From positions 62,001 to 126,000 of the forward strand of contig NZ_CP083664.1 of the NCBI RefSeq assembly GCF_020097815.1: a stretch of 64,000 bases of DNA, written 5' to 3'. This document shows, one piece after another, positions 1 through 64,000 of this stretch (within the stretch, counting starts at the first letter, position 1; every line of letters begins with the position of its first letter). Under the pieces are notes generated by a model that saw only the letters and a list, made by a program, of their open reading frames with translations, searched no databases and was not told the origin of the DNA. Source of the stretch: Haloprofundus salinisoli (GTDB taxonomy: Archaea > Halobacteriota > Halobacteria > Halobacteriales > Haloferacaceae). The translations under genes were made by a program, and so were the position numbers.

Positions 1-1
1 G

Positions 2-406
2 AAGTACGAAATAACACTCATCTTCATCACGCACGACCTCCCACTTGTTGCGGAACTCGCCGATAGACTTGCCGTGATGTACGCCTTCGAATTCATCGAA
101 GTCGGTCCGACCGAGGAGATACTTCATCGAGGTGCCCATCCGTACACTCGTTCGCTGCTCAACGCAACACCAAACCTTGCAGCAGCAGTCGACGAAATGC
201 GTCCTATCGAAGGTTCAAGTCCTGACCCTGTCGACCAGCCGACCGGTTGTTCGTATCACCCACGTTGTCCGCTCGCTACCGACGAGTGTGTTGAGACAGA
301 ACCGCCGTTCCGAACCGTTGACGATGACCACCAGGCTGCCTGCTACCACTGGGAACAGTCCGAAGATGCAATCCCGATAAGCGGTGCGGAGGGGAGACAA
401 CAATGA
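2..406 (+). CDS. Peptide-type ABC importer ATPase, 3' end only
   Basis: This is the C-terminal part of an ATP-binding subunit of an oligopeptide/dipeptide-type ABC importer. The reading frame is open from base 2, so the start lies outside the window. The first visible residues contain the ATPase H-loop (ITHDLPVVAELADRLAVMY). The oligopeptide-transport C-terminal extension follows (HPYTRSLLNATP), with the Cys-containing segment ending CSYHPRCPLATDEC. Walker A and B are not in the window. Its stop overlaps the ATG of the next ATPase gene (ATGA), which indicates an operon and translational coupling. Haloarchaea also use this importer type for oligosaccharides, so the neighbouring sulfatases and sugar enzymes fit a glycan substrate; that is inference. 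Confidence 0.9.
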   Translation, partial: KYEITLIFITHDLPLVAELADRLAVMYAFEFIEVGPTEEILHRGAHPYTRSLLNATPNLAAAVDEMRPIEGSSPDPVDQPTGCSYHPRCPLATDECVETEPPFRTVDDDHQAACYHWEQSEDAIPISGAEGRQQ

Positions 407-1497
407 GCGCAAAAGGCGAGCCGTTGTTGAAACTCGAAGATGTTGAGGTCCACTTCGAGAACGGCGGCGGGTTGCTCAACATGTTTAGCGACTCTGAGAC
501 AGTCTATGCAGTCGATGGTGTCTCACTGGAGATTCCTGAAAAGCAAGTCATCGCACTCGTCGGCGAGTCTGGGTGTGGAAAGACAACGCTTGGAAAAACA
601 GCGATCGGCCTGCAACGTCCAACTGGCGGCCGAGTAACGTACCGTGGACAAGATATCTGGGACGCGAAAGATAAGAAAGGCGACGTCGAGATTCCCTACA
701 CAGATATCCGACGTTCGCTCCAGATTATCCATCAGGACCCAGGGAGTTCGCTCAATCCGAACGTGAAGGTGATGAAGTCACTCACCGCACCGCTTAGAAA
801 GTGGCAACCCGGCCTTTCAAAGGACGACCGGCAAGCAAGGGTCCTTGGTATGCTTGAGACTGTTGGAATGTCTCCACCACACGACTACGCTGGCCGATAT
901 CCCCACCAACTCTCTGGCGGCGAGAAACAGCGTGTCGCGTTGATTCGTGCGCTGTTGATGAATCCAGACCTCATCCTTGCCGACGAGGCCATCTCGGCAC
1001 TTGACGTTTCACTGCGTATCGACATGATGGACCTCTTCTTGCAGTTGCGCGATGAGTTCAACACCTCGTTCGTTTCAGTGTCGCACGACCTTTCGAATGC
1101 ACGGTATCTTGCCGAAAAGGCCGACGGACTCATCGGCGTGATGTACCTCGGCAAACTCGTCGAAATCGGTCCAGCAGAACAAATTATCGAAGACCCACGT
1201 CACCCGTACACGCAGGCACTTCGATGGGCGACCCCAGACCTTTATCCCGATGAAATGGACGACGAACTGCCAATGCGAAAAATCGACATTCCCGACCCGA
1301 AAAATCCGCCGACCGGCTGTCGATTCCACACCCGCTGCCCATATGCTCGAGAAGTCTGTGTTGAGTCAATTCCCGAGCCACAACGCATCAGCAATGAGCA
1401 TCTGGCAGCGTGCTACCGCGAGAACAACACTCATCCCTACTGGAGCAGCCCCGAACTCGAAGACGAAGCAGAACTGCAGACGCCCGGCCGTAACTGA
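403..1497 (+). CDS. Peptide-type ABC importer ATPase (DppF/OppF-like)
   Basis: Second ATPase of the importer whose permeases and binding protein probably lie upstream of the window. The 364-residue length is normal for the family. Walker A is GESGCGKTT near residues 54-62. The signature motif LSGGEKQR is near residue 170, followed by the Walker B segment LILADE and the H-loop SVSHDLS. The C-terminus carries HPYTQALRWATP and the Cys-containing CRFHTRCPYAREVC extension. The ATG overlaps the stop of the preceding ATPase. It would hydrolyse ATP on the cytoplasmic face together with its partner. Substrate cannot be read from the ATPase. The following ceramidase-like hydrolase starts 24 bases later and may be co-transcribed. 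Confidence 0.92.
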   Translation: MSAKGEPLLKLEDVEVHFENGGGLLNMFSDSETVYAVDGVSLEIPEKQVIALVGESGCGKTTLGKTAIGLQRPTGGRVTYRGQDIWDAKDKKGDVEIPYTDIRRSLQIIHQDPGSSLNPNVKVMKSLTAPLRKWQPGLSKDDRQARVLGMLETVGMSPPHDYAGRYPHQLSGGEKQRVALIRALLMNPDLILADEAISALDVSLRIDMMDLFLQLRDEFNTSFVSVSHDLSNARYLAEKADGLIGVMYLGKLVEIGPAEQIIEDPRHPYTQALRWATPDLYPDEMDDELPMRKIDIPDPKNPPTGCRFHTRCPYAREVCVESIPEPQRISNEHLAACYRENNTHPYWSSPELEDEAELQTPGRN

Positions 1498-1520
1498 GAC
1501 TGCAAGACGATACTTTTGAT

Positions 1521-2870
1521 ATGACGTTTACACCATCAACGCTTCCGCACGAGGCACAACTCTCTGCGGGGAGTGCTACAGAGGATATCACACCGACCGA
1601 AGCAGTACCAATGAGTGGATATGGCGCGCGTGAGGGGCTTTTTGAGAGTGTCCACGACCCATTGATGGCTACTTCGGTTGTACTATCCGACGGTGCGACG
1701 ACTGTCGCTATTGTCTCAGCAGACCTTCTCAACGTGTCACGTGAACTCACCACCGCGGTCCGCTCTCAGCTCACCAACGAGGGCGTCGAACTCGATGAAC
1801 TCCTACTGGCGGCGAGCCACACCCATGCAGGACCGTACATCCCGGCGCGAGCACTTGATGCGACTCGCTCGCTCCGTGTCGAAACGGACGTCTCTGAGTC
1901 ACTGACAACGATCACTCAGCAGTTCGTCAATGTGATTGTTCGCGCTCACAGCCGCCTCGAACCAGCGCAGATTCGCGTCGGGCAAGCGAGTGAGAGAGAG
2001 GTTCCAAACAACCGCCGCGCGTCCGGCGGTGTCAGTGGCAACGTCCGCGTCCCGTACGGACCGGTTGATTCGGATGTGACAGTGGTCCTCGTTGAGACAG
2101 CGACTGGCGAAGAAACGGTGATCTATAACTTTGCGTGCCATCCAGTCTGTACGACACCCGATGAGTACGCGCTCTCTGCAGACTGGCCGGGATATACACG
2201 ACAACGAATTGAATCTGAGCGTGATGGGATGCGAGTGCTGTTTCTAAACGGTGCGGCGGGCGACATCAACCCTGCAGGAAGTATGGAGAGACGCACTGGA
2301 AAAGAAGTGTATGAATATATGGAACAGGTTGGCACACGTGTCGGCGAGACTGTTCTCGAAGCGATCGCAGACGCCGAAGCCTCGGAGGCGATTTCGACCG
2401 CACCCATCTATACTGACGATCTCAATGTTCGCTTCCCAGTGAAAACAACACCACCTCGGGAACGTCTCGAAGCCCGACTTGAGGCACTCGACAGTCAGCT
2501 TCGGCAATTAGAACGTGACGGAGACGAAACTGGGCGGACGAAACTCGGTTGGGATCGGCGCTACGTCACCGACTTGCTCGCTATCGCCGACTGGGATGCG
2601 CGCTGTCTTCCGAACCGACTTCCCTACATCGAAGTTGGAGATAGCGGACTGCTTGGTATGCCAGGTGAAGTCCTTACCCAACATGGCCTTGATTTCAAAT
2701 CACGAGCGCGCGTCGACACCCTACTGCCTGCAGGATACGTCAACGACTACGTTGGCTACATCCCAACACTCGCCGACCTCGAAAACGTTGGTTACGAAGT
2801 TCGGACAATGAAAATCGCCCCAGAAGCCATCGGCGAGTTCCGCGAAGCTTCTCTCGACCTGATTCAATAG
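1521..2870 (+). CDS. Neutral/alkaline ceramidase-like hydrolase
   Basis: The protein resembles the N-terminal catalytic domain of neutral/alkaline non-lysosomal ceramidases. It opens with the family pattern ITPTEAVPMSGYG (about residues 25-40) and has the metal-site segment SHTHAGP near residue 100. Later it has a FACHPVC segment and NGAAGDINP, both typical of the family. At 449 residues it lacks the C-terminal domain of true ceramidases and has no signal peptide, so it is probably cytoplasmic. Haloarchaea do not make sphingolipids. Relatives in carbohydrate loci are best viewed as uncharacterised zinc amidases or deacylases. It follows the importer ATPases closely. A paralogue lies at 21,052. 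Confidence 0.8.
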   Translation: MTFTPSTLPHEAQLSAGSATEDITPTEAVPMSGYGAREGLFESVHDPLMATSVVLSDGATTVAIVSADLLNVSRELTTAVRSQLTNEGVELDELLLAASHTHAGPYIPARALDATRSLRVETDVSESLTTITQQFVNVIVRAHSRLEPAQIRVGQASEREVPNNRRASGGVSGNVRVPYGPVDSDVTVVLVETATGEETVIYNFACHPVCTTPDEYALSADWPGYTRQRIESERDGMRVLFLNGAAGDINPAGSMERRTGKEVYEYMEQVGTRVGETVLEAIADAEASEAISTAPIYTDDLNVRFPVKTTPPRERLEARLEALDSQLRQLERDGDETGRTKLGWDRRYVTDLLAIADWDARCLPNRLPYIEVGDSGLLGMPGEVLTQHGLDFKSRARVDTLLPAGYVNDYVGYIPTLADLENVGYEVRTMKIAPEAIGEFREASLDLIQ

Positions 2871-2921
2871 CACAAGCAGTCAGTCCGTCAAAAGTCGGCG
2901 AAACTGTCCGTTGCAGTACTC

Positions 2922-3917
2922 CTACTTGTAGTTGACTTTGACAGCTTCACCTCGCTCGGCGGATTCGTAGGCAGCTTCCGTAACGGCAACAGCGTCGACT
3001 CCCTCTTGACCTGTCGTCTGGGGGGTATGACCCTCCCGAACAGCGTCCGCAAAGTCCGCGAGCATGCCCTTATTGGCGTTATCACCCCAGAACACAGAAT
3101 GAATTCCAGCGCTTTCGTCTCTATCGTCGATATGTCTAAATGACTGTGCAAAGCAGTCAACGGCAACGTTCGCGTCGGTACCGAAGAATTCGACAGTTGC
3201 GTCACCCCATCTGTCAGCATTCTCTGGGCGACTCCATGAACCATCGAGTGAAAACTGCGTTCCGTCGGTGAGCGTCATCGAAAGTAGATTGATATCTTCA
3301 ACCGGCAGGTCATAGAAGCGTGTCGCTGTCTCAGCGTATACTTCTGCAACGCGTTCGTCGGTCAACCAGTGGACGAGGTCGACAATGTGAACGGTGTGGT
3401 CCATCACAGCACCGCCGCCAGATTGCTCGGGGTCGACGAACCAGTCTCCCGGCATCTTCCCACGGTTCGTTCCCGAAACCGCTTGGATGTCCCCGACTCT
3501 TCCAGCATCTAGCTCGGACTTTGCTTCCTGGACAGGACGGCTAAACCGAAGGGGCATCGCCACGCCGAGTGTGACGCCTGCATCTGTACAGGTGTCGACC
3601 ACAGCACGGGCCTCATCGACGGATCGACCGAGTGGTTTCTCCGAAAGCACATCGACACCTGCTTTGGCGGCACGCTCAGCCCACCAGTGGTGGTCAGCGT
3701 TCGACGAACAGATAATAACCCCGTCAGCCAGATCGAGCAATGTGTCGATACTTTCGTAGCTCGTTTCGTGTTCGACCGCAAATTGCTGTCCTCGCTCGGT
3801 ATCATTGCCAGCAATACCGACAAACTCGACGCCGTCTAACTCTGAAAGCAGTGGCGCATAGACGTCCGCGTGGAGATGCGCTGTCGAGAGGATACCGAGA
3901 CGAACAGACGTAGTCAT
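2922..3917 (-). CDS. Gfo/Idh/MocA family NAD(P)-dependent oxidoreductase
   Basis: A 331-residue dehydrogenase of the glucose-fructose oxidoreductase / inositol dehydrogenase family. The N-terminal Rossmann fold starts at VRLGILSTAH. The family's EKP motif (SEKPLGRS) lies near residue 95 and contributes to the active site. A GGGAVMDHTVHIVDLVHWL segment near residue 165 matches the substrate-domain helix with its conserved Asp/His. These enzymes oxidise or epimerise sugars, inositols and their acids. The ATG overlaps the stop of the upstream Gfo/Idh/MocA gene, so the two are translated as a pair and may act as a heteromer or in sequence. The gene converges on the ceramidase-like gene. Confidence 0.88.
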   Translation of the reverse strand: MTTSVRLGILSTAHLHADVYAPLLSELDGVEFVGIAGNDTERGQQFAVEHETSYESIDTLLDLADGVIICSSNADHHWWAERAAKAGVDVLSEKPLGRSVDEARAVVDTCTDAGVTLGVAMPLRFSRPVQEAKSELDAGRVGDIQAVSGTNRGKMPGDWFVDPEQSGGGAVMDHTVHIVDLVHWLTDERVAEVYAETATRFYDLPVEDINLLSMTLTDGTQFSLDGSWSRPENADRWGDATVEFFGTDANVAVDCFAQSFRHIDDRDESAGIHSVFWGDNANKGMLADFADAVREGHTPQTTGQEGVDAVAVTEAAYESAERGEAVKVNYK

Positions 3918-4891
3918 CTGTCTACCTCCTCGATAGCGACCGGTTTTCCTGTCTCGACAGATTGTTTCGCGGCCAGTGAGATACGAAGCGCCTCGATGGA
4001 ATCTTCGATCGTTGCGGGCGGTTCGATTCCCGTTTCGCGGTTTTCCAGGAATGTCTCGAACTGCCGCTGGTATCCATTGGCCCGTACTGGGTTCGAGATT
4101 TTTGTCCCATCGGTATCGCGAATCGTCACTGCCGCCGCACTACGATCGATTTCGACGACGCCGTTATCGCCTGCAAACTCGTGCTCACTCGTGAGGCCCT
4201 GTCCTTCGGGCAGTCCCCATGACGCCTCTACGTAGCCGACTGCACCATTCTCAAATCGAAGTGTCGCGTGTGCGTGTTCACCGTGGTCCCAAACATTGCT
4301 GCGAGCGAATACGCGGTCGATATCACCGAATATCCACCGGAGATAATAAAAGTCGTGAATCGCGAAATCGACAAGTGCGCCACCACTTTGATCACGGTCA
4401 GCATACCAGTTTCCGTGACCCCAGGCGGGGAACTCCGAGAGACGTCGGGCACGAGCGACACCTGGAGTTCCGATACCACCATTGTCGACTACCTGCTTAA
4501 TTTGCTCGTATTGTTGGAAGAAACACACTACGTGGCCAACCATACACGAGATGCCCGTCTCGTCAACAACGTCTGCAATCGCCTGTGCGTCGACAAGCGT
4601 GTCGGCGAGTGGCTTCTCGCAGAAGACGTCAAGGCCGCGTGCTGCGGCAGCCTCGACAACCGACCGGTGTGTTGGAGTTGGAGAGCAGACATCGACGATA
4701 TCGAGAGCTGCGTCATCGAGCATTTTTTCGGTCGACGTGTAAGGTTTTGCGTCAAGGTCTTGCTCGTCGATGAACGTCGTGGCGGTGTTTGGGGAGGCGA
4801 TACCGACGATCTCTGCTTGGTCGATACGGTTGAGGGCGTCGACATGGGTTTCAGCCATAAACCCACTACCGACTATGCCGATACGTACCAT
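3914..4891 (-). CDS. Gfo/Idh/MocA family NAD(P)-dependent oxidoreductase
   Basis: Second member of the oxidoreductase pair. I place the start at 4891 (MVRIGIVGSGFMAE), because the Rossmann glycine motif begins only two residues later. A longer reading to 4942 adds 17 residues without family character. EKP appears as FCEKPLADT, and the substrate-domain helix as GGALVDFAIHDFYYLRWI. Size (325 residues) is normal. The stop overlaps the next ATG by four bases. It probably acts on a sugar, sugar acid or cyclitol produced from the imported substrate. The exact reaction cannot be assigned from sequence. Confidence 0.88.
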   Translation of the reverse strand: MVRIGIVGSGFMAETHVDALNRIDQAEIVGIASPNTATTFIDEQDLDAKPYTSTEKMLDDAALDIVDVCSPTPTHRSVVEAAAARGLDVFCEKPLADTLVDAQAIADVVDETGISCMVGHVVCFFQQYEQIKQVVDNGGIGTPGVARARRLSEFPAWGHGNWYADRDQSGGALVDFAIHDFYYLRWIFGDIDRVFARSNVWDHGEHAHATLRFENGAVGYVEASWGLPEGQGLTSEHEFAGDNGVVEIDRSAAAVTIRDTDGTKISNPVRANGYQRQFETFLENRETGIEPPATIEDSIEALRISLAAKQSVETGKPVAIEEVDR

Positions 4892-5160
4892 ACACCGTAT
4901 GTTCGGGGGGGTATCAAAAAGGTTCAGGTGGGAACCGATCAAATTCTAATAGCATATAAATGACAGTAATGGGACAAGAATAGCAAAATAGCGACGGAAC
5001 ACTCAAGGTGTGTGCTCACATCGGCGTGAGATGAAATGACACACAATTACCGTAGTTCATTGCGATTATCTCAACCGAGCCGCTGTAATGAGCAGTACAG
5101 CGATTTCTTGGTTCGGTCTGACTGCGAGATATGGCCATTCCGAGATCGGAAGGTGACGCG

Positions 5161-5601
5161 ATGAGTAATCGCCCTCCTGGTGGTTGTTCTGACTGGTCCC
5201 GACGCCTCTTGTTGCTTCAGGGTGTCGCAGTCTTACTACCGCTCATAGGCGTCTTTTTGTTTCTTAGCGTCACCCTTGGAGCGCCCCAGCAGGGCAGTCC
5301 ACTAAGCAACCCATCGACGTGGAATCCACTCATACTCGGAGTAAGTGTTCTCCTGATGGTATTTGGGGCCTATCTCAACTACCGTATTCGCAGTGAGATG
5401 CATGAGCCTGAAGAGACGTCTCAACTTCCACCGCAGTTTCGATCCTACAGATCTCAACAGACCGACGGAAAACCGACGTCTACTGCTGAGTTCACCGTCT
5501 CCGAGAACGAGACTCGCTGTTCGAACTGCGGTGCCGTCGACGAGAGCGACTACAAATTCTGTGGGAAGTGTGGTGAGAAACTGAGGAGCGTAAACACTTA
5601 A
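5161..5601 (+). CDS. Two-TM membrane protein with C-terminal zinc ribbon
   Basis: Unrecognised haloarchaeal-type protein. Two hydrophobic helices (roughly residues 16-38 and 54-72) are followed by a soluble linker. The C-terminal zinc ribbon has two CxxC pairs, CSNCG and CGKCG, twelve residues apart. I chose ATG 5161 because an AGGTGA Shine-Dalgarno-like sequence ends five bases before it. An upstream in-frame ATG at 5131 would add ten residues. The ribbon would face the cytoplasm if the N-terminus is inside. The gene stands between the oxidoreductase pair and the tandem amidohydrolase and may be unrelated to them. Confidence 0.7.
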   Translation: MSNRPPGGCSDWSRRLLLLQGVAVLLPLIGVFLFLSVTLGAPQQGSPLSNPSTWNPLILGVSVLLMVFGAYLNYRIRSEMHEPEETSQLPPQFRSYRSQQTDGKPTSTAEFTVSENETRCSNCGAVDESDYKFCGKCGEKLRSVNT

Positions 5602-5631
5602 CATGCTCTGCCAGAATGACCACTGTATCGA

Positions 5632-7314
5632 ATGATAGACAGCCACTTCCACCTCTGGACAGAGGATAACTCTACGTCTGCAAAGCGCGCTGAACGTGCC
5701 AATCAAGTCGGTGAACAAGCCCAAACACTCGGCGTCGATCGTATTTGTCTCATCGGCGAACGCGGCGATTCGATAGAGAAATGTCGCGAGTACAACCGCG
5801 TCGTCGCAAAATACGTTGAGGAGTATCCGGACCTCTTCTATGGATGGGCACGAGCAAGCCCGCTGTGGGGTGAAGACAGCGTCCACGAGTTCCGCCGTGC
5901 AGTCGAGGAAGACGGCCTCATGGGCCTGAAACTCTACGCGCAAGCGTTCTTAGACGACCCAGAAGTCGAACCACTTGCGGAGGCAGCTGTTGAGATGGAC
6001 GTGCCCATTATATCGCATGTCTCACAGAAGACCGAACGCGGTGAGCGACTCCCGAAAGAATCGTTCTCCGAAAACGTCCGCGGACTCGCCGAGTCGTTCC
6101 CGAAACTCAAACTCATCTCCGGGCATATCGGCGGTGGTGGATTCTGGGAGTATCGTATCAAAAACATACAGGACGTCGAAAACATCTACCTCGACACGAG
6201 CGGGAGCGTCTGCGATGCGGGACAACTCGAGATGGCTGTCGAATATCTCGGCGTCGATAGGCTCGTATTTGGAACTGATACGTGGGTGCTTCCTGGCGTT
6301 GGCAAGCTCCGTGGCTCAGACCTCACACCGGAGCAGAAGGCACAAATCGCGTACAACATGGAGAGTCTCATCCCAGAGACAGTGCCGAACAAACTCGACG
6401 AAGACAAAATCGCTGCTGGAAGAGAACGTGCTCGCGAGTTGTTCGAACAGTATGAAGAGCCTCGCAAGGAGCATATCGTTGATGCGAACGCTTACCTCGG
6501 TGATTTCCCGTGGCGGTCACTCGATGCCGATGTTGAGGACCTCCGCAAGCGTATGGACCATGAGGGCGTTGATCGCGCTGTCGTCTCCTCTATCGAGGCG
6601 GTGTTTTATCGGAACTGCCACAAAGGGAACAAAGAACTGGCCGCTCGGATCGAAGGCCATGAGGACCGCTTTGTTCCATTCGCTACGATAAACCCGACGT
6701 ATCCGGCGTGGCGCCGCGATCTCCGCGAATGCGTCGAAGAGCTCGGTATGCAGGGCGTTCGAGTCTTCCCCGCGTACCACGACTACGATATAGATTCCTC
6801 CGAGGTAGACGAACTGATGGAACTCTGTGCAGAGCTAGATGTCCCCGTCATGTTCGTCGCAACGCTCGAAGATCAGCGCCAGCGCCATCCGAGATTCGAA
6901 ATCCGCGATGTCGAGGCAATTCGGAGCAAACACTGGGATCCAACGCACATCGACCAGTTGATTCGTGTCCTAAAGCGGACGCCAGAGACAGATGTCATTG
7001 TCGCCAATGCATGGAATCAAGCGGGTCGTATCGTCAAAGAGACGACAACCTCGTACCCGACCGGCGTCCGTTATGACAATTTGGTCAGAGACGGTGAAAC
7101 GATGTTTGTCTTGGACGACCTGCTCATGTTCTTCCTCTACCAAGGTGAGGAGATCGTACGTGACATCGGCGTCGACCGTTTGGTGAGCGGGTCGAAATTG
7201 CCGTTTCTCACCTTCGATTCACACTATATCTACACTGAGCAACTCCCAGTGTCAGATGAGCAGCGCGAGCGCGTGAGCAGCAGAAACATTCTCTCACTCC
7301 TCGGGGAAAAGTAA
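5632..7314 (+). CDS. Tandem amidohydrolase-2 family protein, second half degenerate
   Basis: This 560-residue protein is a fusion of two TIM-barrel units of the amidohydrolase-2 family (lactonases and decarboxylases such as fuconolactonase). The first unit (about 1-270) has the metal-binding start IDSHFHLW, a SGHIGGGG His and a VFGTDTW Asp. The second unit (about 280-560) starts HIVDANAYLG, where the HxH metal motif is lost, and ends VSGSKLPFLTFDS. The second half is therefore probably non-catalytic, or uses a different site. A lactonase or hydrolase step in sugar-acid breakdown fits the neighbours. Ordinary family members carry one barrel of about 270-300 residues. Confidence 0.82.
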   Translation: MIDSHFHLWTEDNSTSAKRAERANQVGEQAQTLGVDRICLIGERGDSIEKCREYNRVVAKYVEEYPDLFYGWARASPLWGEDSVHEFRRAVEEDGLMGLKLYAQAFLDDPEVEPLAEAAVEMDVPIISHVSQKTERGERLPKESFSENVRGLAESFPKLKLISGHIGGGGFWEYRIKNIQDVENIYLDTSGSVCDAGQLEMAVEYLGVDRLVFGTDTWVLPGVGKLRGSDLTPEQKAQIAYNMESLIPETVPNKLDEDKIAAGRERARELFEQYEEPRKEHIVDANAYLGDFPWRSLDADVEDLRKRMDHEGVDRAVVSSIEAVFYRNCHKGNKELAARIEGHEDRFVPFATINPTYPAWRRDLRECVEELGMQGVRVFPAYHDYDIDSSEVDELMELCAELDVPVMFVATLEDQRQRHPRFEIRDVEAIRSKHWDPTHIDQLIRVLKRTPETDVIVANAWNQAGRIVKETTTSYPTGVRYDNLVRDGETMFVLDDLLMFFLYQGEEIVRDIGVDRLVSGSKLPFLTFDSHYIYTEQLPVSDEQRERVSSRNILSLLGEK

Positions 7315-7401
7315 CCTCCTCTCGCCTACGGTGACACACCTTCGCAGACGATAAATGCTAAAGAGTGTCGAAAGAACACGAGACTGCAACAGAGACAAAT
7401 C

Positions 7402-7776
7402 ATGGAAGAAATACATACCGACGACGCACCAGCTGCTATTGGCCCGTACTCACAGGGAATCAAAGACGGGGGGAAAATCTATGTCTCCGGACAAGGCCCG
7501 GTTGATCCCGAAACAAGTGAAGTCGTCAGCGACGACATACAAGAACAGACTGAGCGGACACTCGAAAACGTCGAGGCGGTACTGAATGCGGCTGGAAGTG
7601 GACTCGAAAACATCGTGAAAGCAACCGTCTTTGTGACGGATATGGCAGACTACGATGCAGTCAACGAAGTGTACGCCGAGTACATGAGCGACCCATTCCC
7701 GGCCCGCAGTGCCGTCGAAGTTGCAGACCTTCCCATCGATATCGGTGTCGAAATCGAAGTTATCGCGTCAGCCTGA
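7402..7776 (+). CDS. ridA: RidA family enamine/imine deaminase
   Basis: A 124-residue RidA (YjgF/YER057c/UK114) protein, close to the usual family length. It has the family start GPYSQGIK, the segment FVTDMADY, and FPARSAVEVADLP, which contains the conserved arginine that binds the substrate carboxylate. RidA hydrolyses reactive enamines and imines formed by PLP enzymes or amino-acid oxidases, releasing ammonia. In a catabolic island it may take part in breakdown of an amino- or imino-intermediate rather than general housekeeping; that is inference. It lies 87 bases after the tandem amidohydrolase, on the same strand. Confidence 0.92.
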   Translation: MEEIHTDDAPAAIGPYSQGIKDGGKIYVSGQGPVDPETSEVVSDDIQEQTERTLENVEAVLNAAGSGLENIVKATVFVTDMADYDAVNEVYAEYMSDPFPARSAVEVADLPIDIGVEIEVIASA

Positions 7777-7869
7777 CCGACGCGTATTCCACTCACTTTT
7801 GTCTTCCCTACAGTCAGAGTTCTCTCCCCCCAGAGCTATGTCTTCGTAGTTCGTCCTCCAGGGCAGCAC

Positions 7870-8871
7870 ATGTCGAACCCGATAGTCGTATTCTCCGAAC
7901 CAGGAGTGGTAACCATCGAAACCCAAGATGTCCCAGAACCGAATCCCGACGAAGTTCTCATCGAAACACGACGGACACTCGTCAGTACGGGTACCGAACT
8001 CACGATTCTCGGCGGTGAGTTTCCGCCGGGGTCGAAGTGGGCTGGCCACGTCGAGTACCCGTTCGTGCCCGGGTACAACAACATCGGCGAAGTCATTGCG
8101 GTCGGCGAAGACGTCGAGACAATCGACGTTGGACAGCGCGTCGCAACTTACAGCTCTCATGCTGCCTACGTCGTCGCAGATGCAGAGGACTGTCGGCCTG
8201 TGCCCGACGGCGTCGGAGACGTTGAGGCGTCATTTTTCACTATCGCAGAAATCGTCATGAACGGTGTGCGTCGCGGCCGCCTAACGTGGGGCGAAACCAC
8301 TGTGGTTTACGGTCTTGGACTGCTTGGCCAACTCGCAGTTCGGTGCGGTCATGTCGCGGGCGCACGGCCGGTAGTTGGTATCGACATCGCTGCCTCGCGG
8401 CTCTCGTATCTCCCAGAAGTGTCGTCGATTGACGGTATCAATCCGACAGATGAGGACACGGCAAGTGCTCTCAAACGTGCAGCGAACGGACGACTTGCGG
8501 ACGTCGTCTTTGAGGTTACTGGCAACCAGAACATCATTACGGATGAATTTGAGGTGTTACGGGACCAAGGACGGTTCGTCGTTCTCAGTAGTCCACGCGG
8601 CGAAACAACCCTTGATCTCCACGATCACTGTAACGGACCAAGCTACGAGATTATCGGTGCACACAATTCCTCGCACCCGTCAGTGGCAACACCGAACAAT
8701 CCGTGGACACAACAGCGACATTGCGAACTGTTCTTCGACCTGCTGCTTGATGGGTCCTTATCCGTTGAGGGGTTAGTCAGCCACGAACACTCGTATGAGG
8801 ACGCACCGGCGCTGTATAACCGCTTACTCAACGATAGAACCGACGCAATGGGCGTCCTGTTGGAATGGTGA
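7870..8871 (+). CDS. MDR-superfamily dehydrogenase without zinc ligands
   Basis: A 333-residue medium-chain dehydrogenase/reductase. The GroES-like domain holds the sequence STGTEL where zinc enzymes have their first catalytic Cys, and there is no four-Cys structural zinc lobe. The nucleotide-binding motif is VYGLGLLGQLAVR, with an Asp (GIDIAASR) at the end of the second strand, which favours NAD. The STGTE form is seen in BchC-like and other non-zinc members. It probably oxidises or reduces a hydroxyl or keto group of an intermediate in this island. The start ATG is well placed for the N-terminal strand IVVFSEPGVV. Confidence 0.82.
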   Translation: MSNPIVVFSEPGVVTIETQDVPEPNPDEVLIETRRTLVSTGTELTILGGEFPPGSKWAGHVEYPFVPGYNNIGEVIAVGEDVETIDVGQRVATYSSHAAYVVADAEDCRPVPDGVGDVEASFFTIAEIVMNGVRRGRLTWGETTVVYGLGLLGQLAVRCGHVAGARPVVGIDIAASRLSYLPEVSSIDGINPTDEDTASALKRAANGRLADVVFEVTGNQNIITDEFEVLRDQGRFVVLSSPRGETTLDLHDHCNGPSYEIIGAHNSSHPSVATPNNPWTQQRHCELFFDLLLDGSLSVEGLVSHEHSYEDAPALYNRLLNDRTDAMGVLLEW

Positions 8872-8912
8872 GTCGGCTGTCGCCGTCAATAGCAGCGGTG
8901 GGAACGACCGCG

Positions 8913-10460
8913 TCAATGCGACGAAAGCTGTTGAGCGTGGCGGGACACCAACTCATCAGCACGATCACTCCGTCCAGTCTTACGTAATCGTTCGAGATAT
9001 CTCGGGAGTGGGTTACGTACTCGAACGTGATATGGGCCACCTTCAGCGATAACCTGCCAGATAGGGTCGGCGACGCCGCTTGGCGTCAGCGGATTGCCAC
9101 CGTTTTCGTCGCAAGCAGCTTCGAGCAGTCGTGCGTCTGTCCACTGGCCCAGTTTCGCAAAACCCGTCTCTACGACCTCCGGGTGTGACCCGGCGAGGTT
9201 CTCCGTCTCGTGGGGGTCACTTTCCAAATCGAACAGCATTACGTCGTCGAGAATCGTCTTATAACCGTCGTGGTAGGTGCGAACAAACAGCCAGTGGTCC
9301 CAGCGAACGCTCCGTTGAACGACGTGGGCGCTTTGCCCAAAAACGAGATACTCACGCCCTATGGATTCACCGTCAGTTACCGAACTTGCGAATGACTGGC
9401 CGTCCCATCGCGTACCGGGTTCACCGCCGACGAGTTCCGCTACGGTTGGTGCGAGATCAACATTGTAATGGAAATCATCGTCAACGCCAGGTTCGACGCT
9501 AGGACCACACATCACGAGTGGAACGTTACAGGTATGTTCATCAGCAGTCTGGTGGTCGCCGTAGACGTTGAGTTCACCGAGATTCTCACCGTGGTCCGCT
9601 GAGACGATGACGAGTGTTTCCTTGAAGACACCTGCCTCCTTCAGACGGGCGAGAATCACTTTCAGATGTGTGTCCATGTAACGGACGCCGACGTCGTACC
9701 CATCGACCCACTGTCTGAATGCTTCCCGAGAGTCGATTTGGAATGTCGTGGGAACCCGCAGTACATCGTTATCTGGCTCGAATCGAGTGCTCTCATCGGA
9801 GAAATGAAACGGGTCGTATGCACTGTGGGGGCCTGCATGACTCAGATGTTCATCGATTTGCTCCTCGGTAAGCCATTCAGGTATCGGATCATCCTCAAAC
9901 GGATTGCCGAACTCAGCAGGCGTAGCGTAGGGGGTATGGGGGTCCCAGAAGTTGACGTGCAGAAACCAGTTTTCTCGGTGAACGTTTCGATCGAGCCACG
10001 ATTCGACCTGTGGTAATACCTCATCGGCCGTCGGCTGCCACAGACCAATACGCTCGTCATCGCCGGTCGCATTGTGGACTTCGCAGAACCCATCAGTAAC
10101 AGGCCACGCCGCATGTCGCTCAATGAAAGGACTAATCGTGCTTGTATAGTAGCCCTGTTCACGAAGCGCCCACATCCAAGATTTCCAGCCATCGTGATTG
10201 CGGAATATTCGATGGCCACCGAGTGGACGGGCATCAGCGTTTATTCCACCGTGGTTAACGAGACCAGAGTGGATGCCAAATCGAGAGGCAAACAACGCTG
10301 ACCGAGAGGGAAGACACGGAGCATCCGATGCATAGTAGTTCGTGAAGCGCCGTCCTTCTGCAGCGAGTGCATCAATCGTCGGCGAAGTGTCTCGGTCATA
10401 CCCATAACACCCGAGGTGATCAGGTCGAAGTGAGTCGACGTCGACGTATAGAATCTTCAC
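8913..10460 (-). CDS. Type I (formylglycine) sulfatase
   Basis: A 515-residue arylsulfatase-superfamily enzyme. The N-terminus MKILYVDVDSLRPDHLGCYG holds the metal-binding Asp residues. The sulfatase signature CLPSR starts at Cys49, which must be converted to formylglycine. A second metal segment, SADHGENLGE, lies mid-protein. There is no signal peptide, so it acts in the cytoplasm on imported sulfate esters. Its ATG overlaps the stop of the upstream TIM-barrel gene by four bases, so the two form an operon. It is closely similar in its start region to the sulfatase at 26,009. No formylglycine-generating enzyme is in the window. Confidence 0.92.
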   Translation of the reverse strand: MKILYVDVDSLRPDHLGCYGYDRDTSPTIDALAAEGRRFTNYYASDAPCLPSRSALFASRFGIHSGLVNHGGINADARPLGGHRIFRNHDGWKSWMWALREQGYYTSTISPFIERHAAWPVTDGFCEVHNATGDDERIGLWQPTADEVLPQVESWLDRNVHRENWFLHVNFWDPHTPYATPAEFGNPFEDDPIPEWLTEEQIDEHLSHAGPHSAYDPFHFSDESTRFEPDNDVLRVPTTFQIDSREAFRQWVDGYDVGVRYMDTHLKVILARLKEAGVFKETLVIVSADHGENLGELNVYGDHQTADEHTCNVPLVMCGPSVEPGVDDDFHYNVDLAPTVAELVGGEPGTRWDGQSFASSVTDGESIGREYLVFGQSAHVVQRSVRWDHWLFVRTYHDGYKTILDDVMLFDLESDPHETENLAGSHPEVVETGFAKLGQWTDARLLEAACDENGGNPLTPSGVADPIWQVIAEGGPYHVRVRNPLPRYLERLRKTGRSDRADELVSRHAQQLSSH

Positions 10461-11233
10461 GACTGTGATGCGAGTTCGTCGCGAAGGTTAGCAAACGCTG
10501 ATGCGCCGTGTTCGAGTGACGCAGTAGCATCGTCGGGACGGCCAACTTCGCACACTAGCCATTCAGCACCGCCGTCGGCTGCAGCGGCCGCACACGCGTC
10601 AATATCGACCACACCAGTTCCGAGATCAGCATGAATCCGGTTCTCCTCGCTTGGGTCTGTGTCGGTGAGATGGACGACCGGCGCGTTACCTTCGACGAGT
10701 TCGAGAAGTTGAAGCGGGTCGTAGCCGGCGTTTGTTGCGAGGCCAACATCTGGTTGGAATTTGAACCGGCCATCAGCGTGGTCAACAAACGTCTCAAAGG
10801 CAATTTCGCCATCAACCTCGTCGAATTCGAAGGTGTGGTTGTGATAGCTGAGTTCGATGTCATAGGCGTCGAGTTCAGTAGCGACACCAGCGATTCGGTC
10901 AGCAGCTGCCTCAATGCCTTCGCAGCTTTCGAACGCCTCTCGTTCATACGTCGGAACAACGAGTCGATTGCAGCCGAGATGCTCACAAATCCCGACGACT
11001 TCATCGAAAGACGATTCGAGACGTTCGATACGGATGTGTGCACCCGCAATACCGAGATTACCCTCATCAAGTGCGTCCGTCGTCTGCACAATTCCTGCAA
11101 GCGTGAATGCGTCGAACTGTCGGTCATAGAACTCGACACCATCGAAAGCAGTCTCACCAACGAGTTCAGCGAGGTTCCACGGCGGTTCGTCAAGGTTCTT
11201 CAAAGTGAACAGCTGTATTGCTGTCTGTACCAT
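10457..11233 (-). CDS. Sugar phosphate isomerase/epimerase-like TIM barrel
   Basis: A 258-residue member of the xylose-isomerase-like / AP-endonuclease-2 fold. It starts MVQTAIQLFTLKN and has the family patterns FDGVEFYD (strand 2), LSYHNHTFEF (metal-binding His region), FQPDVGLAT and VHLTD. Relatives isomerise or epimerise sugars, keto-sugars and inositols with a divalent metal; some are dehydratases. It is translationally coupled to the downstream sulfatase, suggesting that both act on the same sulfated sugar, one removing sulfate and the other rearranging the sugar. The exact substrate is not readable. Confidence 0.82.
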   Translation of the reverse strand: MVQTAIQLFTLKNLDEPPWNLAELVGETAFDGVEFYDRQFDAFTLAGIVQTTDALDEGNLGIAGAHIRIERLESSFDEVVGICEHLGCNRLVVPTYEREAFESCEGIEAAADRIAGVATELDAYDIELSYHNHTFEFDEVDGEIAFETFVDHADGRFKFQPDVGLATNAGYDPLQLLELVEGNAPVVHLTDTDPSEENRIHADLGTGVVDIDACAAAAADGGAEWLVCEVGRPDDATASLEHGASAFANLRDELASQS

Positions 11234-11309
11234 GGAGTATGGCTGTCGTCCGCTATCAAAATGTTTTGGGGTCTGTTGCCACCCACCGCGACTGAGAACG
11301 ACTGTCGTG

Positions 11310-11320
11310 TATACTTAAGT
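11310..11320 (+). promoter_or_regulatory. TATA box for the nitrilase-family gene
   Basis: The sequence TATACTTAAGT lies 24-34 bases before the ATG at 11,344, the normal spacing for a leaderless haloarchaeal transcript. No Shine-Dalgarno sequence is seen between it and the start. Confidence 0.6.
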
Positions 11321-11343
11321 TTCCGTCGGCCAATTGCCGAACA

Positions 11344-12327
11344 ATGCGGCGAACAAGAGTGCTCTCTTACGCACTGAACCCACCGTTAGAGGCAGAAGAC
11401 GGCGACCGTGTAGCTACAAACCTTGATCTGGTACTTCGACTGCTTGACGACGCGGAAAAATACGATCCGAACTTTGTCTGCTTCCCTGAGTTCATTCTTC
11501 AGCTCCGGTATCGACGTGACGGGCTCAGTCGAGACGAGGTTGCACAACCGATTCCAGGTGCAGCGACCGATGCCGTCGCCGAGAAAGCCGCAGAACTTGG
11601 CAGCTATGTGTTCCTTCCGATGATTCAGCGCGACGGTGATGATCTCCGAAACGCAGCCACGTTTATCGGACCAACTGGAGAAATCGTGGGTATCGCCCAC
11701 AAGTTCGCACCGACTATTGGCGAGATGAACGACGGAACAAAGCCTGGCGAGGATGTGAAAGTGTGGAAGACTGAATTCGGACGTGTCGGTGCGTGTATCT
11801 GCTGGGATGGTCGATATCCAGAACTCGGCGTCCGCTTCGCCGAAAAGGGCGCAAACCTCGTCTTTCACCCAACTACTGCCAAGTCCTACCAGCACTTCGA
11901 GACGTGGGCGAAATACTACGGCTACCACGTCGTAGCCTGCGACAAGACGGAAGCCCGGACGCTTACTCCGACTGGCACACGCCTTGGTGAAATCACCGGT
12001 CATATGGGCACACCCTCAGTTAATCTCGGAGACGACGCGTCTGCAGGCGTCTCGTTCGCTATCGTCAATACCGATTGTGGAAGTTACGGCCGCTATCAGA
12101 ACCGAGAGACGGTCAATGCCATACGTGAGAGATATGGCGGTGACATAGCGTTTCACGAACTTCCCGAGGTTGGAAACATTGTCGTCGAGTCACTCACTGA
12201 TGATTGTTCCATCGAAGATCTCGAAGCTGAATTTGAAATGGAGACAATGCTCGACTACGAGGAACGGACTCGGAAGCGAGTGTTCGAAGAAAGCGAGCAG
12301 TCGCCGCTACTGCCGCCTCGGGAGTGA
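11344..12327 (+). CDS. Nitrilase-superfamily carbon-nitrogen hydrolase
   Basis: A 327-residue amidase of the nitrilase superfamily with the complete Glu-Lys-Cys triad. Glu lies in FPEFILQ (about residue 42), Lys in AHKFAPTIGEMND (about 120) and Cys in GACICWDGRYPE (about 150). It should hydrolyse an amide (or, less likely, a nitrile) to a carboxylate and ammonia. It stands alone on the plus strand between the sulfatase operon and the convergent SDR. With the creatininase-like and ceramidase-like proteins it makes at least three amidase-type enzymes here, hinting that the substrate carries amide or N-acyl groups. Confidence 0.88.
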   Translation: MRRTRVLSYALNPPLEAEDGDRVATNLDLVLRLLDDAEKYDPNFVCFPEFILQLRYRRDGLSRDEVAQPIPGAATDAVAEKAAELGSYVFLPMIQRDGDDLRNAATFIGPTGEIVGIAHKFAPTIGEMNDGTKPGEDVKVWKTEFGRVGACICWDGRYPELGVRFAEKGANLVFHPTTAKSYQHFETWAKYYGYHVVACDKTEARTLTPTGTRLGEITGHMGTPSVNLGDDASAGVSFAIVNTDCGSYGRYQNRETVNAIRERYGGDIAFHELPEVGNIVVESLTDDCSIEDLEAEFEMETMLDYEERTRKRVFEESEQSPLLPPRE

Positions 12328-12395
12328 AGCGACGTACGCTACATCCACTGTCTGTAGGACCCCACAGAGGTCGAATTCACCGTTTTCTGTTCCAG

Positions 12396-13262
12396 CTATT
12401 TTTCTGATGCCCTCGGGTCGTAGATGGGTCGTTCATCGATACCATACACACGACGTTCAAGCGTTGAATCGAGTCCAGCAGTGAGGCCGCCGTCGACAAC
12501 GAGGTTTGTTCCAGTGACGAACGACGACATATCTGATGTTAAAAACAGCGCTGCGTCTGCGACTTCCTCGGGCGCGCCGAAGCGTCCAAGCGGATACTGG
12601 TCGAGCCACTCATCGTGAATCGAGCGAGTGTCGTCGCTCGCCTCCGCCGTCTGGTCTCGTTTCATCTCAACTTTTCGCTGGTCAGTCTCGATAGTCCCTG
12701 GTGAGAGGACATTCGACCGGATGCCGAATCGCCCATACTGTGTGGCGATGAGCCGTGACAGTGACAGAAGTCCGCCCTTTGCTGCCGAATAGGCAGTAAG
12801 GCCGATGCCAGTCAATGCATTCACCGTGCCCATATGCAGGATTGATCCACCGCCACTTTCGACCATCGCCGGCAGCGCCGCGTAGGTACAGCGATAGTGG
12901 CCAGTGAGATTCACTTCGATATTGCGTGCCCACGTATCAGGGTCAACGCGATGGAGATTGTCGTCGTCAATGGCACCACCGGCGTTGTTTACGAGTACGT
13001 CAACGCTTCCGAACTCGTCGACGGCGGCGGTGACCATCGCATCGACGGCGTCCTGGTCGGTGATGTCGCATTCAACGCTGACGCACTGACCGTCCCCCAC
13101 GCCGTTGAGGTCGTCTGCAACTGGTGCTATACGCTCGGTCGAACGTGAGCAGATGACGAGATCTGCATCCGCCTCGGCGAAGCGCCGCGCAACTGCCCGT
13201 CCGATGCCCGAGGACGCTCCAGTGACGATAGCCGTCTGGTTCGAAAGTACTCCCGCTGTCAT
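12396..13262 (-). CDS. SDR-family NAD(P)-dependent dehydrogenase
   Basis: A classical short-chain dehydrogenase/reductase of 288 residues. The cofactor motif is TGASSGIGRAVA, followed by NNAGGA near residue 92 and the catalytic YSAAKG near residue 160. ICSRS after strand 2 is compatible with NADP or NAD use. The C-terminal region is slightly extended. It is the last gene of a probable minus-strand set with the enolase-superfamily enzyme and the TIM-barrel protein upstream. A sugar or keto-deoxy-sugar-acid dehydrogenase is plausible in that company; this is inference. Confidence 0.9.
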   Translation of the reverse strand: MTAGVLSNQTAIVTGASSGIGRAVARRFAEADADLVICSRSTERIAPVADDLNGVGDGQCVSVECDITDQDAVDAMVTAAVDEFGSVDVLVNNAGGAIDDDNLHRVDPDTWARNIEVNLTGHYRCTYAALPAMVESGGGSILHMGTVNALTGIGLTAYSAAKGGLLSLSRLIATQYGRFGIRSNVLSPGTIETDQRKVEMKRDQTAEASDDTRSIHDEWLDQYPLGRFGAPEEVADAALFLTSDMSSFVTGTNLVVDGGLTAGLDSTLERRVYGIDERPIYDPRASEK

Positions 13263-13406
13263 TGTCGCTCGGTTCTTTCAGCGCACCCCTAATGACTCTA
13301 CCTGCCAGTCGACCGCAACGGCTATCGAAAGCCGACGTACAACACGAAACTTGAGATCACATCGACACAAGGCAGAAATTCACGACTGAAGTCGTGGGTC
13401 GATGCT

Positions 13407-14573
13407 TCAAACCGTAATCGCGTACTCTTCGAGTTTGTCGTAGTCGATATCAACGCCGAGACCAGGAGCGTCTGGGACCGTCATCATACCGTGTTCAACG
13501 CTAAACGGTTCGGTAACGACGTCATCTGCCCAGCCTTCGTAGACCGAATCCGGTGGAAGCGTAAAGCCAGGGATGCCGTAGACGGCGTGCAGCACGGCTG
13601 CGGTACGGACTCCGAGATCGAATGCACAGTGGTGCGTCGCCGGGAGACCAGCGTCCTCTGCGATAGCGGCCTGTTGCCGAAGTCCAGCAATTCCACCCGC
13701 GGGCGTCATATCGAGGACGGCGACATCGGCGGCGTCAGCTTGGATGAGCCGACGAAGGTTATTCGGGATGTATGTATCCTCGTTCGGCGCAATAGGTTGG
13801 CGAGTTCGAGAGCGGAGGGTAGCAAGCGACCCATGGGCGTTAGTCGCAATCGGTTGTTCAACATATTCGAGGTAGATACCAGCGTCCTCTAACATCGCAC
13901 AGACACGGACTGCCTGGTCAAGTGTCCAACCTTGATTCGGGTCAAGCCGAAATGCGAGTTCGCCGTCGACGGCCTCGTCCATCGCCTCGATACGTGCGAC
14001 GTCAGTGCGCCAGTCGCGTCCCGCTTTCGTCTTGAGCACACCATACCCGTCATCGCGCACCCGCCGGGCTTTTTCGGCGGACTCCTCCGGAGAGAGGATG
14101 CCGAGACAGTACGCCACCTCTATGCTGTGAGAGTCCTCGTAGTCGGCCATGTGTGCTCGGTGGCGTCGTTGCGTCTGTTCTGGGGCAGTCCAGCCGCCGA
14201 GCAGTTCGTAGATGGGCTTTTCGAGTGCCTTCCCGACGATATCCCAGCAGGCAATCTCGATAGGGGCGAAAAACAGTTCGACGTTTGTGTACTCGATAAA
14301 CAGCTGTCGCCGAAGTTTCTCAAGTTCGAACGGTGATTGGCCCGTCACGAGCGGCCCAATGCCATCTTCGATAACGGAGACGGTTGCTGCCGGCGAGAGA
14401 AACACACGAACCTCACCCCACCCCGATATGCCCTCATCAGTATCGACGCGAACAAGCACGCGGTCCATTTCATGCAGTTCGTTGTGATTCGTCACATATG
14501 GCGCGATGCCGCCGTCTTCGAGCGGTACAAGTGGTACGTTCACCGGATACGCCGCTACACCCGTGATTTCCAT
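13407..14573 (-). CDS. Enolase-superfamily (mandelate racemase/MLE) dehydratase-like enzyme
   Basis: The start is placed at 14,573 (MEITGVAAYPVNVPLV), giving 388 residues; upstream in-frame sequence has no family character. The metal-binding carboxylates are visible in RLDPNQGW, EYVEQPI and APNEDTY, and the catalytic lysine region is LKTKAGRDW. A His (THHCAFDLG) lies at the usual barrel position. Mandelate-racemase-subgroup enzymes most often dehydrate sugar acids (gluconate, galactonate, fuconate types) or racemise hydroxy acids. Next to an SDR and an amidohydrolase-2 protein, a sugar-acid dehydratase is the favoured reading. The stereochemistry is unknown. Confidence 0.87.
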   Translation of the reverse strand: MEITGVAAYPVNVPLVPLEDGGIAPYVTNHNELHEMDRVLVRVDTDEGISGWGEVRVFLSPAATVSVIEDGIGPLVTGQSPFELEKLRRQLFIEYTNVELFFAPIEIACWDIVGKALEKPIYELLGGWTAPEQTQRRHRAHMADYEDSHSIEVAYCLGILSPEESAEKARRVRDDGYGVLKTKAGRDWRTDVARIEAMDEAVDGELAFRLDPNQGWTLDQAVRVCAMLEDAGIYLEYVEQPIATNAHGSLATLRSRTRQPIAPNEDTYIPNNLRRLIQADAADVAVLDMTPAGGIAGLRQQAAIAEDAGLPATHHCAFDLGVRTAAVLHAVYGIPGFTLPPDSVYEGWADDVVTEPFSVEHGMMTVPDAPGLGVDIDYDKLEEYAITV

Positions 14574-14670
14574 ACTCGGTCGTCGCACAACCGCACGATA
14601 AAACCAATGGTCAGATGAGTTCTCTCGTCTTTGCAGCGAGATCCACTGAGCAATTCTTGTGCAGCTGTCC

Positions 14671-15846
14671 TCATCGGTCGACGAAGACGTCTTCGAGCCA
14701 CCCAAACTGAGCGTCTGTAAGCAGACTATGATGGTAGACGAAAATACGGCCATCTGTTTCGCTCCGAACTGAATCAACCATCGTTCGGAGTTCGGCCTCG
14801 CTGCTGAGTAGAGACGGATCAAGAGTGAGTCCGACGTCCACGGGGAGGTGAGTCGTACGCTGGAATGTTCGGATTAGATCACTTGCAACGGCCGGGTCAG
14901 AGACGTAACAGAGGGCCGTCACGCGGTCGAGATGTGGTTCGAGCGCCGAGTATTGGATACCGCTGGCCCACCCCGAACCGGGAGCTGTGCCGAGTGGTGT
15001 CGGCATATCGTAGTATGTGAGTGTTGACTTTCCCGCAGCGTCGGCGAGACGTTCGACAAACTCAGTGACAACATCAGCACGGAAATCAAAGAGGTCTGCA
15101 AGGTCGTCGTGTTCTTGGACGAGCGCGTCAAGCGATATCGGATCTGAGTGTGGTGTCTCGAGGGATTCGGAGACGAGTTCACGAACCGTCGTCTGTGCGA
15201 TGTCGAAATCGACCGTATGTGACTCCGCAGCGGCCGCACATCCATCGCAGAAACACTGCGAGAAGAGTAATTCTTCAGTCGGAGAGGTGAGCACCTGCCG
15301 CTTATCGTGGCCATACTCTACGCCGTGGCTGTGGAAGACACTTGGGTAGCCAACGGATTCAAGTTGGATATCGGCAACGCCGCAGTCGACTACTGAGGCA
15401 ACGACGGCAGCGAAATACTCGCGGACTTCTGGATGCGACGGACAGAACGCATGGTCGTGCGCATCGTCGAACGCACTTTCAATCCGGTACTGTGGATTCG
15501 CAGCACCTAATCGAGTATTGTGAAGACAGACCGTCCACGCGTTGACTGAAAGTCCACGGTCAGATGCCGCATCAACGATGTCTCGAAGCGGGTCTTCGGT
15601 TTCTTCGATATCATTCTGTATCGGTTCAATGGTGGTCTCAGCAAAACGGTCTGCTTTCGGTTCAAAGTAACACCCGCCAGCGCGCTTCCGAAACAGCTTC
15701 GAGTCGTTTCGTGGCTCAAGTGAGCGAACCGAGTGGTAGTGGCTTGCGACGTTGATCGCGTCGAACCCGGAGTCGTCGATTCGCGCAAGCGACTTGTCTA
15801 TCCCCCCTTCGAACAGCGTCCATGGATAGGTCCAGAGCGCAGGCAT
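14671..15846 (-). CDS. TIM-barrel protein resembling hypothetical glycoside hydrolases
   Basis: I do not recognise a named family. The 391-residue protein starts MPALWTYPWTLFEGG, and its strand/helix pattern looks like a (beta/alpha)8 barrel related to putative glycosyl-hydrolase-like barrels (GHL/DUF4015 type). Suggestive segments are DSGFDAINVASHYHSVR, DAASDRGLSVNAWTVCLHNT, HPEVREYFAAVV and DIQLESVGYPS, the last with an acidic residue where such barrels have a catalytic carboxylate. A CFCDGC cluster near residue 180 could bind metal. There is no signal peptide. It lies 97 bases before the dehydratase gene on the same strand. It is the only candidate glycosidase in this island. Confidence 0.6.
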   Translation of the reverse strand: MPALWTYPWTLFEGGIDKSLARIDDSGFDAINVASHYHSVRSLEPRNDSKLFRKRAGGCYFEPKADRFAETTIEPIQNDIEETEDPLRDIVDAASDRGLSVNAWTVCLHNTRLGAANPQYRIESAFDDAHDHAFCPSHPEVREYFAAVVASVVDCGVADIQLESVGYPSVFHSHGVEYGHDKRQVLTSPTEELLFSQCFCDGCAAAAESHTVDFDIAQTTVRELVSESLETPHSDPISLDALVQEHDDLADLFDFRADVVTEFVERLADAAGKSTLTYYDMPTPLGTAPGSGWASGIQYSALEPHLDRVTALCYVSDPAVASDLIRTFQRTTHLPVDVGLTLDPSLLSSEAELRTMVDSVRSETDGRIFVYHHSLLTDAQFGWLEDVFVDR

Positions 15847-15960
15847 ACTCGCTCATTAGCGAGCGGGGTGAAAAACATACCTCGTCCTCGAAGAGTCCAA
15901 TGCGTATTCCTTCCCAATCTAACGCGTACCTTCAAGCATCCCTCGGCCGTGGGTGGTCGC

Positions 15961-16767
15961 ATGGTTTACGATACGCTTGGGTCCGCTGCCAACGATTGGG
16001 CGGGTAAGACGTACGCCGAAATTGCCGAAACCGCCGACTCTGATGGCTCAGTGTTAATCGTTCCGGTCGGGAGCATCGAACAACACGGCCACCACCTGCC
16101 AGTCGCTACGGATACGATTCTAGTTGACGCCGTCGCGCATCTCGGTGCGAGTCGCGTTGAGGACGATATACCGATTCTCGTTACACCACCGGTGTGGTCT
16201 GGTTACTCACCTCACCACCTCCCATTCGGGGGGACGATAACGACGACGTACGACACGCTGTTGGATTTGCTTGAAGAGATCTGTGAGTCGGCGCTGCAAA
16301 ATGGGTTCGACGCAGTTGTTCTTGTCAACGGTCACGGTGGGAATGCATCGCTCGTTGCCAGCGCCGTCAGCACTATCGGCATCGACCATCCCGACACCGA
16401 AGTTACTGGGATTACCTATTTCGAGTTGGCTGGGTCGTTTATCGACGAAATACGCGAAAGCGACGTCGGTGGCATGGTGCACGCAGGCGAGTTCGAGACC
16501 TCACTGATGCTTCATCTCCGTCCCGACCTCGTCAGAGACGATCGTATCGAGGGAACGATGCTTGAATCAGAGTACGAACACGGACTCCACGACATGTTCG
16601 CGGGTGGTCCGTTCTCAGTGTACCGTGGCTTCGACGAGTATTCGGAAACAGGGGCCATCGGAGCCCCCGAGCTCGCCACTGCGGAGAAAGGAGAGCGAAT
16701 ATACGAACGGTTAGGTGATGAAGTTGAGGCTGTACTCCGCGAAGTCTACGACCACGCTCTAGCCTGA
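15961..16767 (+). CDS. Creatininase-family amidohydrolase
   Basis: I place the start at 15,961 (MVYDTLGSAANDW), giving 268 residues, the usual length. The longer open frame from 15,733 overlaps the neighbouring gene antisense. Metal-binding motifs are clear: VGSIEQHGHHLPVATD near residue 40 (Glu, His, Asp) and NGHGGN near residue 125, with a later MVHAGEFETSL segment. The family includes creatininase, formamide hydrolases of flavin biosynthesis and mycofactocin peptidase MftE. In this catabolic setting it probably opens a cyclic or linear amide. It converges with the second sulfatase. Confidence 0.88.
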   Translation: MVYDTLGSAANDWAGKTYAEIAETADSDGSVLIVPVGSIEQHGHHLPVATDTILVDAVAHLGASRVEDDIPILVTPPVWSGYSPHHLPFGGTITTTYDTLLDLLEEICESALQNGFDAVVLVNGHGGNASLVASAVSTIGIDHPDTEVTGITYFELAGSFIDEIRESDVGGMVHAGEFETSLMLHLRPDLVRDDRIEGTMLESEYEHGLHDMFAGGPFSVYRGFDEYSETGAIGAPELATAEKGERIYERLGDEVEAVLREVYDHALA

Positions 16768-16801
16768 CAGAAACCGAAGTCCAGTTTTGAGACTACTCGG
16801 G

Positions 16802-18292
16802 TCAATCGCCTGACTGGCAGTCGTCTGCATCGCCAACGGCGTCCGGATCAGCGATAGCCTCATGGACTGCCGTCGTTGTCGTGAGCTCGCCGTCTGTGAC
16901 GAACTCTTCGGATCGGCCATCAAGCCGGTTAACAAGCACACTGCGTGCCTCCCCGAGAACCTTTTCGTACGCCGGGTCGTTTGAGCGGTCTTGCTCCTCC
17001 CCAGGATCGCTGCCGAGGTCAAATAACAGCTCTCGGCCAGTTACGGGATTCCAGACGAATTTATGGCGGCCATCGACTACGTATTGCATCGCGTTCTCTG
17101 GATCATAGCTACCAGCGGCGTGCTCACCATGATACCACTCACGCCAGTCGTCACGAGACGGGTCTTCGAGCAAATCAATGAGGTTCCCTCCCTCGACGGT
17201 ATCGGGAATGGGAGCGCCCGCTAGCGAGAGAAGTGTCGGCATGACGTCTTCGAGGCCGACAGGCCGGTCGACGATGCGCTTTCTAGGAAGGTCAGATGAA
17301 GCAGGAAAACGCATCAGTAGCGGTACGCGTGTAGAGCCCTCATATGCGTAGGTCTTGCGCCACAGATAGTGATCGCCAAGCATCTCCCCGTGGTCAGAAA
17401 GCATCACCACTGCAGTGTTATCGAGTTCATTGAGTACCCGGAGTTTGTCGAACACACGTTTTAGCTGGTGGTCTATGTGGGTGATAAGCCCATAGTATGC
17501 CGCTCGGACGCGGTGAATGATTGTCGGAGATAGGTCAGCGACCCATGCGTCGACGGCTGGATACTCAGGGATTTTCTCGCCGTAGACTTCCTCTGCCCAC
17601 TCACCGACATACGGCGTTGGAGTGTCGCGGTCAACGTACATATCCCAGTAGGCCTGCGGCGGGTCAAATGGGGTATGCGGACGAACATACGAGAGATTGA
17701 GGAAGAATGGCCGTGTCTCGTCGCGTTGGTCAAGAAATTCAAGCGCACGATCGGTCGTCCAGTTGGTTGGGTGAAGATGCTCAGGAAGGTGACTTGGCCG
17801 AGGGTCCCACGAATTTCGTCCGAGGCCATGTGAGAGTTCGTCAAACCGACCGTCACTTTCGCGTTTGAGCCAACGGGTGTAGTCATCGTCGGGATGAGAA
17901 AACAGCGCCTCGTGCTGTTCCATACTCTCGAAGCCGACGTGGTTTCGGATGGGGACAGAGTGGATTTTGCCTACGAGTTTCGTTTGGTAGCCGGCTTTGC
18001 GGAGTTCACCTGGGAGGGTGTGCTCGAACTCCCACGGCGTCTCAACCCATCCAGGCGCACCGTTTGTCGCCGGCGTCTGGCCGGTCAGTAGACTGCGTCG
18101 GGCGGGCAAACACGACGGAGAGGGCGTGTACGCACGGGTGAACATCGCACCTTCGCTCACAAGCGAGTCGAGGTTCGGCGTATGAACGAGCGGGTATCCA
18201 TCTGCATCGGTTGGCGAGTCGGGATCGGCTCCAATACAGTCACCTCGATGTTGGTCGGTGACGATGAACAGTATATTCGGTTGGCTCGACAT
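16802..18292 (-). CDS. Type I (formylglycine) sulfatase
   Basis: A 496-residue sulfatase. N-terminal metal ligands lie in PNILFIVTDQHRGD, and the formylglycine signature is CLPAR starting at Cys61. A VVMLSDHGEMLGDH segment follows near residue 300. It differs clearly from the two other sulfatases (CxPAR instead of CxPSR, different C-terminus), so it probably cuts a different sulfate ester of the same molecule. There is no signal peptide. The gene stands alone, convergent with the creatininase-like gene. Confidence 0.92.
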   Translation of the reverse strand: MSSQPNILFIVTDQHRGDCIGADPDSPTDADGYPLVHTPNLDSLVSEGAMFTRAYTPSPSCLPARRSLLTGQTPATNGAPGWVETPWEFEHTLPGELRKAGYQTKLVGKIHSVPIRNHVGFESMEQHEALFSHPDDDYTRWLKRESDGRFDELSHGLGRNSWDPRPSHLPEHLHPTNWTTDRALEFLDQRDETRPFFLNLSYVRPHTPFDPPQAYWDMYVDRDTPTPYVGEWAEEVYGEKIPEYPAVDAWVADLSPTIIHRVRAAYYGLITHIDHQLKRVFDKLRVLNELDNTAVVMLSDHGEMLGDHYLWRKTYAYEGSTRVPLLMRFPASSDLPRKRIVDRPVGLEDVMPTLLSLAGAPIPDTVEGGNLIDLLEDPSRDDWREWYHGEHAAGSYDPENAMQYVVDGRHKFVWNPVTGRELLFDLGSDPGEEQDRSNDPAYEKVLGEARSVLVNRLDGRSEEFVTDGELTTTTAVHEAIADPDAVGDADDCQSGD

Positions 18293-18379
18293 GGATAACG
18301 TTGGCTCTACGCGGAGTCGACAAAGTTGTTTCCGTCGTCGAATGCGTACAGTTAGGGGGACGGAGGTTCGTCTGGAAGT

Positions 18380-18589
18380 ATGCCACTCAACAAAGCGGAT
18401 ATGGTCATGTATGTCTACACGGCTGGAGCCGTCGTCAGCGGGGTTCTCCTCGAACGCTCGATTGGAGGTGATCCGGTTTTCATGCTTGCAGTTTCGTTAG
18501 TGGCCGGCCTCATTTGGGTCGCCTACTTCAACCTCCAACTTCGAACTCGCGTCCAACGGTTTAGAGATGAAGCGCGTGCGAGTCGATAA
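18380..18589 (+). CDS. Small two-helix membrane protein
   Basis: A 69-residue protein of unknown function. Hydrophobic segments lie at about residues 9-24 and 32-50, followed by a basic tail (LRTRVQRFRDEARASR) likely to face the cytoplasm. Small proteins of this shape are common in haloarchaeal genomes. The ATG lies 87 bases from the divergent sulfatase start. Coding potential is fair, given the acidic/basic layout and clean helices, but I cannot confirm translation. Confidence 0.55.
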   Translation: MPLNKADMVMYVYTAGAVVSGVLLERSIGGDPVFMLAVSLVAGLIWVAYFNLQLRTRVQRFRDEARASR

Positions 18590-18644
18590 TTGACGTCCAG
18601 GCAACCTGCAGTCAATCAGCTTTGGATGTGGTATTGCTTTCGAG

Positions 18645-19100
18645 CTATTCGAGTGCGACAGTAACGTGGCCGTCGAAATTGAGAATGACCCCCTGAGTAG
18701 CGTCGCCGAAGACAGCCTTCCCAGTCGGCGAGCGCTTCTTCCCGGCGATGAATACATGGTCGCAGTCGTACTCGTCGGCAACTGAGACAATGGTCGCTGC
18801 CCGTCGATCCTTGTCAAGGGAAGCGATAACTTCACAGCGGACACCTATATCGCTCAGACACTCTTCGACGGTTGTCTTGACTCCATTCTTCGCGGCCTCA
18901 AGGACGGTTGCAGTCCCATATCCCGTTTTTTCGACTGAGTCAATAGCTGCCAACTGCTCAAGGTCTCGTTCGAGTTCTTCATCTGTGAGAAGCGATAGCA
19001 CAACGAGTTCTGCATCTACTCCAGCAGCCAGCGTTCCCGCTTCGCTGAGGAGATTTTCACTCGTATCCGTAGAATCGACGACTACCAATGCGCGGTCCAT
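18645..19100 (-). CDS. Universal stress protein (UspA fold)
   Basis: A 151-residue single-domain universal stress protein. It starts with the expected strand RALVVVDSTDTSENL and ends with the ATP-binding pattern FIAGKKRSPTGKAVFGDATQGVIL (Gly-2x-Gly-9x-Gly/Ser type), followed by the last strand HVTVALE. Such proteins bind ATP or AMP and are regulated by stress in many haloarchaea. The gene is not clearly linked to the catabolic genes around it. Confidence 0.88.
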   Translation of the reverse strand: MDRALVVVDSTDTSENLLSEAGTLAAGVDAELVVLSLLTDEELERDLEQLAAIDSVEKTGYGTATVLEAAKNGVKTTVEECLSDIGVRCEVIASLDKDRRAATIVSVADEYDCDHVFIAGKKRSPTGKAVFGDATQGVILNFDGHVTVALE

Positions 19101-19191
19101 GACCGAAATTTAGGACAAACCATGATAAATCTACGTGTCGAAAGGTATCATAGATCTCGATATTGACCTTCTAGTGGCCAACCACCACTTA

Positions 19192-20037
19192 CTACCCAAG
19201 TTCAAAACCGGCGCCGGCGACGACTGTCTCGCTCGTCAGCAGTGGCAGTGGTTCCTGATAGACCATTCGAGTGAGTTGGCGTTGCTGTTCGAAACCGAAC
19301 TCGGAGAATAGTGTTTTCTCCGCACCAGCATCCGGGAGCAAATCGACGATAGCACTCTCGCCCTGGAGAACATTCGATGCTCCCTGAAGGAGCAGTTCCG
19401 TCACTTCAGGTGAAGTTGAGACAAATGGTCCGATATGACAGTGTTGCCTGCCAGGTCGAATCACCGCGTATCCCTCTCCATCCAGGTTGTCGCCGCTGAT
19501 GACGAGCGTCGAGACATCTTCTTCACATGCGATTGCGTCAAGGAGCGCAGTCCGGTCGACCCCGACAGCATGGCGGTCGATTCGTTCGACGGTGGTCGAA
19601 ATTCCCTCCGAAGTAGTGACTTCGAGTGCGGACGGTGGTTCACAAACAGTCGGCGTTCCGACCCACCGTTCGATAGGTGCGACGTCGACGAAGTCAACTT
19701 GTTTGTATACTGCGCGTCCGGCATCGGTCGCATCAAGACCGACATCGAGACCCCGCTTGCGACCGATATCGAGAACCCGTTCGAACATCTCCATCCCGTA
19801 ACCCTGGCGTCGGTGACTCTCTTCGACAAGCACCATCCCAATCCAGCCGACTGTTTCATCATACGTCGCCAGCGTGGCAGTCGCAACGAGGTCGTCACCG
19901 ACCCATCCCCCGAAACAACTTTCCGGAGCGAGGTTCAGCAACCGATGCCAGTCGACCGGGAGCTGATTCCAACCTGCCTGCGTCGACAACGCTAGTGCAT
20001 CAGTGACGTCGTCGTGTTCGAGCGTCCGGATGTTCAT
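19192..20037 (-). CDS. GNAT acetyltransferase with second C-terminal domain
   Basis: The start is set at 20,037 (MNIRTLEHDDVTDAL), eight residues inside the longest frame. The N-terminal GNAT domain has the acetyl-CoA site VEESHRRQGYGMEMF near residue 75. The second half (about 130-275), with GYAVIRPGRQHCHIGPFVS, looks like the Acetyltransf_18 domain found with GNAT in YitH-type proteins. The acceptor is unknown. It is a probable monocistronic gene between the stress protein and the next TIM-barrel gene. Confidence 0.82.
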   Translation of the reverse strand: MNIRTLEHDDVTDALALSTQAGWNQLPVDWHRLLNLAPESCFGGWVGDDLVATATLATYDETVGWIGMVLVEESHRRQGYGMEMFERVLDIGRKRGLDVGLDATDAGRAVYKQVDFVDVAPIERWVGTPTVCEPPSALEVTTSEGISTTVERIDRHAVGVDRTALLDAIACEEDVSTLVISGDNLDGEGYAVIRPGRQHCHIGPFVSTSPEVTELLLQGASNVLQGESAIVDLLPDAGAEKTLFSEFGFEQQRQLTRMVYQEPLPLLTSETVVAGAGFELG

Positions 20038-20182
20038 GCAGCGAATGGGCCCGAAAAGCAAATGAACGTTGTGGACAACCGGAATACTCGATTCTGGTTA
20101 ACTGGAGATCGGCGCTAAGTCCCCTCCTCAAGGAGCAACGCAGGGAGCGAAGCGACCGAATAGCGCAGTAGGTTGGGTTAGT

Positions 20183-20950
20183 TCACACCAACGATGTGAG
20201 ATACTCTCGATCTCGGGTGACTGCCGTCTCGTAATCGAAACGGTCAGTGACAAACTCAACTTCGAGATACTCGTCGAAACCTGCTGCAGAGAGCGCATCA
20301 ATCACTGCCGGAACATCGTAATGGGCGTCGGCGAGCAGACATCGGTGTTCGCCACTCAGCCCACGTTTCGGAACAGCTTGGAGGTGGACGTTGTTCGCCA
20401 GAGGTCCGAGCTCTTGCGCTTCGGTCAAAATCTCGTCTGCCGGTAGTACAAACAGGGGTTGCCAGTTGAGTCGGCAGTTCTCTTCGTCGACGGCTGCGAG
20501 GAGTTGCTTCGCTCCGACAGCGCTGTTGGTGAGTGTCCCGCCGTGCTTTTCGACTGTCACCGCTAGCCCGCGGTCAGCGGCCCGATCCGAGAGGTCACAA
20601 AGATCCTCGACGACCCGCTCCCAATGATGTTCAGTCCGGGTTTCGTACTCCTCGCGTCCGGCCCAGACACGTATTTTCGCCGCCTCCAGAGTTTGTGCGA
20701 TGGCAAGTTCGCGCTCAACTTCATCTGCATATGTGGCTGTTCCAGGACGAAGGTATGATCCATAGACCGGGATGTCGAGGCCACGGCGCTTTGCGGTGAC
20801 ACGCGCATCCTCGCACGCAGCATCCGACCGACTACCGAGATGGTCGCCACCCCACAGTTCGACGCCATCATAGCCTGCACGGTCAGCAACCGCGAGTACG
20901 TCACCGATTTGCAACTCCCGATTCGAGATCGTACAGAGTCCGAGTTTCAT
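20183..20950 (-). CDS. Sugar phosphate isomerase/epimerase-like TIM barrel
   Basis: A 255-residue xylose-isomerase-like TIM barrel. It starts MKLGLCTISNRELQIGDVL and has AGYDGVELWGGDH, a VTVEKHGGTL metal-binding region, RLNWQPLF and a terminal YLEVEFVTDR. It is a distant paralogue of the protein at 10,457. It is divergently transcribed from a ceramidase-like gene across about 100 bases, which suggests shared control. Substrate unknown; a keto-sugar or inositol derivative is likely from the family. Confidence 0.8.
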   Translation of the reverse strand: MKLGLCTISNRELQIGDVLAVADRAGYDGVELWGGDHLGSRSDAACEDARVTAKRRGLDIPVYGSYLRPGTATYADEVERELAIAQTLEAAKIRVWAGREEYETRTEHHWERVVEDLCDLSDRAADRGLAVTVEKHGGTLTNSAVGAKQLLAAVDEENCRLNWQPLFVLPADEILTEAQELGPLANNVHLQAVPKRGLSGEHRCLLADAHYDVPAVIDALSAAGFDEYLEVEFVTDRFDYETAVTRDREYLTSLV

Positions 20951-21051
20951 TCTCGAAGGCTGCGTCGCTCATGACATAAATCTCTCGTCGAGTGTTAGCT
21001 AGCGGGCAGATTTATTATGGAGTGGTTTGTCGGTACCTGCGACGAACACAT
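20951..21051. promoter_or_regulatory. Divergent promoter region with two TATA-like boxes
   Basis: Between the TIM-barrel gene (minus) and the ceramidase-like gene (plus) there are two TATA-like boxes. One is GAGATTTATG on the minus strand at about 20,973-20,982. The other is CAGATTTATTATG on the plus strand at about 21,007-21,019. Both lie 25-45 bases from their ATGs. No Shine-Dalgarno sequence is present. Confidence 0.5.
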
Positions 21052-22332
21052 ATGAGCGAACGGCCTCGACGGCAAGTAGCGACAGACGGTGGTATCGACA
21101 GACCTAATGAAGACCCAGATTGGAAAGTCGGTGTTGCGAGACAACCAATCACGCCGGATGAAGACGGTGGCAACCATCTCGCTGGGTTCGCAGCACGCGA
21201 CGGTGAGATGGACGAAATCGAACACGATATCTTCGCACGAGCACTCGCACTCGAAGACCGCACTGGAAGACGAGTTGTCGTCCTCTCTTTCGAGCTCATT
21301 TTCGCGCTCTCCGAACAGCGTGAGATGCTCGAATCGATGGCTGAGGAACGATGGAACGTCGAGCCAGATGCGCTAATACTCAATCCATCGCACACCCACT
21401 ACGGTCCAGAGTACAGCCTTCGACCTGAAGAACTCGATGACAACCCGAGCGACCGTGACCGGGCACGCGCAGCGTACCGAGAACGCCTTGACGAGACACT
21501 CATCGCCACTATCGACGAAGCAATCGAGGATCTTGAACCTGCACACCTCACGTACTACCAGACGAGTTGTGCAATTGCGGTGAGTCGTCGCTACCCTGAC
21601 GAGGAACGTGTCCGGTTTGATCCGTTCAGTGACGCGCCAGTCGACCACGATGTGCCGGTGTTGACTGCAGAGTCAATGGATGGTACACGGAAACTGCTGG
21701 CGTTCGGCTATGCGTGTCATCCAACCGTCGGTCAGTCATACAACGGCGTAAGCGGCGACTGGGCGGGCTATGCGATGCAGTATCTCGAAGAATCGTATCC
21801 TGAAGCAACCGCGATGTTCCTCATCGGCTGTGCAGGCGACCAAAAGGCGTACCCTCACGGCACACGCGAGCGGGTAAAACAGCACGGACGGACAATGGCG
21901 ACGGCGGTAGAACGTGCACTTGTTACTGAACCACGCGTGATACGCGGAACGGGAACGTTCAAACTTCTCGAACAAAACGCAGTCCTTGATGTCGAAAACT
22001 ACGAGGAAGGAGACGAAGGGATCGAACGTCTCGTCGAATATCGCGACTATCCGATTCAGGCTGTCGGCTTCGGAGGCGATCTTACGCTACTGTCGCTTTC
22101 GGGTGAAGTTGTCGCAGAGTACGGCACGAAAATAAAATCCGAACTCGCCGCGCCGGTATGGGTCGCCGCCTACGCAAACAGCTGCGGATATATTCCAACT
22201 GAGCGTGTCCTCGCAGAAGGTGGCTATGAAGCTAAAAAAGGCCGTGGTGGTCAGTATGCACCGTCCACTGAAAACCGAATCGTCGATAAGGCAATTGCAC
22301 TGGCAGAACGTGTTGGTGCACGGCGGCGATAA
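21052..22332 (+). CDS. Neutral/alkaline ceramidase-like hydrolase
   Basis: The start is set at 21,052 (MSERPRRQVATDGG); 20 upstream in-frame residues look non-coding. The 426-residue protein shows the family start GVARQPITPDEDGGNHLAGF, the metal-site segment NPSHTHYGPE, a FGYACHPTVG segment and LIGCAGDQKAYPHG. Like its paralogue at 1,521 it lacks a signal peptide and the C-terminal domain. It probably hydrolyses an amide or ester of a sugar-containing compound in the cytoplasm rather than ceramide, which haloarchaea are not known to make. Confidence 0.8.
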   Translation: MSERPRRQVATDGGIDRPNEDPDWKVGVARQPITPDEDGGNHLAGFAARDGEMDEIEHDIFARALALEDRTGRRVVVLSFELIFALSEQREMLESMAEERWNVEPDALILNPSHTHYGPEYSLRPEELDDNPSDRDRARAAYRERLDETLIATIDEAIEDLEPAHLTYYQTSCAIAVSRRYPDEERVRFDPFSDAPVDHDVPVLTAESMDGTRKLLAFGYACHPTVGQSYNGVSGDWAGYAMQYLEESYPEATAMFLIGCAGDQKAYPHGTRERVKQHGRTMATAVERALVTEPRVIRGTGTFKLLEQNAVLDVENYEEGDEGIERLVEYRDYPIQAVGFGGDLTLLSLSGEVVAEYGTKIKSELAAPVWVAAYANSCGYIPTERVLAEGGYEAKKGRGGQYAPSTENRIVDKAIALAERVGARRR

Positions 22333-22502
22333 CGCAACCACAAGAGGCCGACGACAGGCCCAACCCAACTCGTGAACCAAGTCAGCCTTGTTGGTTCGCG
22401 GTCAGTTGTCCTGGATCACTCGACGCCGTATTATCGATGTTCAATGGTCCCAACGGTGGATTTATACTCTCATTGCGTATGCGAACAACGTGACCAATAC
22501 TC

Positions 22503-24416
22503 ATGGATACTGACGACCCGTTCGAGGAGGTGCGAGAGAGGAGCGGTAGCGGAAATCCGATGTGGCGCGTGTTCGTTGAGTACGGTCGTGGCGAACGCTT
22601 TCAATTTCTGCTCGGAGGCGTTGCAAGTGTGTTTGCCCGGGCAGCCGGATTGATACCACCGCTCGTTCTCGGCCTCGCTATTGACGCGCTATTTTTTGAT
22701 GTCCGGGAGTTCCAACTTCCACTGGTTCCACAGGCGTGGGTTCCACCCGGTACGTGGGGACAGTTCTGGCTCACCGCAACACTGCTTGCAGGGGCGTTTC
22801 TCGTTGGTGCGCTTCTCAACTGGGTCAACAACTGGTCGTGGAACCACTTCGCTCAACACATCCAACACGAGCTTCGTATCGCAACATACGACACGATGCA
22901 GACACTTGAACTGGAATTCTTCGATAGCAAGCAGACAGGCGAGATAATGAGCATCCTCAACAACGATGTCAACCAGCTAGAGAACTTTCTCACCTCGAAT
23001 TTCAATGCAGCAATTCGAATTTTGGTGATGGTCGGCGGGACTGGAGTTATCATGTTTTTCATAAATTGGCAGCTCGCTCTCGTTTCGTTTGTAGTCATTC
23101 CCATACTTGGAGGGCTAAGTTACTGGTTCGTCTCTACAATTCACCCGAAATATCGAAGCGTGCGGTCGGCTGTTGGCTCCCTCAACTCGCGACTAGAGAA
23201 CAACCTCGGCGGCATCGAAGTCATCAAAGCGTACAACACCGAACGCTTCGAGACTGGCCGCGTCGAAACGGCGTCACGTGACTACCTCGAAGCGAACTGG
23301 GATGCGATTGCGACGCGCATCAAATTCTTCCCCGCAATGGAGTTCGTCACCGGACTCGGATTCGTGCTCACCTTCACCGCTGGTGGTCTCTGGGTACTGT
23401 TCCCTGAACAAGTGCCATTCCAAACCGCGCTCACACCTGGCGTAGTCGTGATGTTTCTCATGTACAGCCAGCGGTTCATGTGGCCGATGCGTCAAATGGG
23501 ACAGATCATCAATAGCTATCAGTACGCAGTGGCGGCAGGCGAACGTATCTTTGGACTCATCGACGAACCGAATGTGGTTGCCGAGCGTAAGGATGCTGTC
23601 GAACTCGAGACTGTGGATGGACGAGTCAAATACGACAGCGTCGACTTCCGATACGAATCCGGTGGCGGTCTCGTCTTAGACGACGTGAACTTCACCGTCG
23701 AGCCCGGCGAAATGGTTGGTCTCGTCGGGACGACTGGATCCGGTAAGACGACGCTGCTCAAACTACTGATGCGCTTTTACGACGTGACCGACGGTGCAAT
23801 TCGTGTCGACGGAACAGATGTGCGGGACGTGACGCTTACAAGCCTCCGGCAAAAAATCAGCTACGTGGGCCAAGAGTCGTTTCTCTTCTACGGGACAGTT
23901 AGGGAGAACATTGCCTATGGGAACCCGACCATTTCGGATGCGAGCATTAGAGACGCAGCCAAGCTCGCAGGCGCACACGAGTTCATCAAGGCGCTGCCTG
24001 ATGGCTACGATACAATGGTCGGCGAGCGTGGCGTCAAGCTCTCAGGGGGACAGCGACAGCGTGTGAGTATTGCACGAGCAATCCTCACCGACCCAGAGAT
24101 ACTCGTCCTTGACGAAGCAACGAGCCACGTTGACAACGAAACCGAAATCGTCATCCAAGCAGGACTGGAGAAACTCACCGAAAATCGGACGACGTTCGCC
24201 ATCGCACATCACCTCTCGACCGTCCGTGACGCAGACCAGATTCTCGTCCTTGACAATGGAGAACTCGTCGAACAGGGAACCCATGAGGAACTACTTGCCG
24301 AAGACGGGCGGTACGCTAATCTCTGGCGAGTACAAGTTGGCGAATTGGAGATGCTTCCAGAGGAGTTTATTGAAAAGCAATTCAACGACAGAGCCGAATC
24401 CCGGACTGATGACTAA
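22503..24416 (+). CDS. ABC exporter, fused permease and ATPase half-transporter
   Basis: A 637-residue type IV ABC half-transporter. The N-terminal half has six hydrophobic helices (about 35-330) of the ABC exporter fold. The ATPase half has Walker A VGTTGSGKTT (about residue 412), the signature LSGGQRQR, Walker B ILVLDEATSHVD and the H-loop IAHHLSTV. It would act as a homodimer moving lipids, drugs or metabolites outward. A TTTATACT box lies 34-41 bases before the ATG. Nothing nearby identifies the cargo. Confidence 0.9.
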   Translation: MDTDDPFEEVRERSGSGNPMWRVFVEYGRGERFQFLLGGVASVFARAAGLIPPLVLGLAIDALFFDVREFQLPLVPQAWVPPGTWGQFWLTATLLAGAFLVGALLNWVNNWSWNHFAQHIQHELRIATYDTMQTLELEFFDSKQTGEIMSILNNDVNQLENFLTSNFNAAIRILVMVGGTGVIMFFINWQLALVSFVVIPILGGLSYWFVSTIHPKYRSVRSAVGSLNSRLENNLGGIEVIKAYNTERFETGRVETASRDYLEANWDAIATRIKFFPAMEFVTGLGFVLTFTAGGLWVLFPEQVPFQTALTPGVVVMFLMYSQRFMWPMRQMGQIINSYQYAVAAGERIFGLIDEPNVVAERKDAVELETVDGRVKYDSVDFRYESGGGLVLDDVNFTVEPGEMVGLVGTTGSGKTTLLKLLMRFYDVTDGAIRVDGTDVRDVTLTSLRQKISYVGQESFLFYGTVRENIAYGNPTISDASIRDAAKLAGAHEFIKALPDGYDTMVGERGVKLSGGQRQRVSIARAILTDPEILVLDEATSHVDNETEIVIQAGLEKLTENRTTFAIAHHLSTVRDADQILVLDNGELVEQGTHEELLAEDGRYANLWRVQVGELEMLPEEFIEKQFNDRAESRTDD

Positions 24417-24578
24417 AGAATGAAAAAGAACCCGGTAGGCTCAACTAACCTCTGAACTGCCTCGGGGTCAAGTGGTTCAAGACGCGGGGCGTCTCGTCAT
24501 CACGGAACTCTTCGATTTCCGTACGACCCCGAGGCACTCGACCTGCTCCGCCTGTCGCAACCAGGAGAGAACGTGGTC

Positions 24579-25466
24579 TCAGTAATACGGCTGATACTCC
24601 GAGAGGAATGCATCTCCATTGACGTGATGGTCGTCAAGAACAGTACTTTGGGGCGTAATCGGCCGTGAGTGTTCGAGAGCCGCGTGGACGGCGAGCAGAA
24701 GCGACGCCGAATTTAGCACGCGGTGGCTTGCATCATGTGTTCCTTTCACCGATTCAAGGAACGTATCTACGTATCGTTGGTACATTGATTCGAGATCGGC
24801 TTTGGTGCTGCCCACAAGCGTAGTCTGTGCACCCTCTGTATCCAATACGATGAACGTCTCCTCGTGTTTCGGTCCGTCGAGACGGAGCGTCGCATACGTG
24901 TCGTCCTCGAAGAGAATGTCAACGGTTTGGCCGGGGTCTTCTGCCGGCGTGACCGATACCCAGTCAGTACCCGCAAGTTGGCAAACAGTATCAACGAGGT
25001 GAACGCCGTAATAGAATGGGTCGCCGTAGCCGACACAGTATAGCGATTTTCCGCTTGATTGTGCGACTTTCTCCGTCAACGTCGGATGATAGGGAACGGC
25101 GGAACCGCCGAAAAATGCAGTATCACTCACGGCGTCTTTGAGTCCCCTGATATCGCGGGTACAACCAGCCACTGGCTTGTCAACCATTGTCGCCACACCA
25201 GTCTCGAGGAAAGGTGTCGCAAGTTCTCTATGAGTATCCCAATTGACCGTGAGTACCATCGCAGCGTCTACAACGTCCAGCAACTCGTCGGGGTCGTCGT
25301 AAACAGGCGCATTATACTTTTCACCGAATTCTCTGCAATATTCGTTGCTCCGAACATCGCCACCGTCCCAAACCGCAGAGACATTCGCGTCTTCGTGATT
25401 CGAGATGATCTCTGCGAAGCCCTCAGAGTGACTTGTGTCTAGTCCGAGGAGACCAATATTGACCAT
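24579..25466 (-). CDS. Gfo/Idh/MocA-like oxidoreductase (GLDTSH type)
   Basis: The start is taken at 25,466 (MVNIGLLGLDTSHSEGF), five residues inside the longest frame, giving 295 residues. The Rossmann region keeps GLLGLDTSH, typical of a branch of Gfo/Idh/MocA proteins. The EKP motif is changed to VDKPVAG. The C-terminal domain is shorter than in the pair at 2,922-4,891. Enzymatic activity is plausible, but the changed motif leaves substrate and direction open. Monocistronic; followed upstream by an AT-rich gene-free stretch. Confidence 0.78.
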   Translation of the reverse strand: MVNIGLLGLDTSHSEGFAEIISNHEDANVSAVWDGGDVRSNEYCREFGEKYNAPVYDDPDELLDVVDAAMVLTVNWDTHRELATPFLETGVATMVDKPVAGCTRDIRGLKDAVSDTAFFGGSAVPYHPTLTEKVAQSSGKSLYCVGYGDPFYYGVHLVDTVCQLAGTDWVSVTPAEDPGQTVDILFEDDTYATLRLDGPKHEETFIVLDTEGAQTTLVGSTKADLESMYQRYVDTFLESVKGTHDASHRVLNSASLLLAVHAALEHSRPITPQSTVLDDHHVNGDAFLSEYQPYY

Positions 25467-26008
25467 CCTCTGTTCGTGCAAACCGAAGTGACTTAAACAT
25501 TTGCGGGGTCACAAATCGTGTCTGCAGGGCTGCAATCCTCAAAGATTGGCTATTTTGGGATTGGTCTACATCGAGACTGTGTTTCGAGATATCAAAAACC
25601 ATAGATGCCCAATATCAACTCTTTCCAGTAAGGAATTTTGCTCGAAATTCTAGAACGATCCAGCAAAAAGAGACAGGACCACTCAAAACGGTTCCTAGTT
25701 GGAGTTGTTTCAAAATCTGTTTGGGGTGTACTGCACAACGTTTCGTGCTGAACCCCACTAAGATCAGTTTTGTCATCAAAAATACTCTACCAATCAATAA
25801 CACATCACTTAGTTCGTTTTGTCATTCGAAACACGTTGCCGAAGGCAATTCCTCGTCACAGACGTCAAAACGTCCATCCATATCCAACTGAGCATTACAC
25901 ATCTAAGTTTGTAATGGAATTGCTAGACGGTCCCTGGAGTAGGATTTCAGATTAACGGATTCTACAGACAGATGTTTAGAACAGCAAAACGGAAATACGA
26001 GTGTACGA
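25467..26008. other. Gene-free AT-rich stretch
   Basis: No credible gene is seen. Base composition is markedly richer in A and T than in the flanking genes. It contains two copies of a TTTTGTCAT-centred near-palindrome (25,768-25,781 and 25,813-25,833). A related third copy lies on the far side of the neighbouring sulfatase gene. Confidence 0.5.
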
Positions 26009-27580
26009 CTATAGCTGTGGTAGCCCCTGGAGTTTCACGCCAAAAGTATCGATTGTGCGCTGAAGAGCCTCACGTTGCCTCTCCGTTCGATCTAAGTCAG
26101 CATAGAGGTCTGAGAGTGCATCCGGATCAACATACAGGTACGGACCGGTAGCACACATTCGTGCAAGCGTATCTTGTCCACGGCTCCGATCAGGCCGCTG
26201 TTCTCGCCACCCATCGGAAAGATGTTCAGCAATCCACCGATCAAGTATCTGGCGGAGGTGTTCCGTTCGCTTTGGATGTGACTCTACTAGATTATGTTCC
26301 ATGTAAGGGTCAGTTTCCAAATCATGGAGTAATTCAAGTCCCTGATTCGCCATCGTGGGGTCGTTGTAGAGCCCAGGATAAGTGAACACACCAGGGTGAA
26401 GCAGTCGAACGTACATCCATCGATCAGTGTATACTGCTCGACCGAACGTGTAGATACCGTGGCCCGAGACAATGTATTCTCGCTCTGCGAACTGCTTGCC
26501 GTACAATGCCGGTGTGAACGCTCGTGCGTCCCACTCTACCGGGACTGGAGTATTCGTGAGTTCACAAATCGTCGGCATCAAATCGAATTGGTAAACCAAT
26601 GAGTCGACACTCTCCGTTTCCGATTCGTCTCTTACACCCGGCCACGAGACGACAAGCGGAACCTGCTGACATGGCGGATGTGGAAACGCGTGTTCGGCGT
26701 AGATGCCGTGTTCACCGAACGCTTCTCCGTGGTCAGCAGTAATGACAACTGCAGTTTCTTCTCTGATACCATGGCGTTCGAGCGCAGCTAATAGCTTCGC
26801 CACCTCTGCATCGACTCGCCGAATGCTTGCGTCGTATCCGTCGACGAACTGTTCGACGTCGGCCCGACTCGTAACCTGCTCGGGCATTCGCCAATCATAG
26901 TCGTCTGCCCAATCGGGTCCGTACTGTGCCGGCGCGGGCCAGAGGTCTGCACATCTGACGCCAGTCATTCCACGCTGTTCGGCAATCGCCTCCGCATCTG
27001 GCCACTGGGCTGCTGATCCGGAGTCACGCACTAACTCGAGGAACGGATCAATACCGAGGTAGGGATGATGGACGTCCCAATAATTCACGTGGAGGAGCCA
27101 ATTTTCGTCTTCGGCATGTTGATCGAGCCACTGTTCGGCGACTGGTGTCACATCCGAGCAGTCCTCAATGGCCATAGTCCCCGCGTTTGCGGTGGGTTGG
27201 ATTGCCTCCTGAAACGAGGCGCTAAAGTGATGTGCCATGTGTCGCTGTGAGAAACTGCTCACGGATGCAGTGTAGACTCCGTTCTCGGCGAGATGTCGAA
27301 ATGATGGAAGTCTAGCGGCGTCAGGATCGTGACCGTTCCCAGGTTCGTCGTAGCGCTGTCCCTCGCCGTAATGTGTTACGACGCCTGTTTTCAGCCCGAA
27401 TCTGCAGGTCGCTAGCGCGGTTCGGCTCGGGAGACAAGGGGTGTCCGAAGCATAACAGCGCTCGAAGCGGACACCGTCTTCTGCGATGCTATCTATTATC
27501 GGTGAGGTAGCACGGTCGTAACCATAACACCCCAGGTGGTCGGGTCTAAGCGAGTCAATATCGATAACGAGGATTCGCAT
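26009..27580 (-). CDS. Type I (formylglycine) sulfatase
   Basis: The start is set at 27,580 (MRILVIDIDSLRPDHLGCYG), matching the start of the sulfatase at 8,913. The longer frame adds five residues. The 523-residue protein has the signature CLPSR at Cys49, and TADHGEAFGEH carries the second metal site. It is cytoplasmic by lack of a signal peptide. It is the closest paralogue of the first sulfatase, so the two may arise from duplication with different ester specificity. It is flanked on both sides by AT-rich gene-free DNA. Confidence 0.92.
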   Translation of the reverse strand: MRILVIDIDSLRPDHLGCYGYDRATSPIIDSIAEDGVRFERCYASDTPCLPSRTALATCRFGLKTGVVTHYGEGQRYDEPGNGHDPDAARLPSFRHLAENGVYTASVSSFSQRHMAHHFSASFQEAIQPTANAGTMAIEDCSDVTPVAEQWLDQHAEDENWLLHVNYWDVHHPYLGIDPFLELVRDSGSAAQWPDAEAIAEQRGMTGVRCADLWPAPAQYGPDWADDYDWRMPEQVTSRADVEQFVDGYDASIRRVDAEVAKLLAALERHGIREETAVVITADHGEAFGEHGIYAEHAFPHPPCQQVPLVVSWPGVRDESETESVDSLVYQFDLMPTICELTNTPVPVEWDARAFTPALYGKQFAEREYIVSGHGIYTFGRAVYTDRWMYVRLLHPGVFTYPGLYNDPTMANQGLELLHDLETDPYMEHNLVESHPKRTEHLRQILDRWIAEHLSDGWREQRPDRSRGQDTLARMCATGPYLYVDPDALSDLYADLDRTERQREALQRTIDTFGVKLQGLPQL

Positions 27581-28185
27581 AATTGTATAATCCACTTCTG
27601 GTATTTGTATCTAGAGGTCTACCCATATTGACAGACAAAGAAGTCACGAAAGGAGATCGGATGAATCTCAGTTGAGAAGATGCCTGTTTTCAGAGCAGCA
27701 TGTGAACCGCCTTAATCATACTAGCTGTAAATACCCTATCCCTATTATAAACAATCCAAAGTTTATTACCTTCGTTTGTCATTAGAAACAGGACAGCGTG
27801 AGAATAGTCCATGAATACCTAGATATACCCAGATATACTGCGAAATGAAGGCTATACGTTAGATATTATAGAATCTTATCCGCAAATATTCTAATTCTAG
27901 CTTGTACGGGGAGCATAACTGCTGGCCCTTCGGATCTATATTTGAACTTTTCTTAGTTTATTAACGACACCGTGTCTGAACTACGGTCGAGTTATTTCGT
28001 TGTAGAGTGGAATATTACTGATATAGAGCGAATCGACATGAGCAGGATATCGCTCACATCGTACGGATGATAACGGCCGCGCCGAAGAGTTTGGTCGCAC
28101 CGTAGTACTGGTCGGATGATTCGACCAAGCACTGGCTATAGAGACCAACGCCGAGCACCGAAAGGATGAACGCGACAACGAAGCC
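27581..28185. other. Gene-free AT-rich stretch
   Basis: No supported gene. The A/T content is high for a haloarchaeon. It includes one TTCGTTTGTCATTAGAAACA copy at 27,771-27,790. It ends where a methyltransferase remnant becomes recognisable, so this is probably a decayed or recently rearranged junction between the catabolic island and the methyltransferase operon. Confidence 0.5.
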
Positions 28186-28443
28186 GACGACGGGGCGTGG
28201 ATGTTGGTTGAGCCCTTCGCCAACGATCGAGCCGAGGACAACCTGAACCCAGTCGGCAGGGCATTCTACTGCGCCTTGACGATGGCCTGCGTCCCGAACT
28301 CCCTCAACCAGGTCGGGGACCCCGTTCTAGAAGCAGAGGCTGGCGAAGCGCGTCTCCGTGAGGTGATTACTGCGGGCAGGTTCACGAGCGTCCGCCGGGC
28401 GACCGAGACGCCATTCAACCTCGTACTCGAAGCCAGACCGTGA
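28186..28443 (+). pseudogene. C-terminal remnant of a class I SAM methyltransferase
   Basis: About 85 residues match the C-terminal part of a bacterial/archaeal methyltransferase family. Recognisable segments are DDGAWMLVEPFA at the start, EDNLNPVGRAFY and the ending RRATETPFNLVLEARP. The SAM-binding glycine motif and everything before it are missing, and upstream DNA in the same frame carries a stop. It is a 5'-truncated fragment with no credible start context. It faces the live methyltransferase operon tail to tail. Confidence 0.72.
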
Positions 28444-28685
28444 TAACAATTCCATTCTCACTATACCGAATTCCGGTGACGCCTGCTCGTCCGTCCGATC
28501 ATCCACGAAGGCAACAAATCGGCCCGTTCGATCGATAATCGCAGTACTGTCGGGTGATCATCTTCGTTTAAATGCATGGGCGCTGCAGGCTCCAGTTCGA
28601 CAGTCGAACAAATCGTCCTTTGATTTGTGAGACGACCAAATTCAAGGGCTCGAAAACATATGGACCGAGTTGAAAATACGCTACG

Positions 28686-29507
28686 CTATACGGGAATCAC
28701 AACAGTCTGTAAGTACTGATTCTCGACGATTGCCGTCCCGTCCGTCGCACGATTATATCGATCGAATACCTCCCCGAGGTCAGTCCGGAGGCGCTCTTGC
28801 GCGTCGGAATCAAGCATCTTGAGCGCCTGGACCGTCGGGCCGAAGTACGTGCTGAACACATCTACTGCGTGGTCGATCGACCGATAGTACTGGAGTACAG
28901 TCCGCCGATTGCTTTCGATCGACCGAGTGCGAGCGCTAAGTAACTCGTCGAGCCCGTCGTTGGTGCCCCAGCGAAGGGGCGACGGGACATTGGGTGGTGG
29001 AGGAACGTATCGCGCATGTGCAGCGAACCAGTCGCCGCTCCACCCGCCGGGAATCGGACCTGCCAGACCGATTTTGCCGCCCGGTTTGCACACCCGAAGT
29101 AGTTCGCGTGCCGCCTGTTCCTGATTGGGCGCGAACTGTATCCCGTACACCGAGAGCACTGCGTCGAAGCTGTTGTCGGGGAAGGGCATGGCCTGAGCAT
29201 CACCGATCTGGAAGTCGATTTCTTGTCCGTTGGCCTGCGCCCGGGTTTTCGCTCGTTCAATCAATCCAGGCACGTAGTCGAGGCCTGTGACGTCACAATA
29301 CCGTCGCTCCGCGACCAGTGCCGCTGTGCCGCTTCCACACGCCACGTCCAGGACCCGTTGTCCGGGGTGTGGATCGACGGCTTCGCAGAGTGCCTCGGCC
29401 ATGACGACGTTTTGGCGGGCGATTTCGTTGAAATCGCCGCTAGACCACGTCTCTCGTTGGCCTTCCGTAATGCTGCCGTAATCAGCTGACTGGGTATCAT
29501 CCTTCAT
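28686..29507 (-). CDS. Class I SAM-dependent methyltransferase
   Basis: The start is placed at 29,507 (MKDDTQSADYGSITEGQ), just inside the gap to the upstream gene. The longer frame to 29,600 would overlap that gene. The 273-residue protein has motif I RVLDVACGSGTAAL (about 52-64), a VTGLDYVPGLIERAK second strand, IGDAQAMPFPDNSFDAVLS and LLRVCKPGGKIGL. The substrate is unknown. It is the last gene of a four-gene minus-strand operon with an ArsM-like methyltransferase, an OsmC protein and an AhpD-like protein, suggesting a detoxification or redox role. Confidence 0.85.
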   Translation of the reverse strand: MKDDTQSADYGSITEGQRETWSSGDFNEIARQNVVMAEALCEAVDPHPGQRVLDVACGSGTAALVAERRYCDVTGLDYVPGLIERAKTRAQANGQEIDFQIGDAQAMPFPDNSFDAVLSVYGIQFAPNQEQAARELLRVCKPGGKIGLAGPIPGGWSGDWFAAHARYVPPPPNVPSPLRWGTNDGLDELLSARTRSIESNRRTVLQYYRSIDHAVDVFSTYFGPTVQALKMLDSDAQERLRTDLGEVFDRYNRATDGTAIVENQYLQTVVIPV

Positions 29508-29542
29508 CTCGGTTGCCTTCTTGTGGGTTCTGTCGCCGGTTT

Positions 29543-30319
29543 TCACTGGTCGTTCTTCCGAGCACTCAGCGAGATGCTCCTCACGCCGTACTTCTGGCAC
29601 GCGTTCGTCGCTTGCTCCGAGATGAACTCGTACTGGGGATTCTCTCTGACTTCAACGTCATCGAATCCAGGCGTTTCGATCATGTCGGTATAGTCGGTGA
29701 CCTGTTCGGCTCCACCGATGCACGCCGCCCAGAGGTCCGCGTTCGACTTGATGCTCTCGGGCATCCGGGTCTCGCTGATGATATCGGAGAGTGCCAACCG
29801 GCCCGCTGGTCGAAGCACGCGACTCGCCTCCGTGAAGACGTGCTCCTTCTCCGCAGAGAGATTGATGACGCCGTTGGACACGATGACGTCGAACGACTCG
29901 TCTGCGAACGGGAGGTCTTCGATGTACCCCTGTTCGAACGAGACGTTCTCCATCCCGGCCTCGTCGCGCAGCCGCCGTGCTTTCTCCAGTTGCTCGTCGG
30001 TCATGTCGAGGCCGATCACGCTCCCAGCGTCGCCGACGTGAAGCGCCGCGACGAAGGCATCCATGCCCGAGCCGCTACCGAGGTCAAGCACGTCATCTCC
30101 CTCTCGGAGATCGGCGAGGTCGAAGTGGTATCCGACGCCAGCGAACGAGTCGATGGCCTCTGCAGGCACTCGGTCGAGATCTGAAGTTCGATAGCCGAGC
30201 CGCTCCGCCAGCGCGCGTCCCATCTCGAAGTGATGCTCGTCGGTCGGAGCCTCTGCGACGTTCCGGTAGACGGTCTTGACTTCTCGCTCTAGCTTATTGA
30301 CGTCGAGTGATTTCGACAT
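29543..30319 (-). CDS. ArsM-like SAM methyltransferase
   Basis: A 258-residue methyltransferase resembling arsenite methyltransferases. Motif I is DVLDLGSGSGMDAF (about 75-88), preceded by a GVGYHFDLADLREGD stretch usual in ArsM-type proteins. It is followed by IEDLPFADESFDVIVSNGVINLSAEK and LSDIIS. One cysteine of the expected arsenic-binding set is visible in WAACIGGAEQ, and another Cys near the C-terminus (NACQKYG). The N-terminal Cys of classical ArsM is not obvious, so arsenic may not be the substrate. It starts two bases after the OsmC stop. Confidence 0.78.
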   Translation of the reverse strand: MSKSLDVNKLEREVKTVYRNVAEAPTDEHHFEMGRALAERLGYRTSDLDRVPAEAIDSFAGVGYHFDLADLREGDDVLDLGSGSGMDAFVAALHVGDAGSVIGLDMTDEQLEKARRLRDEAGMENVSFEQGYIEDLPFADESFDVIVSNGVINLSAEKEHVFTEASRVLRPAGRLALSDIISETRMPESIKSNADLWAACIGGAEQVTDYTDMIETPGFDDVEVRENPQYEFISEQATNACQKYGVRSISLSARKNDQ

Positions 30320-30321
30320 TG

Positions 30322-30882
30322 CTACTCACCCCTCCGTACGGAGACCACGTCGGTTTCGAGCGGGACGGCATTCGTGATGTTGTCCATCAACGGCGACGTG
30401 GCCTCGACTCGCTCCCTGAGCTCGGCGAGTTCTTCGTCCGACGCGTCCGCGTCGATGTATGCGGTGCATGTCACCGTGTTGTACCCGGCGCGGACGTCCT
30501 CGGAGATACCGAGGAATCCCCGAAGGTCAACGTCTCCTTCCAGTTCGAACCGGAGGTCGTCGAGTTCGATACCCATGGCAGCGGCGTTGGCCGCGTACCC
30601 GACGCTCAGACACGAGCCGAGAGCGGCGAGCAGAAGCTCGACCGCGTTCGGTGCCGCGCGCTTGCCGAGGATCTGCTTCGGTTCGTCGCCTTCGACGTGA
30701 AACTCCCGGGTGTGAATCCGTTCGCCGGCCTGATCGAAATCGTCGATCGATGTCACACACTGCAGACCGTCGGTCCATTCGGTTTTCGCGCGGAACCGGA
30801 ATTGGCCGCTCTCCGGTTCTTCCGTGATTGTTTCGACCGCCTGGCCGAGCTGTTCTACGTCTACGCCATTGTTGACTGACAT
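30322..30882 (-). CDS. OsmC family protein
   Basis: A 186-residue OsmC/Ohr-fold protein. The segment PNAVELLLAALGSCLSVGYAANA holds one conserved cysteine. I do not see the second CxxC-type cysteine of Ohr, and TCTAYIDADAS may or may not serve. OsmC and Ohr proteins reduce organic hydroperoxides with thiols; single-cysteine members are less well understood. Tight packing (two bases to the ArsM-like gene, 66 bases from the AhpD-like gene) supports a common transcript for thiol and peroxide chemistry. Confidence 0.85.
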   Translation of the reverse strand: MSVNNGVDVEQLGQAVETITEEPESGQFRFRAKTEWTDGLQCVTSIDDFDQAGERIHTREFHVEGDEPKQILGKRAAPNAVELLLAALGSCLSVGYAANAAAMGIELDDLRFELEGDVDLRGFLGISEDVRAGYNTVTCTAYIDADASDEELAELRERVEATSPLMDNITNAVPLETDVVSVRRGE

Positions 30883-30948
30883 GATGTGTTATCTTTTCCC
30901 GTGAACGCTATTAGCACGTGAACTCGGCCGATAAACCGGTTCAACGGT

Positions 30949-31353
30949 TCAATCGGCACCTGCTGCCGTAGCATCTTGCTCTTTGAGGAATTCGACGATC
31001 TCCGTCGTTTCGGTGACGAAGTCGTCGAGATTTACTTCGTTCCCATGCAGGACCGTCGAGAAGTACTGAGTAGATCCGGCTAGAGTGACCACCTCTTCGA
31101 GTTCATCTTCTGTGACCTCTGCCAGTCGCGCCTCTTCTTTGTGGAAATGCACACAGTAGGGACACTTGGTGGTAGCTGCGACACCGACACCAACGAGAGC
31201 TTTCTCCCGCGGGGACAGCTCGGTTTCTCCGAACGAGAGATCTCGAAAGATGCCCCAGCTGTGATCACTGGCCGGCTCTGCAAGGCTCTCCATCCAACTT
31301 GGAACCTGTCCGAGCGACATTTCGATTTCGTGTCGTGTTTGGGTTGATACCAT
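30949..31353 (-). CDS. Carboxymuconolactone decarboxylase / AhpD-like protein
   Basis: A 134-residue protein of the CMD/AhpD superfamily. The redox motif CPYCVHFHKEEA (CxxC-x3-H type) lies near residue 64 and is preceded by ALVGVGVAATTK, as in AhpD-type alkylhydroperoxidase relatives. It would act as a thiol-based peroxidase or redox partner. It is the first gene of the four-gene operon and probably follows its promoter in the preceding gene-free region. Confidence 0.87.
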   Translation of the reverse strand: MVSTQTRHEIEMSLGQVPSWMESLAEPASDHSWGIFRDLSFGETELSPREKALVGVGVAATTKCPYCVHFHKEEARLAEVTEDELEEVVTLAGSTQYFSTVLHGNEVNLDDFVTETTEIVEFLKEQDATAAGAD

Positions 31354-31610
31354 AGTGGCTTTCCCCGAGTCACGCTACGAGTAGTCAGGATATGTAGGCG
31401 ACTAGTGATTCTCGACCAGTCGTTGACCGGCGCGCAGCCGATGAACTGAGGTCATCGAGCGCTTGAAAAATCACCAGATGACTATCTGACCTTCGCAGCC
31501 GTGTAGACGTTCATTATGGCCGTTAATTAGAGGCCCATTCTACCAAGGTGAGGAACTGAGACGAAGAACGGTCTTATTATCCGAAATGCGAGGGCTGTAG
31601 TCGAGCTCAA
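31354..31610. other. Divergent intergenic region, no gene seen
   Basis: The region separates the AhpD-like operon (minus) from the Orc-like operon (plus). I see no gene. It should contain the promoter of the minus operon; no clear palindrome was found. The plus-strand control elements at 31,611-31,650 are listed separately. Confidence 0.45.
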
Positions 31611-31650
31611 GTATCGGAACTATCGGAACTCACCCTGTTCCGTTTATTAC
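31611..31650 (+). promoter_or_regulatory. Promoter and repeated CGGAA motif before the Orc-like gene
   Basis: GTATCGGAACTATCGGAACT (31,611-31,630) is two tandem ATCGGAACT units. It is followed by CACCCTGTTCCG, so the second unit also forms a CGGAAC/GTTCCG inverted repeat. A TATA-like TTTATTAC lies at 31,643-31,650, 28-35 bases before the ATG, as for a leaderless transcript. A very similar arrangement stands before the next gene at 32,698, which suggests one regulator for both. Confidence 0.6.
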
Positions 31651-31677
31651 GGCTCCCGAGGAAGAGTCCGGATAAGT

Positions 31678-32691
31678 ATGATCAACGATGCTCGCGTGCT
31701 GCAACCCGAGTTCATCCCTCAGGAGATCGAGCATCGCAATCAAGAGACGAACGTCCTCTCGAACGCGCTCAAACCAATCATGGACGGCCAACCGGGGGAA
31801 ACTTCACTCCTGCTTGGTCCATCTGGTGCCGGAAAAACGTGCATCGCGCAGTTCACCGTCGAACGGCTCCGAGAGAACGTCCTCGACATCAACACCCAAT
31901 ACATCAACTGTTGGCAGGACTACACCCGATTTCGAGTCCTCTACCGTATCCTCGAAGGGATAGACCAGACGGTAGATATCCACCGGCGTTCCACACCACG
32001 GGACGAATTGCTAACTCGACTTCAGGAGTACGACGGTCCGCACTACGTCGTCATTCTCGACGAAGTCGACCAACTCGAAGACAAAAGCGTCCTCTACGAC
32101 CTCTATCGCACGCGTAAGATTACGATGATACTCATCGCCAACCGCGAAGAGGACCTGTTCTCGATGTTCGACGAACGCTTGACGAGCCGCCTGCACGGGA
32201 GTGTCCGGGTTGAATTTGAGAGGTACCACCTTGACGAACTTGTCGTGATTCTGGCTGCGCGAGCACGCTGGGGACTATCGGAAAGCGCTATCGGAAATCA
32301 GCAACTCGCTCTCATCGCCGACGCGGCAGCCGGTGATGCGAGAATTGGGATTAGCATTCTCCGCAACGCTGCGCGCCTCGCAGATCAGCAATCTCTCGAC
32401 ACAATCTCGAACGAAATCGTCCATGAGGCCGTCCCCGACGGACGCGAGGAGATTCGGCGCTCGACCGCAGACAAATTACGTGAGCATCAGCGCGTCCTCT
32501 ACGAGATTTTGCTCGATTCTGGCGAGATGAGTCCGGGCGATCTCTACGACGAATACTGCGAGCACGTCGACGAACCGAAGACGAAGCGAACCGTCCGCAA
32601 CTACCTCCAGAAGATGGAGCAGTACCGACTCGTCGTCGCCCAAGGCGAGAAGCGTGCGCGGACCTACAGACCTCGGAAAGAAGCGTCCTGA
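31678..32691 (+). CDS. Orc1/Cdc6-family AAA+ ATPase
   Basis: A 337-residue Orc1/Cdc6-type protein, shorter than typical haloarchaeal initiators. It starts with the family pattern (MINDARVLQPEFIPQEIEHR). Walker A is GPSGAGKT (47-54), Walker B VVILDEVD (124-131) and sensor 1 ILIAN (about 151-155), with DERLTSRL after it. The C-terminal winged-helix region (about 255-337) would bind DNA. It heads an operon with a RecA-like protein, a small protein and a PolB2-type polymerase. A role in the DNA damage response or as a regulator, as proposed for Orc1-2 in Sulfolobales, is as likely as origin firing. No classical origin repeat set is seen next to it. Confidence 0.88.
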   Translation: MINDARVLQPEFIPQEIEHRNQETNVLSNALKPIMDGQPGETSLLLGPSGAGKTCIAQFTVERLRENVLDINTQYINCWQDYTRFRVLYRILEGIDQTVDIHRRSTPRDELLTRLQEYDGPHYVVILDEVDQLEDKSVLYDLYRTRKITMILIANREEDLFSMFDERLTSRLHGSVRVEFERYHLDELVVILAARARWGLSESAIGNQQLALIADAAAGDARIGISILRNAARLADQQSLDTISNEIVHEAVPDGREEIRRSTADKLREHQRVLYEILLDSGEMSPGDLYDEYCEHVDEPKTKRTVRNYLQKMEQYRLVVAQGEKRARTYRPRKEAS

Positions 32692-32697
32692 AACGCG

Positions 32698-32731
32698 GTA
32701 TCGGAATTTCGGAAACACCCCTGTCTTCATT
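32698..32731 (+). promoter_or_regulatory. Second CGGAA-motif promoter before the RecA-like gene
   Basis: GTATCGGAATTTCGGAAACA starts at 32,698 and continues CCCCTGT. It matches the element at 31,611 except for a few substitutions and one missing base. CTTCATTATG (32,723-32,732) is the TATA-like box, 30-39 bases before ATG 32,762. The distance from the motif to the ATG is 64 bases here and 67 before the Orc-like gene. This supports 32,762 as the true start. Confidence 0.55.
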
Positions 32732-32761
32732 ATGACACAAAGCCGCATAGGTTCTCCTGTA

Positions 32762-33442
32762 ATGTACCAACAGACCGGCGACCAACCAATACTCCCGACG
32801 CTACAGGAGGGGATGACACTCTTACAGGCGAATCGAAGAGCGACAGGTGCGTTGCAGTCACTCGTCCTTGACCATCTCCTCTTAGAGGACGGAGACGCAG
32901 TCTGGGTCGACGCTCGTGGAAACGGAACGACGCAGCAACTGTGTCGAATCGCACCGAATATGAGAGTACTCGACCGAGTTCACATCGCTCGAGGCTTCAC
33001 TCCGTGGCAGCACTACAGCCTGCTGACGGACCTTCCCGATCACATCACAGAGGACACGTCGCTCGTCGTGCTTCCGGAGTTCGACTGGTTCTACCGGACT
33101 GATGACCTCCGGCGCGGCGAAGGCGAGCGAATGTTCTCGGAGGCAGTTTCGCGAGTCATGGAGTTGCTTAACGATGTCGACGTACCGGTTCTCCTCACGC
33201 TGTCGGAAAGAGACGACTTCACCGAACCACTCCACGACGTGATTTCCGAAACGGTGGAGTGTGAGCTGACCAAGTATGGACCACGGTTCTCGGGCGACTC
33301 GTTCGATACGCTCGTTTATCCGCTCGACAACGGGCTAGTCCAGACGACGATTGCGTACTGGAACACTATCCTCGCGGCACGTCACCCAGCTGTCGTTCCG
33401 ACGACTACGTCTTCGGAGGTGACCACCGTTGGGGCGAACTAA
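32762..33442 (+). CDS. RecA/RadA-fold-like protein without a clear Walker A
   Basis: The 226-residue protein is unnamed, but its strand order looks like a degraded RecA-type ATPase core: LVLDHLLLEDGDAVWVDARGNGTTQQL at the usual P-loop position with no GxxxxGKT, TSLVVLPEFDWFY in the Walker B position, and VPVLLTLSERDDF. I chose ATG 32,762 (MYQQTGDQPILPT) from its spacing to the conserved upstream motif. The next upstream ATG at 32,732 lies inside the TATA-like box. It overlaps the following gene by 14 bases. Position and fold suggest a polymerase accessory, like ImuA-type proteins in bacterial mutagenesis cassettes; this is inference. Confidence 0.65.
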   Translation: MYQQTGDQPILPTLQEGMTLLQANRRATGALQSLVLDHLLLEDGDAVWVDARGNGTTQQLCRIAPNMRVLDRVHIARGFTPWQHYSLLTDLPDHITEDTSLVVLPEFDWFYRTDDLRRGEGERMFSEAVSRVMELLNDVDVPVLLTLSERDDFTEPLHDVISETVECELTKYGPRFSGDSFDTLVYPLDNGLVQTTIAYWNTILAARHPAVVPTTTSSEVTTVGAN

Positions 33443-33689
33443 CCCGACGCACCGTGATTTGATTCGTGCGACCGAGAGCCGATGGTCGGACTATCGGCGT
33501 GCGCTCAGACACGACGATCAGCCGCATTACGACCGGTTGTTCGACCACGCTCGTGCTCACGCGGACGCCGGTGGGTATCTCAACCACCAGTTCGTCGAGA
33601 TTCCGATTCTCATCTCCATCGCGCTCGAGCAGGAGAAGCGGATTACGTCGCTTGAGAATCGAATGGACGTCGACGAATTTGGCGAGTGA
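33429..33689 (+). CDS. Small cassette protein with TTG start
   Basis: An 86-residue acidic and Arg/His-rich protein of unknown function, helical in appearance (TESRWSDYRRALRHDDQPHYDRLFDHA, IALEQEKRITSLENRMD). The start is TTG at 33,429, decided by a strong Shine-Dalgarno sequence GGAGGTGA at 33,415-33,422, six bases upstream. There is no other start before the C-terminus. It overlaps the RecA-like gene and ends three bases before the polymerase ATG, so it is embedded in the operon. A polymerase- or RecA-binding adaptor is possible but unproven. Confidence 0.75.
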   Translation: MGRTNPTHRDLIRATESRWSDYRRALRHDDQPHYDRLFDHARAHADAGGYLNHQFVEIPILISIALEQEKRITSLENRMDVDEFGE

Positions 33690-33692
33690 CCC

Positions 33693-35804
33693 ATGCCGTT
33701 CAAAATCGACTATCTCGATGGTGACGTACTCGAGTGGTCACTGACGCCCGGCGGTGCGGAGTTCACTCGAAACGCGTCATACGAGCCAACGATATACATC
33801 TCGGCACACGGCGATGGCGATCTCAAGGAGGTCTCGGAGGTACTCCGTCGACACCCGAAGGTCACACTCGCGCACCTGGTGGAGGAGAGAGTCGGGTTCA
33901 GACACGACCCAGAACCGGTACTTCGTGTCGATGTTGTCGACTTGGATGCAGTTACTGATGTTGCACACCAAGTCAGGGGATGGGGAAAACCCGGTGAGTA
34001 CCGGTGCTACAACGTCGATTTGAGCCGAGAGTTCAGATACTGTCTCGAGGAGGGCGTGTCGCCGATACCCGATGGCGATCTCTCAGTTCTCGATGTTTCT
34101 ATCCCAGAGCCTCAACTCTCGAGTGGACAGATCACGACGGTCGAGCTAGGAGACGAGACGGTGAGCGGAACGCAGGTGGATATCATCGAGGCGGTGAGCA
34201 ACCATCTCAGCGCTGACGACCCGGATGTCCTCCTGCTCAACACGAGTGAGGTAATCCCGAAATTGTACCAACAAGCCGAGCGGGTGGGGAATCATGAGTT
34301 TGAGTTAGGGCGTCTCTCCGGTTGGCAACAACTCGCGGGAAAGTCGACGTACGCGAGTTACGGGAAAGTTGGCCACTCGCCAGCGCGGTACAACCTCCCG
34401 GGTCGGATAATCATCGACCGGTCGAATACGTTCATGTGGAACCAGACGAACCTCGACGGCTGTCTCGACCTCGTCGAACGGTCGGGGAAACCGCTTCAGG
34501 AGTTAGCCTGGTCTTCTATTGGGAACATCCTTACAGCGATTCAGATTCGAGAGGCGCGGAAACGAGGTGTGTTGGTTCCGTGGAACTCCTGGCGGCACGA
34601 GCAGTTCAAGACGATGCGCCAGCTGCACGAGGCAGATCGCGGCGGATTTACATTCGCACCGAAGGTGGGTTTCCACGAGGACGTCTACGAACTCGACTTC
34701 TCGTCGTTGTACCCGAACATCATCGTCACTCGCAACGTGAGTCCCGAGAAGATTCGCTGTGAGTGTCACGCTGGTCGAGAGGACGTACCGGGACTGGGTT
34801 ACTGTATCTGCGACGAGCGAGGGTACCTCCCGGACGTCCTTGAACCGCTCATCGAAGACCGCGACGCTATCAAAGCCGAGCTTCAAGAGATAGACGACCC
34901 AGAGCGAGAGAAAGCGTTAGAGGGTCGATCGAACGCGATCAAGTGGATTCTCGTCTCTTGCTTCGGGTATCAGGGATTTTCGAACGCGAAGTTCGGGCGT
35001 ATCGAGGGCCACGAGGCGATCAACGCGTTCGCTCGAGAGATTCTCCTCGACTCGAAGCAGATATTCGAGCAGAACGGATGGGAAATCGTCCACGGGATCG
35101 TCGACAGTATCTGGGTCCGGCGGGTTGAGAACGAGGCGCAGACCCCGCTCGACGAACTCGCCGAGCAAATCACTCGCGAGGTAGGGATACGATTGGAATA
35201 CGAGGCAGCATACGATTGGATTGCATTCGTCCCGATGCGCGATAGCGACGCTGGCGCGTTGACGAAATATTTCGGAAAGATCGCCGACGAGGACGAGTAC
35301 AAGTATCGGGGTATTGAGTGCCGACAGCGTAGTACGCCGGCGTTCATCGAAGAAGCGCAGAAGGATTTGGTTCGAGTCCTTGACGAGCATCGAGAACCAG
35401 AACGCGTCTGCGACCGACTGAAACTGTGGGTTGAGCGCCTTCGGCGTGGCAGTGTTGAGCTGGAAAATCTTCTGATTGACAATCGAGTCTCAAAGAACGC
35501 CGGCGAGTATTCGCAGTACACACGGAACGCGGCAGCACTCGAACGGGCCGAAGGACACGGCCTCAGTCGAAGTCCAGGTGAGAGCGTTTCCTACGTCGTC
35601 GTCGACGACGAGAAACGGTCGAGAGACCGGGTGGCGTTGGCACATGAGGAACCCTTGGAGTACGATGCCGACTTCTACGAGACGCTACTCCTCCGTGCGG
35701 CGGAGAGCGTCCTCTCGCCGCTCGGCTGGCGTCAGTCCGCTATCGAGAACGCGCTCGCAGGCTCGCAGGATTCGAAGCTCTCGGCGTTCGAGAGCTGGGG
35801 ATAG
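33693..35804 (+). CDS. polB2: Family B DNA polymerase, PolB2-like with altered catalytic motif
   Basis: The 703-residue polymerase is shorter than replicative PolB. Motif A is DFSSLYPNII (335-344) with the metal-binding Asp335. Motif B is KWILVSCFGY (417-426). Motif C reads HGIVDS (467-472) where active enzymes have YGDTDS, so the first Asp is replaced by Ile and only Asp471 remains. The N-terminal exonuclease domain is degenerate: at about 132-138 the DIE motif is VLDVSIP, and exo II and III acidic residues are not evident. This matches the archaeal PolB2 group first described as inactivated; a Sulfolobus member was later reported active in lesion bypass. It lies last in the cassette. Confidence 0.85.
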   Translation: MPFKIDYLDGDVLEWSLTPGGAEFTRNASYEPTIYISAHGDGDLKEVSEVLRRHPKVTLAHLVEERVGFRHDPEPVLRVDVVDLDAVTDVAHQVRGWGKPGEYRCYNVDLSREFRYCLEEGVSPIPDGDLSVLDVSIPEPQLSSGQITTVELGDETVSGTQVDIIEAVSNHLSADDPDVLLLNTSEVIPKLYQQAERVGNHEFELGRLSGWQQLAGKSTYASYGKVGHSPARYNLPGRIIIDRSNTFMWNQTNLDGCLDLVERSGKPLQELAWSSIGNILTAIQIREARKRGVLVPWNSWRHEQFKTMRQLHEADRGGFTFAPKVGFHEDVYELDFSSLYPNIIVTRNVSPEKIRCECHAGREDVPGLGYCICDERGYLPDVLEPLIEDRDAIKAELQEIDDPEREKALEGRSNAIKWILVSCFGYQGFSNAKFGRIEGHEAINAFAREILLDSKQIFEQNGWEIVHGIVDSIWVRRVENEAQTPLDELAEQITREVGIRLEYEAAYDWIAFVPMRDSDAGALTKYFGKIADEDEYKYRGIECRQRSTPAFIEEAQKDLVRVLDEHREPERVCDRLKLWVERLRRGSVELENLLIDNRVSKNAGEYSQYTRNAAALERAEGHGLSRSPGESVSYVVVDDEKRSRDRVALAHEEPLEYDADFYETLLLRAAESVLSPLGWRQSAIENALAGSQDSKLSAFESWG

Positions 35805-35999
35805 ATGGATCGACTGATCACTGACGCCCGGGCGTTTCGATCGGGGTACGTCCCGCAAGAACTCTACCATCGAGAGGGGCAGATTGCTCAGCTCTCCTCG
35901 GCGCTCGGCATTCGCTGGGGTCACGTCAACTGCATGAGCGACTCCTCGAAGTCCGCGGTATTGCACGCTCTGACTAAGCACGCCGGTCGTGCTGCTTAC
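35805..35999 (+). pseudogene. Truncated Orc1/Cdc6-like gene lacking Walker A
   Basis: The ATG directly follows the polymerase stop. The first 33 residues (LITDARAFRSGYVPQELYHRE) match the start of the Orc-like protein at 31,678. The frame then jumps from SSALGIRWG straight to HVNCMSDSSKSAVLHAL, corresponding to YINCWQDYTRFRVLYRI, so about 45 residues with the P-loop are missing. The readable similarity stops near 35,999, where the convergent hydrolase gene ends; the open frame runs on to 36,137 as antisense. This is an internally deleted, 3'-truncated remnant of a duplicated Orc gene. Confidence 0.72.
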
Positions 36000-37385
36000 C
36001 TATGCCCGGTGGAGTCGCCAACGGTCGACGAACATTTCCATGCTATCGGTCGTCTGTTCGAACCTGACTGGTGTACGACTCCCATCAGGAGTGACAGTGT
36101 AGAATTCAAAATCTGTCGGATCGGTACTTTCGGGTAGCACGAGCAGTTTCTGTGTCGCGCGACCACTCCCGTACTCCACAGTCAACCCACCGGAGACACG
36201 GTCGACGGTTGCGGTTGTAATACCTCGGTACGACTCGTAATCGCCCGTCACCGCATCCAACTTGGTGTCGAGGCCGAACTGAGGGACAGCGTTTGTGGGG
36301 TCCTCACCCTGCACGATTGCCAGTATCGCCGGGCCGACGTTCATTGGGTGTACTTTCGGAGAGGTCGAGCACTGTAACACGACACCGACAGCTGCCTCTT
36401 CGAGGAATCCGAGATACGCAGTACATACTCCAATGGACCCACCATGTCCGATTAGCCGGTCGCCAACGAGGTCTGAAATCATCCAACCGCATCCGTAACG
36501 CTGTGTCTCCCCATTCAGATACTGCAATCTCGTTGAGGCTGGCTCGTGCAGTTCGGCGAGATTCTCCGACGAGAGTAGGTGGTTTCCCTCGAACTCCCCA
36601 CCGTTCATATTCATCCGAAGATAGTTCGACATTTCAGTGACCGAGCTGAGAAGTCCCCCAGGAGCATAGATTGTTTCGTCAAATGGGAACGACCCTGTCT
36701 CCAAACCTCCCTCTCCGTGGAAATAGGGTGTCATTCGGTCTTCTTGCTTCTCGAACGAGTCGGAGTCGAAAGTCGACCGAGTCATTCCGAGCGGCTCGAG
36801 AATCTGCTCCTGAACGTACTTCTCGTAGGACTTCCCGGTAATGCTCTCTACGACTTCGCCGAGGACGGTGTAGCCGGAATTGTAGTAGAAGAAGTGCTCA
36901 TCTTCGTCGGTGAGACGTTCTTCGAGTGCTCCCCACAGGTGTCTCGAAAAATCGCTGTCGCTTGTAATGGGCGAGGCGACTTCACCAGCCCCCATGAGAC
37001 GTGCGATGAGTACAGCAGCGCTTCCATCGCTTGGCAGTCCGGAGGTGTGAGTCAGCAATTGATGGATCGAAATTGGGTCTCCCGGTGCATCGGTGTAGCG
37101 GTCAACGTACTCACTAATGGGGTCTGTGAGCTCAAGTTCTCCATCCTCGGCGAGTTGCTGAATAGCCAAGGCGGTGAACGACTTCGTGATTGACCCGATC
37201 CCATAGAGTGTGTCGCTCGTCGACGGAAGATTCTCGGAGACATCACGGGCACCGAAGCCATCAGCATAAACGAGTTCGTCTCCCTTTACCAGAGCCAAGC
37301 TCGCACCAGGAATTCCATTGTCGTCCATCCAGTCGATGACGAACGATTCGACTGCCGCGCAGGTCGTACGGTCGATTGTTGGCAT
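36000..37385 (-). CDS. Serine beta-lactamase-like hydrolase / D-peptidase family
   Basis: A 461-residue class C beta-lactamase-fold protein. The active-site SxxK is GSITKSF (Ser65, Lys68), followed by the YxN motif FYYNSGY near residue 166 and the HGG motif IGHGGSIG in the second half. A C-terminal lipocalin-like extension (about 370-461) is present. No signal peptide is seen, so it is probably cytoplasmic. Family members include esterases, D-aminopeptidases and peptidoglycan-peptide hydrolases. Beside a dipeptidase, a D-amino-acid deacylase and a dipeptide epimerase, a D-peptidase role is attractive. Confidence 0.87.
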   Translation of the reverse strand: MPTIDRTTCAAVESFVIDWMDDNGIPGASLALVKGDELVYADGFGARDVSENLPSTSDTLYGIGSITKSFTALAIQQLAEDGELELTDPISEYVDRYTDAPGDPISIHQLLTHTSGLPSDGSAAVLIARLMGAGEVASPITSDSDFSRHLWGALEERLTDEDEHFFYYNSGYTVLGEVVESITGKSYEKYVQEQILEPLGMTRSTFDSDSFEKQEDRMTPYFHGEGGLETGSFPFDETIYAPGGLLSSVTEMSNYLRMNMNGGEFEGNHLLSSENLAELHEPASTRLQYLNGETQRYGCGWMISDLVGDRLIGHGGSIGVCTAYLGFLEEAAVGVVLQCSTSPKVHPMNVGPAILAIVQGEDPTNAVPQFGLDTKLDAVTGDYESYRGITTATVDRVSGGLTVEYGSGRATQKLLVLPESTDPTDFEFYTVTPDGSRTPVRFEQTTDSMEMFVDRWRLHRA

Positions 37386-37474
37386 GTTCTCGTAAGCGCC
37401 GGTTCAGGGGTTAAGCCTGCGTCCTATCATCAGAGGGGTTTGTCTTTTGGTATCGCCTCTCTCAGATACCCCCC

Positions 37475-38584
37475 ATGCGAAACCCAGTATTCGACTACTA
37501 CCCACGTGGGACCCCTCTGATCCGGTCGACCCGCATCGACGACGCGATGAACGCCGCCCTCTCGCGTGGCGCATCTGCGGGGGCTGCTTTAGATGCGATG
37601 GAGAACGCACAGGTAGACCAACTTCGCGACGACGAGGAGTTCGCCCAGGAGATGCGTGACGCGTACGACGCCGCAGGAGTGAATCTCGTGAGCGCGACGA
37701 TGGGAAGCCTCGACTCGGCGTTGACCTACGCGGAAGGGGTTCGGCGCGACCTCGCGCGATGGCAAGCACGTATCGATGCGCTTGACTGGATGCAGAAAGT
37801 CACGAGTCCCGAGGAAGCACGCACCGTCGTCGACGACGGTCACGTCGGTATCGTCCTCAACGTCCAGAATGGAGGCGCGGCGACTGCTGGCGACGTGACG
37901 GAAGTCGACGTACTCCACAACGCAGGCGTACAGATCGTCCAACTGACCTACAACAGCCGGAATCTCGTCGGTACCGGGTGTACCGAGCGGACGGACTCTG
38001 GTCTGTCGTATCACGGCGTCGATATCGTCGAACGGCTTCAGGAGCGGGGGATGATCGTCGACCTCTCTCACTGTGGAACGCAGACGACACTCGACGCGAT
38101 AGAGACAGCCGAGAAGCCAGTGGCGGTCACACACGCGTTCAGCCGGTCGCTGGCGGACCACGACCGAGGGAAGAGCGACGAGGAACTCGATGCGCTCGCC
38201 GCTGTCGACGGATACTACGGTGTCGTAGCTGTCCCGTTCTTCCTCGATCCGGGGAATCCGAATGCCGAGCTCGACCTGTTCTTCGACAACATCGAGTACG
38301 CCGTCGACAAAATCGGTATCGACCGGGTCGGAATCGGAACTGACTGGGGGTCGTGGACACCAGAGATTCCCGAACCACTGCGGGGTGGTCTCGAAGAATC
38401 GTTCACTGGGATGGGTTTCCGCGCTGAACACGGAGTCGAAGTCGGTGTCGGCTTCGGACCGATGTCTTCGTACGAAGACTGGCAGGTCATCCCAGAAGGC
38501 TTAGACGAGCGGGGCTTCACGCCGAAGGAACAACGGAAACTGCTCGGTGAGAACTTCTTGAACTTCTGGGAACGAGCCCGTTAG
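37475..38584 (+). CDS. Membrane-dipeptidase (M19)-like protein with missing metal ligands
   Basis: A 369-residue protein of the renal/membrane dipeptidase family. The barrel strands VDLSHCG (about residue 190), PVAVTHAFSR and VGIGTDWG carry the later conserved His and Asp residues. However, the N-terminal HxD motif is absent (the protein begins VFDYYPRGTPLIR), and the bridging Glu strand reads GIVLNVQNGG. The two-metal site is therefore incomplete compared with classical members. It may bind one metal or act on a different substrate. It fits next to the other D-peptide enzymes and converges on the Bat regulator. Confidence 0.8.
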   Translation: MRNPVFDYYPRGTPLIRSTRIDDAMNAALSRGASAGAALDAMENAQVDQLRDDEEFAQEMRDAYDAAGVNLVSATMGSLDSALTYAEGVRRDLARWQARIDALDWMQKVTSPEEARTVVDDGHVGIVLNVQNGGAATAGDVTEVDVLHNAGVQIVQLTYNSRNLVGTGCTERTDSGLSYHGVDIVERLQERGMIVDLSHCGTQTTLDAIETAEKPVAVTHAFSRSLADHDRGKSDEELDALAAVDGYYGVVAVPFFLDPGNPNAELDLFFDNIEYAVDKIGIDRVGIGTDWGSWTPEIPEPLRGGLEESFTGMGFRAEHGVEVGVGFGPMSSYEDWQVIPEGLDERGFTPKEQRKLLGENFLNFWERAR

Positions 38585-38603
38585 CCGGATCTCGATCGTG
38601 GAG

Positions 38604-39335
38604 TCACAGTTCGGGTGTCCGTTCCAACTGGTGGAGCACGTGCTGCATGACTTTGTGCTCGCCGATACGAAGGTGTTCGAGGAACGTGGGACCACTGATA
38701 TCTAATTCGGTCGCGATTTCTTTTGCGCTCGTCTGGCGCGGCCACTCGTAGTACCCTTTACCTGCGGCGGCGAGCAGACATTCGCGCTGTCGCGGCGAGA
38801 GTTCGCTATTGATCTGGTCGCAGATATTGTCGAACTCAACAGCCGAACCCTCGGTGAAGCCGTGTATCGCTTCGATAGTGACGTCGAAGTTTTGCTGGAG
38901 GGTCTCGATGATGTTCCCAAGTCGGTCCGTTCGGGCCATCATCGTCCAGTACTCGTATCCACGGTAGACGTGGACGGGAACGATCGGAACGAACCCTGTG
39001 TTGGCCATACTGGGGACGATACTGCTCGTCCGTTCGTAGACGACGAGCACTCGTGCGCGGGTATCTGTCTGCTTCAAAATCGTCACGGAGTCGACGACAT
39101 CGTGATTGTCGATGGTTTCGATGAACGCCGAGAGCGACGTCTCACCATCCGCGATGAGGATGAGATCTGCGGTGATATCGTCTTCGGAGGGATAGAGTGA
39201 CTTTTCGATGATCCGTGTATCGGGGCACTCATTCGTCGTATCGAGGGTCCAGCATCCGGGGTGGCGAATTTTCAGTCGTACCTGTTTGTACTGCGAGTTA
39301 CTACCACTGAGTTCGTTTGGCCCGACCGTGCTCAT
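38604..39335 (-). CDS. Bat-type HTH-10 transcriptional regulator
   Basis: A 243-residue regulator of the haloarchaeal bacterio-opsin-activator-like group. The C-terminal HTH-10 domain (about 180-240) starts LSPRQRECLLAAAGKGYYEWPRQTSAKEIATELDIS, split here by the usual turn. The N-terminal part (about 20-150) is the Bat-associated sensor-like domain. It is divergent from the N-acyl-D-amino-acid deacylase gene. Matching CTAGGGG elements sit at equal distance from both starts, so it probably regulates itself and the deacylase, perhaps the whole D-peptide locus. Confidence 0.9.
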   Translation of the reverse strand: MSTVGPNELSGSNSQYKQVRLKIRHPGCWTLDTTNECPDTRIIEKSLYPSEDDITADLILIADGETSLSAFIETIDNHDVVDSVTILKQTDTRARVLVVYERTSSIVPSMANTGFVPIVPVHVYRGYEYWTMMARTDRLGNIIETLQQNFDVTIEAIHGFTEGSAVEFDNICDQINSELSPRQRECLLAAAGKGYYEWPRQTSAKEIATELDISGPTFLEHLRIGEHKVMQHVLHQLERTPEL

Positions 39336-39370
39336 TGGTGGCTCATGCCAATTCGAGGGTATAACACTAT

Positions 39371-39469
39371 CCCCTAGATAGCAAGGGTCGACGGTGTTGC
39401 TCGGCTGTCACCCCGAGATTGAGGCAATTCTGGAAGTGAACCCTTCATTCCTAGGGGAGCGATATATGC
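39371..39469. promoter_or_regulatory. Mirror-symmetric divergent promoter with CTAGGGG elements
   Basis: CCCCTAG at 39,371-39,377 and CTAGGGG at 39,451-39,457 form a perfect 7-base inverted repeat. Each sits about 35 bases from the start codon it faces (Bat gene at 39,335, deacylase at 39,492), directly upstream of where the TATA box belongs. A GATATATGC TATA box is visible for the deacylase at 39,461-39,469. The pattern suggests a regulator site or BRE-like element used by both promoters. Confidence 0.6.
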
Positions 39470-39491
39470 GACGTACAAGCGTGGCCGACGT

Positions 39492-41087
39492 ATGACTGAT
39501 TTATTCCTCGATAACGTCCGGATACTGGATGGGAGCGGTGCCCCGTGGTTTCGTGGGGCGATTGCAGTTTCAAACGGTCAGATAGACCGGATTTTTCGCC
39601 AGACCTCGACCGATTTCCCGGTCGACGAGGTACTCGATGGTGAGGGTGCAATCGTCTGTCCGGGGTTCATCGACACACACTCGCACTCGGATTTACAGTT
39701 GTTTTCAGACCCGACACTCGCACCGAAGATTCGACAGGGTATCACCACCGAAATTCTCGGTCAAGACGGTTTTTCGATGGCCCCACTGTACGACGGTGAC
39801 CCTGACGTTTGGCAGCGACAGCTCTCGGCTCTCGCCGGTGGATTCGACGATCCGTGGAACTGGAGTGGCGTCGATAGCTACCTCGACGCCGTCGTCGATC
39901 GTGGAATTTCGCCGCACGTCGCGACACTCGTCGGCCATGGAACCGTTCGGTTCGACGTGCTGGGAATGTCAGACCGCAACCCGACGAGCGACGAACTCGA
40001 CGAGATGTGTGCACGGGTCGAGACTGCACTCGAAGACGGCGCTGTCGGCCTGTCGACCGGACTGATCTATACGCCGTGCACGTATGCATCGACCGAGGAA
40101 GTCCGTGCGCTCGCGAACGCAGTCGCACCGACTGGGCGACCGTTCGTTGCTCACATTCGGAGCGAGGGGCGGTGGATATGGGAGGCGCTGGACGAGTTCG
40201 TCGATATCGGAGTCGAGACGGGTGCACCGCTCCATCTCTCACACTTCAAAACCGCAGGCGAAACCCAACATGGTACCGCCGACCGTGCGATTCATCTGAT
40301 CGAAGCTGCGCGGGACCGCGGCGTCGACTTCACTGCGGAGATGTATCCGTACACTGCAGGGAGTACGATGTTGTCGGCGTTACTCCCACCATGGCTTCAC
40401 GCTAACGGGCCGGACGAGATGCTCGAACAGCTCACAGACGAGACGATACGAGAGCAGATTCGCCGTGACGTCAAGGAGTGGCGTATCGACGGCTGGGAGA
40501 ACTTTGGCGGACTCGCTGGGTGGGAGAACGTGTACGTGACGAGCGTCACGAGCGAAGACAACATCGATGCAGAGGGAGCGAGTATCAGAGAGATTGCTGA
40601 CGGTCGTGGTTGTGATGCGATCAAGGCGGTGTGTGACTTGCTGGTCGAAGAAGAACTCGGTGTGAGTATCCGCGTACACACGCTCGTAGAGTCGGACGTG
40701 GAGACGATTCTCGAAACGCCATGGGTTTGTATCGGGAGTGATGGATTGTTCGGTGGGCGGCCACATCCACGTGTATACGGCACATTCCCACGGGTTCTCG
40801 GTGAGTACACCCGCCGACGAAACCTACTCTCGCTTCCGGAAGCAGTTCGGAAGGCCACCTCGCTGCCAGCCCGTATCTTCGGTCTTCACTCGAAAGGATT
40901 ACTCAGGCCCGGAATGGACGCCGACCTCGTTGTGTTCGACCCACAAACGGTGTCCTCGCCAGCAACGTTCGAGAACCCATCCCGCTATCCGACCGGGATT
41001 CAGCACGTTCTTGTCGACGGAGAGTTCGTTGTTCGCGACGGTGAAACGACGGGTGCGACCCCCGGCAGAGCGCTCCGAGCGGAGTAA
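39492..41087 (+). CDS. N-acyl-D-amino-acid deacylase family amidohydrolase
   Basis: A 531-residue metal-dependent amidohydrolase. It has the opening DLFLDNVRILDGSG and the metal motif GFIDTHSHSDL near residue 60. VAHIRSEGRWIWEAL and HLSHFKTAGE carry the later histidines, and IGSDGLFGGRPHPR carries the catalytic Asp. The C-terminal GMDADLVVFD and DGEFVVRDGE strands complete the composite barrel. The family releases D-amino acids from N-acyl (or N-carbamoyl) D-amino acids. It has its own promoter facing the Bat regulator. The product would feed D-amino acid catabolism elsewhere. Confidence 0.9.
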   Translation: MTDLFLDNVRILDGSGAPWFRGAIAVSNGQIDRIFRQTSTDFPVDEVLDGEGAIVCPGFIDTHSHSDLQLFSDPTLAPKIRQGITTEILGQDGFSMAPLYDGDPDVWQRQLSALAGGFDDPWNWSGVDSYLDAVVDRGISPHVATLVGHGTVRFDVLGMSDRNPTSDELDEMCARVETALEDGAVGLSTGLIYTPCTYASTEEVRALANAVAPTGRPFVAHIRSEGRWIWEALDEFVDIGVETGAPLHLSHFKTAGETQHGTADRAIHLIEAARDRGVDFTAEMYPYTAGSTMLSALLPPWLHANGPDEMLEQLTDETIREQIRRDVKEWRIDGWENFGGLAGWENVYVTSVTSEDNIDAEGASIREIADGRGCDAIKAVCDLLVEEELGVSIRVHTLVESDVETILETPWVCIGSDGLFGGRPHPRVYGTFPRVLGEYTRRRNLLSLPEAVRKATSLPARIFGLHSKGLLRPGMDADLVVFDPQTVSSPATFENPSRYPTGIQHVLVDGEFVVRDGETTGATPGRALRAE

Positions 41088-41392
41088 GCAGTATACCACT
41101 CTCGAATATCGCGCGTCCGTGAGCGAGGTTCTGAGATCTTCGAGTTTGTGATTTCGAGAAACCACGCCGCTCGATTGGGAATTCAAAAGCCCGTTATACG
41201 GTCGAAGCAAGATTACGCGACCACTGTAGCTCGACTATGGTTGCAATGGATGAGAAATAGCCGACTGTAGGCTGTGGCCGTTGGTTGTCTCTCCATCGGC
41301 TTAGTTGGAATCTCCTTGGTTCGACATCATCGACGTTACCCTACCGTTCCCCAATGATGAACTCCGGAGCGAAGATAGTAGGGACTGCGAGA

Positions 41393-42403
41393 CTACGGTC
41401 GCACAGTCGCATCTGCTGTTTCGTAGAGATGACACGCCACCGTTCGATTCTCTCTGTCACCGTCTTCTCTCCTCGGTTCGAGCGCCGGGTTCGTCACCGA
41501 GCACTCGTTGAACGCTTTTGGACACCGCGTGTGGAACCGACAGCCCTCTGGTGGGTGAATCGGACTCGGAATGTCGCCCTCGATAGTCGGGGCAAGTTCA
41601 CGTTGCATCCCAGCCTCAGGAAGCGAAATCGAATCCAAGAGTGCCTCTGTGTAGGGATGTTTGGGGTCGTCGTACAACGCCGCGGCGGGAGCGGTCTCAA
41701 CGATTCGACCGAGGTACATCACTGCGACTTCGTCGCAGACGTGGCGGATCACGTTGAGGTCGTGACTGATGAAGATGAGCGTGAGGTCGTACGTCGATCT
41801 CAGTCGCCTGATGAGGCGGAGAATCTTCGCTTGAACACTCACGTCGAGCGCACTCGTCGGTTCGTCGAGAACCACGAACTCGGGGTTCACAACCAACGCT
41901 CGGGCGAGTCCGATGCGTTGCTGTTGTCCGCCAGAGAACTCGTGTGGATAACGACTCGCGTGCTCCGGTTGCAAGCCGACGTCTTCAAGTGTCCGGTAGA
42001 CAATCTCGCGTGCATCTTCTCCGTGAGCGATATCGTGAAACTCGATAGGCTTTCGGAGCAGTTCTTCGACGGTCTGACGGGGATTCAGGCTCGACCGAGG
42101 GTCCTGAAAGACGATCTGCATCCGTCGACGTATCTCGCGCAACTGACGTTGATTGTACGCCGTGATGTCCTCTCCATCGAAGATGATTCGGCCGCTCGTC
42201 GGGTCGTGAAGTCGCAGAAGCGTTCGCCCGAGCGTACTCTTTCCACAGCCACTCTCTCCAACTAACCCGAGTGTCTGTCCGCGCTCGATTGACAGATCGA
42301 CACCGTCAACGGCGTGGACGACCTCACGGTCGAGGAATCGTGAGAGGAGCCCAGAACCGGTGTCGAAGTGCTTCGTGAGGTTTTGGGTCTCGACGAGACT
42401 CAT
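41393..42403 (-). CDS. dppF: Dipeptide/oligopeptide ABC importer ATPase (DppF-like)
   Basis: The start is set at 42,403 (MSLVETQNLTKHFD), because its ATG overlaps the stop of the preceding ATPase gene; the longer frame adds 14 residues. The 336-residue protein has Walker A GESGCGKST, the signature FSGGQQQR, Walker B FVVLDEPTSALD and the H-loop ISHDLNVI. The C-terminal oligopeptide extension includes HPYTEALL and a Cys cluster CRFHTRCPKAFNEC. It is the last gene of the five-gene importer operon and pairs with the next ATPase. Confidence 0.93.
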   Translation of the reverse strand: MSLVETQNLTKHFDTGSGLLSRFLDREVVHAVDGVDLSIERGQTLGLVGESGCGKSTLGRTLLRLHDPTSGRIIFDGEDITAYNQRQLREIRRRMQIVFQDPRSSLNPRQTVEELLRKPIEFHDIAHGEDAREIVYRTLEDVGLQPEHASRYPHEFSGGQQQRIGLARALVVNPEFVVLDEPTSALDVSVQAKILRLIRRLRSTYDLTLIFISHDLNVIRHVCDEVAVMYLGRIVETAPAAALYDDPKHPYTEALLDSISLPEAGMQRELAPTIEGDIPSPIHPPEGCRFHTRCPKAFNECSVTNPALEPRREDGDRENRTVACHLYETADATVRP

Positions 42404-43422
42404 AGATGTTCCTCCATCGCCATCGACTCTTCGACGAGATAACACGCGGCACGGCCGTCCTCAGTCCGATAGAGTTCCGGATGTGCGTCGAAACACCGTT
42501 CGTGTGCCTCTGGACAGCGGTCGGCAAATCGACATTGTGAGGGTAAGTCGACCGGGTTTGGGACACTGCCTTCCATCACGTACAGTTCACGGTCCGGTTC
42601 GTCGTAGCGCGGAACCGACTGTAGCAGCCCTTGCGTGTAGGGGTGTTGTGGGTCAGAGAGGACGGAACCGACCGGTCCTTCCTCCATGACTCTCCCGGCG
42701 TACATGACGACGACACGGTCACAGAGCGCGGCGACGACCGAGATATCGTGCGTAATCCAGAGTACCGAGGTGCCGAGGTCGTCGACGAGTTCGCGAAACA
42801 GCGCGAGAATCTGCCGTTCAATTGTGACGTCAAGTGCGGTCGTCGGTTCGTCTGCGAGCACCAAAGACGGGTCGCAGAGAACGGACATCGCGATCATCGC
42901 CCGCTGGAGCATTCCGCCAGAGAACTCGTGTGGATAGTCGTCGTAACGGGATTCCGGACTCGGAATTCCGACACGCTCTAACGCGTCAATAACTCTCGAT
43001 TTGTACTCGCTGGAGTGATCGAACCCGAACAGACGCACGAGCGGATGTACTGGACCGGTTTCGTGTGTCCGGAGGACGTCATGGAGCTGTCGACCGACCG
43101 TCTGGGTCGGATTGAATGCCGTCATCGGATCTTGGAACACCATCGAGATGTCACTACCTCGCAGCGCACCGAGCTCCGCGCTCGAAAGCGATTGCAGGTC
43201 AACACCGTCGTACTCAATACTCCCCTCGACGACACGACCAGGTGGGTCGATGAGTCCGAGTACCGACAGCGCAGTGACGCTCTTACCGGATCCGCTCTCA
43301 CCGACGAGGCCGACAATTTCGCCTTCGCCGATTTCGAGGTCGATACCGTCGACGGCGCGGACCTGACCCCGCTCCGTGTCGAAGTAGGTGTGGAGGTTCT
43401 CCACGTTCAGTACCGACATCAC
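42400..43422 (-). CDS. dppD: Dipeptide/oligopeptide ABC importer ATPase (DppD-like)
   Basis: A 340-residue ATPase with Walker A GESGSGKSV, a Q-loop MVFQDPMTAFNP, the signature FSGGMLQR, Walker B LVLADEPTTALD and the H-loop ITHDISVV. The C-terminus has HPYTQGLL and CRFADRCPEAHERC. Its start overlaps the DppC stop and its stop overlaps the DppF start, so translation is coupled on both sides. It energises import of peptides across the cytoplasmic membrane. Confidence 0.93.
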   Translation of the reverse strand: MMSVLNVENLHTYFDTERGQVRAVDGIDLEIGEGEIVGLVGESGSGKSVTALSVLGLIDPPGRVVEGSIEYDGVDLQSLSSAELGALRGSDISMVFQDPMTAFNPTQTVGRQLHDVLRTHETGPVHPLVRLFGFDHSSEYKSRVIDALERVGIPSPESRYDDYPHEFSGGMLQRAMIAMSVLCDPSLVLADEPTTALDVTIERQILALFRELVDDLGTSVLWITHDISVVAALCDRVVVMYAGRVMEEGPVGSVLSDPQHPYTQGLLQSVPRYDEPDRELYVMEGSVPNPVDLPSQCRFADRCPEAHERCFDAHPELYRTEDGRAACYLVEESMAMEEHL

Positions 43423-44336
43423 ATCCTCCCCTCGGCGTCACGCTGTTGCTGTGGGTCGAGTGCATCGCGGAGACTGTCGCCCAGCAAGTTGAATCCGAGA
43501 ACCGTGACCATGATGGCGAGACCGGGGAACACCGAGTACCACCACGCAGACGTGATGTACTGGCGTGCACCCGAGAGCATAATCCCCCACGTGGGATGAA
43601 TCGGAGAGACACCGAGTCCCAGAAACGAGAGGGCAGCTTCGGCGATGATGGCCGTCGCCATACTGAACGTGAACTGGACGATGATCGGCGTCAACGAGTT
43701 CGGGAGGATCTCCCGTGAGACGATGTTCGTATCCGGATACCCCATCGCCCGCGCCGCACCGACGTACTGCTCGGACTTCTCCGAGAGGACTTCGCTCCGC
43801 GTGATCCGGGCGAACGTCGGGACGTAGACGATTGCAATCGCGAAGATGACGTTCTCCAGTCCGCGACCCAGGATTGCCATCAACGCGATTGCGAGCAGAA
43901 TGGACGGAAAGGAGAGAAGAACGTCCATCGCGCGCATCCCGACCATATCAGTGAGGCCACCGTAGTAGGCGGTGATGCTGCCGACGACGATGCCGACGAC
44001 ACTCGCGAAGCCGACCGCGGCGAGGCCGACGACGACACTCGTTCGAGTGCCGTAGAGCGTCCGCGCGAAAATGTCGCGCCCTTGCTCGTCGGTGCCGAAC
44101 GGATGTTCGAGACTGGGTGCGAGCAAGCGTGCAAACCGGTTGGTCTCGTAGGGATCAGCGACCACCATCGTCACCAGCTGGCGATTGAGAAGGAACTCGT
44201 CGATGGCGCTGAACAGCGCAACGGCGAACACTCCTGCGACGATGACGCCACCGACCATCGCGAGCGTATCTCCCCGAATTCGGTCGACGATGCGCGCTCT
44301 GGTTCCGACGTACTCGTGCGAACGAGCGTTGCTCAC
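43419..44336 (-). CDS. dppC: Dipeptide/oligopeptide ABC importer permease (DppC-like)
   Basis: A 305-residue permease with an N-terminal helix (about 28-48), the periplasmic-type segment EHPFGTDEQGRDIFARTLYGTR typical of DppC/OppC, and five further helices. The EAA loop is near ARAMGYPDTNIVSREILPN. It pairs with the DppB permease; the ATG overlaps the DppB stop and the stop overlaps the DppD start. The operon order binding protein, B, C, D, F is the standard one. Confidence 0.93.
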   Translation of the reverse strand: MSNARSHEYVGTRARIVDRIRGDTLAMVGGVIVAGVFAVALFSAIDEFLLNRQLVTMVVADPYETNRFARLLAPSLEHPFGTDEQGRDIFARTLYGTRTSVVVGLAAVGFASVVGIVVGSITAYYGGLTDMVGMRAMDVLLSFPSILLAIALMAILGRGLENVIFAIAIVYVPTFARITRSEVLSEKSEQYVGAARAMGYPDTNIVSREILPNSLTPIIVQFTFSMATAIIAEAALSFLGLGVSPIHPTWGIMLSGARQYITSAWWYSVFPGLAIMVTVLGFNLLGDSLRDALDPQQQRDAEGRM

Positions 44337-45316
44337 GCGTTCTCACCCCCGTACCGGATTCGTGGGTCGAGGAACCCGTACAGCACGTCGACGAGGAGGT
44401 TCGACGCGACGAATGCAACGGCGACGAGGAGGACGATCCCTTGGATGACCGGGAAGTCCTGTGCGAAGATCGAATTGATCGCCAACTGACCGATACCGGG
44501 AATGCCGAAGACGGTCTCGACGATGACACTCCCTCCGATGAGATAACCTAGTTGCAGCCCGACGACCGTGATCGTCGGGAGAATTGCGTTCTTCAGGACG
44601 TAGACGTACGTGATTTCGCCTTCGCTGATTCCGTAGGCGCGGGCTGTGCGGACGTACGACTGATTAATCTCGTCGAGAACGCCGCCGCGGATCATCCGCA
44701 TTACGAGCGCGGCGAGCGCCGTTCCGAGTGCGAGCGCCGGAAGGACGACCGAGAACATCCCTTCTACGGGGTCTTCAGTAACGAGCGTCATCCCGAACAA
44801 GGGGAACGCATCGATACCGAACCGAGAACTCAGTTCGACCGCGACGACGACGATAAGGATGAGGCCGAGCCAGAAGTTCGGCATGCTGATACCGAGGAGT
44901 GCGACGATACGGCTCACGTGGTCCGTCAAGCGGCCTTTCCTGAGCGCACCGAGGATGCCCGTCGGAAGCGCAATCGCGAGCGAAACGACGAGGCTCGATA
45001 CGGCGAGCTGTATCGTATACGGGAGGCGGCCGACGATGAGGTCGGTGACGGGCTGTTGACTCCGAATCGAGCGTCCGAGATCACCTTGGATGGCGTCTCC
45101 GAGAAAGCCCATGTACTGAACGTACAGCGGCTGGTTCAGCCCGAGTTCTATCCTGAGCTGTTCGACTTGGGCAGCGCTGGCTCGTTCACCGAGCATGAGT
45201 CGTGCAGGATCGCCCGGAGCCAGATGCACCATGATGAATGCGACGAACGACGCACCGAGCAGTACCGGCACCGCCCAGAGAAGCCGTTTGACGACGTATT
45301 GTAAGATGTCGTTCAT
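44333..45316 (-). CDS. dppB: Dipeptide/oligopeptide ABC importer permease (DppB-like)
   Basis: A 327-residue permease with six hydrophobic helices. The N-terminus has VKRLLWAVPVLLGASFVAFIM and the DppB signature HLAPGDPARLMLGE. The EAA loop is near YVRTARAYGISEGEITYVYVLKNAILP. It follows the binding-protein gene by 28 bases. With DppC it forms the membrane channel for the imported peptides. Confidence 0.93.
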   Translation of the reverse strand: MNDILQYVVKRLLWAVPVLLGASFVAFIMVHLAPGDPARLMLGERASAAQVEQLRIELGLNQPLYVQYMGFLGDAIQGDLGRSIRSQQPVTDLIVGRLPYTIQLAVSSLVVSLAIALPTGILGALRKGRLTDHVSRIVALLGISMPNFWLGLILIVVVAVELSSRFGIDAFPLFGMTLVTEDPVEGMFSVVLPALALGTALAALVMRMIRGGVLDEINQSYVRTARAYGISEGEITYVYVLKNAILPTITVVGLQLGYLIGGSVIVETVFGIPGIGQLAINSIFAQDFPVIQGIVLLVAVAFVASNLLVDVLYGFLDPRIRYGGENA

Positions 45317-45344
45317 AGGAAATGAATAGACGCGGCAGTCGACG

Positions 45345-47072
45345 CTACTCGTCGAGGGTCACGTCGTGGTAGACGGGTGTGAGCAGTGAGGGATGTTGCT
45401 TGTAGTTCTGGACAGCAGTCTGCAGTCCTGTCGCCTGTTCGTACGTCATGACGGGCTGGCACGGACACATCTCCATCACCTTCAACTGGAGTTCTCGGTA
45501 GGCCGCCTCGCGTTCTTCCGCGTCGATAGAGGTCGCGCCTTTAGCGATCATCTCGTCGACCTCCGGATCCTCAAGGAACGAGAGGTTCGACGCGCCCGCG
45601 TTCGCCGATCCCCACAGGAAGTTGACGATGTCGGTGTCGAACCACGAGACGGTCCCGTACATGACGTTCGACTCTCCTTTGCCGAACTCGTCGTAGGCGG
45701 TGTTGTACTCGTACGTGGTGAGTTCCGCCTCGATACCGACGTCAGCGAACATCGAGACCATCTCCTCTGCGGTCTGCACACGCGGTGGTGGGGTGTTCGT
45801 CGAGACTATGTCTATCGTCAGGCGCTCTCCATCCTTCGAGCGGAATTCCCCGTCCATCGTCCAGCCGGCATCATCGAGGAGTTGTCCTGCTTTCTCCGGG
45901 TCGAACTCGTATCCGAGCTGATCTCGAACGTCCTCGCCCGCCCATCCGAGGAGGTTCTCCGAGAAGGGGACCCAGTTCTCCGCCCCGAGGCCTTGGTAGA
46001 TGTCCTCGATGATCCGTTCTTTGTCGATTGCGTGCGCGAGTGCCTTCCGAACGGTGACATCGTCGGTCGGCGCCTGTTGCACGTTGAACGCGACGTAGCC
46101 TGCGTTGTTCGAGGTGAACACTTCGGCAGTCGTCCCCGAGTCGTCCTGGATCGTCGAGAGTTCTCGTTGTGGGAAGTCGCGGGCCAGGAGGATATCCACG
46201 TCACCCGAGAGAAGCGCCTGAACACGCGGAAGTTCCTCCGGGATTACTCGGAACGTGATCTTCTTCGGAAGTGGAGCGTCTTCGGACTCGATTTCCGGCG
46301 AGTGCGGTGTGCTCCACTCGTCGTTTCTCGTGAGTGTGATGTGATCTCCACGAACCCACTCATCAAGTTTGTACGGGCCCGTACCGACAGGGTTCGCCGC
46401 GAACGCGTCCTCGTCGGCTTCTACTGGGCCACGTGGGATGATGCCGAAGTAGCCACCGTAACTGCTGTAGGTGTTCCACGGGGCGTATTTCTCGTCGAAA
46501 GTGAACGTCACTGAGTTCTCGCCAGTCGCTTCGACGCCCGACATCGGGCCGACGGCCCACTTGAGAAGTGCGGGCTTGTTCAGCAGACGGTTGTACGTGA
46601 ATACGACGTCGTCGGCAGTGAACGCATCGCCGTTGTGGAAACTGATACCGTCGTTGAGTTCGATTGTCCACTCCGTTCCTGCATCATTGACCTGCCACTC
46701 TTTACCCAATCCTGGTGAGAAATTCCCCTCGAAGTCCATCGTGACGAGCGGATCGTAGATGAGGCTCATCACCTGCTCTGAGTAGGAGGCGGTCGTGACG
46801 TGCGGGTCGAGTGCTTCTGAGTCACCTGCCCGAGCGAGAACGAGTTCTTCGGGCACCGACCCACTGCCGCTACTACCACTTGCCCCATCGCTGGAATTCC
46901 CTCCAGTATCGCCGCCACTGCCGCCGCTTCCAGTACATCCTGCCAGTGAAGACGAGAGGACGAGAGCGCTCCCCCCACCGAGCAAACGGAGGTATTCGCG
47001 CCTGTCAAGCGCGGTACCACGGAGGTCTTCTGGGGTCCGAACGGCTTTGGCATGGTCGGTCATATCATCCAT
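45345..47072 (-). CDS. dppA: Peptide-binding lipoprotein of the ABC importer (DppA-like)
   Basis: A 575-residue family 5 extracellular solute-binding protein. The N-terminus has a twin-arginine motif DRREYLRLLGGG, a hydrophobic stretch and a lipobox LSSSLAGC, so it should be Tat-exported and lipid-anchored outside the cell. A Gly/Ser-rich linker follows. The body shows the usual EALDPHVTTASYSEQ and LNDGISFHNGDAFTADDVVFTY segments, broken here by other residues in the full protein. ATG 47,063 is an alternative start. It is the first gene of the dpp operon and captures the substrate peptides. Confidence 0.93.
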   Translation of the reverse strand: MDDMTDHAKAVRTPEDLRGTALDRREYLRLLGGGSALVLSSSLAGCTGSGGSGGDTGGNSSDGASGSSGSGSVPEELVLARAGDSEALDPHVTTASYSEQVMSLIYDPLVTMDFEGNFSPGLGKEWQVNDAGTEWTIELNDGISFHNGDAFTADDVVFTYNRLLNKPALLKWAVGPMSGVEATGENSVTFTFDEKYAPWNTYSSYGGYFGIIPRGPVEADEDAFAANPVGTGPYKLDEWVRGDHITLTRNDEWSTPHSPEIESEDAPLPKKITFRVIPEELPRVQALLSGDVDILLARDFPQRELSTIQDDSGTTAEVFTSNNAGYVAFNVQQAPTDDVTVRKALAHAIDKERIIEDIYQGLGAENWVPFSENLLGWAGEDVRDQLGYEFDPEKAGQLLDDAGWTMDGEFRSKDGERLTIDIVSTNTPPPRVQTAEEMVSMFADVGIEAELTTYEYNTAYDEFGKGESNVMYGTVSWFDTDIVNFLWGSANAGASNLSFLEDPEVDEMIAKGATSIDAEEREAAYRELQLKVMEMCPCQPVMTYEQATGLQTAVQNYKQHPSLLTPVYHDVTLDE

Positions 47073-47179
47073 CTTCGTTCTGCTGAACGCGTATTATCCA
47101 ACCACGATAAGACGATACCCACGCATGCAAGGGGAATCCTCCCTATACGACTATATTGATAGAAAATTAAGTATTTACG

Positions 47180-47194
47180 TTGAAACTGTTTCAA
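47180..47194. promoter_or_regulatory. Perfect palindrome between dppA and the DUF1611 gene
   Basis: TTGAAACTGTTTCAA is a perfect dyad with 7-base arms around a single T. It lies in the divergent region between the importer operon (starting at 47,072) and the DUF1611/epimerase pair (starting at 47,296). It is well placed as an operator controlling both units. Confidence 0.45.
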
Positions 47195-47295
47195 TTCTGA
47201 GGACAGGATGAATCTCGAAGAGGTTCACTCGGCAACTCTCGGCTTCCTTGCATGATAGGGACTGGGTTTTTCCAACCTAAATTGCTGGGTAGACC

Positions 47296-48360
47296 ATGGA
47301 TTTGCACAGTCAGTTCGAGGCCTCTACGCCTGCTATCGTTCTTGCCGAGGGTGAATTCGGTCGTACAGGCGGGAAGACCGCAAACGGGGTCGTGATGCAC
47401 AGCGAACTGTTCGACGCACGTGCCGTCATCGATTCAACGACAGCTGGGATGTCTGTGCCCACGGTGCTCGAGAAAGCGGATGCCCCCGACATCCCTATTG
47501 TCGACACCTTCGAGACCGCTATTCGACACGCCCCGGAGGCAGAGGCGCTCATCGTCGGCGTTGCGCCTGCCGGAGGCAAGCTCCCTAATTCTTGGATCGG
47601 CACCATTCAAGAAGCGATGCGCTCGGGATGTGACATCGTCTCCGGATTGCACGTGTTCCTCAGCGACGACGACGACTGGAACCTGTTAGCGGGCGACTGT
47701 GGCGTTCGCCTGTTCGACGTGCGAAAAGCACCCCCCGAAACAGAACTGCGGGTCGCAGATGGCCGAGTGAGCGAACTTGACGCCGATATCGTCCTGACGA
47801 TGGGCACAGACTGCGCTGTCGGGAAGCGGACTACGACGTTCGAGTTGTATCGAGCCGCTCGTGCCGCCGGCCTTGATGCCGGATGGGTCGCGACAGGCCA
47901 AACCGGAACGATGGTCGGTGCGAACCGAGGCATCGTCATCGACCGTATCCCTGCCGACTTCGCGGCTGGGGCGGTAGAGGGTCTCGTCTACGATACAGCG
48001 CAAGAACACGACATCGTCTTCGTCGAAGGGCAAGCGTCTCTCACCCACCGTGCATACTCCGGAGTCACGCTCGCGATTCTTCACGGCGCGTGGCCCGATA
48101 TCGTCGTTCTCGCAGACGATCCGAACCGGTCCGAGCGAACACACTTCGAACAGTTCGCTGTGAGCGGAATCGAACACGAGCGTGCTACTATCGAATCACT
48201 CTCCGATGCGACTGTCGCAGCCGTGTCGACGTGGGGGTCACCTGAAGATGTGACGTCAACGACTGGCCTTCCAGCAGCGAACATCTTCGATGACGGTGGT
48301 CCGGAAGCGCTACTTGAAGCAGTACAGGACTCGCGCGACACGAGGAGAGTCGTTCCCTAA
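47296..48360 (+). CDS. DUF1611 P-loop protein linked to dipeptide epimerase
   Basis: A 354-residue DUF1611 protein. The N-terminal part (about 1-140) resembles a Rossmann-like domain. The C-terminal part carries a P-loop TDCAVGKRTTTFEL near residue 175 and a DIVFVEGQASL Walker B-like strand. DUF1611 genes often accompany L-Ala-D/L-Glu epimerase genes; the biochemical role is unproven. The stop overlaps the next ATG (TAATG), so it is coupled to the epimerase. The gene starts 223 bases from the divergent dpp operon. Confidence 0.87.
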   Translation: MDLHSQFEASTPAIVLAEGEFGRTGGKTANGVVMHSELFDARAVIDSTTAGMSVPTVLEKADAPDIPIVDTFETAIRHAPEAEALIVGVAPAGGKLPNSWIGTIQEAMRSGCDIVSGLHVFLSDDDDWNLLAGDCGVRLFDVRKAPPETELRVADGRVSELDADIVLTMGTDCAVGKRTTTFELYRAARAAGLDAGWVATGQTGTMVGANRGIVIDRIPADFAAGAVEGLVYDTAQEHDIVFVEGQASLTHRAYSGVTLAILHGAWPDIVVLADDPNRSERTHFEQFAVSGIEHERATIESLSDATVAAVSTWGSPEDVTSTTGLPAANIFDDGGPEALLEAVQDSRDTRRVVP

Positions 48361-49415
48361 TGAGCATAATCACACGTGTCTCGGTAGAAGCGCTCAATCT
48401 CTCAATGAACGAGCCATTCGAGATCTCGCTCGGAACGCAATACGAAGCGGCAAACGTTCTCGTAACGATCGAAACAGAGTCTGGTACCATCGGATACGGG
48501 GAGGGTTCCCCAATCGCACCGGTTACAGGTGAAACACAAACGACGGCATTGGCAGTCGCGGGAGAGACCGCGTCACTCTTGGAAGGCGAGGAAATCGGCG
48601 ACTATCGTCGGCTTATCGAGAGAGTGCGCGCGACTTTCCCCGGCATGGTTTCGGCTCTGTTTGCAGTCGAGACTGCTCTTCTTGACGCATACTGTCGAGA
48701 ACGTGAGATCCCACTCGCTGCACTCTTCGGGGGCACCGTACAGCCGGTGACGACAGATCTCACGATTCCCATTCTGTCTCCTGAAGAGGCGGCTTCGACC
48801 GCGTCACGCGCAATCGAAAACGGGTTCGAGCATCTGAAAATTAAAACTGGAAATGACGTAAACGGAGATATTGAGCGTATCGCTGCGATTCACCAGGTCG
48901 CGGAGGATGCCGAGTTGAAAGTTGATGCAAATCAAGGGTGGTCGGTGAAAGAGACCGTCTACTTTGCATCTCAAATGCGCTCTCGCGAAATCGACATTGC
49001 ACTCATCGAACAGCCTGTTCCGAAGACAGACATCTCGGGTCTCTCGTTGGCTCGTGAGTCGGTGAGTACACCTATCGCTGCAGATGAATCGATCTTTACA
49101 CCCGCGGATGCACTCCGTGTCGTTCGAGAAAATGCGGTTGACGTAATCAACGTCAAGCTTGGAAAGTCTGGCATCCTCGCCGTCGCTGATATCGTCGCCA
49201 TTGCGAAGGCGGCTGATCTCGAACTGATGATAGGCTGTATGCTGGAGAGTGCGATCGGAATCCATACGAGCGCACACCTCGTTGCAGGTACTGGGGCATT
49301 CAACTACGTTGACTTGGACGGGAATCTCCTGCTCGCAGAAGACGTGATTGAGCGGAAATACGGACCTCGTATAGATATCAAAGGAGCGGGGCACGGGGTC
49401 GTACCACAGGTATAG
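48360..49415 (+). CDS. Dipeptide epimerase (L-Ala-D/L-Glu epimerase type)
   Basis: A 351-residue enolase-superfamily epimerase. The catalytic KxK is HLKIKTGND (about residue 160). The metal ligands are in KVDANQGW, ALIEQPV and AADESIF, and the second catalytic Lys is in VINVKLGKSG (about residue 262). This set is that of the muconate-lactonizing subgroup including L-Ala-D/L-Glu epimerase. The enzyme interconverts the second residue of dipeptides, classically those from bacterial murein. Archaea lack murein, so imported peptides are the probable substrate. Confidence 0.9.
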   Translation: MSIITRVSVEALNLSMNEPFEISLGTQYEAANVLVTIETESGTIGYGEGSPIAPVTGETQTTALAVAGETASLLEGEEIGDYRRLIERVRATFPGMVSALFAVETALLDAYCREREIPLAALFGGTVQPVTTDLTIPILSPEEAASTASRAIENGFEHLKIKTGNDVNGDIERIAAIHQVAEDAELKVDANQGWSVKETVYFASQMRSREIDIALIEQPVPKTDISGLSLARESVSTPIAADESIFTPADALRVVRENAVDVINVKLGKSGILAVADIVAIAKAADLELMIGCMLESAIGIHTSAHLVAGTGAFNYVDLDGNLLLAEDVIERKYGPRIDIKGAGHGVVPQV

Positions 49416-49932
49416 TCCGTGATGTGCACGTCGTTGTGGATGGTTAGATATCAGTTATAGAACTCGATAGTTGAGCAAACTGAGAATGCCTCTTCGGGAC
49501 TACCCATCTATCCTTGGGTATCGCTTGATACAATGACGCGGCGAATGTAGGACTGGTACCAAGACTCGCTATCACTGTTGGGCATGCACCAGATGCTAGC
49601 TGAATCACATCACATCGCGGTACCAAATTTTTAGCCGAAGTGGTCTCACTCTTCAGAGAGCATCTTGCGAAGATGAAATACGACACTCAGCACGGCCACT
49701 GATACATAGTACCAGTCAAGCCGATGATGTTCCTGCTAATACCGTCGTTACAGCGATGACTTGCGTCGAAAATGAGAGATCAAATCTTTTGGTGCATCAC
49801 GCCTCACCAACTCTAGTTACAATCGAATCGTCTCGAGTGACGAGACATCGAATCGGAAAGCACCGATTCGACCTCCCACTGTACGGGAGGTACAAAACGA
49901 CACAGCACGCGCTGAGACACCGTGTGCGCTCC
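49416..49932. other. Gene-free stretch
   Basis: No supported gene. An 80-codon minus-strand open frame (49,444-49,686) shows no family character and is probably chance. The stretch contains scattered short dyads such as GTCTC/GAGAC near 49,830. It separates the D-peptide locus from the following regulators. Confidence 0.45.
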
Positions 49933-50361
49933 TCACGAGCGGTCGCCCAGATCACTGTAGACGTCGCCGATGGCCTGACCGTCGCTTGCCTCTGCAGCGG
50001 CAACGGCGTCAACGGCCGCTGGTGTCGTGACATCGTACACGTCTTCGTACTCGTTGATACGCGAGGTCAGCTCTCGGACACGCTCTTGGAGTTCCTCGAT
50101 AGAGTGGTCGGCTGCAAGCTGGTCGATTCGCCGCCACTCGAAGTAAGCATCGTTACGATCGTAGGTGACCGGATGGCCATCGTGGCACGTAACGACGCCT
50201 AGTTTGCTAAACCAATCCAAGTACTTCCGAGCGGTCTTTGGGTCACAGTCTGCTCGTTTGGCGATGGCGCTCGCTGCGGCCGGCTCGCGAGTCTGGAGGA
50301 TCGTCCCGTAGACACGTTGTTCGAGAGTGACAGTGCCGCGTCGGTGTTCGTGGGTTAACAA
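49933..50361 (-). CDS. Winged-helix DNA-binding protein (DUF7342-like)
   Basis: A 142-residue haloarchaeal protein with an N-terminal winged helix-turn-helix (about 14-70: RVYGTILQTREPAAASAIAKRADCDPKTARKYLDW, split by turns) and a C-terminal coiled-coil (about 82-105). It ends with an Ala-rich acidic tail. The family is predicted to be transcriptional. The annotated start is a TTG. In-frame sequence extends a further 20-25 codons upstream without an ATG, so the N-terminus may be truncated relative to relatives. It lies about 100 bases downstream of kptA on the same strand. Confidence 0.65.
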   Translation of the reverse strand: MLTHEHRRGTVTLEQRVYGTILQTREPAAASAIAKRADCDPKTARKYLDWFSKLGVVTCHDGHPVTYDRNDAYFEWRRIDQLAADHSIEELQERVRELTSRINEYEDVYDVTTPAAVDAVAAAEASDGQAIGDVYSDLGDRS

Positions 50362-50464
50362 TACGATGATGTCTCGACGAATCTGGAGAGCTTCGACTTC
50401 GACAACATATTCGACCGTATCGGGTAGGATGGCTACTGTTCAGCGTGTTGGAAAGTCATGCGGC

Positions 50465-51088
50465 TCAAGTATGGCCATCGATATATTTGGGCGGAACACG
50501 CTCAACGGTGAACGTTTCTGCTCCCCGCTTGCTGATTTGGTATCCGTCTCGTTTCATCGCACCAGCGTCAACCGCGAGCACGGCTGGATTGTCAGCGTGT
50601 CGTCGTCCGACGGTGCGAGCTTCCTCGGGTGTTGCTGAGAGGTGCACGTACTGCCGTGACATTGACCGCAATCCTTCTTCGAAAATTATGTTAAGAATCT
50701 GTGGGTCGGTCCCGTGGTACAGCCGGTCTGGTACTGTCGATTCCGTCGCTTCGAGGTCAACGTCGATCGAGTGGCCGTAGGCGGCACGAATCTGTTCATC
50801 TTGACGTTCAAACCGCCCCTTCTCGTCGGTAGCAACGACCGCCTCAACGTGTCTGGGTTCAGCCCACGCGTACTTGTCTGTGACAGTATCGACGAGGGAA
50901 TCGTAGTTGGTCCACCCGTGTGCGTCGATTGATAATTCGACATCATCGGGAAAGTGACGCAACGCACCACTCACAAACTTCGAGAGTTGCCGTCGCCGCC
51001 TTTCCTCGAGTACAGGCTCTCCTTCATTACCGCAGACAGGGCAGCAATCATCAGCGAAGTAGCCATGGTCGTTACAGACTCGAATCAC
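50465..51088 (-). CDS. kptA: RNA 2'-phosphotransferase (KptA/Tpt1) with N-terminal zinc ribbon
   Basis: A 207-residue Tpt1/KptA protein. The catalytic domain has KFVSGALRH (about 37-45), LYHGTDPQILNIIFEEGL, VHLSATPEEA and a C-terminal AETFTVERVPPKYI. This family transfers an internal 2'-phosphate from RNA to NAD, giving ADP-ribose 1'',2''-cyclic phosphate. The N-terminus has a small metal site (Cys5, His8, Cys16, Cys19) not present in the minimal bacterial enzyme. The gene stands alone between a regulator and a gene-free gap. In archaea the natural substrate is uncertain. Confidence 0.9.
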   Translation of the reverse strand: MIRVCNDHGYFADDCCPVCGNEGEPVLEERRRRQLSKFVSGALRHFPDDVELSIDAHGWTNYDSLVDTVTDKYAWAEPRHVEAVVATDEKGRFERQDEQIRAAYGHSIDVDLEATESTVPDRLYHGTDPQILNIIFEEGLRSMSRQYVHLSATPEEARTVGRRHADNPAVLAVDAGAMKRDGYQISKRGAETFTVERVPPKYIDGHT

Positions 51089-51408
51089 TATTGACCAATT
51101 GGATGGCGATCGACTTGTGGCTCACGTCTCTATCACACCGTCTGCGACATTTCATAATCAAATTAGGAGTCCACGGCCTTGTGGTGGGTTGATGACAACG
51201 CAGGAATAGGTCAGACAACTCATCTACGACGCCCACTCGGTCAAGGAAAACATGGATTTCTCTACTATCGAGGAATGAGTGTCTCCATTCCCGGGACCTA
51301 CCAACTCAACGGAATCGACGAACTTCCCGGTCTCGGGGTAGGTGACCCTAAAGTTCAGAAGTGCCACCGCAGGTCCCTGATTCGTACAGCCATCAGTTTC
51401 GGCTCAGG
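51089..51408. other. Gene-free stretch between kptA and the next regulator gene
   Basis: No supported gene in about 320 bases; the short frames here show no family character. It should contain the kptA promoter and the terminator of the convergent-facing neighbour. Confidence 0.4.
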
Positions 51409-52377
51409 TTAGGTAGAGAATCCCTGGTTCACATCGACGACAGTCATCTGTTCGTCGAACGTGATTCGGAGTTCGTCCCCGTCGATTGAAATCGTCGTTC
51501 TGAGCCTGAGCGGGTCCTTTGAGACGACTTTTTCCTGATACTCGAGAAGACGGGCACGTTGCTCGTGTGAGGCAAGGTCAAACTCAACCCCGTGGTCGTA
51601 GTAGAACGCGATTACGGCCGGGTGGGTCGGTGGATAGAGTAGGGTTGGCAGTTTCCAGACAAATTTACAGACATCACACATGTGATAGACTATTCCCCAA
51701 AAAATCGAGCCGCATTCGTCACATACGTCCTCATCCTCCGGATCCGGAGCGTGGTCGTCGCAGATGCGAATCGACTCGACCGGCATCGGACCGGAGCACT
51801 CGGGACAGACGCCCTCCATTACGGAGGCTTCTCGGTGTTTGATCCACACCCGATGTGATCGGTACACCTCGCTTGGAGTCCTGTTTAGCATTCCAGCAGG
51901 TGGGTGTTCCTCGCTGCTAAGGAGTCCCGCCGGATAGCTTGCGACACAGCGAGCAGTACAGCTGGTACACCAGTGCGAGAGCAGCCCGTTTTCGTATTCG
52001 AGTGTTGTCGGCCCACCACAGAAGATGCACGAAACGGCGATCTCGATTGGCTCGATCGTCACCTCATCGATCGCTGTCCCCGCGATCACGACCCGGATAA
52101 TCCGTTTGCCCGCCTCACGAAGTTCGTACCCCCCGTCTGAGTGATGGACGAAGTGGGTCGAGAGCTTCTTGAGGTGATAGTTGAGCCTGCCGGGATCGTC
52201 AACGTCGACGCGCTCGCGGAGGTCAGAAAACCGTATCGGCGCTGGATCCGTGGGATCGTGCACCTCCCAGAGGGTTTGCAGGATCTTGAGTCGAGTCTTG
52301 TCCGAGAGGAGTTGGAACGCTTCGTTCCTGACTGTGGCGGTTCCCCGTCCCCACTCTGCCGGGAACGAATCGTTCAT
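51409..52377 (-). CDS. ArsR-like winged-helix regulator with zinc-ribbon tail
   Basis: The start is at 52,377 (MNDSFPAEWGRGTATVRNE); the longer frame adds 38 unsupported residues. The 322-residue protein has an N-terminal ArsR-type winged helix (about 15-95, LLSDKTRLKILQTLWEV). It is followed by a domain with several zinc-binding pairs: CIFCG with CTSC, CPECSG, and CDECG with CDVC. The tail (about 240-322) is alpha/beta. Such haloarchaeal proteins are annotated as transcription regulators. It is divergent from the SnoaL-like gene with a palindrome in between, so it may control that gene. Confidence 0.82.
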   Translation of the reverse strand: MNDSFPAEWGRGTATVRNEAFQLLSDKTRLKILQTLWEVHDPTDPAPIRFSDLRERVDVDDPGRLNYHLKKLSTHFVHHSDGGYELREAGKRIIRVVIAGTAIDEVTIEPIEIAVSCIFCGGPTTLEYENGLLSHWCTSCTARCVASYPAGLLSSEEHPPAGMLNRTPSEVYRSHRVWIKHREASVMEGVCPECSGPMPVESIRICDDHAPDPEDEDVCDECGSIFWGIVYHMCDVCKFVWKLPTLLYPPTHPAVIAFYYDHGVEFDLASHEQRARLLEYQEKVVSKDPLRLRTTISIDGDELRITFDEQMTVVDVNQGFST

Positions 52378-52533
52378 ACAGAGTAGTAGCGAGCAGAGCC
52401 CAAGACTCTGTGGGGCGTTCACGTACCGAGGTCGAAGAGCGTTAACGACCTTGATATGGAGATTAGACTTATGCCAGCAGTCTGAGTTCACGGGTCGTAT
52501 CAGCTCCTTTATAGGATTGTCGTTCTATTGGAG

Positions 52534-52545
52534 TTTCTATAGAAA
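52534..52545. promoter_or_regulatory. Palindrome TTTCTATAGAAA in the divergent promoter
   Basis: A perfect 12-base dyad 58 bases before the SnoaL-like ATG and 157 bases from the regulator start, within AT-rich DNA. It could be the operator of the neighbouring winged-helix regulator, or simply overlap the promoter. Confidence 0.35.
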
Positions 52546-52602
52546 TGATATTCTAATTACATTCATTCCCCTCGCCGTCATTAGAATCGGTGGAGAACAC
52601 AC

Positions 52603-53202
52603 ATGCCGAGCGAATTAACCACGAAACGCAGTCAGGTCGCCGACGAGAACCAAGCAGTCATCCGCTGTCTCTTCGAGCGAGTCTACTCGAAGGGCGAGCT
52701 GAACGTCATTGACAGGATGGTGACGTCGGACTTCATCGAGAATAGCACTGACTCGTCCCGTGCATATCGGGGGCCCGAGGGGATCAAATCGCACGTCATC
52801 CGCTTACGGACGTCCTTCAACGAGTTCACCATCGAAATCGACGACCTTCACGTGCAGGGTGATTCCTTCGAGGTGTCTTGGACAGCGCGGGGTACCCACG
52901 AACGACGGTTCCAGGGCGTCGACCCGGTGTGTAACATCGGGCAGGTCGGAGAGGAACCTCACGGGAACCATATCGTCATCTCCGGTGTTACCTCGGGTAC
53001 AAGTAGTAACGGGAAAATCCACGAAAGTCGGATGGTATGGGATATGACGGAACTTCGCCGTCAACTTGGGGTATCGATCGAAGACGCCGAAATGGATACC
53101 GATGACCGCGTATCGACTGACCAGAATCCACCGCTCCTCGAAGGAGCGCCAAAAGAAGAAACGTCAGCACTTTCCACCGGGTTAGTCAGTGGGAGTAGAT
53201 AA
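52603..53202 (+). CDS. SnoaL-like (NTF2-fold) ester cyclase family protein
   Basis: A 199-residue protein with the SnoaL/NTF2-like fold. It shows NQAVIRCLFERVYSKGELNVIDRMV, split by the family turn, then a GPEGIKSHVIRLRTSF helix, and strands FEVSWTARGTHERRFQGV with the terminal HESRMVWDMTELRRQLG. Such proteins cyclise polyketides or act as small hydrolases; the haloarchaeal ones are uncharacterised. A C-terminal acidic tail is extra. Its stop overlaps the start of the next small zinc-ribbon gene (TAATG), so the two form a unit. Confidence 0.8.
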   Translation: MPSELTTKRSQVADENQAVIRCLFERVYSKGELNVIDRMVTSDFIENSTDSSRAYRGPEGIKSHVIRLRTSFNEFTIEIDDLHVQGDSFEVSWTARGTHERRFQGVDPVCNIGQVGEEPHGNHIVISGVTSGTSSNGKIHESRMVWDMTELRRQLGVSIEDAEMDTDDRVSTDQNPPLLEGAPKEETSALSTGLVSGSR

Positions 53203-53366
53203 TGGGCGATAAAAACAACCTTCACGTGTGCCGACACTGTGGTAATGTTGTGGCAACGTCCTCGACTACCGGCCCACAGAAGTGCTTCAACTGCGAGGGG
53301 GTGTCCTTCTCTCAATACATCAATATAATTGAGAATTCGGTTGACGAAGAGCAGGCATCTCGCTGA
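53202..53366 (+). CDS. 54-residue zinc-ribbon protein
   Basis: A short gene read directly from the sequence. The ATG at 53,202 shares a base with the stop of the SnoaL-like gene, and the frame ends at TGA 53,364-53,366. The protein has four cysteines in two CxxC pairs, Cys10/Cys13 (CRHC) and Cys28/Cys31 (CFNC), forming a compact zinc ribbon with a short acidic tail. Many haloarchaea encode such mini zinc-finger proteins; some affect growth or motility traits, but the role here is unknown. Overlap suggests it is made together with the SnoaL-like protein. Confidence 0.75.
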   Translation: MGDKNNLHVCRHCGNVVATSSTTGPQKCFNCEGVSFSQYINIIENSVDEEQASR

Positions 53367-53477
53367 TTACAGCCCAGTTTTACTGCGTTCAGTCAGAAGG
53401 TTCCCGGCCAAAGATAACTACTCTTCGCCAAGGGGCTGCACACGAACCGAACCATTTACTTCTCACTGACAGAGTGA

Positions 53478-53663
53478 GAGAGCAACCTCTATGAAGAGAA
53501 GATTGTCTTCAGGGATTATCTTCGTGAACACCCTGAAGCCGCCGAACAATATGCCTCCTTGAAGAAGAGCTTGGCTGAGGAATATTCGAAGAACAGGGAG
53601 GAGTATACCGCTGAGAAGGGTGATTTTATTCAGGAGATTCTCGACCGGGCGATGAACAAGTAA
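53478..53663 (+). pseudogene. C-terminal remnant of a GrpB family gene
   Basis: Reading from just after a stop at 53,475, the frame gives about 60 residues ending in TAA at 53,661. It contains FRDYLREHPEAAEQYASLKK, then LAEEYSKNREEYTAEKGDFI and ILDRAMNK. This matches the C-terminal third of GrpB (UPF0157, nucleotidyltransferase-fold) proteins, which are about 170 residues long. The catalytic N-terminal part is missing and there is no proper start, so it is a fragment. Confidence 0.68.
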
Positions 53664-53991
53664 TCATTTCTCTACCGATTTTGTGTCTTCTCTCCCGACA
53701 CGCCCGTTTGCTGTATACAACCTCTCTATTCAGCACACCGTTTCTATTAGTCGACTAGTGGTGTGGGACATCGCAACTACCTGGTCGTCGAGGCTATTGA
53801 CGAGCTGTCGCACGGTCGTCTCGTTGATATTTGCGATCGAATCACGGACTGCATTCTGATCTCGTGCGGGGTACCCGACTTCAAGTCGTTCGTGAGCGTC
53901 TCGCTCTGTGCCAGCCGGGAGCGCGGTGACCCAGCTCCGAGAGCTTGTCGAAAAATCGAGGGCGAGCGGCTGCCAGTCGCCGATATCGGGG
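53664..53991. other. Gene-free stretch holding a half repeat
   Basis: No supported gene; a 98-codon minus-strand frame overlapping the phosphatase end has no family character. The stretch contains the first half-copy of the array repeat (53,709-53,745) and a perfect TAGTCGACTA palindrome at 53,748-53,757. Confidence 0.45.
53709..53745 (+). repeat. Array repeat copy 1 (left half only)
   Basis: Carries the left-half pattern TGCTGTATACAACC and TATTCAGCAC (53,727-53,736) followed by CCGTTTCT. No right-half GTGCTGAATA is found downstream, so the copy is incomplete. It marks the 5' edge of the repeat array. Confidence 0.65.
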
Positions 53992-55914
53992 TTAGACCGC
54001 CGAATACGACGCTTCGTCGAGGACAATCCCGTCGTCGTTAGCGACGAGTACCGTATCGGGATTACTGTTGTTCAGGACCGGACCGCCGAAGTCGGCATAG
54101 AGCGTCGACTCGGTGTCCTCGCCGCTCCCGTTCCGAACGGTAACCGTCTCCCCTGCTCCGAGGGTGAACTCACCGAACGTGTAGTTCTGGTTCCCTGCTT
54201 CGAAGCTGAGGATGAACCCCGAGAAGTCGATTGCGGTGTCGCCAGTGTTTTTCACCGTGGCGAACTCGTTGTTGAGATCGCCGTTCTGATCCGGTCTGAT
54301 CTCTGTGATCTCGACGGCTGACTGCTGGGGTTGGGCAGGGCGTTCGGAGGCCAGGTTCGCACCAGGATCGCCGGCGTCGGTTGTGAACGATGCGACCGTA
54401 CTTACTGAGGCTTCGGGCTCCTCGACAGTCGAGACGACCCGGTAGTCGGTTCGCCACTGCTCGGGAGTGATTGTACAGCGGACGTAACCCCGCTTATCGT
54501 TGAAGAACCGCTGCCAGGGTTCACCGAGCGACGGTCCGTACTGGGTTATTCCGGACCCATCCCCGAACGAGGAGATCGAGGTGCCGACGTACTCGGTGCC
54601 GACCGTCTCGGAGTCGGGGTCCGAGAAGTCGGCTTTGAGGTTGTAGACGTAGTTGCGGTGGACGTCGCCGGTGATCACGACGGGGTTTAGATCGGAGTCG
54701 GCGGCCATAACGTCGAGCAACCTCTCCCGGTCGGCTCGGTACCCGTCCCACTTATCACCGCCGCCGAAGTCCTGTACGTCTGGATTCGGGTTCTCATCGG
54801 TTGCGGCGAGCGGAACCTGGTTGGCAAGGACGTTCCACCGGGCTGTGGAGTTGTTCAGCCCGTCGACCAGCCAGTCTTCCTGTTCGTCGCCGAGAATGGT
54901 CCGTCCTCGATTGTCGGCTTCCTCTGAGGAATCGACTTGATCGTCGCGGTACTGCCGAGTGTCGAGGACGTTGAACTCGGCCAGATTACCGAAGGTGAAC
55001 CGCCGATAGAGCGGTAGGTTCGGGCCGTCAGGCATCCGCGAGGGACGCAATGGCTGATGTTCGAAATACGCTTGGTAGGCCTTTGCCCGACGGGCAAGGA
55101 ATTCTTGCGTGGGGTCGTTCGCTTGGGAAGTTGCGTCGGCGTAGTTGTTTTCGACCTCGTGGTCGTCCCAGGTGACGAGCCACGGGAACGCAGCGTGGGC
55201 GTCCTGTAGGTTCGAATCGGTCTTGTATTGTGCCTCGCGGATCCGATAGTCACTCAGGCTTTTGATTTCGCGAGGCGGTTCGTGGCCGCGATCGATCGAG
55301 CCTTGTCCGCCGCCCTCGTAAATGTAGTCACCTAAGTGGATAGCCAGATCGAGGTCCTCGTCGGCGAGGTGGTCGTGCGCGGTGTAATACCCGGAGGGGT
55401 AGTTCTGACACGAGGCGAATGCGAACTTGATCTCGTCCACGTCGGCTCCCTCTGCAGGGGCCGTTTTCGTTCTTCCGACCGGGCTTCGGTTGGAGTCGAC
55501 TTTGAACTGATAGTAGTATTCCGTATTGGCATCCAATCCCTTAACGTCGATATGGACCGAGTGGGCGTACTCAGGACGTGCCTTCGCGATGCCCTTCCCG
55601 ACAGTATCGTCCATGTCCTCGTCGGTCGCTATTTCCCACTGTACTGGTACTTGGCGGTCGGGCATTCCACCGTCTTCGGCCAATGGCTCGGGTGCGAGGC
55701 GCGTCCAGAGGACGACAGAGTCCGGCAGGGGATCACCAGAGGCAACACCAAGGGTGAACGGATCACCTGTTATCCGTCCCTGTTCGTTGTTCTCTCTGGC
55801 GGTAACGATTCCTGTACCTGACGCGCCAACTCCGGCGATCGTCGCGGTGGTGACCGCTTTTCGGAGGAACTTGCGTCGGCTTTCTTCGAGTGGGTGATCT
55901 AAGCTGTTGTCCAT
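53992..55914 (-). CDS. phoD: PhoD-family alkaline phosphatase with lamin-tail domain
   Basis: The start is set at 55,914 (MDNSLDHPLEESRRKFLRK), nine residues inside the longest frame. A Tat signal SRRKFLRKAVTTATIAGVGA opens the 640-residue protein, so it is exported folded. The PhoD phosphatase domain has FTLGVASGDPLPDSVVLWTR, FASCQNYPSGYYTAH, HLGDYIYEGG, WDDHEVENNYA and VITGDVHRNYV. The last 100 residues (VEITEIRPDQNGD to SYSAV) form a lamin-tail-type beta-sandwich, often seen on haloarchaeal secreted proteins. It releases phosphate from phosphodiesters or monoesters outside the cell. It lies between repeat copies 1 and 2. Confidence 0.92.
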   Translation of the reverse strand: MDNSLDHPLEESRRKFLRKAVTTATIAGVGASGTGIVTARENNEQGRITGDPFTLGVASGDPLPDSVVLWTRLAPEPLAEDGGMPDRQVPVQWEIATDEDMDDTVGKGIAKARPEYAHSVHIDVKGLDANTEYYYQFKVDSNRSPVGRTKTAPAEGADVDEIKFAFASCQNYPSGYYTAHDHLADEDLDLAIHLGDYIYEGGGQGSIDRGHEPPREIKSLSDYRIREAQYKTDSNLQDAHAAFPWLVTWDDHEVENNYADATSQANDPTQEFLARRAKAYQAYFEHQPLRPSRMPDGPNLPLYRRFTFGNLAEFNVLDTRQYRDDQVDSSEEADNRGRTILGDEQEDWLVDGLNNSTARWNVLANQVPLAATDENPNPDVQDFGGGDKWDGYRADRERLLDVMAADSDLNPVVITGDVHRNYVYNLKADFSDPDSETVGTEYVGTSISSFGDGSGITQYGPSLGEPWQRFFNDKRGYVRCTITPEQWRTDYRVVSTVEEPEASVSTVASFTTDAGDPGANLASERPAQPQQSAVEITEIRPDQNGDLNNEFATVKNTGDTAIDFSGFILSFEAGNQNYTFGEFTLGAGETVTVRNGSGEDTESTLYADFGGPVLNNSNPDTVLVANDDGIVLDEASYSAV

Positions 55915-56141
55915 TGTCCGCGATTCATTCCTTGCTGGCAAAAAGATAAATCTATATATGAGATAAATAGATATAAATGAATGATACAGAGATGAATATA
56001 GTCTATGGTTAATCCAAGACTATGCGCTGGATTATCATCAACGACTCCGATATAGAGAAAAACGGTCAAATACTAAATCCTATCCCGTATATATCCGCGC
56101 AATTTTAGAACAATATTGAACACCGTGGACAGACGACCGCG

Positions 56142-56230
56142 TTGCTAAATACAACCTCTGTATCTCGTACGCTGTTTCTGACAAGGACTGGGCGGTTTGT
56201 GGTGGCCGTGCTGAATAGAGGGCGCGAATC
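56142..56230 (+). repeat. Array repeat copy 2
   Basis: Left half TGCTAAATACAACCTCTG with a diverged TATCTCGTAC, then CTGTTTCTGACA; right half GTGCTGAATA at 56,208-56,217 followed by GAGGGCGCG. It is oriented like the others. A further TATTCAGCAC lies 69 bases beyond (56,286-56,295), with a perfect 8-base hairpin ATTCCTCG/CGAGGAAT (56,242-56,262) between. Confidence 0.75.
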
Positions 56231-56285
56231 GGTTACTGATAATTCCTCGGTAGACGAGGAATCGGATTAGTAGCTATAGAGGAGT

Positions 56286-56300
56286 TATTCAGCACGTCCA
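56286..56300 (+). repeat. Extra left half-site (TATTCAGCAC) after copy 2
   Basis: TATTCAGCACGTCCA pairs with GTGCTGAATA at 56,208-56,217 as a 10-base inverted repeat. The following CGTCC is shared with the half-site at 60,303. Confidence 0.6.
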
Positions 56301-56366
56301 GTTCTCGTTGTTCCGTAATTCGATATCAGCAGAACAGTTAACCTTCGGCGAAGAACAGAGGTGAAA

Positions 56367-56992
56367 ATGGGTACCGATATCCATGGGTTCATCGAGCGAA
56401 CTGACAGGGGACCCAGGCCACTCGCCCAAAACATTTCGTGGTTAGTCACACGCGCCTACACGATATTTGAAGCTCTGTTCGGCGTAGCGGGCGGCTACGA
56501 GTTTGAACCGTCCTTTATCGCCCATCGGGGGCTGCCGGAGGAGAGAAGCATGTGGTTCGACCAGTTTATCGATGAGGAAGAAGAGACAATACAGAACTTG
56601 GAATACTTCGGCGCAACTTGGTTCACAGTCAAAGAACTCCACGAGGTAGACTGGGATACAACCGGGGAGAATCGCTGTTATATTATCTCTGATGCAAACG
56701 ATAACCCGATAGTGCGTCGGCGTGCCAAACGTTACAATCTCAAGGAGGTTATTGACGATGAGGAACTTATCGACCGCGTCCTTGAGGGTGAGCGGGTTGA
56801 GCTTCCGCCAGAGGCGGTCCCTGAGCATTCATACTTCGAGGACGCAGACCCTCGATATGCATATACTGAGTATCCAACTCGTGCTGATGTTATTGCAGGC
56901 CCGTGGGAATGGTTTTATGGACACACTTGCCATCGTACGCGGAGAGATTCGGCGAGGAGAACGTCCGTGTAACCGTGTATTTTGAGAACTGA
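56367..56992 (+). pseudogene. MGTDIH-type conserved protein with 3' frameshift
   Basis: The protein begins MGTDIHGFIERTD and has GYEFEPSFIAHRGLPEE and FGATWFTVKELHEVDWDTTG. This matches a family of unknown function found in bacteria, phages and archaea that starts MGTDIH and ends with a conserved VRxxxxFxN strand. The frame as read stops at 56,972 with an unlike tail (YGHTCHRTRRDSARR). Shifting one frame near the run TTTT at about 56,912 restores HLPSYAERFGEENVRVTVYFEN with a stop at 56,990-56,992. It is therefore a recent frameshift, a sequencing error, or slippage. ATG 56,367 or GTG 56,361 could be the start. It lies between repeat copies 2 and 3. Confidence 0.68.
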
Positions 56993-57081
56993 CTACCGAA
57001 TTTCAGCCATCGGCTGATGCATCGCACATTTAGTTACCGTCTGAATTATCGCTAACAATCTGAAACGAACACTGACCATCT

Positions 57082-57170
57082 ACTGCACCCATCCTTTGTA
57101 TTCAGCACGCGATTACTGCTGGAGAATAAATAGATTGGTCGTGTCCGTGCTGAATACAAGGCGCGATTTC
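57082..57170 (+). repeat. Array repeat copy 3
   Basis: TATTCAGCAC at 57,099-57,108 and GTGCTGAATA at 57,147-57,156. The arms extend to TTGTATTCAGCACG and CGTGCTGAATACAA, a perfect 14-base inverted repeat. The flanking bases differ from copy 4 but remain paired (TTG/CAA here), which suggests the structure is kept by selection. Confidence 0.78.
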
Positions 57171-57217
57171 AGCACCGACTCCGGGATTCTCAATCAGGCT
57201 GGTATAACGAACGCTAC

Positions 57218-57688
57218 TCAATCCACTAGTCGGTCGTGGACTTCTACGGGATCAATCTCCCACGGACCAAACCGACCTTCTGCAACATTCGTTGCGATAC
57301 TACGTGTATCTACGTTGTGCCGGTGCATGTGTTCAAAAATTTGCTCGACGAGGTCTTCTGTGGCCGAGCGGAGGTCACCGACCGTTCCGACGATTTCAGG
57401 ATTCCCAAACAGCGATACCTCATCACCGTTGAAACGGATTTCAGTCAGGCCCGTCCCCCAAAGAACCCTCCCTGACTCTCGCGTTTCGAGCCGATTGAGT
57501 AGCAGAAAAGCGTGCTCAAGACACGTATACCCGTATCGTTGTTCGGTCTCCCCACCATCTCCGTCACGAACCTGGAGAACGAAAGCCGCCGCATCGGGAA
57601 CCCATTCGAGATCTTCGGGAGCAGTGTATTCACCAACATCGATAGTAAATCTCACCGCTTCGATTTCGATAGTCTCGCTCTTTTCCAT
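57218..57688 (-). CDS. Hypothetical acidic protein in repeat array
   Basis: A 156-residue soluble acidic protein that I do not recognise. It begins with beta-rich sequence (IEIEAVRFTIDVGEYTA, AAFVLQVRDGDGGE), has TCLEHAFLLLNRLE, then EIVGTVGDLRSATEDLVEQIFEHMHRHN, and ends with PWEIDPVEVHDRLVD. No catalytic motif is visible. It stands alone between repeat copies 3 and 4, on the opposite strand to its upstream neighbour. Confidence 0.68.
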   Translation of the reverse strand: MEKSETIEIEAVRFTIDVGEYTAPEDLEWVPDAAAFVLQVRDGDGGETEQRYGYTCLEHAFLLLNRLETRESGRVLWGTGLTEIRFNGDEVSLFGNPEIVGTVGDLRSATEDLVEQIFEHMHRHNVDTRSIATNVAEGRFGPWEIDPVEVHDRLVD

Positions 57689-57778
57689 TCAGGTTTCAGT
57701 ATGAATCCACAATTCAAAAAGACCACCAACACTACCGTCTTGGATTGTTGTCCGTCGCTAGGAGTACCACGATACTAT

Positions 57779-57866
57779 GTGCTGAATAGACCCTCTGTAT
57801 TCAGCACGCGTCTTCTGACAGAACCTGAGGAGGTTTCAGCGACTGTGCTGAATAGAGAGCGCGTGT
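57779..57866 (+). repeat. Array repeat copy 4 (best preserved)
   Basis: Three core half-sites occur: GTGCTGAATA (57,779-57,788), TATTCAGCAC (57,798-57,807) and GTGCTGAATA (57,845-57,854). The first two form a tight hairpin with a nine-base loop. Conserved inner segments are TTCTGACAG after the left core and GTTTCAGCGACT before the right core. GAGAGCGCG follows. Confidence 0.82.
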
Positions 57867-57929
57867 CTTGCAATCCACGACTTGGAGCAGCAGCTCATTA
57901 TCGCAGTCCAATTGGAACCAGTGGCCGAA

Positions 57930-58289
57930 TCAGGAAGTCCTCATGAACCGATGTCGCTGGATAAGGTAGGTGCCTGATATAAGGACGCTTAACAGTGGGA
58001 TGAACACGAACAGATAGAGGAGAGTCGGCGTCCACTCAGACCGCTCACTGACGTACTTACGGTCGTGGTAGAGCGCAAACGGTGCGAATAGAGAAACCGC
58101 ATAACTCAGGAGGATTGGCACTGAGGCGATTTCAGTAAGATACCCAGAAAACTGTACTCCGAGGTACGGAGCTAAGAGAGTGTTCGACAGTGCCATCAAG
58201 AACCAGAAGAGGAAGAGCACCGGAATCATCAGAATTGGAATCCACCACTTTCCAGAGAACATCACTTGGCGAGTTTGTGTTGTAGACAT
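57930..58289 (-). CDS. Small membrane protein in repeat array
   Basis: A 119-residue membrane protein of unknown function with three clear hydrophobic helices (about 12-34, 46-70 and 92-110) joined by short loops (DRKYVSERSEW). There is no signal peptide and no recognised motif. It lies between repeat copies 4 and 5 on the minus strand. Confidence 0.68.
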   Translation of the reverse strand: MSTTQTRQVMFSGKWWIPILMIPVLFLFWFLMALSNTLLAPYLGVQFSGYLTEIASVPILLSYAVSLFAPFALYHDRKYVSERSEWTPTLLYLFVFIPLLSVLISGTYLIQRHRFMRTS

Positions 58290-58337
58290 GAGTTCAGCTC
58301 AGTGATACCAATTGTGTGCAACCGAATATACTTCTTC

Positions 58338-58435
58338 TGCTGCATACAACCTCTGTATCTTGCACCCCGTTACTGACAGTGGTTGAAGAGTTCAGTTACC
58401 GACTACTGAATACAAGGTGTGTATCTTGCATGCCG
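58338..58435 (+). repeat. Array repeat copy 5 (TATCTTGCAC variant)
   Basis: TGCTGCATACAACCTCTG, then TATCTTGCAC (58,356-58,365), TACTGACAG, and a right core CTACTGAATA (58,403-58,412), with a second TATCTTGCA at 58,422. The core variant is shared with copy 7, so the repeat family has at least two core types. Confidence 0.72.
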
Positions 58436-58505
58436 AGCAGCAGATACTCCGCCAATAAATACGGGACTCCCCAAATATATATTGAGGATCTTCGTTTGGG
58501 ATTGT

Positions 58506-59021
58506 ATGCCTCGAATTTCGCGTCGGTCAATTCTTGCTTCGTGCGGCTTTTCACTTTTGCCCACCATATCCGGTTGTTCCGGGAGAGGATTTTTTAGCCA
58601 ACCGTTCGACCCACATGATCACGTCAGTGATTGGCAGGACGAGCCAGCCCGTGGGAAGGCAAATCCGATCGAAACAGAACAAACGGTCGATTCTCAGAAT
58701 TCGTTAGAGTCGAAGTGTCTCTGGGTCAGCACGGAAGCGGTCGAATCAACGGTTGCTAATCGAGTCTCTCTCACGAGAACACTTCATTTCGACTATAGGA
58801 AGGCAGATGGAGTGAACGATGGAGAGTGGTTCGTAGAGGCCAATCGTATTATTTACTTCACTCAGTCAAATGAAGTTCATCTAAAGCCCGAAATACCGTT
58901 CGCTACCCTTTGCGAAGCCACACCCCGAACCGTCCGGACGACTCTCACGGGCAAAGATGAGGAGTATTCCTGTCGTCACCCTGTCTACGTCTCGGATTAT
59001 GCTGAGCAAGTAGCCCCATAG
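58506..59021 (+). CDS. Putative Tat-exported lipoprotein in repeat array
   Basis: The start at 58,506 (MPRISRRSILASCGF) gives a twin-arginine signal and a lipobox-like ISGC near residue 20, followed by a Ser/Asp-rich region. The 171-residue mature part is unrecognised, with beta-type segments ANRVSLTRTLHFDYRKA and EWFVEANRIIYFTQS. The longer frame from 58,419 would run through the repeat and is rejected. It stands alone between repeat copies 5 and 6. Confidence 0.65.
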   Translation: MPRISRRSILASCGFSLLPTISGCSGRGFFSQPFDPHDHVSDWQDEPARGKANPIETEQTVDSQNSLESKCLWVSTEAVESTVANRVSLTRTLHFDYRKADGVNDGEWFVEANRIIYFTQSNEVHLKPEIPFATLCEATPRTVRTTLTGKDEEYSCRHPVYVSDYAEQVAP

Positions 59022-59106
59022 CAGGAGGCAACCGCGGCTACTTTCGAATCGTTCAAACGATGCGACACTCTCTGGAGTGGACAATAACTATGTCGTCTAC
59101 AGGACC

Positions 59107-59194
59107 GTGCTGGTGCATACATCCTCTATATTCAGCACGCGATCTCTGACAGCGGGAAGAAAGGTTCCAGCGACTGTGCTGAATAGAGAGCGCA
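59107..59194 (+). repeat. Array repeat copy 6
   Basis: TATTCAGCAC at 59,129-59,138 and GTGCTGAATA at 59,176-59,185, spaced 47 bases centre to centre as in copies 3-5. Inner segments CTCTGACAG and GGTTCCAGCGACT match copy 4. Confidence 0.8.
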
Positions 59195-59318
59195 TATCGG
59201 TCATCGGATCGGCACTCAATGCGAGCGAATTGAATTGCTCGGTACAGGTAGCGGACCAACCGTTCGGTGCAGAAGAAGACTCTAACAGGGGAAGGCCGAG
59301 TAGAGACGTGTTTCGAAA

Positions 59319-59819
59319 TCAGCCATCACCCGGCGGATCTTCGGGACAGTACATCAGTGTCCCACCGGTTCCTGAGTCAAGGCCCCACTTGCCGACTGTA
59401 ATCCCTGTCCCCCCGATGTTGCAGTCAAACGTTGAGCGTGGCAACTTTACCGTCTCCACGTGAGTTCCATGTGTGACTGTTACAGTGTAGTTCGCTTCGT
59501 ATGTGAAATTTCCAGAGATAACTGCATCCGGTGCAAGTTCATATGTACGATCAAAGACGACATCGCCCTCTCGTTCCACGCGCACTGTGACGATGGCCGG
59601 ATTGGCCTCATCGTTCCGAATCGAAAGTCCGTGTGGGCGTTCATTCGGTTCTAAGTTATTGAGGTGGGTGTACTCGACGACAGTTTCGTTCGCCACGTAC
59701 ATCGTCTCTGACGTAGGCGGTTGACTCATCGTTGGTGCGGCACAACCAGCGACCAGAAGACACAAAATGAGAGCTAGACCGACGAAACCTCGATTCTGAA
59801 GTGGAGGGCGGAAACGCAT
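59319..59819 (-). CDS. Secreted lipoprotein in repeat array
   Basis: A 166-residue protein with a Sec-type signal and lipobox (LALILCLLVAGC, Cys near 26), then a Pro/Ser/Thr-rich linker. A beta-sandwich-like body follows (ANPAIVTVRVEREGDVVFDRTYEL, FTYEANYTVTV). Two cysteines near the end (FDCNIGG, LMYCPED) could form a disulfide. The function is unknown; similar small lipoproteins are common in haloarchaeal accessory regions. It lies between repeat copies 6 and 7. Confidence 0.7.
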   Translation of the reverse strand: MRFRPPLQNRGFVGLALILCLLVAGCAAPTMSQPPTSETMYVANETVVEYTHLNNLEPNERPHGLSIRNDEANPAIVTVRVEREGDVVFDRTYELAPDAVISGNFTYEANYTVTVTHGTHVETVKLPRSTFDCNIGGTGITVGKWGLDSGTGGTLMYCPEDPPGDG

Positions 59820-59956
59820 ACTACATATAGAAGAAAACGTCCCAATAGACCTTTCTGAATTACTGGATTGTCGAATAGAGGAAATGATTGATACACTCTC
59901 AGTCCTACTGAGCGGTTAGTTCGGCGTTGAGAAGACGAAAACAAACGAAGCTCCAT

Positions 59957-60030
59957 GATGGATACACCCTCTGTATCTTGCACGATGCTTTTATCATCGG
60001 CTGAGGGTTTCAACAGAGCCGTATCAGCTG
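59957..60030 (+). repeat. Array repeat copy 7 (TATCTTGCAC variant, right half diverged)
   Basis: GATGGATACACCCTCTG and TATCTTGCAC (59,974-59,983) match copy 5. The right half is weak (GAGGGTTTCAACAGAGCC, then TATCAGC). Confidence 0.62.
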
Positions 60031-60045
60031 TTTTCCAGTCCGAAT

Positions 60046-60240
60046 CTACCGTGCCAGCAAAGCCAGCAGTGCACCGACTACCGTCAGACCACCGACGAAG
60101 GATCCAGCCATGCCCAATAATGTCCCGTATCCCTGTGTAGCGTCCGCAATCTCGGCAAGCAACAAGATACAGAAACCAAGTTGAAACACGATAACGAGAG
60201 ATAGTTCAGGAAGCGAAATATTGTACTTGCTGGAGGGCAT
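60046..60240 (-). CDS. Small two-helix membrane protein in repeat array
   Basis: A 64-residue protein with two hydrophobic helices (about 12-32 and 40-62, Gly/Ala-rich) joined by ADATQGYG. Function unknown. It occupies the unit between repeat copy 7 and the terminal half-site at 60,303, continuing the one-gene-per-repeat pattern. Confidence 0.6.
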   Translation of the reverse strand: MPSSKYNISLPELSLVIVFQLGFCILLLAEIADATQGYGTLLGMAGSFVGGLTVVGALLALLAR

Positions 60241-60302
60241 TAATCACCATTCCAGAATAATCAGAGAAATTTCTACCGATTACTGTTCTATACGCAGGTG
60301 GC

Positions 60303-60322
60303 TCTATCAGCACGTCCGCTCT
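60303..60322 (+). repeat. Terminal half-site of the repeat array
   Basis: TCTATCAGCACGTCCGC resembles the extra half-site at 56,286 (shared CAGCACGTCC) with one core base missing. It is the last trace of the repeat family before the GC-rich sequence at about 60,444. Confidence 0.45.
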
Positions 60323-60443
60323 CATATCGATTGAAAGAAAGGAGCGGTGAATCGGTACACACAGTGGGAACATATTTTAGCAGATTCCGCAGAGAGAACG
60401 CTGTGACGTTTATGCCATATATAAGAAAATACTCATTGGGTGA

Positions 60444-61001
60444 AATTTCTACCACAAATATGGTCTCCTCGCGACGACCGCCCTCTTCTATGGTGTCGGC
60501 GCGAAGGGCCTCTCCCGGGAGACTGCCTTCTGGCGGACGCTCCGGTCGGTTCTCCCACCCGTCGACGAGGGGGCCCGGGAGGCCGGATTTTACACGTCGT
60601 ACGAACTCTCCGAACGCGAGTACGTCGGCATCCTGGACGTCGGCGTCGACGGTGCCGAGGAACTCCTCACCGGTCTCAGTGGTCTCCCCTCGCCGATCGC
60701 CGCGCACAAGACGTCACCCGACGGTCGTCCCGAGGTGGGTTCGTGGGGATTCTTCGGCTACGGTCCGTGGTTCTCACGGCTCTCGCGACCGGCGCAGTTC
60801 GCGCTGATGCTCGTCGCTCCGAAGCAACTGCACATCATACTCTTCGAGCGCTCAGATGGGAGAATCGGCGTGTACGCACACTACGAGTGGTCGCCGTACA
60901 ACCCGTTCGTCGTGCTGTGGCACCTCTGCGGCCGCGGCCTCGACGTCGACGAGGGCGTTCGACGAGCGCGTGAGAAACTCGGGCTTCGCAGCGCTGCGTA
61001 A
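60444..61001 (+). pseudogene. 5'-truncated conserved haloarchaeal gene at island edge
   Basis: An open frame follows an in-frame TGA at 60,441 and runs to 61,001: YGLLATTALFYGVGAKGL, FYTSYELSEREYVGILDVG, SWGFFGYGPWFSRLSRP, QFALMLVAPKQLH and WSPYNPFVVLWHL. It looks like a well-kept chromosomal protein of unknown function with its N-terminus missing. No good start precedes the first hydrophobic segment. GTG 60,735 would give only 88 residues. Composition jumps from AT-rich to GC-rich exactly here, so the gene was probably cut when the repeat array was inserted or rearranged. Confidence 0.65.
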
Positions 61002-61002
61002 C

Positions 61003-61362
61003 TCAGTTGTCGATTTGTTGGATGCATTCAGTAGTGAACTGGTTCAGGTTGCGTGCTGCATCAGGTTCCAGCGAGACGACGATCCCCCGCTGTTTACCCC
61101 GTGGAAAGTGCATGATGATGGCGGTTTCGAAGCGGCGAACGGTCACGTAGAGTTCTCCAAGGGGGAACGAGCGCTCCTCAGCTGCAAGCGATTCGGGTTT
61201 CAACCGTGCAAGCATCCTATCGATTTCGCTCAGCATCCGTTCTTCTCGAACATCGCCTCTGAGGTAGAGAACATCGTTCTCGCCATCATCGTATTGCACA
61301 GCACCGCGAAGGTAGCTCCCAGAGCGGCTCTGCAAATAGTTGAGGAGGTCTGCGGTTCCCAT
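61003..61362 (-). CDS. Conserved haloarchaeal hypothetical protein
   Basis: A 119-residue protein (start MGTADLLNYLQ; ATG at 61,371 adds three residues). It has an N-terminal helix, beta strands GSYLRGAVQYDDGENDVLYLRG, a helix REERMLSEIDRMLARL and strands LYVTVRRFETAIIMHFP with GIVVSLEPDAA. The layout resembles small haloarchaeal proteins of unknown function (DUF7522-like). No catalytic motif. It ends one base from the stop of the convergent truncated gene. Confidence 0.72.
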   Translation of the reverse strand: MGTADLLNYLQSRSGSYLRGAVQYDDGENDVLYLRGDVREERMLSEIDRMLARLKPESLAAEERSFPLGELYVTVRRFETAIIMHFPRGKQRGIVVSLEPDAARNLNQFTTECIQQIDN

Positions 61363-61371
61363 AGATTCCAA

Positions 61372-61866
61372 ACAGGTCAGCTTGAGGCTAAAACAGTATT
61401 CAATCGCAGTCGATATGATCGATAAATAACATCTTGAACGGCAATTGCGAGGAGGGACGGGCGTGACTGTTACGAAGAAATAATAAAATTATAACAACAA
61501 TCGCGGAGACTAGACGGTACGAAGAGCTATTTTCCTAGTTGTGGCGCACTAGGATGGTTGTCGGCGCTGGGGCGGGGTGCCTCTGTCAAGTGGAAATCGT
61601 GGGCCGAATGAGCTCCGAGCCCCAGCGTCGGCGACCGCGCTGCACAACGAGGGTGCTTGCCCAACCTCCCTCGCCCCCTCAATCAACCGGACCGTGGTTA
61701 ACTTCTGTCCTTGAGTAGTCCGCATAGTGCTAAGTGGTTCATTCAAAACGGCCGTATCGACTTCTGCGCGGTCGAAGCAGGTGACGCACCCCCCATCAGG
61801 ACATCCGCCAAACCGGGCATCAGACCGCACGAGGGCGGGTTTCCGTACTTTCAGGGCATGGGGAAT
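61372..61866. other. Gene-free stretch
   Basis: No supported gene. A 93-codon minus-strand frame (61,549-61,830) has a Cys-rich start and a Pro/Arg-rich end. It could be an eroded insertion-sequence remnant, but I cannot match it to a family. It ends at a perfect palindrome listed separately. Confidence 0.45.
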
Positions 61867-61898
61867 TTACTCTGTACAAATATTATTGTACAGAGTAA
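61867..61898. repeat. Perfect 13-base inverted repeat next to an HTH gene
   Basis: TTACTCTGTACAA (61,867-61,879) and its exact complement TTGTACAGAGTAA (61,886-61,898) flank a six-base loop ATATTA. It begins directly after the stop codon of the HTH gene on the minus strand. It could be a transcription terminator or processing hairpin, or an operator-like site. Confidence 0.8.
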
Positions 61899-62309
61899 CT
61901 ACTTCGTCGACGGTGTAAATCCGTCTTCTCGTGCAGCGTCGAGCACGTTGTGGGCCCACGTCGCCGGAAGTCGCTTCTGATGCTTCTCGACGAGATCGAC
62001 CCACGTCTGGGCGTCTTTACGCGCGAGCGTCTCGTGATATCCGGGTTCGACAGGCTCGTAGTCGGCGACCTCCTCTCCCGGGAGGTGTGTCGTTTCTGTT
62101 ATCTCGAAGCCGTATTGAGCTTCCGCGAGTTCGAGGTAGCCCTGAGCAGTTCCTGGGTTCGTGTCCATTGCTCGGGCCATCCCGGACACTGAGTATCCGC
62201 GCTCGGAGTAGGCGACCGCCTTCGCCTCAACCATCCGGAGCTCCGTTTTCCGCGAGAGGTACCGTGCGCGTTGGGTCGCATACCGGTCGTCGTCTTCGTA
62301 CTCAGGCAT
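61899..62309 (-). CDS. Helix-turn-helix protein
   Basis: The start is set at 62,309 (MPEYEDDDRYATQRARYLSRK); the longer frame covers non-coding DNA with repeats. The 136-residue protein has a helix-turn-helix around residues 28-60 (ELRMVEAKAVAYSERGYSVSGMARAMD, with GTAQGYLELAE as recognition helix). The C-terminal region YHETLARKDAQTWVDLVEKHQ is also helical. Similar small HTH proteins occur on haloarchaeal plasmids and integrated elements. The gene is flanked by a perfect palindrome downstream and diverged direct repeats upstream. Confidence 0.72.
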   Translation of the reverse strand: MPEYEDDDRYATQRARYLSRKTELRMVEAKAVAYSERGYSVSGMARAMDTNPGTAQGYLELAEAQYGFEITETTHLPGEEVADYEPVEPGYHETLARKDAQTWVDLVEKHQKRLPATWAHNVLDAAREDGFTPSTK

Positions 62310-62376
62310 AGTGACCAGCCGGTCGACAGTAAGTAAAAATGTTCGTGGACTGGGGTGAAAGTGAAACCCGGCGTAG

Positions 62377-62426
62377 ACCCCACTGTTTCCGTTACAAATT
62401 CTGGGGACACCGCATCGCGAGTGAAA
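62377..62426 (+). repeat. Direct repeat copy A (two segments)
   Basis: Segment 1 (62,377-62,405) begins ACCCCACTGTTTCCG and ends CTGGG. Segment 2 (62,406-62,426) is GACACCGCATCGCGAGTGAA. On the minus strand segment 1 reads GGAAACAGTGGGGT, reminiscent of haloarchaeal origin-recognition boxes. Confidence 0.6.
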
Positions 62427-62531
62427 TCGAGACAAACGTGTCTCTTGTTTACAGAAAGACTACATATGTAAGTCTGAAAGCAGTGCTCAGCGAGGTCGCC
62501 TCGCTCCCCCGCTGGCGCTCACCTCTTCAAC

Positions 62532-62606
62532 ACCCCGCCGTTTCCGCTGCAAATCCTGGGTACCCGTCGTTACGAGTGCAATCCAGACACCGCATCGCGA
62601 GTAAAA
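62532..62606 (+). repeat. Direct repeat copy B (two segments)
   Basis: Segment 1 (62,532-62,560) matches copy A at 24 of 29 positions, all differences being transitions. Segment 2 (62,586-62,606) matches at 20 of 21. The gap between segments is 25 bases longer than in copy A. On the minus strand it reads GGAAACGGCGGGGT. Confidence 0.6.
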
Positions 62607-62776
62607 ACCGGGCGCGTTGAGGCTACAGCAAACCGAATTCGTGGAGTCGGTCACAGAACTCCTTAGACGACATCTCTGGTCTACTCACCGTTAGTTTTCA
62701 AGTCTAAAGAGATACAATATACTGCAAATGCGTCAGACCAGGAGACTTATCATTAGGGACTTCAAAATCCTTTAAA

Positions 62777-63700
62777 ATGGCTGCCATTAAAACGGAGGAG
62801 TTAACGAAGCAATACGACGGTGTGACCGCCGTCCAAAATCTGGACCTGACCGTTCAGGAGGGTGAGGTGTTCGGCTTCCTCGGCCCGAACGGGGCTGGCA
62901 AATCGACGACCATCAACGTTCTCTTGGATTTCGTGCGGCCGACCTCGGGGCACGTGTCCGTGCTGGGTCACGATCCGCGGACGGGGAGTCGGGCCATCCG
63001 CAACCGAATCGGTATCCTCCCTGAAGGGTACAGCCTGTATGACCGCCTCTCTGCGCGCGAACACATCAAATTCGCCATCGAGATGGAGGAAAGCGACGAC
63101 GACCCCCGCGCTGTCCTTGACCGCGTTGGCCTAGCAGACGACGCCGGGCGTTCGGTCGGCGGATTCTCGAAGGGGATGGGTCAACGACTCGCGCTTGGAA
63201 TGGCGCTGGTCGGCAAGCCAGACCTGCTCATCCTTGACGAACCGACATCCGGACTCGACCCTTCGGGCACGCTGAAGATGCGAGAGATTGTCCGTGAGGA
63301 GGTCGACCGCGGTGCGACGGTGTTCTTCTCCAGTCACCTGCTCGACCAGGTCGAAGCCATCTGCGATCGGGTCGGCATCATGACCAGCGGCGAACTCGTC
63401 ACCGTCGACTCCGTTGAGGGCCTGCGCGAGTCAGTAGGTGCTGAGTCGACGCTAATCCTGACCGTGGACGACCGTCCCGGCTCGCTCGATTTGGAGACCA
63501 TCAAGGGAGTCACGGGTGTGACCATCAACGGAGCGACACTTCGGGTGTCGTGTTCCGAACCTGGCGTCAAAGCAGCGGTCATCTCCCAGGTCCAATCGGC
63601 TGGAGCCACCGTCACCGATATCACGACCGAGGAGACGTCGCTTGAAGATGTCTTCGAGAAGTACACGGCCAACGGGATCGCAATGGAGCCGGACGCATGA
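62777..63700 (+). CDS. ABC-2 type exporter ATPase
   Basis: A 307-residue ATPase of the CcmA/NatA type. Walker A is GPNGAGKST (about 36-44), the signature FSKGMGQRL, Walker B LLILDEPTSGLDP and the H-loop FFSSHLLDQVE. The C-terminal extension (about 215-307) is usual for these exporters. It is translationally coupled (ATGA) to the permease gene that follows and would power export of an unknown substrate. Confidence 0.92.
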   Translation: MAAIKTEELTKQYDGVTAVQNLDLTVQEGEVFGFLGPNGAGKSTTINVLLDFVRPTSGHVSVLGHDPRTGSRAIRNRIGILPEGYSLYDRLSAREHIKFAIEMEESDDDPRAVLDRVGLADDAGRSVGGFSKGMGQRLALGMALVGKPDLLILDEPTSGLDPSGTLKMREIVREEVDRGATVFFSSHLLDQVEAICDRVGIMTSGELVTVDSVEGLRESVGAESTLILTVDDRPGSLDLETIKGVTGVTINGATLRVSCSEPGVKAAVISQVQSAGATVTDITTEETSLEDVFEKYTANGIAMEPDA

Positions 63701-64000
63701 ACTCGAAGCTCTGGGTCATCGCGAAGCGGGATTTCGTCGATGCCGCTCGGTCTCGGCTGCTGTGGGGTACCGCCCTGGTGTTGCTGGTCGTGATGATACC
63801 CGACTACCTCGGAATGCTTAACGGAAACTTCATCAGCTCAGCGGAGCAGGCGGTTCGGTTTATCCCAATAATCTTCCAGTACTTCGTCGCGCCCGTTGCG
63901 ATGATTACAGCGTACCGGGCTGTCGTAGGTGAACGAGAGTCCGGCAGCCTACGCGTGCTGTTCGGGCATCCAGCGACCCGGCGGGATTTCGTCTTCGGGA
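63697..64000 (+). CDS. ABC-2 type exporter permease, 5' part only
   Basis: The ATG at 63,697 overlaps the stop of the ATPase gene and the frame stays open to the window end (101 residues). It starts MNSKLWVIAKRDFVDAARSRLLW, as in ABC-2 permeases. Next come a first transmembrane helix (LVLLVVMIPDYL region), a second near FIPIIFQYFVAPVAMITAYRA, and the conserved cytoplasmic segment ERESGSLRVLFGHPATRRDF. The rest lies outside the window. Confidence 0.9.
   Translation, partial: MNSKLWVIAKRDFVDAARSRLLWGTALVLLVVMIPDYLGMLNGNFISSAEQAVRFIPIIFQYFVAPVAMITAYRAVVGERESGSLRVLFGHPATRRDFVFG

Follow-up and report, generated by a model that had tools for sequence, protein, structure and literature searches.

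The locus and its two elements

The locus studied here raises the question of why two genes of one operon stand behind almost the same tandem CGGAA repeat, and which protein reads it. The operon lies in a 64,000-nucleotide stretch of DNA from a haloarchaeon, analysed as a whole and referred to below as the window. It runs on one strand from 31678 and comprises four genes followed by a 110-aa Orc fragment:

31678 to 32691, + strand: orc (P0001), Orc1/Cdc6-like AAA+ winged-helix protein by profiles and predicted fold, the proposed regulator
32762 to 33442, + strand: iRadA (P0002), Rad51-like, with a degenerate Walker A
33429 to 33689, + strand: PPB2-type small protein (P0003)
33693 to 35804, + strand: PolB2-type DNA polymerase (P0004)

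P0001 carries the AAA+ Walker A and B motifs, the Cdc6 lid and the C-terminal winged helix of the Orc1/Cdc6 family. It matches Pfam AAA_22 and Cdc6_lid as well as TIGR02928 (E=2e-51; 174.7 bits, slightly below the curated cutoff of 181.3 bits), and its predicted fold is of the Orc1 type (mean pLDDT 83), with best matches that include the DNA-bound Orc1/Cdc6 structures 2qby_A and 2v1u. Genes 2–4 are the known PolB2 mutasome operon (iRadA, PPB2, PolB2) described in 2025 (PMC11791011), with the three genes side by side on one strand. Read by eye, P0002 has DARGNGTTQQ, i.e., a Walker A that is not intact, and P0004 has IVDS, in which the first Asp of DxD is substituted. The window operon thus shares with the published mutasome its genes and their order, the degenerate RadA fold, the substituted DxD and an orc1/cdc6 neighbour; homologues of orc1/cdc6 are enriched in archaeal PolB2 operon neighbourhoods, and expression of these operons is damage-induced where tested (PMC11791011). 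The Orc N-terminal fragment directly 3' of PolB2 (35805-36137, + strand) is probably a decayed copy, and no such fragment was found 3' of PolB2 in genomes G001, G002, G004 and G044.

A first-pass annotation of the window had drawn attention to elements at 31611 and 32698, and both are indeed present and nearly identical. Element 1 (GTATCGGAACTATCGGAACTCACCCTG) starts 67 bp upstream of the ATG at 31678, and element 2 (GTATCGGAATTTCGGAAACACCCCTG) 64 bp upstream of the ATG at 32762. This spacing of 64–67 bp, and the TATA-like box said to lie in between, were borne out at both sites (TTTATT at 31643-31648; TTAT at 32730-32733). The placing of element 2 at the end of the first gene needs correction, as it starts 7 bp past the orc stop (32691). 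In detail, the two promoters contain:

31612 to 31628, + strand: putative operator 1, TATCGGAA-CTA-TCGGAA, tandem, before orc
31632 to 31635, + strand: conserved ACCC block of operator 1
31638 to 31642, - strand: third, inverted copy (TTCCG on the + strand) abutting the TATA box of orc
31643 to 31648, + strand: TATA-like box TTTATT, orc promoter
32699 to 32714, + strand: putative operator 2, TATCGGAA-TT-TCGGAA, before iRadA
32717 to 32721, + strand: conserved ACCCC block of operator 2
32730 to 32733, + strand: TATA-like TTAT, proposed internal promoter

In both promoters TATCGGAA-N2/3-TCGGAA is accompanied by an ACCC block, and the geometry is alike: a TATA-like box follows the proximal CGGAA after 19–20 bp and precedes the ATG by ~31–32 bp. 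Given this last distance, the orc and iRadA transcripts are expected to be nearly leaderless, which would leave the elements upstream of the transcript. The inverted TTCCG, which the annotation had missed, occurs at site 1 and not at site 2.

The pattern TCGGAAN{2,6}TCGGAA was found twice in the window against 0.12 expected per shuffled window, and one of 100 shuffles reaches two. Across the 3.42-Mb genome, ATCGGAAN{2,4}TCGGAA has three matches and its reversed-letter control none. The third match (C2:214198) was rejected as an operator, being a run of TCGGAA repeats without ACCC or TATA. The looser CGGAA-N-CGGAA pair occurs 58 times in the genome, mostly inside coding DNA, and ten further sites of this kind were rejected. 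All ten overlap open reading frames, with neither the ACCC block nor a TATA-like box in their surroundings, so that by sequence the regulon in the host's own genome looks tiny.

Conservation of the element at orc promoters

Conservation upstream of orthologues had been named in the first-pass annotation as a check on its claim, and the motif proved to be kept at both genes across Halobacteria. The consensus is [CT]GGAA-N3/4-[CT]GGAA-N3-ACNC, immediately 5' of a TATA-like box. Counting tandem or single forms, 87 of the 97 distinct promoters of orthologous orc genes have the element at the expected place, vs. 57 of 13,093 (0.4%) control windows drawn from the same loci. In the Haloprofundus relatives (Orc 96–97% identical) the element and the TATA are kept and the sequence beyond about -70 looks unrelated. 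A single TTTCCGGAAANNACCC is found in an Orc group, in many cases plasmid-borne, whose members share ~54% identity with P0001; the proximal half of the element stands before the orc1 of Halobacterium salinarum pNRC200. Of the 58 orc promoters with a tandem, 37 have the inverted TTCC[GA] third copy against the TATA, vs. 0 of 36 iRadA promoters, which gives the promoter of the Orc gene itself an additional feature. We found no description of the CGGAA element in the haloarchaeal literature, which does not prove that there is none.

Two further observations concern relatives of orc. The same genome encodes an Orc paralogue 66% identical to P0001 whose own promoter is without the element; in two genomes CCGGAATTTCCGGAAACNCCTCTGAAC lies 5' of the next gene region after this paralogue (L094 1353, - strand; L096 1822, + strand), where the next gene, ~250 bp beyond, encodes a 189-aa protein. 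At G003:C17:54750 (L274/L288) the orc behind an intact CGGAA promoter is degraded, which shows that the operator can persist after the gene has decayed.

A proposed internal promoter and two promoter classes

The annotation had also predicted that element 2 marks a promoter inside the operon, controlled in the same way as the first. This is well supported, in that the element stays at iRadA, just 5' of a TATA-like box, when orc is distant. A tandem element lies ahead of iRadA in 36 promoters; it is retained with orc ~1–2 kb away (L152, L127, L134), and in genome G021 it is kept at a cassette on contig C4 with orc on contig C9. Most Orc-linked iRadA genes are preceded by the element, and six of their promoters are missing a clear tandem.

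PolB2 cassettes fall into two promoter classes according to their linkage to orc, which for short fragments was judged by genome coordinates. Among Orc-linked cassettes, 24 have the CGGAA element and none has TTTCACTTTCA, whereas nine Orc-unlinked cassettes have CGGAA and 18 have a TTTCACTTTCA-like motif (linked vs. unlinked, p=2e-7), i.e., one with up to two mismatches, for which the background is 1.6% per 210-bp window. TTTCACTTTCA has been published as the motif of radA1 and top6B, two Halobacterium genes induced by UV-B (PMC2556686). In the host genome it lies ahead of radA, top6B and the canonical Orc1 gene; it was not found in the window operon, and six sites lie elsewhere in the genome. 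Given the different motifs at the cassettes, and TTTCACTTTCA before radA, top6B and Orc1, the Orc/CGGAA module looks to be a system of its own, distinct from the UV regulon of the host within the same genome.

A TTTCACTTTCA copy within the window (62356-62366, - strand) lies 57 bp upstream of a 136-aa open reading frame without a Pfam match (61899-62309, - strand), which is a possible member of the host UV regulon. The TTTCACTTTCA in the promoter of the canonical Orc1 gene (L223; G000:C1:1236855-1237841, - strand), with exact or near copies in several genera, would put an initiator into that regulon.

Occurrence across the order and other targets

In 243 genomes of the order, TATCGGAAN{3,4}TCGGAA has ~75 matches, vs. 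none for the reversed-letter pattern. The sites read include 19 before Orc-like genes, seven before iRadA, one before PPB2 and one before the degraded orc of G003, which makes Orc the largest recognisable target group. Seven sites, of family f7, are followed by the leader C[CA]GACGGACA[GC], which is conserved and in several instances leads to a tyrosine-recombinase integrase gene, two of these genes being confirmed by Pfam and PHROGs; damage-linked excision is possible at these sites. The f7 leader loci with a CGGAA element are L290, L291, L298, L299, L301, L303 and L306. Three more sites lie ahead of an uncharacterised family of 182–192-aa proteins (L302, L305, L307), one scanned member of which has no Pfam match, and the majority of the remaining sites overlap open reading frames. 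Where an Orc locus lacks PolB2, the element is also seen ahead of genes for RNase H-fold/DnaQ-like exonucleases and DDE transposases. At L323 4092, the gene after an orc-like gene encodes a PD-(D/E)XK nuclease, and its promoter has a single CGGAAATGGCAC half element. A close Orc homologue occurs in 45 of the 51 genomes with the strict element vs. 126 of the 192 without it (p=0.0017).

A residue that covaries with the putative operator

The recognition helix of the Orc-like protein is predicted to span residues 303–315. The residue of interest is the first of that helix and adjoins an Arg common to initiator Orcs:

32584 to 32586, + strand: codon of K303, with which the predicted recognition helix begins; this residue covaries with an operator base

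The analysis was prompted by a pattern seen in five loci and ranked all 337 positions over 91 promoter–protein pairs. Position 303 came first of 337 for association with T instead of C before GGAA: D303 accompanies 14 of 18 T-containing elements vs. two of 73 others (Fisher 3e-11, a raw value inflated by shared ancestry; next-best position 2e-6). The exceptions are two Halorubrum Orcs with K303 and TGGAA, and two D303 Orcs with CGGAA only. On the tree, D at 303 changes ~5 times, and independent pairs give three concordant, none discordant and one tie (p=0.25), the independent origins being too few to give such a corrected test power. Lys facing the G of a C:G pair and Asp facing the A of a T:A pair would be chemically plausible, and we regard the covariation as supportive, not proof, of an Orc-like protein that reads the operator.

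Judged from these sequence comparisons, the protein that lands on the repeats is most likely the Orc-like one, which the annotation had already named as a possible binder. Such putative binding is supported indirectly by the element in promoters of the Orc family, by the covariation of base and helix, and by the other element found at Orc-unlinked cassettes.

Proposed mechanism and alternatives

We propose, with a probability of roughly 0.7, that the first gene of the operon encodes the protein for which the repeats serve as operator, and that this Orc-like protein is a self-regulating Orc-type transcription factor. The C-terminal winged helix would bind the repeats, with residue 303 of the recognition helix reading the base before GGAA, and the operator-bound AAA+ protein would control recruitment of TBP/TFB. 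It may act at two places. One is the promoter of its own gene, whose inverted copy, in contact with the TATA, could add feedback; the other is the internal promoter, which would drive the PolB2 mutasome separately. By analogy with Sulfolobus Orc1-2 (PMC9738581), the trigger could be DNA damage and the net effect induction. The cassette would then bring a private damage regulator, and most cassettes without one may use the host UV motif TTTCACTTTCA. The position of the tandem, which is upstream of the TATA and does not overlap it, slightly favours an activator over a repressor; at the orc promoter, the inverted copy would be in keeping with repression.

The competitor that survives best, to which we give perhaps one chance in four, has the Orc-like protein bind the repeats with no connection to DNA damage, either as a constitutive regulator of its own gene or as a factor that controls the copy number of plasmid-type elements. 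Plasmids and viruses carry many homologues, the element also stands ahead of transposase and integrase genes, and an inverted copy set against the orc TATA box suits autorepression. The putative target here, however, is a translesion-polymerase cassette of a kind whose PolB2 operons are damage-induced where tested, and equivalent Orc-less cassettes have the published UV motif at the same place.

Somewhat less probable is that the repeats are a true operator bound by another chromosomally encoded regulator, with the Orc-like protein merely a co-regulated product. Were orc a mere target, the same co-occurrence would result; many genomes with an Orc homologue are without the strict element, and six of the 51 element-bearing genomes are without a close Orc homologue, one of them (G235) with an integrase-type site. 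Yet the sites in five of these six overlap open reading frames and look chance-like, most Orc-unlinked PolB2 cassettes have a different motif, and the operator base covaries with a residue of the Orc recognition helix that ranks ahead of all others.

It is improbable that the repeats are origin recognition boxes (ORBs) of a replication origin beside orc and no operator at all, a reading for which the half-site [CT]GGAAA, which we take to resemble the ORB core, can be counted. Origins with ORBs do adjoin many haloarchaeal orc genes (PMC3528665). The tandem CGGAA, however, is without a G-string and without an inverted pair around an AT-rich region, as an ORB origin would have; its distance to the TATA is fixed; and copies stand before iRadA, exonuclease, transposase and integrase genes. 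The repeats around the canonical orc1 were coding repeats only, and no ORB was found there for comparison. Chance or composition, for which the 58 mostly coding pairs in the genome might be cited, is refuted by the counts above (87/97 vs. 0.4%; ~75 vs. 0).

Relation to known systems and implications

The self-regulating Orc-type factor favoured here has its closest parallel in Orc1-2 of Saccharolobus/Sulfolobus, likewise a non-initiator AAA+ winged-helix protein of the Orc1 family with an element in its own promoter, which it binds (PMC9738581). A conserved element at the regulator's own promoter is found here as well, and PolB2 (Dpo2) of Saccharolobus/Sulfolobus is damage-responsive. The Orc1-2 motif is the DDRE ANTTTC, whereas the haloarchaeal element is a [CT]GGAA tandem with ACNC; because ANTTTC occurs in neither window element on either strand, we do not file the module as a Sulfolobus Orc1-2 system. 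The Orc1-2 regulon is moreover global, in contrast to ~three promoters in this genome, near the regulator or its paralogue. The main text of the mutasome study makes no mention of promoters (PMC11791011); to its account the present analysis adds the putative operator, the predicted internal promoter and the division of cassettes into two promoter classes. The UV-B motif TTTCACTTTCA (PMC2556686) is also a tandem short repeat just 5' of the TATA of damage genes, but differs in sequence and is absent from the window operon.

As with bacterial LexA and its SOS box, a regulator gene lies beside a damage-polymerase cassette and under its own operator. The protein is unrelated to LexA (here an Orc AAA+ and winged helix), and the promoter is archaeal. 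We know of no self-cleavage of the Orc-like regulator, unlike LexA.

The Orc-like protein is thus a candidate local switch of an archaeal SOS-like repair operon. A broader and more tentative reading, which we hold to be possible and rather unlikely as a whole, is that a family of Orc paralogues, each with its own operator, forms portable SOS-like switches alongside the separate host UV regulon (TTTCACTTTCA). On plasmids as well as on chromosomes, they would control exonuclease, transposase and provirus-type integrase genes besides translesion polymerase cassettes, and their specificity would diversify via residue 303.

These results bear on how damage genes are switched in archaea outside the Sulfolobales, for which they put forward a candidate regulator together with its putative operator, a predicted internal promoter and a residue that may set specificity; the orc1 of Halobacterium salinarum pNRC200, with the proximal half of the element, provides a counterpart in a model species. 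The promoter classes would show a repair cassette either joining the host UV regulon or carrying its own control. If the proposal is true, proteins related to replication initiators act locally to switch the transcription of mutagenic polymerase genes and mobile elements, and a functional counterpart of LexA has been made from an unrelated protein.

Follow-up and report, generated by a model that had tools for sequence, protein, structure and literature searches.

The cassette and its gene calls

The window, a stretch of 64,000 nucleotides from contig NZ_CP083664.1 of Haloprofundus salinisoli, contains a cassette of four intact genes, orc, iRadA, PPB2 and PolB2, all on the plus strand (Table 1). 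This confirmed the same-strand reading frames for an Orc protein, a RecA-like protein, an 86-residue protein and a PolB2 polymerase that were listed in the first-pass annotation. The cassette is carried on a 356-kb secondary replicon of the 3.42-Mb genome, and other Orcs are also encoded on this replicon.

Table 1. Genes and promoter elements of the cassette (window coordinates)
Feature	Coordinates	Strand	Description	Remarks
orc	31678..32691	+	Orc1/Cdc6-family AAA+ protein, 337 aa	TIGR02928, AAA_22, Cdc6_lid; predicted regulator
iRadA	32762..33442	+	Inactive RadA/Rad51 homologue, 226 aa, without P-loop	
PPB2 (arCOG07300 type)	33429..33689	+	Small helical PolB2 partner, 86 aa	TTG start; N-terminal MGRT arm
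PolB2	33693..35804	+	B-family polymerase, 703 aa	NF004418
ORF fragment	35805..36137	+	First ~34 residues Orc-like, remainder unrelated	Directly after the polB2 stop codon
Promoter element 1	31612..31648	+	Ahead of orc	29 nt to the start codon
Promoter element 2	32700..32734	+	Ahead of iRadA	27 nt to the start codon

The start of iRadA is most likely the ATG at 32762, giving 226 aa, because the promoter element ahead of it ends at 32734 and the relatives share this start position. This leaves a promoter gap of about 70 bp behind orc and therefore two promoters instead of one operon. The tightly packed operon that had been assumed was thus confined to iRadA, PPB2 and PolB2, which overlap or abut; a single operon for all four genes was ruled out, since iRadA has its own promoter element.

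Residues 6-34 of the fragment behind polB2 matched TIGR02928 (E=0.0054), and when the fragment was searched by tblastn against the fetched loci, mostly its Orc-like N-terminus was matched. It is probably a remnant. A full-length second Orc downstream of the cassette was not found by tblastn in the loci of the relatives.

The mutasome proteins

The polymerase matched NF004418 with 1074.5 bits (E=0), in agreement with the proposed PolB2 type. Its motif A reads DFSSLYP, motif C reads GIVDS with the first Asp of DxD replaced, and D-R is found at IIDRSNT. The D and P of motif A and the GIVDS of motif C are kept in 60/60 aligned PolB2 sequences. The C-terminus QDSKLSAFESW (LxxF) is PIP-like without the canonical QxxLxxFF, and in the compared loci the PolB2 C-termini have a hydrophobic residue followed by an aromatic residue three positions on.

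That the second protein has a RecA fold without a P-loop was borne out. The iRadA profile A6 matched Rad51 in the PDB with E=3.6e-8, and an AlphaFold2 model (pLDDT 75.9) matched Rad51 with Z=17.6 and an rmsd of 3.3 (182 aligned), while the P-loop GxxxxGK[ST] was present in 0/55 iRadA homologues. The PPB2 of the window begins with MGRTNPTHRD, and an [MVL]GRT arm was found in 55/57 PPB2 ORFs.

Together, the three genes make up a PolB2 mutasome cassette, in which the RecA-like protein represents an inactivated RadA. At the gene level, this cassette is already known (PMC11791011, PMC4104785). Both Makarova 2014 (PMC4104785) and Timinskas 2025 (PMC11791011) reported the PolB2-iRadA-PPB2 trio together with an orc neighbour and an enrichment of orc1/cdc6 in its archaeal neighbourhoods, and the latter compared the mutasome with Pol V. 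According to the available portions of both papers, the PolB2 (Dpo2) mutasome consists of these three proteins, encoded in the order iRadA, PPB2 and PolB2, and also shared with the window are the lost first Asp of DxD, the MGRT arm, the RadA fold without P-loop and the archaeal orc1/cdc6 neighbour. The known complex is a heteropentamer of PolB2:iRadA:3 PPB2.

A parallel had also been drawn to the bacterial ImuA-ImuB-DnaE2 cassettes, where a RecA-like accessory protein lies beside an error-prone polymerase. These cassettes comprise a family C polymerase and a Y-family-like subunit, whereas the polymerase of the window belongs to family B (PF00136, E=4.7e-27) and not to the family C of DnaE2. 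A relationship was therefore ruled out, and the parallel holds as a likeness only.

The Orc protein

The Orc of the window matched TIGR02928 with E=2.4e-51 and 174.7 bits, slightly below the curated cut-off of 181.3. It has the AAA_22 and Cdc6_lid domains with intact Walker A (GPSGAGKT) and Walker B (VILDEVD) motifs, and a short C-terminal winged helix for which the Cdc6_C match was only E=0.059. The closest solved relative is 2qby_A, Cdc6 homolog 1 (E=4e-21). In the cassette Orcs, Walker A was found in 33/33 and the Walker B pattern in 32/33.

Conservation of the gene neighbourhood

For the locus comparison, the window was analysed together with 59 further PolB2 loci (n=60), which were the top PolB2 matches and a hand sample of the group with ~58% identity and hence not a random set. 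PPB2 was present in 57/60 loci, iRadA (>200 bits) in 55/60 and a cassette-type Orc upstream on the same strand in 32/60. The association of the genes is not due to chance, and their order is kept in relatives, in favour of the cassette proposed in the first-pass annotation. Many of the cassettes are plasmid-borne. Outside the haloarchaea, 0/20 loci had a cassette-type Orc (E<=1e-6).

A promoter element shared by orc and iRadA

Ahead of both orc and iRadA lies an element of about 37 bp with the structure TATCGGAA-N2-TATCGGAA-N5-CCC-N3-TTCCGTTTAT. Element 1 consists of a tandem TCGGAA repeat, CCC and then TTCCG-TTTATTA with the TATA-like box, and is supported by the aligned promoters of relatives; element 2 has an 8-bp repeat spacing. 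A pattern search of the window alone with 3 mismatches was no better than chance, and therefore a model with controls was used. A bacterial promoter scan of the sequence was uninformative, as expected for an archaeon.

In the whole-genome search with model R1, which takes in the TATA-like box so that part of the score is a generic promoter signal, element 1 was the top match of the 3.42-Mb genome (E=8.9e-8) and element 2 the second-best (E=0.0025). With a matrix trained on Orc promoters only, the control windows being scanned on one strand only, element 2 scored above all 78 control windows. With the own locus left out of this matrix, the region upstream of iRadA scored higher than all control windows from that locus in 40/55 loci.

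A published description of the element or of a haloarchaeal Orc regulon was not found in the literature searched. The element shared by the Orc and mutasome promoters is thus the new part, as far as print goes. In the available portions of the two mutasome papers (PMC11791011, PMC4104785), the Orc gene appears as neighbourhood enrichment only, whereas here Orc and iRadA share a promoter element that also has sites at other genes.

Occurrence of the element in haloarchaea

Sites of the element (E<=0.001) were detected in 113/391 haloarchaeal genomes, compared to 0/391 with a reversed-letter control model, and in 0 of 20 non-haloarchaeal loci with R1. Co-occurrence was analysed in 361 genomes, taken as G000-G360 from hand-copied lists whose count and handles agree. 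Sites were present in 91/210 genomes with the cassette Orc subfamily and in 11/151 without it, an odds ratio of 9.7 that is partly built in, since the Orc gene itself is preceded by a site and the genomes are related; for PolB2 the odds ratio was 2.6. At E<=0.001, 119/210 Orc-positive genomes had no site, and many of these have Orcs of a group with ~53-55% identity and promoters with one half-site.

In nine genomes (G155, G319, G045, G253, G260, G057, G085, G383, G175) the cassette is not immediately preceded by the Orc gene. All nine had a site just upstream of Orc, and in the same search the cassette promoter also carried a site in 7/9, the exceptions being G260 and G085.

Further sites precede genes for exonuclease VII, a DEDD-like nuclease, a radical-SAM protein and 18 tyrosine integrases. 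They come from 72 inspected distinct class-wide sites (73 before the duplicate L244 = L269 was dropped) with E up to about 4e-4 that were not already assigned to cassettes, so that their shares are biased. In the genome of the window itself, the R1 search suggests that the regulon is the cassette alone. Rfam gave no match for the integrase leader RNA or for the window. The polB2 of Halobacterium NRC-1 has an element site upstream and lacks the adjacent trio; the available portions of the UV array literature on this strain that was checked do not mention polB2.

Orc as a candidate regulator of the mutasome

Gene content, motifs, the RecA fold without P-loop, the common element and its co-occurrence with Orc in cis and in trans were all observed. 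We consider it probable that the cassette is a PolB2 translesion mutasome and that the neighbouring Orc is its dedicated, self-controlled and damage-linked regulator, LexA-like in role. PolB2, iRadA and PPB2 would form the translesion mutasome, and Orc would bind the TCGGAA half-sites that stand in tandem shortly before the BRE/TATA box in the orc and iRadA promoters. Upon DNA damage, regulator and mutasome would rise together, and iRadA and the PPB2 arm would dock PolB2 on the ends of stalled primers, which would then be extended in an error-prone manner. Binding of Orc to the element, activation rather than repression and damage as the signal are inferred. In relatives, PolB2 mutagenesis and the Orc1-2 control in Sulfolobus are known, and the occurrence of the half-site core CGGAAAC in a haloarchaeal ORB-like element (PMC3528665) also speaks for this reading. 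Against it speak the 119/210 Orc-positive genomes with no site at E<=0.001, the UV array literature on Halobacterium NRC-1 without mention of polB2, the difference from the Sulfolobus ANTTTC box and the apparent restriction of the regulon to the cassette in the genome of the window. Of the proposed unit of regulator and effectors, Orc was retained as the likely regulator; strictly, however, the genes are not a single transcription unit, because a separate copy of the element precedes iRadA.

It is less likely that another, unlinked regulator binds the element and that Orc is merely one of its targets. For most Orcs of haloarchaea no regulatory role is known, and sites are still present at the promoters of relic Orcs as well as in the 11/151 genomes scored as Orc-negative. 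However, in several of these 11 the Orc locus has decayed (L245, L249, L270, L271, L277), the site tracks the Orc subfamily better than PolB2, and it remains at the Orc promoter where the Orc gene lies elsewhere.

Still less probable is that Orc initiates the replication of a plasmid or of an integrated element, with the mutasome genes as passengers or initiation helpers and the repeats as ORBs of a small origin. The Orc family membership, the secondary replicon and the many plasmid-borne cassettes would fit an origin, and according to the available portions of the respective papers, a haloarchaeal ORB-like element also contains the half-site core CGGAAAC (PMC3528665) and a role in replication initiation was earlier proposed for such genes (PMC4104785). 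However, when 31374-31677 was inspected for G/C runs and the element, the ORB G-string was absent and the longest G run was 3. In addition, the element keeps a constant distance to the start codons of genes other than orc, including unlinked nuclease and integrase genes that it precedes, and the same replicon holds other Orcs. That the conserved sequence is a strong basal promoter (BRE and TATA) without a specific regulator is very improbable, because although the TATA-like box inside the model adds a generic promoter score, the most conserved columns include the second GGAA repeat and one C of the CCC, both upstream of the TATA box, and each of the 391 genomes has few sites, which fall on a few gene families rather than on promoters generally.

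The regulation of the mutasome by Orc can be compared with known systems. Among the archaeal damage regulators, Orc1-2 from Sulfolobales is the best characterised. As described in the available part of one paper (PMC9738581), Sulfolobus Orc1-2 is a DNA-damage-response regulator that acts at promoters with the DDRE box ANTTTC. Like the Orc of the window, it belongs to the Orc1/Cdc6 family, has intact Walker motifs and is linked to its own promoter and to the polB2 operon, which is damage-inducible in Sulfolobus. However, the box here is a tandem TCGGAA, and ANTTTC is absent from the conserved core of the cassette element. In the bacterial LexA-controlled PolB2 operons, as far as the available portions of two papers describe them (PMC11791011, PMC4104785), a regulator gene also lies beside the mutasome. 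Here, the candidate operator is found at both regulator and mutasome with further sites at nucleases and integrases, and the regulator would be an AAA+ Orc rather than a LexA protease, so that derepression by self-cleavage is not expected.

More tentatively, haloarchaea may have an SOS-like regulon under an Orc1/Cdc6 paralogue instead of LexA. One operator would serve the regulator, the PolB2 mutasome, exonuclease VII, the DEDD-like nuclease, the radical-SAM repair-like protein and a family of mobile tyrosine integrases with a structured leader RNA, which would have taken up the operator as prophages use LexA. Archaea are not known to have a LexA-type SOS system. An operator that is conserved in haloarchaea and connects a mutagenic polymerase with a paralogue of Orc is a concrete target for mutation. 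With it, haloarchaea that are amenable to genetics allow a direct test of whether paralogues of replication initiators have taken the place of LexA in archaea. Through the integrase sites, damage to the genome would also be linked to the mobility of genes.

When the covariation between Orc and operator was analysed, the two operator classes followed the clades, which confounds the analysis, and the top columns included residue 308 as well as 325 and 327 of the C-terminal domain. We read these three residues as recognition helix and wing.

A PolB2 mutasome beside an intact Orc

The cassette lies on a 356,276-bp contig (C2) of the 3.42-Mb haloarchaeal genome, which comprises three contigs. The first-pass annotation had described four ORFs, for an Orc, a RecA-like protein, a small protein and PolB2, and all were present as stated. 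The RecA-like (iRadA) gene most likely starts at 32762, since relatives share that start and a promoter element reaches its end upstream of it, at 32734. Directly after the polB2 stop codon begins an ORF with an Orc-like N-terminus. It is an Orc-like fragment, and its 3' part overlaps an opposite-strand serine-hydrolase-like ORF.

PolB2 matched NF004418 with 1074.5 bits. In an alignment of 60 loci (the window and 59 further PolB2 loci, taken from the top matches and a hand sample), the D and P of motif A DxxSLYP were conserved in 60/60 and motif C read GIVDS in all 60. The first Asp of DxD is therefore lost, as is described for most PolB2 (PMC11791011). The 86-residue protein starts with MGRT, the signature arm of PPB2, and [MVL]GRT was found in 55/57 PPB2 ORFs. 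The RecA-like protein as a single sequence gave only a weak Rad51 match (E=0.0017, under the gathering cut-off); a 14-sequence profile matched Rad51, RadB and RadA chains (best E=3.6e-8). Its AlphaFold2 model (pLDDT 75.9, pTM 0.75; residues 1-8 and 209-226 below 50) matched Rad51, Dmc1 and RadA chains with Z up to 17.6 (rmsd 3.3, 182 aligned residues). The P-loop GxxxxGK[ST] was found in 0/55 iRadA homologues, in line with the earlier description of a RecA-fold-like protein lacking an evident P-loop. Walker A was kept in 33/33 cassette Orcs and the Walker B pattern in 32/33. The family matches, the motif counts and the Rad51 fold without P-loop identify the iRadA-PPB2-PolB2 trio as a PolB2 mutasome; the Walker motifs mark Orc as an intact AAA+ protein.

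Earlier work describes PolB2 together with arCOG07300 and an inactivated RadA, and notes that many of the euryarchaeal neighbourhoods contain an arORC2 gene (Makarova 2014, PMC4104785). The names iRadA and PPB2, a pentamer model and the enrichment near polB2 of orc1/cdc6 in archaea and of lexA in bacteria stem from Timinskas 2025 (PMC11791011). PolB2 can be deleted in H. volcanii and Halobacterium (PMC7776575, PMC1906834). The earlier interpretation was thus correct in outline, but its gene-level content, the trio with an orc neighbour, was already known. What is new, as far as our literature searches show, is the conserved operator shared by Orc and mutasome, together with its apparent regulon.

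Features of the cassette, its promoter element and further loci under the element
Feature	Location	Remarks
Element before orc	31612-31648
orc	31678-32691 (+)
Element before iRadA	32700-32734
iRadA	32762-33442 (+)
PPB2	33429-33689 (+)
polB2	33693-35804 (+)
Orc fragment	35805-36137
Serine-hydrolase-like ORF	36000-37385	opposite strand
Second Orc gene	L092:7830-9035	G000:C2:245830-247034
Integrases	L208, L211, L214, L217, L238, L247, L253, L272, L282, L284, L288, L290, L293, L297, L301, L302, L303, L311	solitary, under element
Integrase leader	L247:1562-1650	also L272, L301, L293, L238 and others
Exonuclease VII large subunit (archaeal)	element L216, G260:C1:2912127-2912160	G260 only; PF02601 E=2.6e-50
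Radical-SAM protein	G085 only	109 nt from site to start codon; PF04055 E=4e-10
DEDD/RNase-H-like nuclease, 215 aa	L155 (G075), L221 (G275)	divergent from Orc, own element
Zinc-finger protein, 159 aa	two Halegenticoccus genomes	with element
Zinc-ribbon and winged-helix-like small proteins	L204, L205 (G233)	two paralogous pairs, element before each
Cassette, Halalkalicoccus jeotgali B3 plasmid 1	HACJB3_RS16185 to RS16170	both sites present
Cassette	Halegenticoccus, Haladaptatus species	with element
polB2, Halobacterium NRC-1	site 29-58 bp upstream	one site; trio not adjacent

A shared promoter element precedes orc and iRadA

The window carries TATCGGAACTATCGGAACTCACCCTGTTCCGTTTATTA upstream of orc and TATCGGAATTTCGGAAACACCCCTGTCTTCATTATGA upstream of iRadA. 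The element consists of a pair of TCGGAA-like half-sites with a spacing of 8 or 9 bp, then CCC and a TATA-like box, and aligned promoters showed the same design before both genes in distant haloarchaea. It mostly ends 20-30 bp upstream of the start codon, a distance that would suit a leaderless transcript. A matrix was built from 33 Orc promoters, each locus being withheld when it was itself tested, and other windows of the same locus served as controls. The iRadA upstream region outscored all controls in 40/55 loci; most of the 15 failing loci belong to a group with an N-terminally longer iRadA ORF. When the genome was searched with the element model, whose score is in part a TATA signal, the top two matches were the two cassette promoters (E=8.9e-8 and 0.0025). 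The third and fourth overlap each other at a degenerate site just 3' of a second Orc gene (L092). This Orc (66% identical protein) is of the same subfamily, intact and now without iRadA downstream; the locus is a decayed second cassette.

Sites follow the Orc subfamily across haloarchaea

At E<=0.001, at least one site was found in 113/391 haloarchaeal genomes, and in 0/391 with a control model in which every training sequence was written backwards. Sites occurred in 91/210 genomes with this Orc subfamily versus 11/151 without (odds ratio 9.7; Fisher p=5e-15, which is overstated because the genomes share ancestry). For PolB2 the odds ratio was 2.6, and among PolB2-negative genomes the link to Orc persisted (15/35 with Orc versus 6/91 without). 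Several of the 11 Orc-negative genomes contain decaying Orc genes that still bear the site. At the strict threshold, 119 of the 210 Orc-positive genomes lacked a site. Nine genomes carry Orc at a place other than directly upstream of the cassette; the site precedes Orc in all nine, and in seven the cassette also bears it in the same search. When cassette Orcs were compared with operator classes, clade confounded the covariation signal. Among 20 non-haloarchaeal PolB2 loci of the phylum, Orc was adjacent in none and no site was found; the combination of Orc and operator therefore appears to have been added in haloarchaea.

Relation to ORBs and a proposed mechanism

The element shares the half-site core CGGAAAC with the published haloarchaeal ORB-like element TAACAGCGGAAACAGTGGGG... 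(PMC3528665), and the G-string of ORBs was absent upstream of the cassette orc. This fits an Orc that would have kept half-site recognition and lost its origin function. The Sulfolobus Orc1-2 box ANTTTC is absent from the element, whereas the published UV motif of the Halobacterium radA1 promoter, TTTCACTTTCA, unlike the element, contains the matching ACTTTC; haloarchaea may therefore have two separate damage circuits.

Beside the observed parts, the element and their co-occurrence, we infer a damage signal, Orc binding and the sign of regulation. Damage would raise or switch Orc, with its ATP state as a candidate switch. Orc would bind the two half-sites, arranged in tandem next to the BRE/TATA box, and activate iRadA-PPB2-polB2 as well as its own gene; the mutasome would extend primers past lesions. 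PolB2 mutagenesis and Orc1-2 regulation are reported in Sulfolobus. The two published Halobacterium NRC-1 UV array papers do not mention polB2 in the passages searched, which counts against this mechanism, as do the Orc-positive genomes lacking a site, the TATA share of the model's score, the clade-confounded covariation and the absence of ANTTTC from the element. The conserved operator makes Orc regulation directly testable.

Other genes under the element

We examined 72 distinct further sites, the rows of the class-wide list (391 genomes) without prior assignment. This Orc or a truncated copy follows 37 of them, iRadA 11 and a tyrosine integrase module 14; 10 are relics or without assignment. 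In three loci an SRAP gene separates Orc from iRadA, as noted also in PMC11791011; one of the three proteins was Pfam-checked. The DEDD-like nuclease matched PF13482 at or under the cut-off (E=1.4e-4 in G075 and 9.8e-4 in G275). It might act as a stand-alone 3'-5' nuclease for the polymerase, whose own exonuclease domain is presumably dead. In the window's own genome, no extra target such as a nuclease or integrase was found under the element.

Four additional integrase sites from other loci bring the total to 18 loci in 16 genomes. All 18 integrases matched one query at E<=3.3e-59, and one protein was Pfam-checked (Phage_int_SAM_1, E=7.5e-11). Possibly, they are mobile genes responding to the host's damage regulator. 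Between the element and the first ORF of the module lies a conserved leader of about 90 nt, without a match in Rfam, that is predicted to fold into two hairpins. Across 15 sequences, 7 of its 22 predicted pairs showed two-sided changes.

Follow-up and report, generated by a model that had tools for sequence, protein, structure and literature searches.

The analysed window, 64,000 nucleotides of Haloprofundus salinisoli, is part of a 0.36-Mb replicon in a genome of 3.42 Mb. It contains a row of genes separated by copies of a repeated element that consists of a left site (L), a connector, and a right site (R). The features of this region are as follows.

53709..53736, + strand, left half-site L with a shortened connector (score 31.9), with no right half within reach
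53992..55941, - strand, PhoD-like alkaline phosphatase gene (PF09423, E 1e-108), lying in the first interval
56143..56235, + strand, full 93-nt element (L at 56143-56169, connector, R at 56209-56235)
56236..57080, + strand, cassette 1, one gene (56361-56972, +; 203 aa, no Pfam family)
57081..57174, + strand, full element of 94 nt with one inserted base (site scan)
57175..57779, - strand, cassette 2, one gene (57218-57688, -; 156 aa, no Pfam family)
57780..57872, + strand, full 93-nt element (alignment and site scan)
57873..58337, - strand, cassette 3, membrane protein gene (57930-58289, -; 119 aa, weak DUF1240)
58338..58430, + strand, full 93-nt element (alignment and site scan)
58431..59110, + strand, cassette 4, lipoprotein-like gene (open reading frame to 59021, +; likely start near 58506)
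59111..59203, + strand, full 93-nt element (alignment and site scan)
59204..59955, - strand, cassette 5, lipoprotein-like gene (59319-59819, -; 166 aa)
59956..60021, + strand, right array terminus, L site (59956-59982) followed by GATGCTTTTATCATCGGCTGAGGGTTTCAACAGAGCC (inverted-repeat end)

The sequence-only reading had counted at least seven copies. Five of the seven that it listed are full elements, and the other two, at 53709 and 59956, amount to no more than left half-sites. The five full elements all lie on the + strand, in agreement with the single direction that it had described. Of its two extra half-sites, the one at 56,286 is weak and reversed (score 15), and the one at 60,303 falls below the score threshold. 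The half-site at 53709..53736 forms the left-hand end of the recognizable array in the window. The first interval (53737-56142) does not qualify as a clean cassette because an R site is missing on its left. The claim of one gene per interval from the second copy onward holds for the five cassettes, whose genes lie on either strand as had been noted. The array ends on the right at the defined terminus of 59956-60021, whose terminal motif at 60009 follows the L site at 25 nt, the distance found at other right ends, so the gene for a 64-aa protein at 60046-60240 lies outside the array. The cassette 5 protein has a homologue on a plasmid of Halorussus vallis, where it lies outside any array.

Alignment of the copies defines a gapless 93-nt element composed of the L site, a 39-nt connector, and the R site. 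L and R are two dif-like sites of 27 nt, each with a 9-9-9 organization according to the conservation profile. The element thus contains four 9-nt arms in the order TGCTGAATA, 9 nt, TATCnnGCA, 39 nt, TGCTGAATA, 9 nt, and TATCGGTCA. The consensus of 235 elements gives the left spacer as CACCCTCTG and the right spacer as CAGnGCGCG; the two differ in sequence. The two kinds of site alternate along the arrays, and L is roughly an inverted R. The outer arms are conserved as well, the connectors fall into recurring types, and elements of different arrays are only ∼70% similar. A repeat of about 90 bases had been recognized from the letters alone; it is present, but its exact length is 93 nt (236 of 252 full elements) and it comprises two 9-9-9 sites, so that what had been called the left and right cores is the inner pair of the four arms. 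The covariation between arms that had been suggested as a check could not be found: RNAalifold gives no structure for 36 copies on either strand, and the complementarity of box1 and box4 is no higher within elements than between them. Rfam has no match in the array region, and folding of the element as single-stranded DNA gives only a weak signal (mean z of approximately −1.3 against mononucleotide shuffles, without a positive control).

The repeats are real and not a product of chance. The 3.42-Mb genome has 34 occurrences of TATTCAGCAC, and the reversed control has 0. A position matrix applied to 1.5 Mb of array regions from 33 genomes identifies 252 full elements and 202 half-sites, and the reversed 1.5-Mb control contains zero elements. 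Profile searches yield 72 element matches in the source genome, and four congeners have 84, 61, 22, and 19. Within the family, 134 of 148 genomes carry the element, and within the class, 113 of 145 sampled genomes do. In a phylum-wide sample, all 18 genomes with the element belong to one order, among the matches listed.

Neighboring full elements less than 2.5 kb apart lie on the same strand in 143 of 144 pairs (33 genomes), usually with one gene between them. In an initial collection of 83 intervals, the longest reading frame spans a median of 69% of the interval and runs with the elements in 43 cases and against them in 40. The genes encode mostly unknown membrane proteins, lipoproteins, and small soluble proteins. 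A comparison of all intervals reveals homologous cassettes that align over the full interval, end to end, next to differing neighbors, and such cassettes are shared across genera, some pairs at 94 to 96% identity. A cassette on C1 of the source genome is 93.6% identical to one in G125, a genome of a different genus, and whole cassettes of G036 and G040 are 96.3% identical. Cassette 3 has a related 465-bp counterpart of the same length between sites in Halogranum amylolyticum, with an 81% match over window positions 57943-58355 that ends at the last base of the L spacer. The orientation relative to the sites is identical in every homologous pair. Recombination between R and L that flips cassettes, considered as a source of the random gene strand, was rejected, as no inverted cassette occurs among the homologous pairs.

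Position-by-position comparison shows that the outer arms move with the gene and that the inner arms and the connector do not. Linkage of the L site to the cassette is high up to spacer position 13 and gone at position 18 (24 pairs). At the R site, linkage begins between positions 16 and 19 (18 pairs): the variable spacer positions show none, and it holds from the outer arm onward. These profiles, which rest on only 18 to 24 cassette pairs, are consistent with crossovers at about the same place in both sites, near the 3′ end of the spacer, as far as can be read from sequence comparison.

Two pairs of closely related species differ by single repeat-gene units with the breakpoint at a fixed position in the repeat, the outcome of a strain comparison that had been proposed from the window alone. 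G128 and G125 carry unrelated cassettes of 357 bp and 387 bp between near-identical flanks and elements (98% and 96% identical; range, 96 to 98%). The cassette of G125 in this pair is the one that has the 93.6% identical counterpart in the source genome. In G028, compared to G120, a 1.9-kb unit encoding a PAS-histidine kinase is inserted at a single R site and has an R site on both sides. It carries a second left terminus, indicating an origin in another array, and because of this extra terminus, it is not an insertion of the simplest unit. At a second locus of the same two genomes, one has a piece of ∼150 bp and the other a two-gene piece of 1.6 kb between an R spacer and an L spacer.

Complete arrays are bounded by the inverted-repeat ends GGCTCTGTTGAA...TTCAACAGAGCC. 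The left-end motif GGCTCTGTTGAAAyCCTCA... lies 40 nt before an R site, and the right-end motif ...TGAGGaTTTCAACAGAGCC lies 25 nt after an L site, at exactly that distance in 15 cases. The observed order is left end, R, any number of cassette-element units, a final cassette, L, and right end; this complete form was detected 15 times in 14 loci. True left ends are always followed by R and right ends are always preceded by L; three matches to the left end without an R half-site are false hits of the motif. Empty platforms of ∼110 bp were predicted first and then found in several genomes; those of G080 and G028 are intact palindromes that were inspected in the sequence itself. The search model was built mostly from joined half-ends, so the E-values of the empty platforms should not be overread. 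Of the empty platforms that were read, most have a spacer of the L type and one has a spacer of the R type. No target duplication is seen by eye at the one empty platform inspected. A flank search for an occupied counterpart of the empty platform in G028 matched only that platform itself and one in G126, which is also empty.

Among the tyrosine recombinases, which were listed genome-wide, one of 234 aa (C1:1480861-1481562) adjoins a half-site. A tyrosine recombinase gene, which the sequence-only reading had proposed to look for near array ends, is thereby located within the framework of the sites. Relatives with 73 to 93% identity occur in Halorubrum, Halorussus, Natronorubrum, Halorientalis, Halogranum, Halobellus, Natrinema, and other genera. 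These relatives repeatedly have an L site 60 to 66 nt away on one side and an R site 44 to 69 nt away on the other; in many genera, the gene stands in place of the 39-nt connector, and in one subgroup, it is reversed within the same L/R frame. The megaplasmid of Halorubrum ezzemoulense Fb21 offers a complete example with the recombinase (24102-28132; 4.0 kb), in the order left end, R, phosphate transporter, L, recombinase, R, one gene, L, and right end. The catalytic residues Arg, Lys, His/Arg, Trp, and Tyr are all conserved, and the predicted fold contains a tyrosine recombinase catalytic domain close to XerA. The closest annotated relative is Int1, with 44% identity over 221 residues to Int1 of phiCh1. 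The recombinase reaches 20 bits with the NCBI model for IntI (TIGR02249), compared to a cutoff of 265, and two other tyrosine recombinases near arrays also remain below this cutoff. Large tyrosine recombinases near some arrays are not IntI and resemble ordinary island integrases. The 234-aa enzyme was not found in viral contigs. Haloprofundus halobius has arrays together with the recombinase. Several array-bearing genomes, including those of three species of the source genus, lack it, so that in these congeners the enzyme acts from elsewhere, was lost, or was replaced by another.

Very probably, these arrays represent a cassette-capture system of haloarchaea that is integron-like in its working and built from different parts. 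Here, a cassette consists of one gene, often in its own orientation, flanked by two outer arms whose binding by the recombinase is inferred, as it is for the inner pair. The cassettes lie between connectors of ∼57 nt carrying the inner arms, each junction forming a dif-like 27-bp site. Recombination itself is inferred, and so is the role of the small tyrosine recombinase, which is proposed to cut cassettes out, insert them, and swap them. Its gene replaces the middle of one connector in some arrays. The DNA would be cut and rejoined at a single point of the 9-nt spacer, close to its 3′ end. The arrays are presumed to grow inside the ∼110-bp palindromic platform (GGCTCTGTTGAA ... site ... TTCAACAGAGCC). 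A circle containing only the gene, a free form that is likewise inferred, would carry a site of two outer arms, and the platform or connector junction would carry a site of two inner arms; recombination between them would place the gene between an R site and an L site. This simplest model fits the array ends, the single-cassette arrays, and the linkage: with an exchange near the 3′ edge of the spacer, the platform would keep the R spacer and the cassette would take the L spacer, in agreement with the observations. The alternative that circles of gene plus connector enter empty platforms by R × R or L × L recombination was set aside: right ends would then be preceded by R or left ends followed by L, and neither arrangement is seen. 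Some observations stand against the proposal. Three array-bearing congeners lack the recombinase, simple double-strand tyrosine recombination would not favor the differing L and R spacers, and the empty platforms are mostly L type, whereas the simplest insertion predicts R type. The L-type empty platforms together with the inserted unit flanked by R sites suggest that more than one kind of exchange may occur.

The use of dif-like sites by the host Xer system, with the small recombinase as an incidental neighbor, is unlikely but has to be taken seriously, as the 9-9-9 dyads, the roughly inverted sites alternating like pdif sites, and the arrays without the small recombinase would all fit. It does not account for the finding, in many genera, of this recombinase at near-fixed distances within the framework of sites, and paired sites, a fixed connector, and platform ends are foreign to dif modules. 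In addition, pdif modules invert (PMC13141974), whereas inverted cassettes are lacking here. The sequence-only reading had itself named two alternatives, insertion of miniature transposable elements (MITEs) and shared processing hairpins. In the former, the 93-nt element would be a MITE-like, nonautonomous derivative of an L-recombinase-R transposon, and the genes themselves would be immobile. The position of the recombinase between L and R, exactly in the place of the 39-nt connector as expected of an autonomous parent, and the recurring connector types lend this proposal some support, yet it is the genes that move, as complete units with exact ends, whereas the connectors differ, and single cassettes are swapped between otherwise identical flanks. 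Scattered insertions would not be expected to yield same-strand arrays at 143:1, conservation extends to the outer arms, and target-duplicating random insertion fails to explain the movement of single genes, which leaves this proposal with little probability.

Plain homologous recombination, with the elements as mere short homologies for the shuffling of genes, earns slightly less credence still. Haloarchaea recombine readily and the elements are alike, but the breaks cluster within a few bases of the 9-nt spacer instead of spreading across 93 nt, elements of different arrays share only ∼70% similarity, and a dedicated recombinase and defined termini remain unexplained. Signals shared at the level of RNA or transcription, such as processing hairpins or terminators between genes, would agree with the intergenic position and the palindromic arms. 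The gene strand is distributed 43:40 while the elements keep a single direction, however, and both a consensus RNA fold and an Rfam match are absent. Cassette exchange is not explained by such signals, and the swapped pairs refute them as the sole explanation, so hardly any weight is left to them. Capture of single-gene cassettes is the preferred reading, and the integron-type array suggested by the window is supported by the unit-wise differences, the fixed breakpoints, and the tyrosine recombinase in the site framework.

Gene gain in haloarchaea is famously high, and to the authors' knowledge, a general mechanism for moving single haloarchaeal genes has been lacking so far. The system would give a concrete route for the passage of single genes between archaeal species, and its arrays mark an accessory gene pool. 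If the proposal is true, swapping of one gene at a time at fixed sites in most of the sampled genomes would explain part of this gain. The short sites are also a possible source of archaeal genetic tools for insertion. A more far-reaching version remains tentative, at somewhat less than an even chance: an independently evolved, class-wide capture system in which a minimal recombinase of the phiCh1 Int1 type cuts out gene-only circles between R and L sites and places them in small palindromic platforms, which may be mobile and may include the unexplained SMR elements of Haloquadratum.

SMR-A of Haloquadratum walsbyi is ∼110 bp long, has prominent inverted terminal repeats, causes no target duplication, and targets IS605-type elements, and its mobilization was called enigmatic (PMC3119063). 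The resemblance of the empty platform to it rests on size and shape. The "deletion-coupled insertions" of Haloquadratum were dismissed as the same process, as the paper reports no targeting sequence for them. Int1 of the haloviruses phiCh1, phiH, and ChaoS9 is a protein related to the recombinase but is encoded in an invertible tail-fiber segment, and 93-nt elements were not found near it. The pdif modules of Acinetobacter plasmids depend on the host XerC/XerD, have been reported from Acinetobacter alone, and invert (PMC13141974). They share with the haloarchaeal arrays discrete genes between short dif-like sites, the alternating orientation of these sites, and the mobility of the modules. Their sites are of the 11-6-11 XerC/XerD type, in contrast to 9-9-9 sites with other arm sequences, and they lack the paired sites with a 39-nt connector, the defined termini, and the dedicated recombinase of the haloarchaeal arrays, in which no inversions have been seen.

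The integrons reported from archaeal metagenome-assembled genomes rest on canonical IntI and attC (PMC9668308). The main text of that paper contains 0 occurrences each of "Halobacter" and "Euryarchaeota." No earlier description of the core sequence or of haloarchaeal integrons was found in the open-access literature, preprints being outside the search. Judged on sequence features, the haloarchaeal system is not a member of the integron family, as it fails the tests of recombinase, core site, and att arrangement. The recombinase is not IntI and lies inside the array between L and R instead of beside attI. The attC core GTTRRRY/RYYYAAC is absent from the consensus of 235 elements, confirming the earlier remark that the cores are not those of standard attC sites, and no conserved hairpin was found. 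Each element contains two full dif-like sites, both with breakpoints, a separate palindromic platform of ∼110 bp serves as the putative acceptor, and the gene strand is random. Common to both systems are rows of single-gene cassettes, one-way sites, a tyrosine recombinase, empty acceptor sites, and the gain and swap of units at a fixed crossover position. Arrays with and without a recombinase gene also occur in both, the bacterial CALINs without IntI being the parallel to the recombinase-free haloarchaeal arrays. The haloarchaeal system would thus be a second way to build an integron-like device, one in which both site pairs are used.

A complete array of the H. salinisoli genome itself (L014, G000:C1:2095881-2098639) contains five cassettes and both inverted-repeat termini, with no recombinase encoded within it. 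A very long run of ∼30 elements, all on the same strand, extends over 37 kb in a congener (G036; loci L041 and L042, G036:C1:55000-92000), and a copy of the small tyrosine recombinase is absent from this genome. The array on the Haloferax larsenii plasmid pHl5678-2 (L186, NZ_CP078065.1:255417-255824) comprises a single cassette of ∼330 bp without an annotated gene, bordered by termini on both sides.

Immediately to the left of the first half-site of the window array, positions 53400 to 53662 contain a degraded reading frame, which, judged by eye only, looks like a fragment of a GrpB-family gene. The L sites are preceded by a weakly conserved GAAAnnAAC-like stretch, located within the cassette end ∼12 to 25 nt upstream of the first arm, which is perhaps an accessory binding site. 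The connectors of the full elements belong to a small number of sequence types, which recur in different arrays and genera; they resemble the inner halves of both array ends joined together.

A CxCGYC motif in columns 94 to 105 of the recombinase alignment is conserved in the small-recombinase group and in Int1 of the halovirus phiCh1. This motif is possibly a metal-binding insertion, one that is not present in standard Xer proteins.
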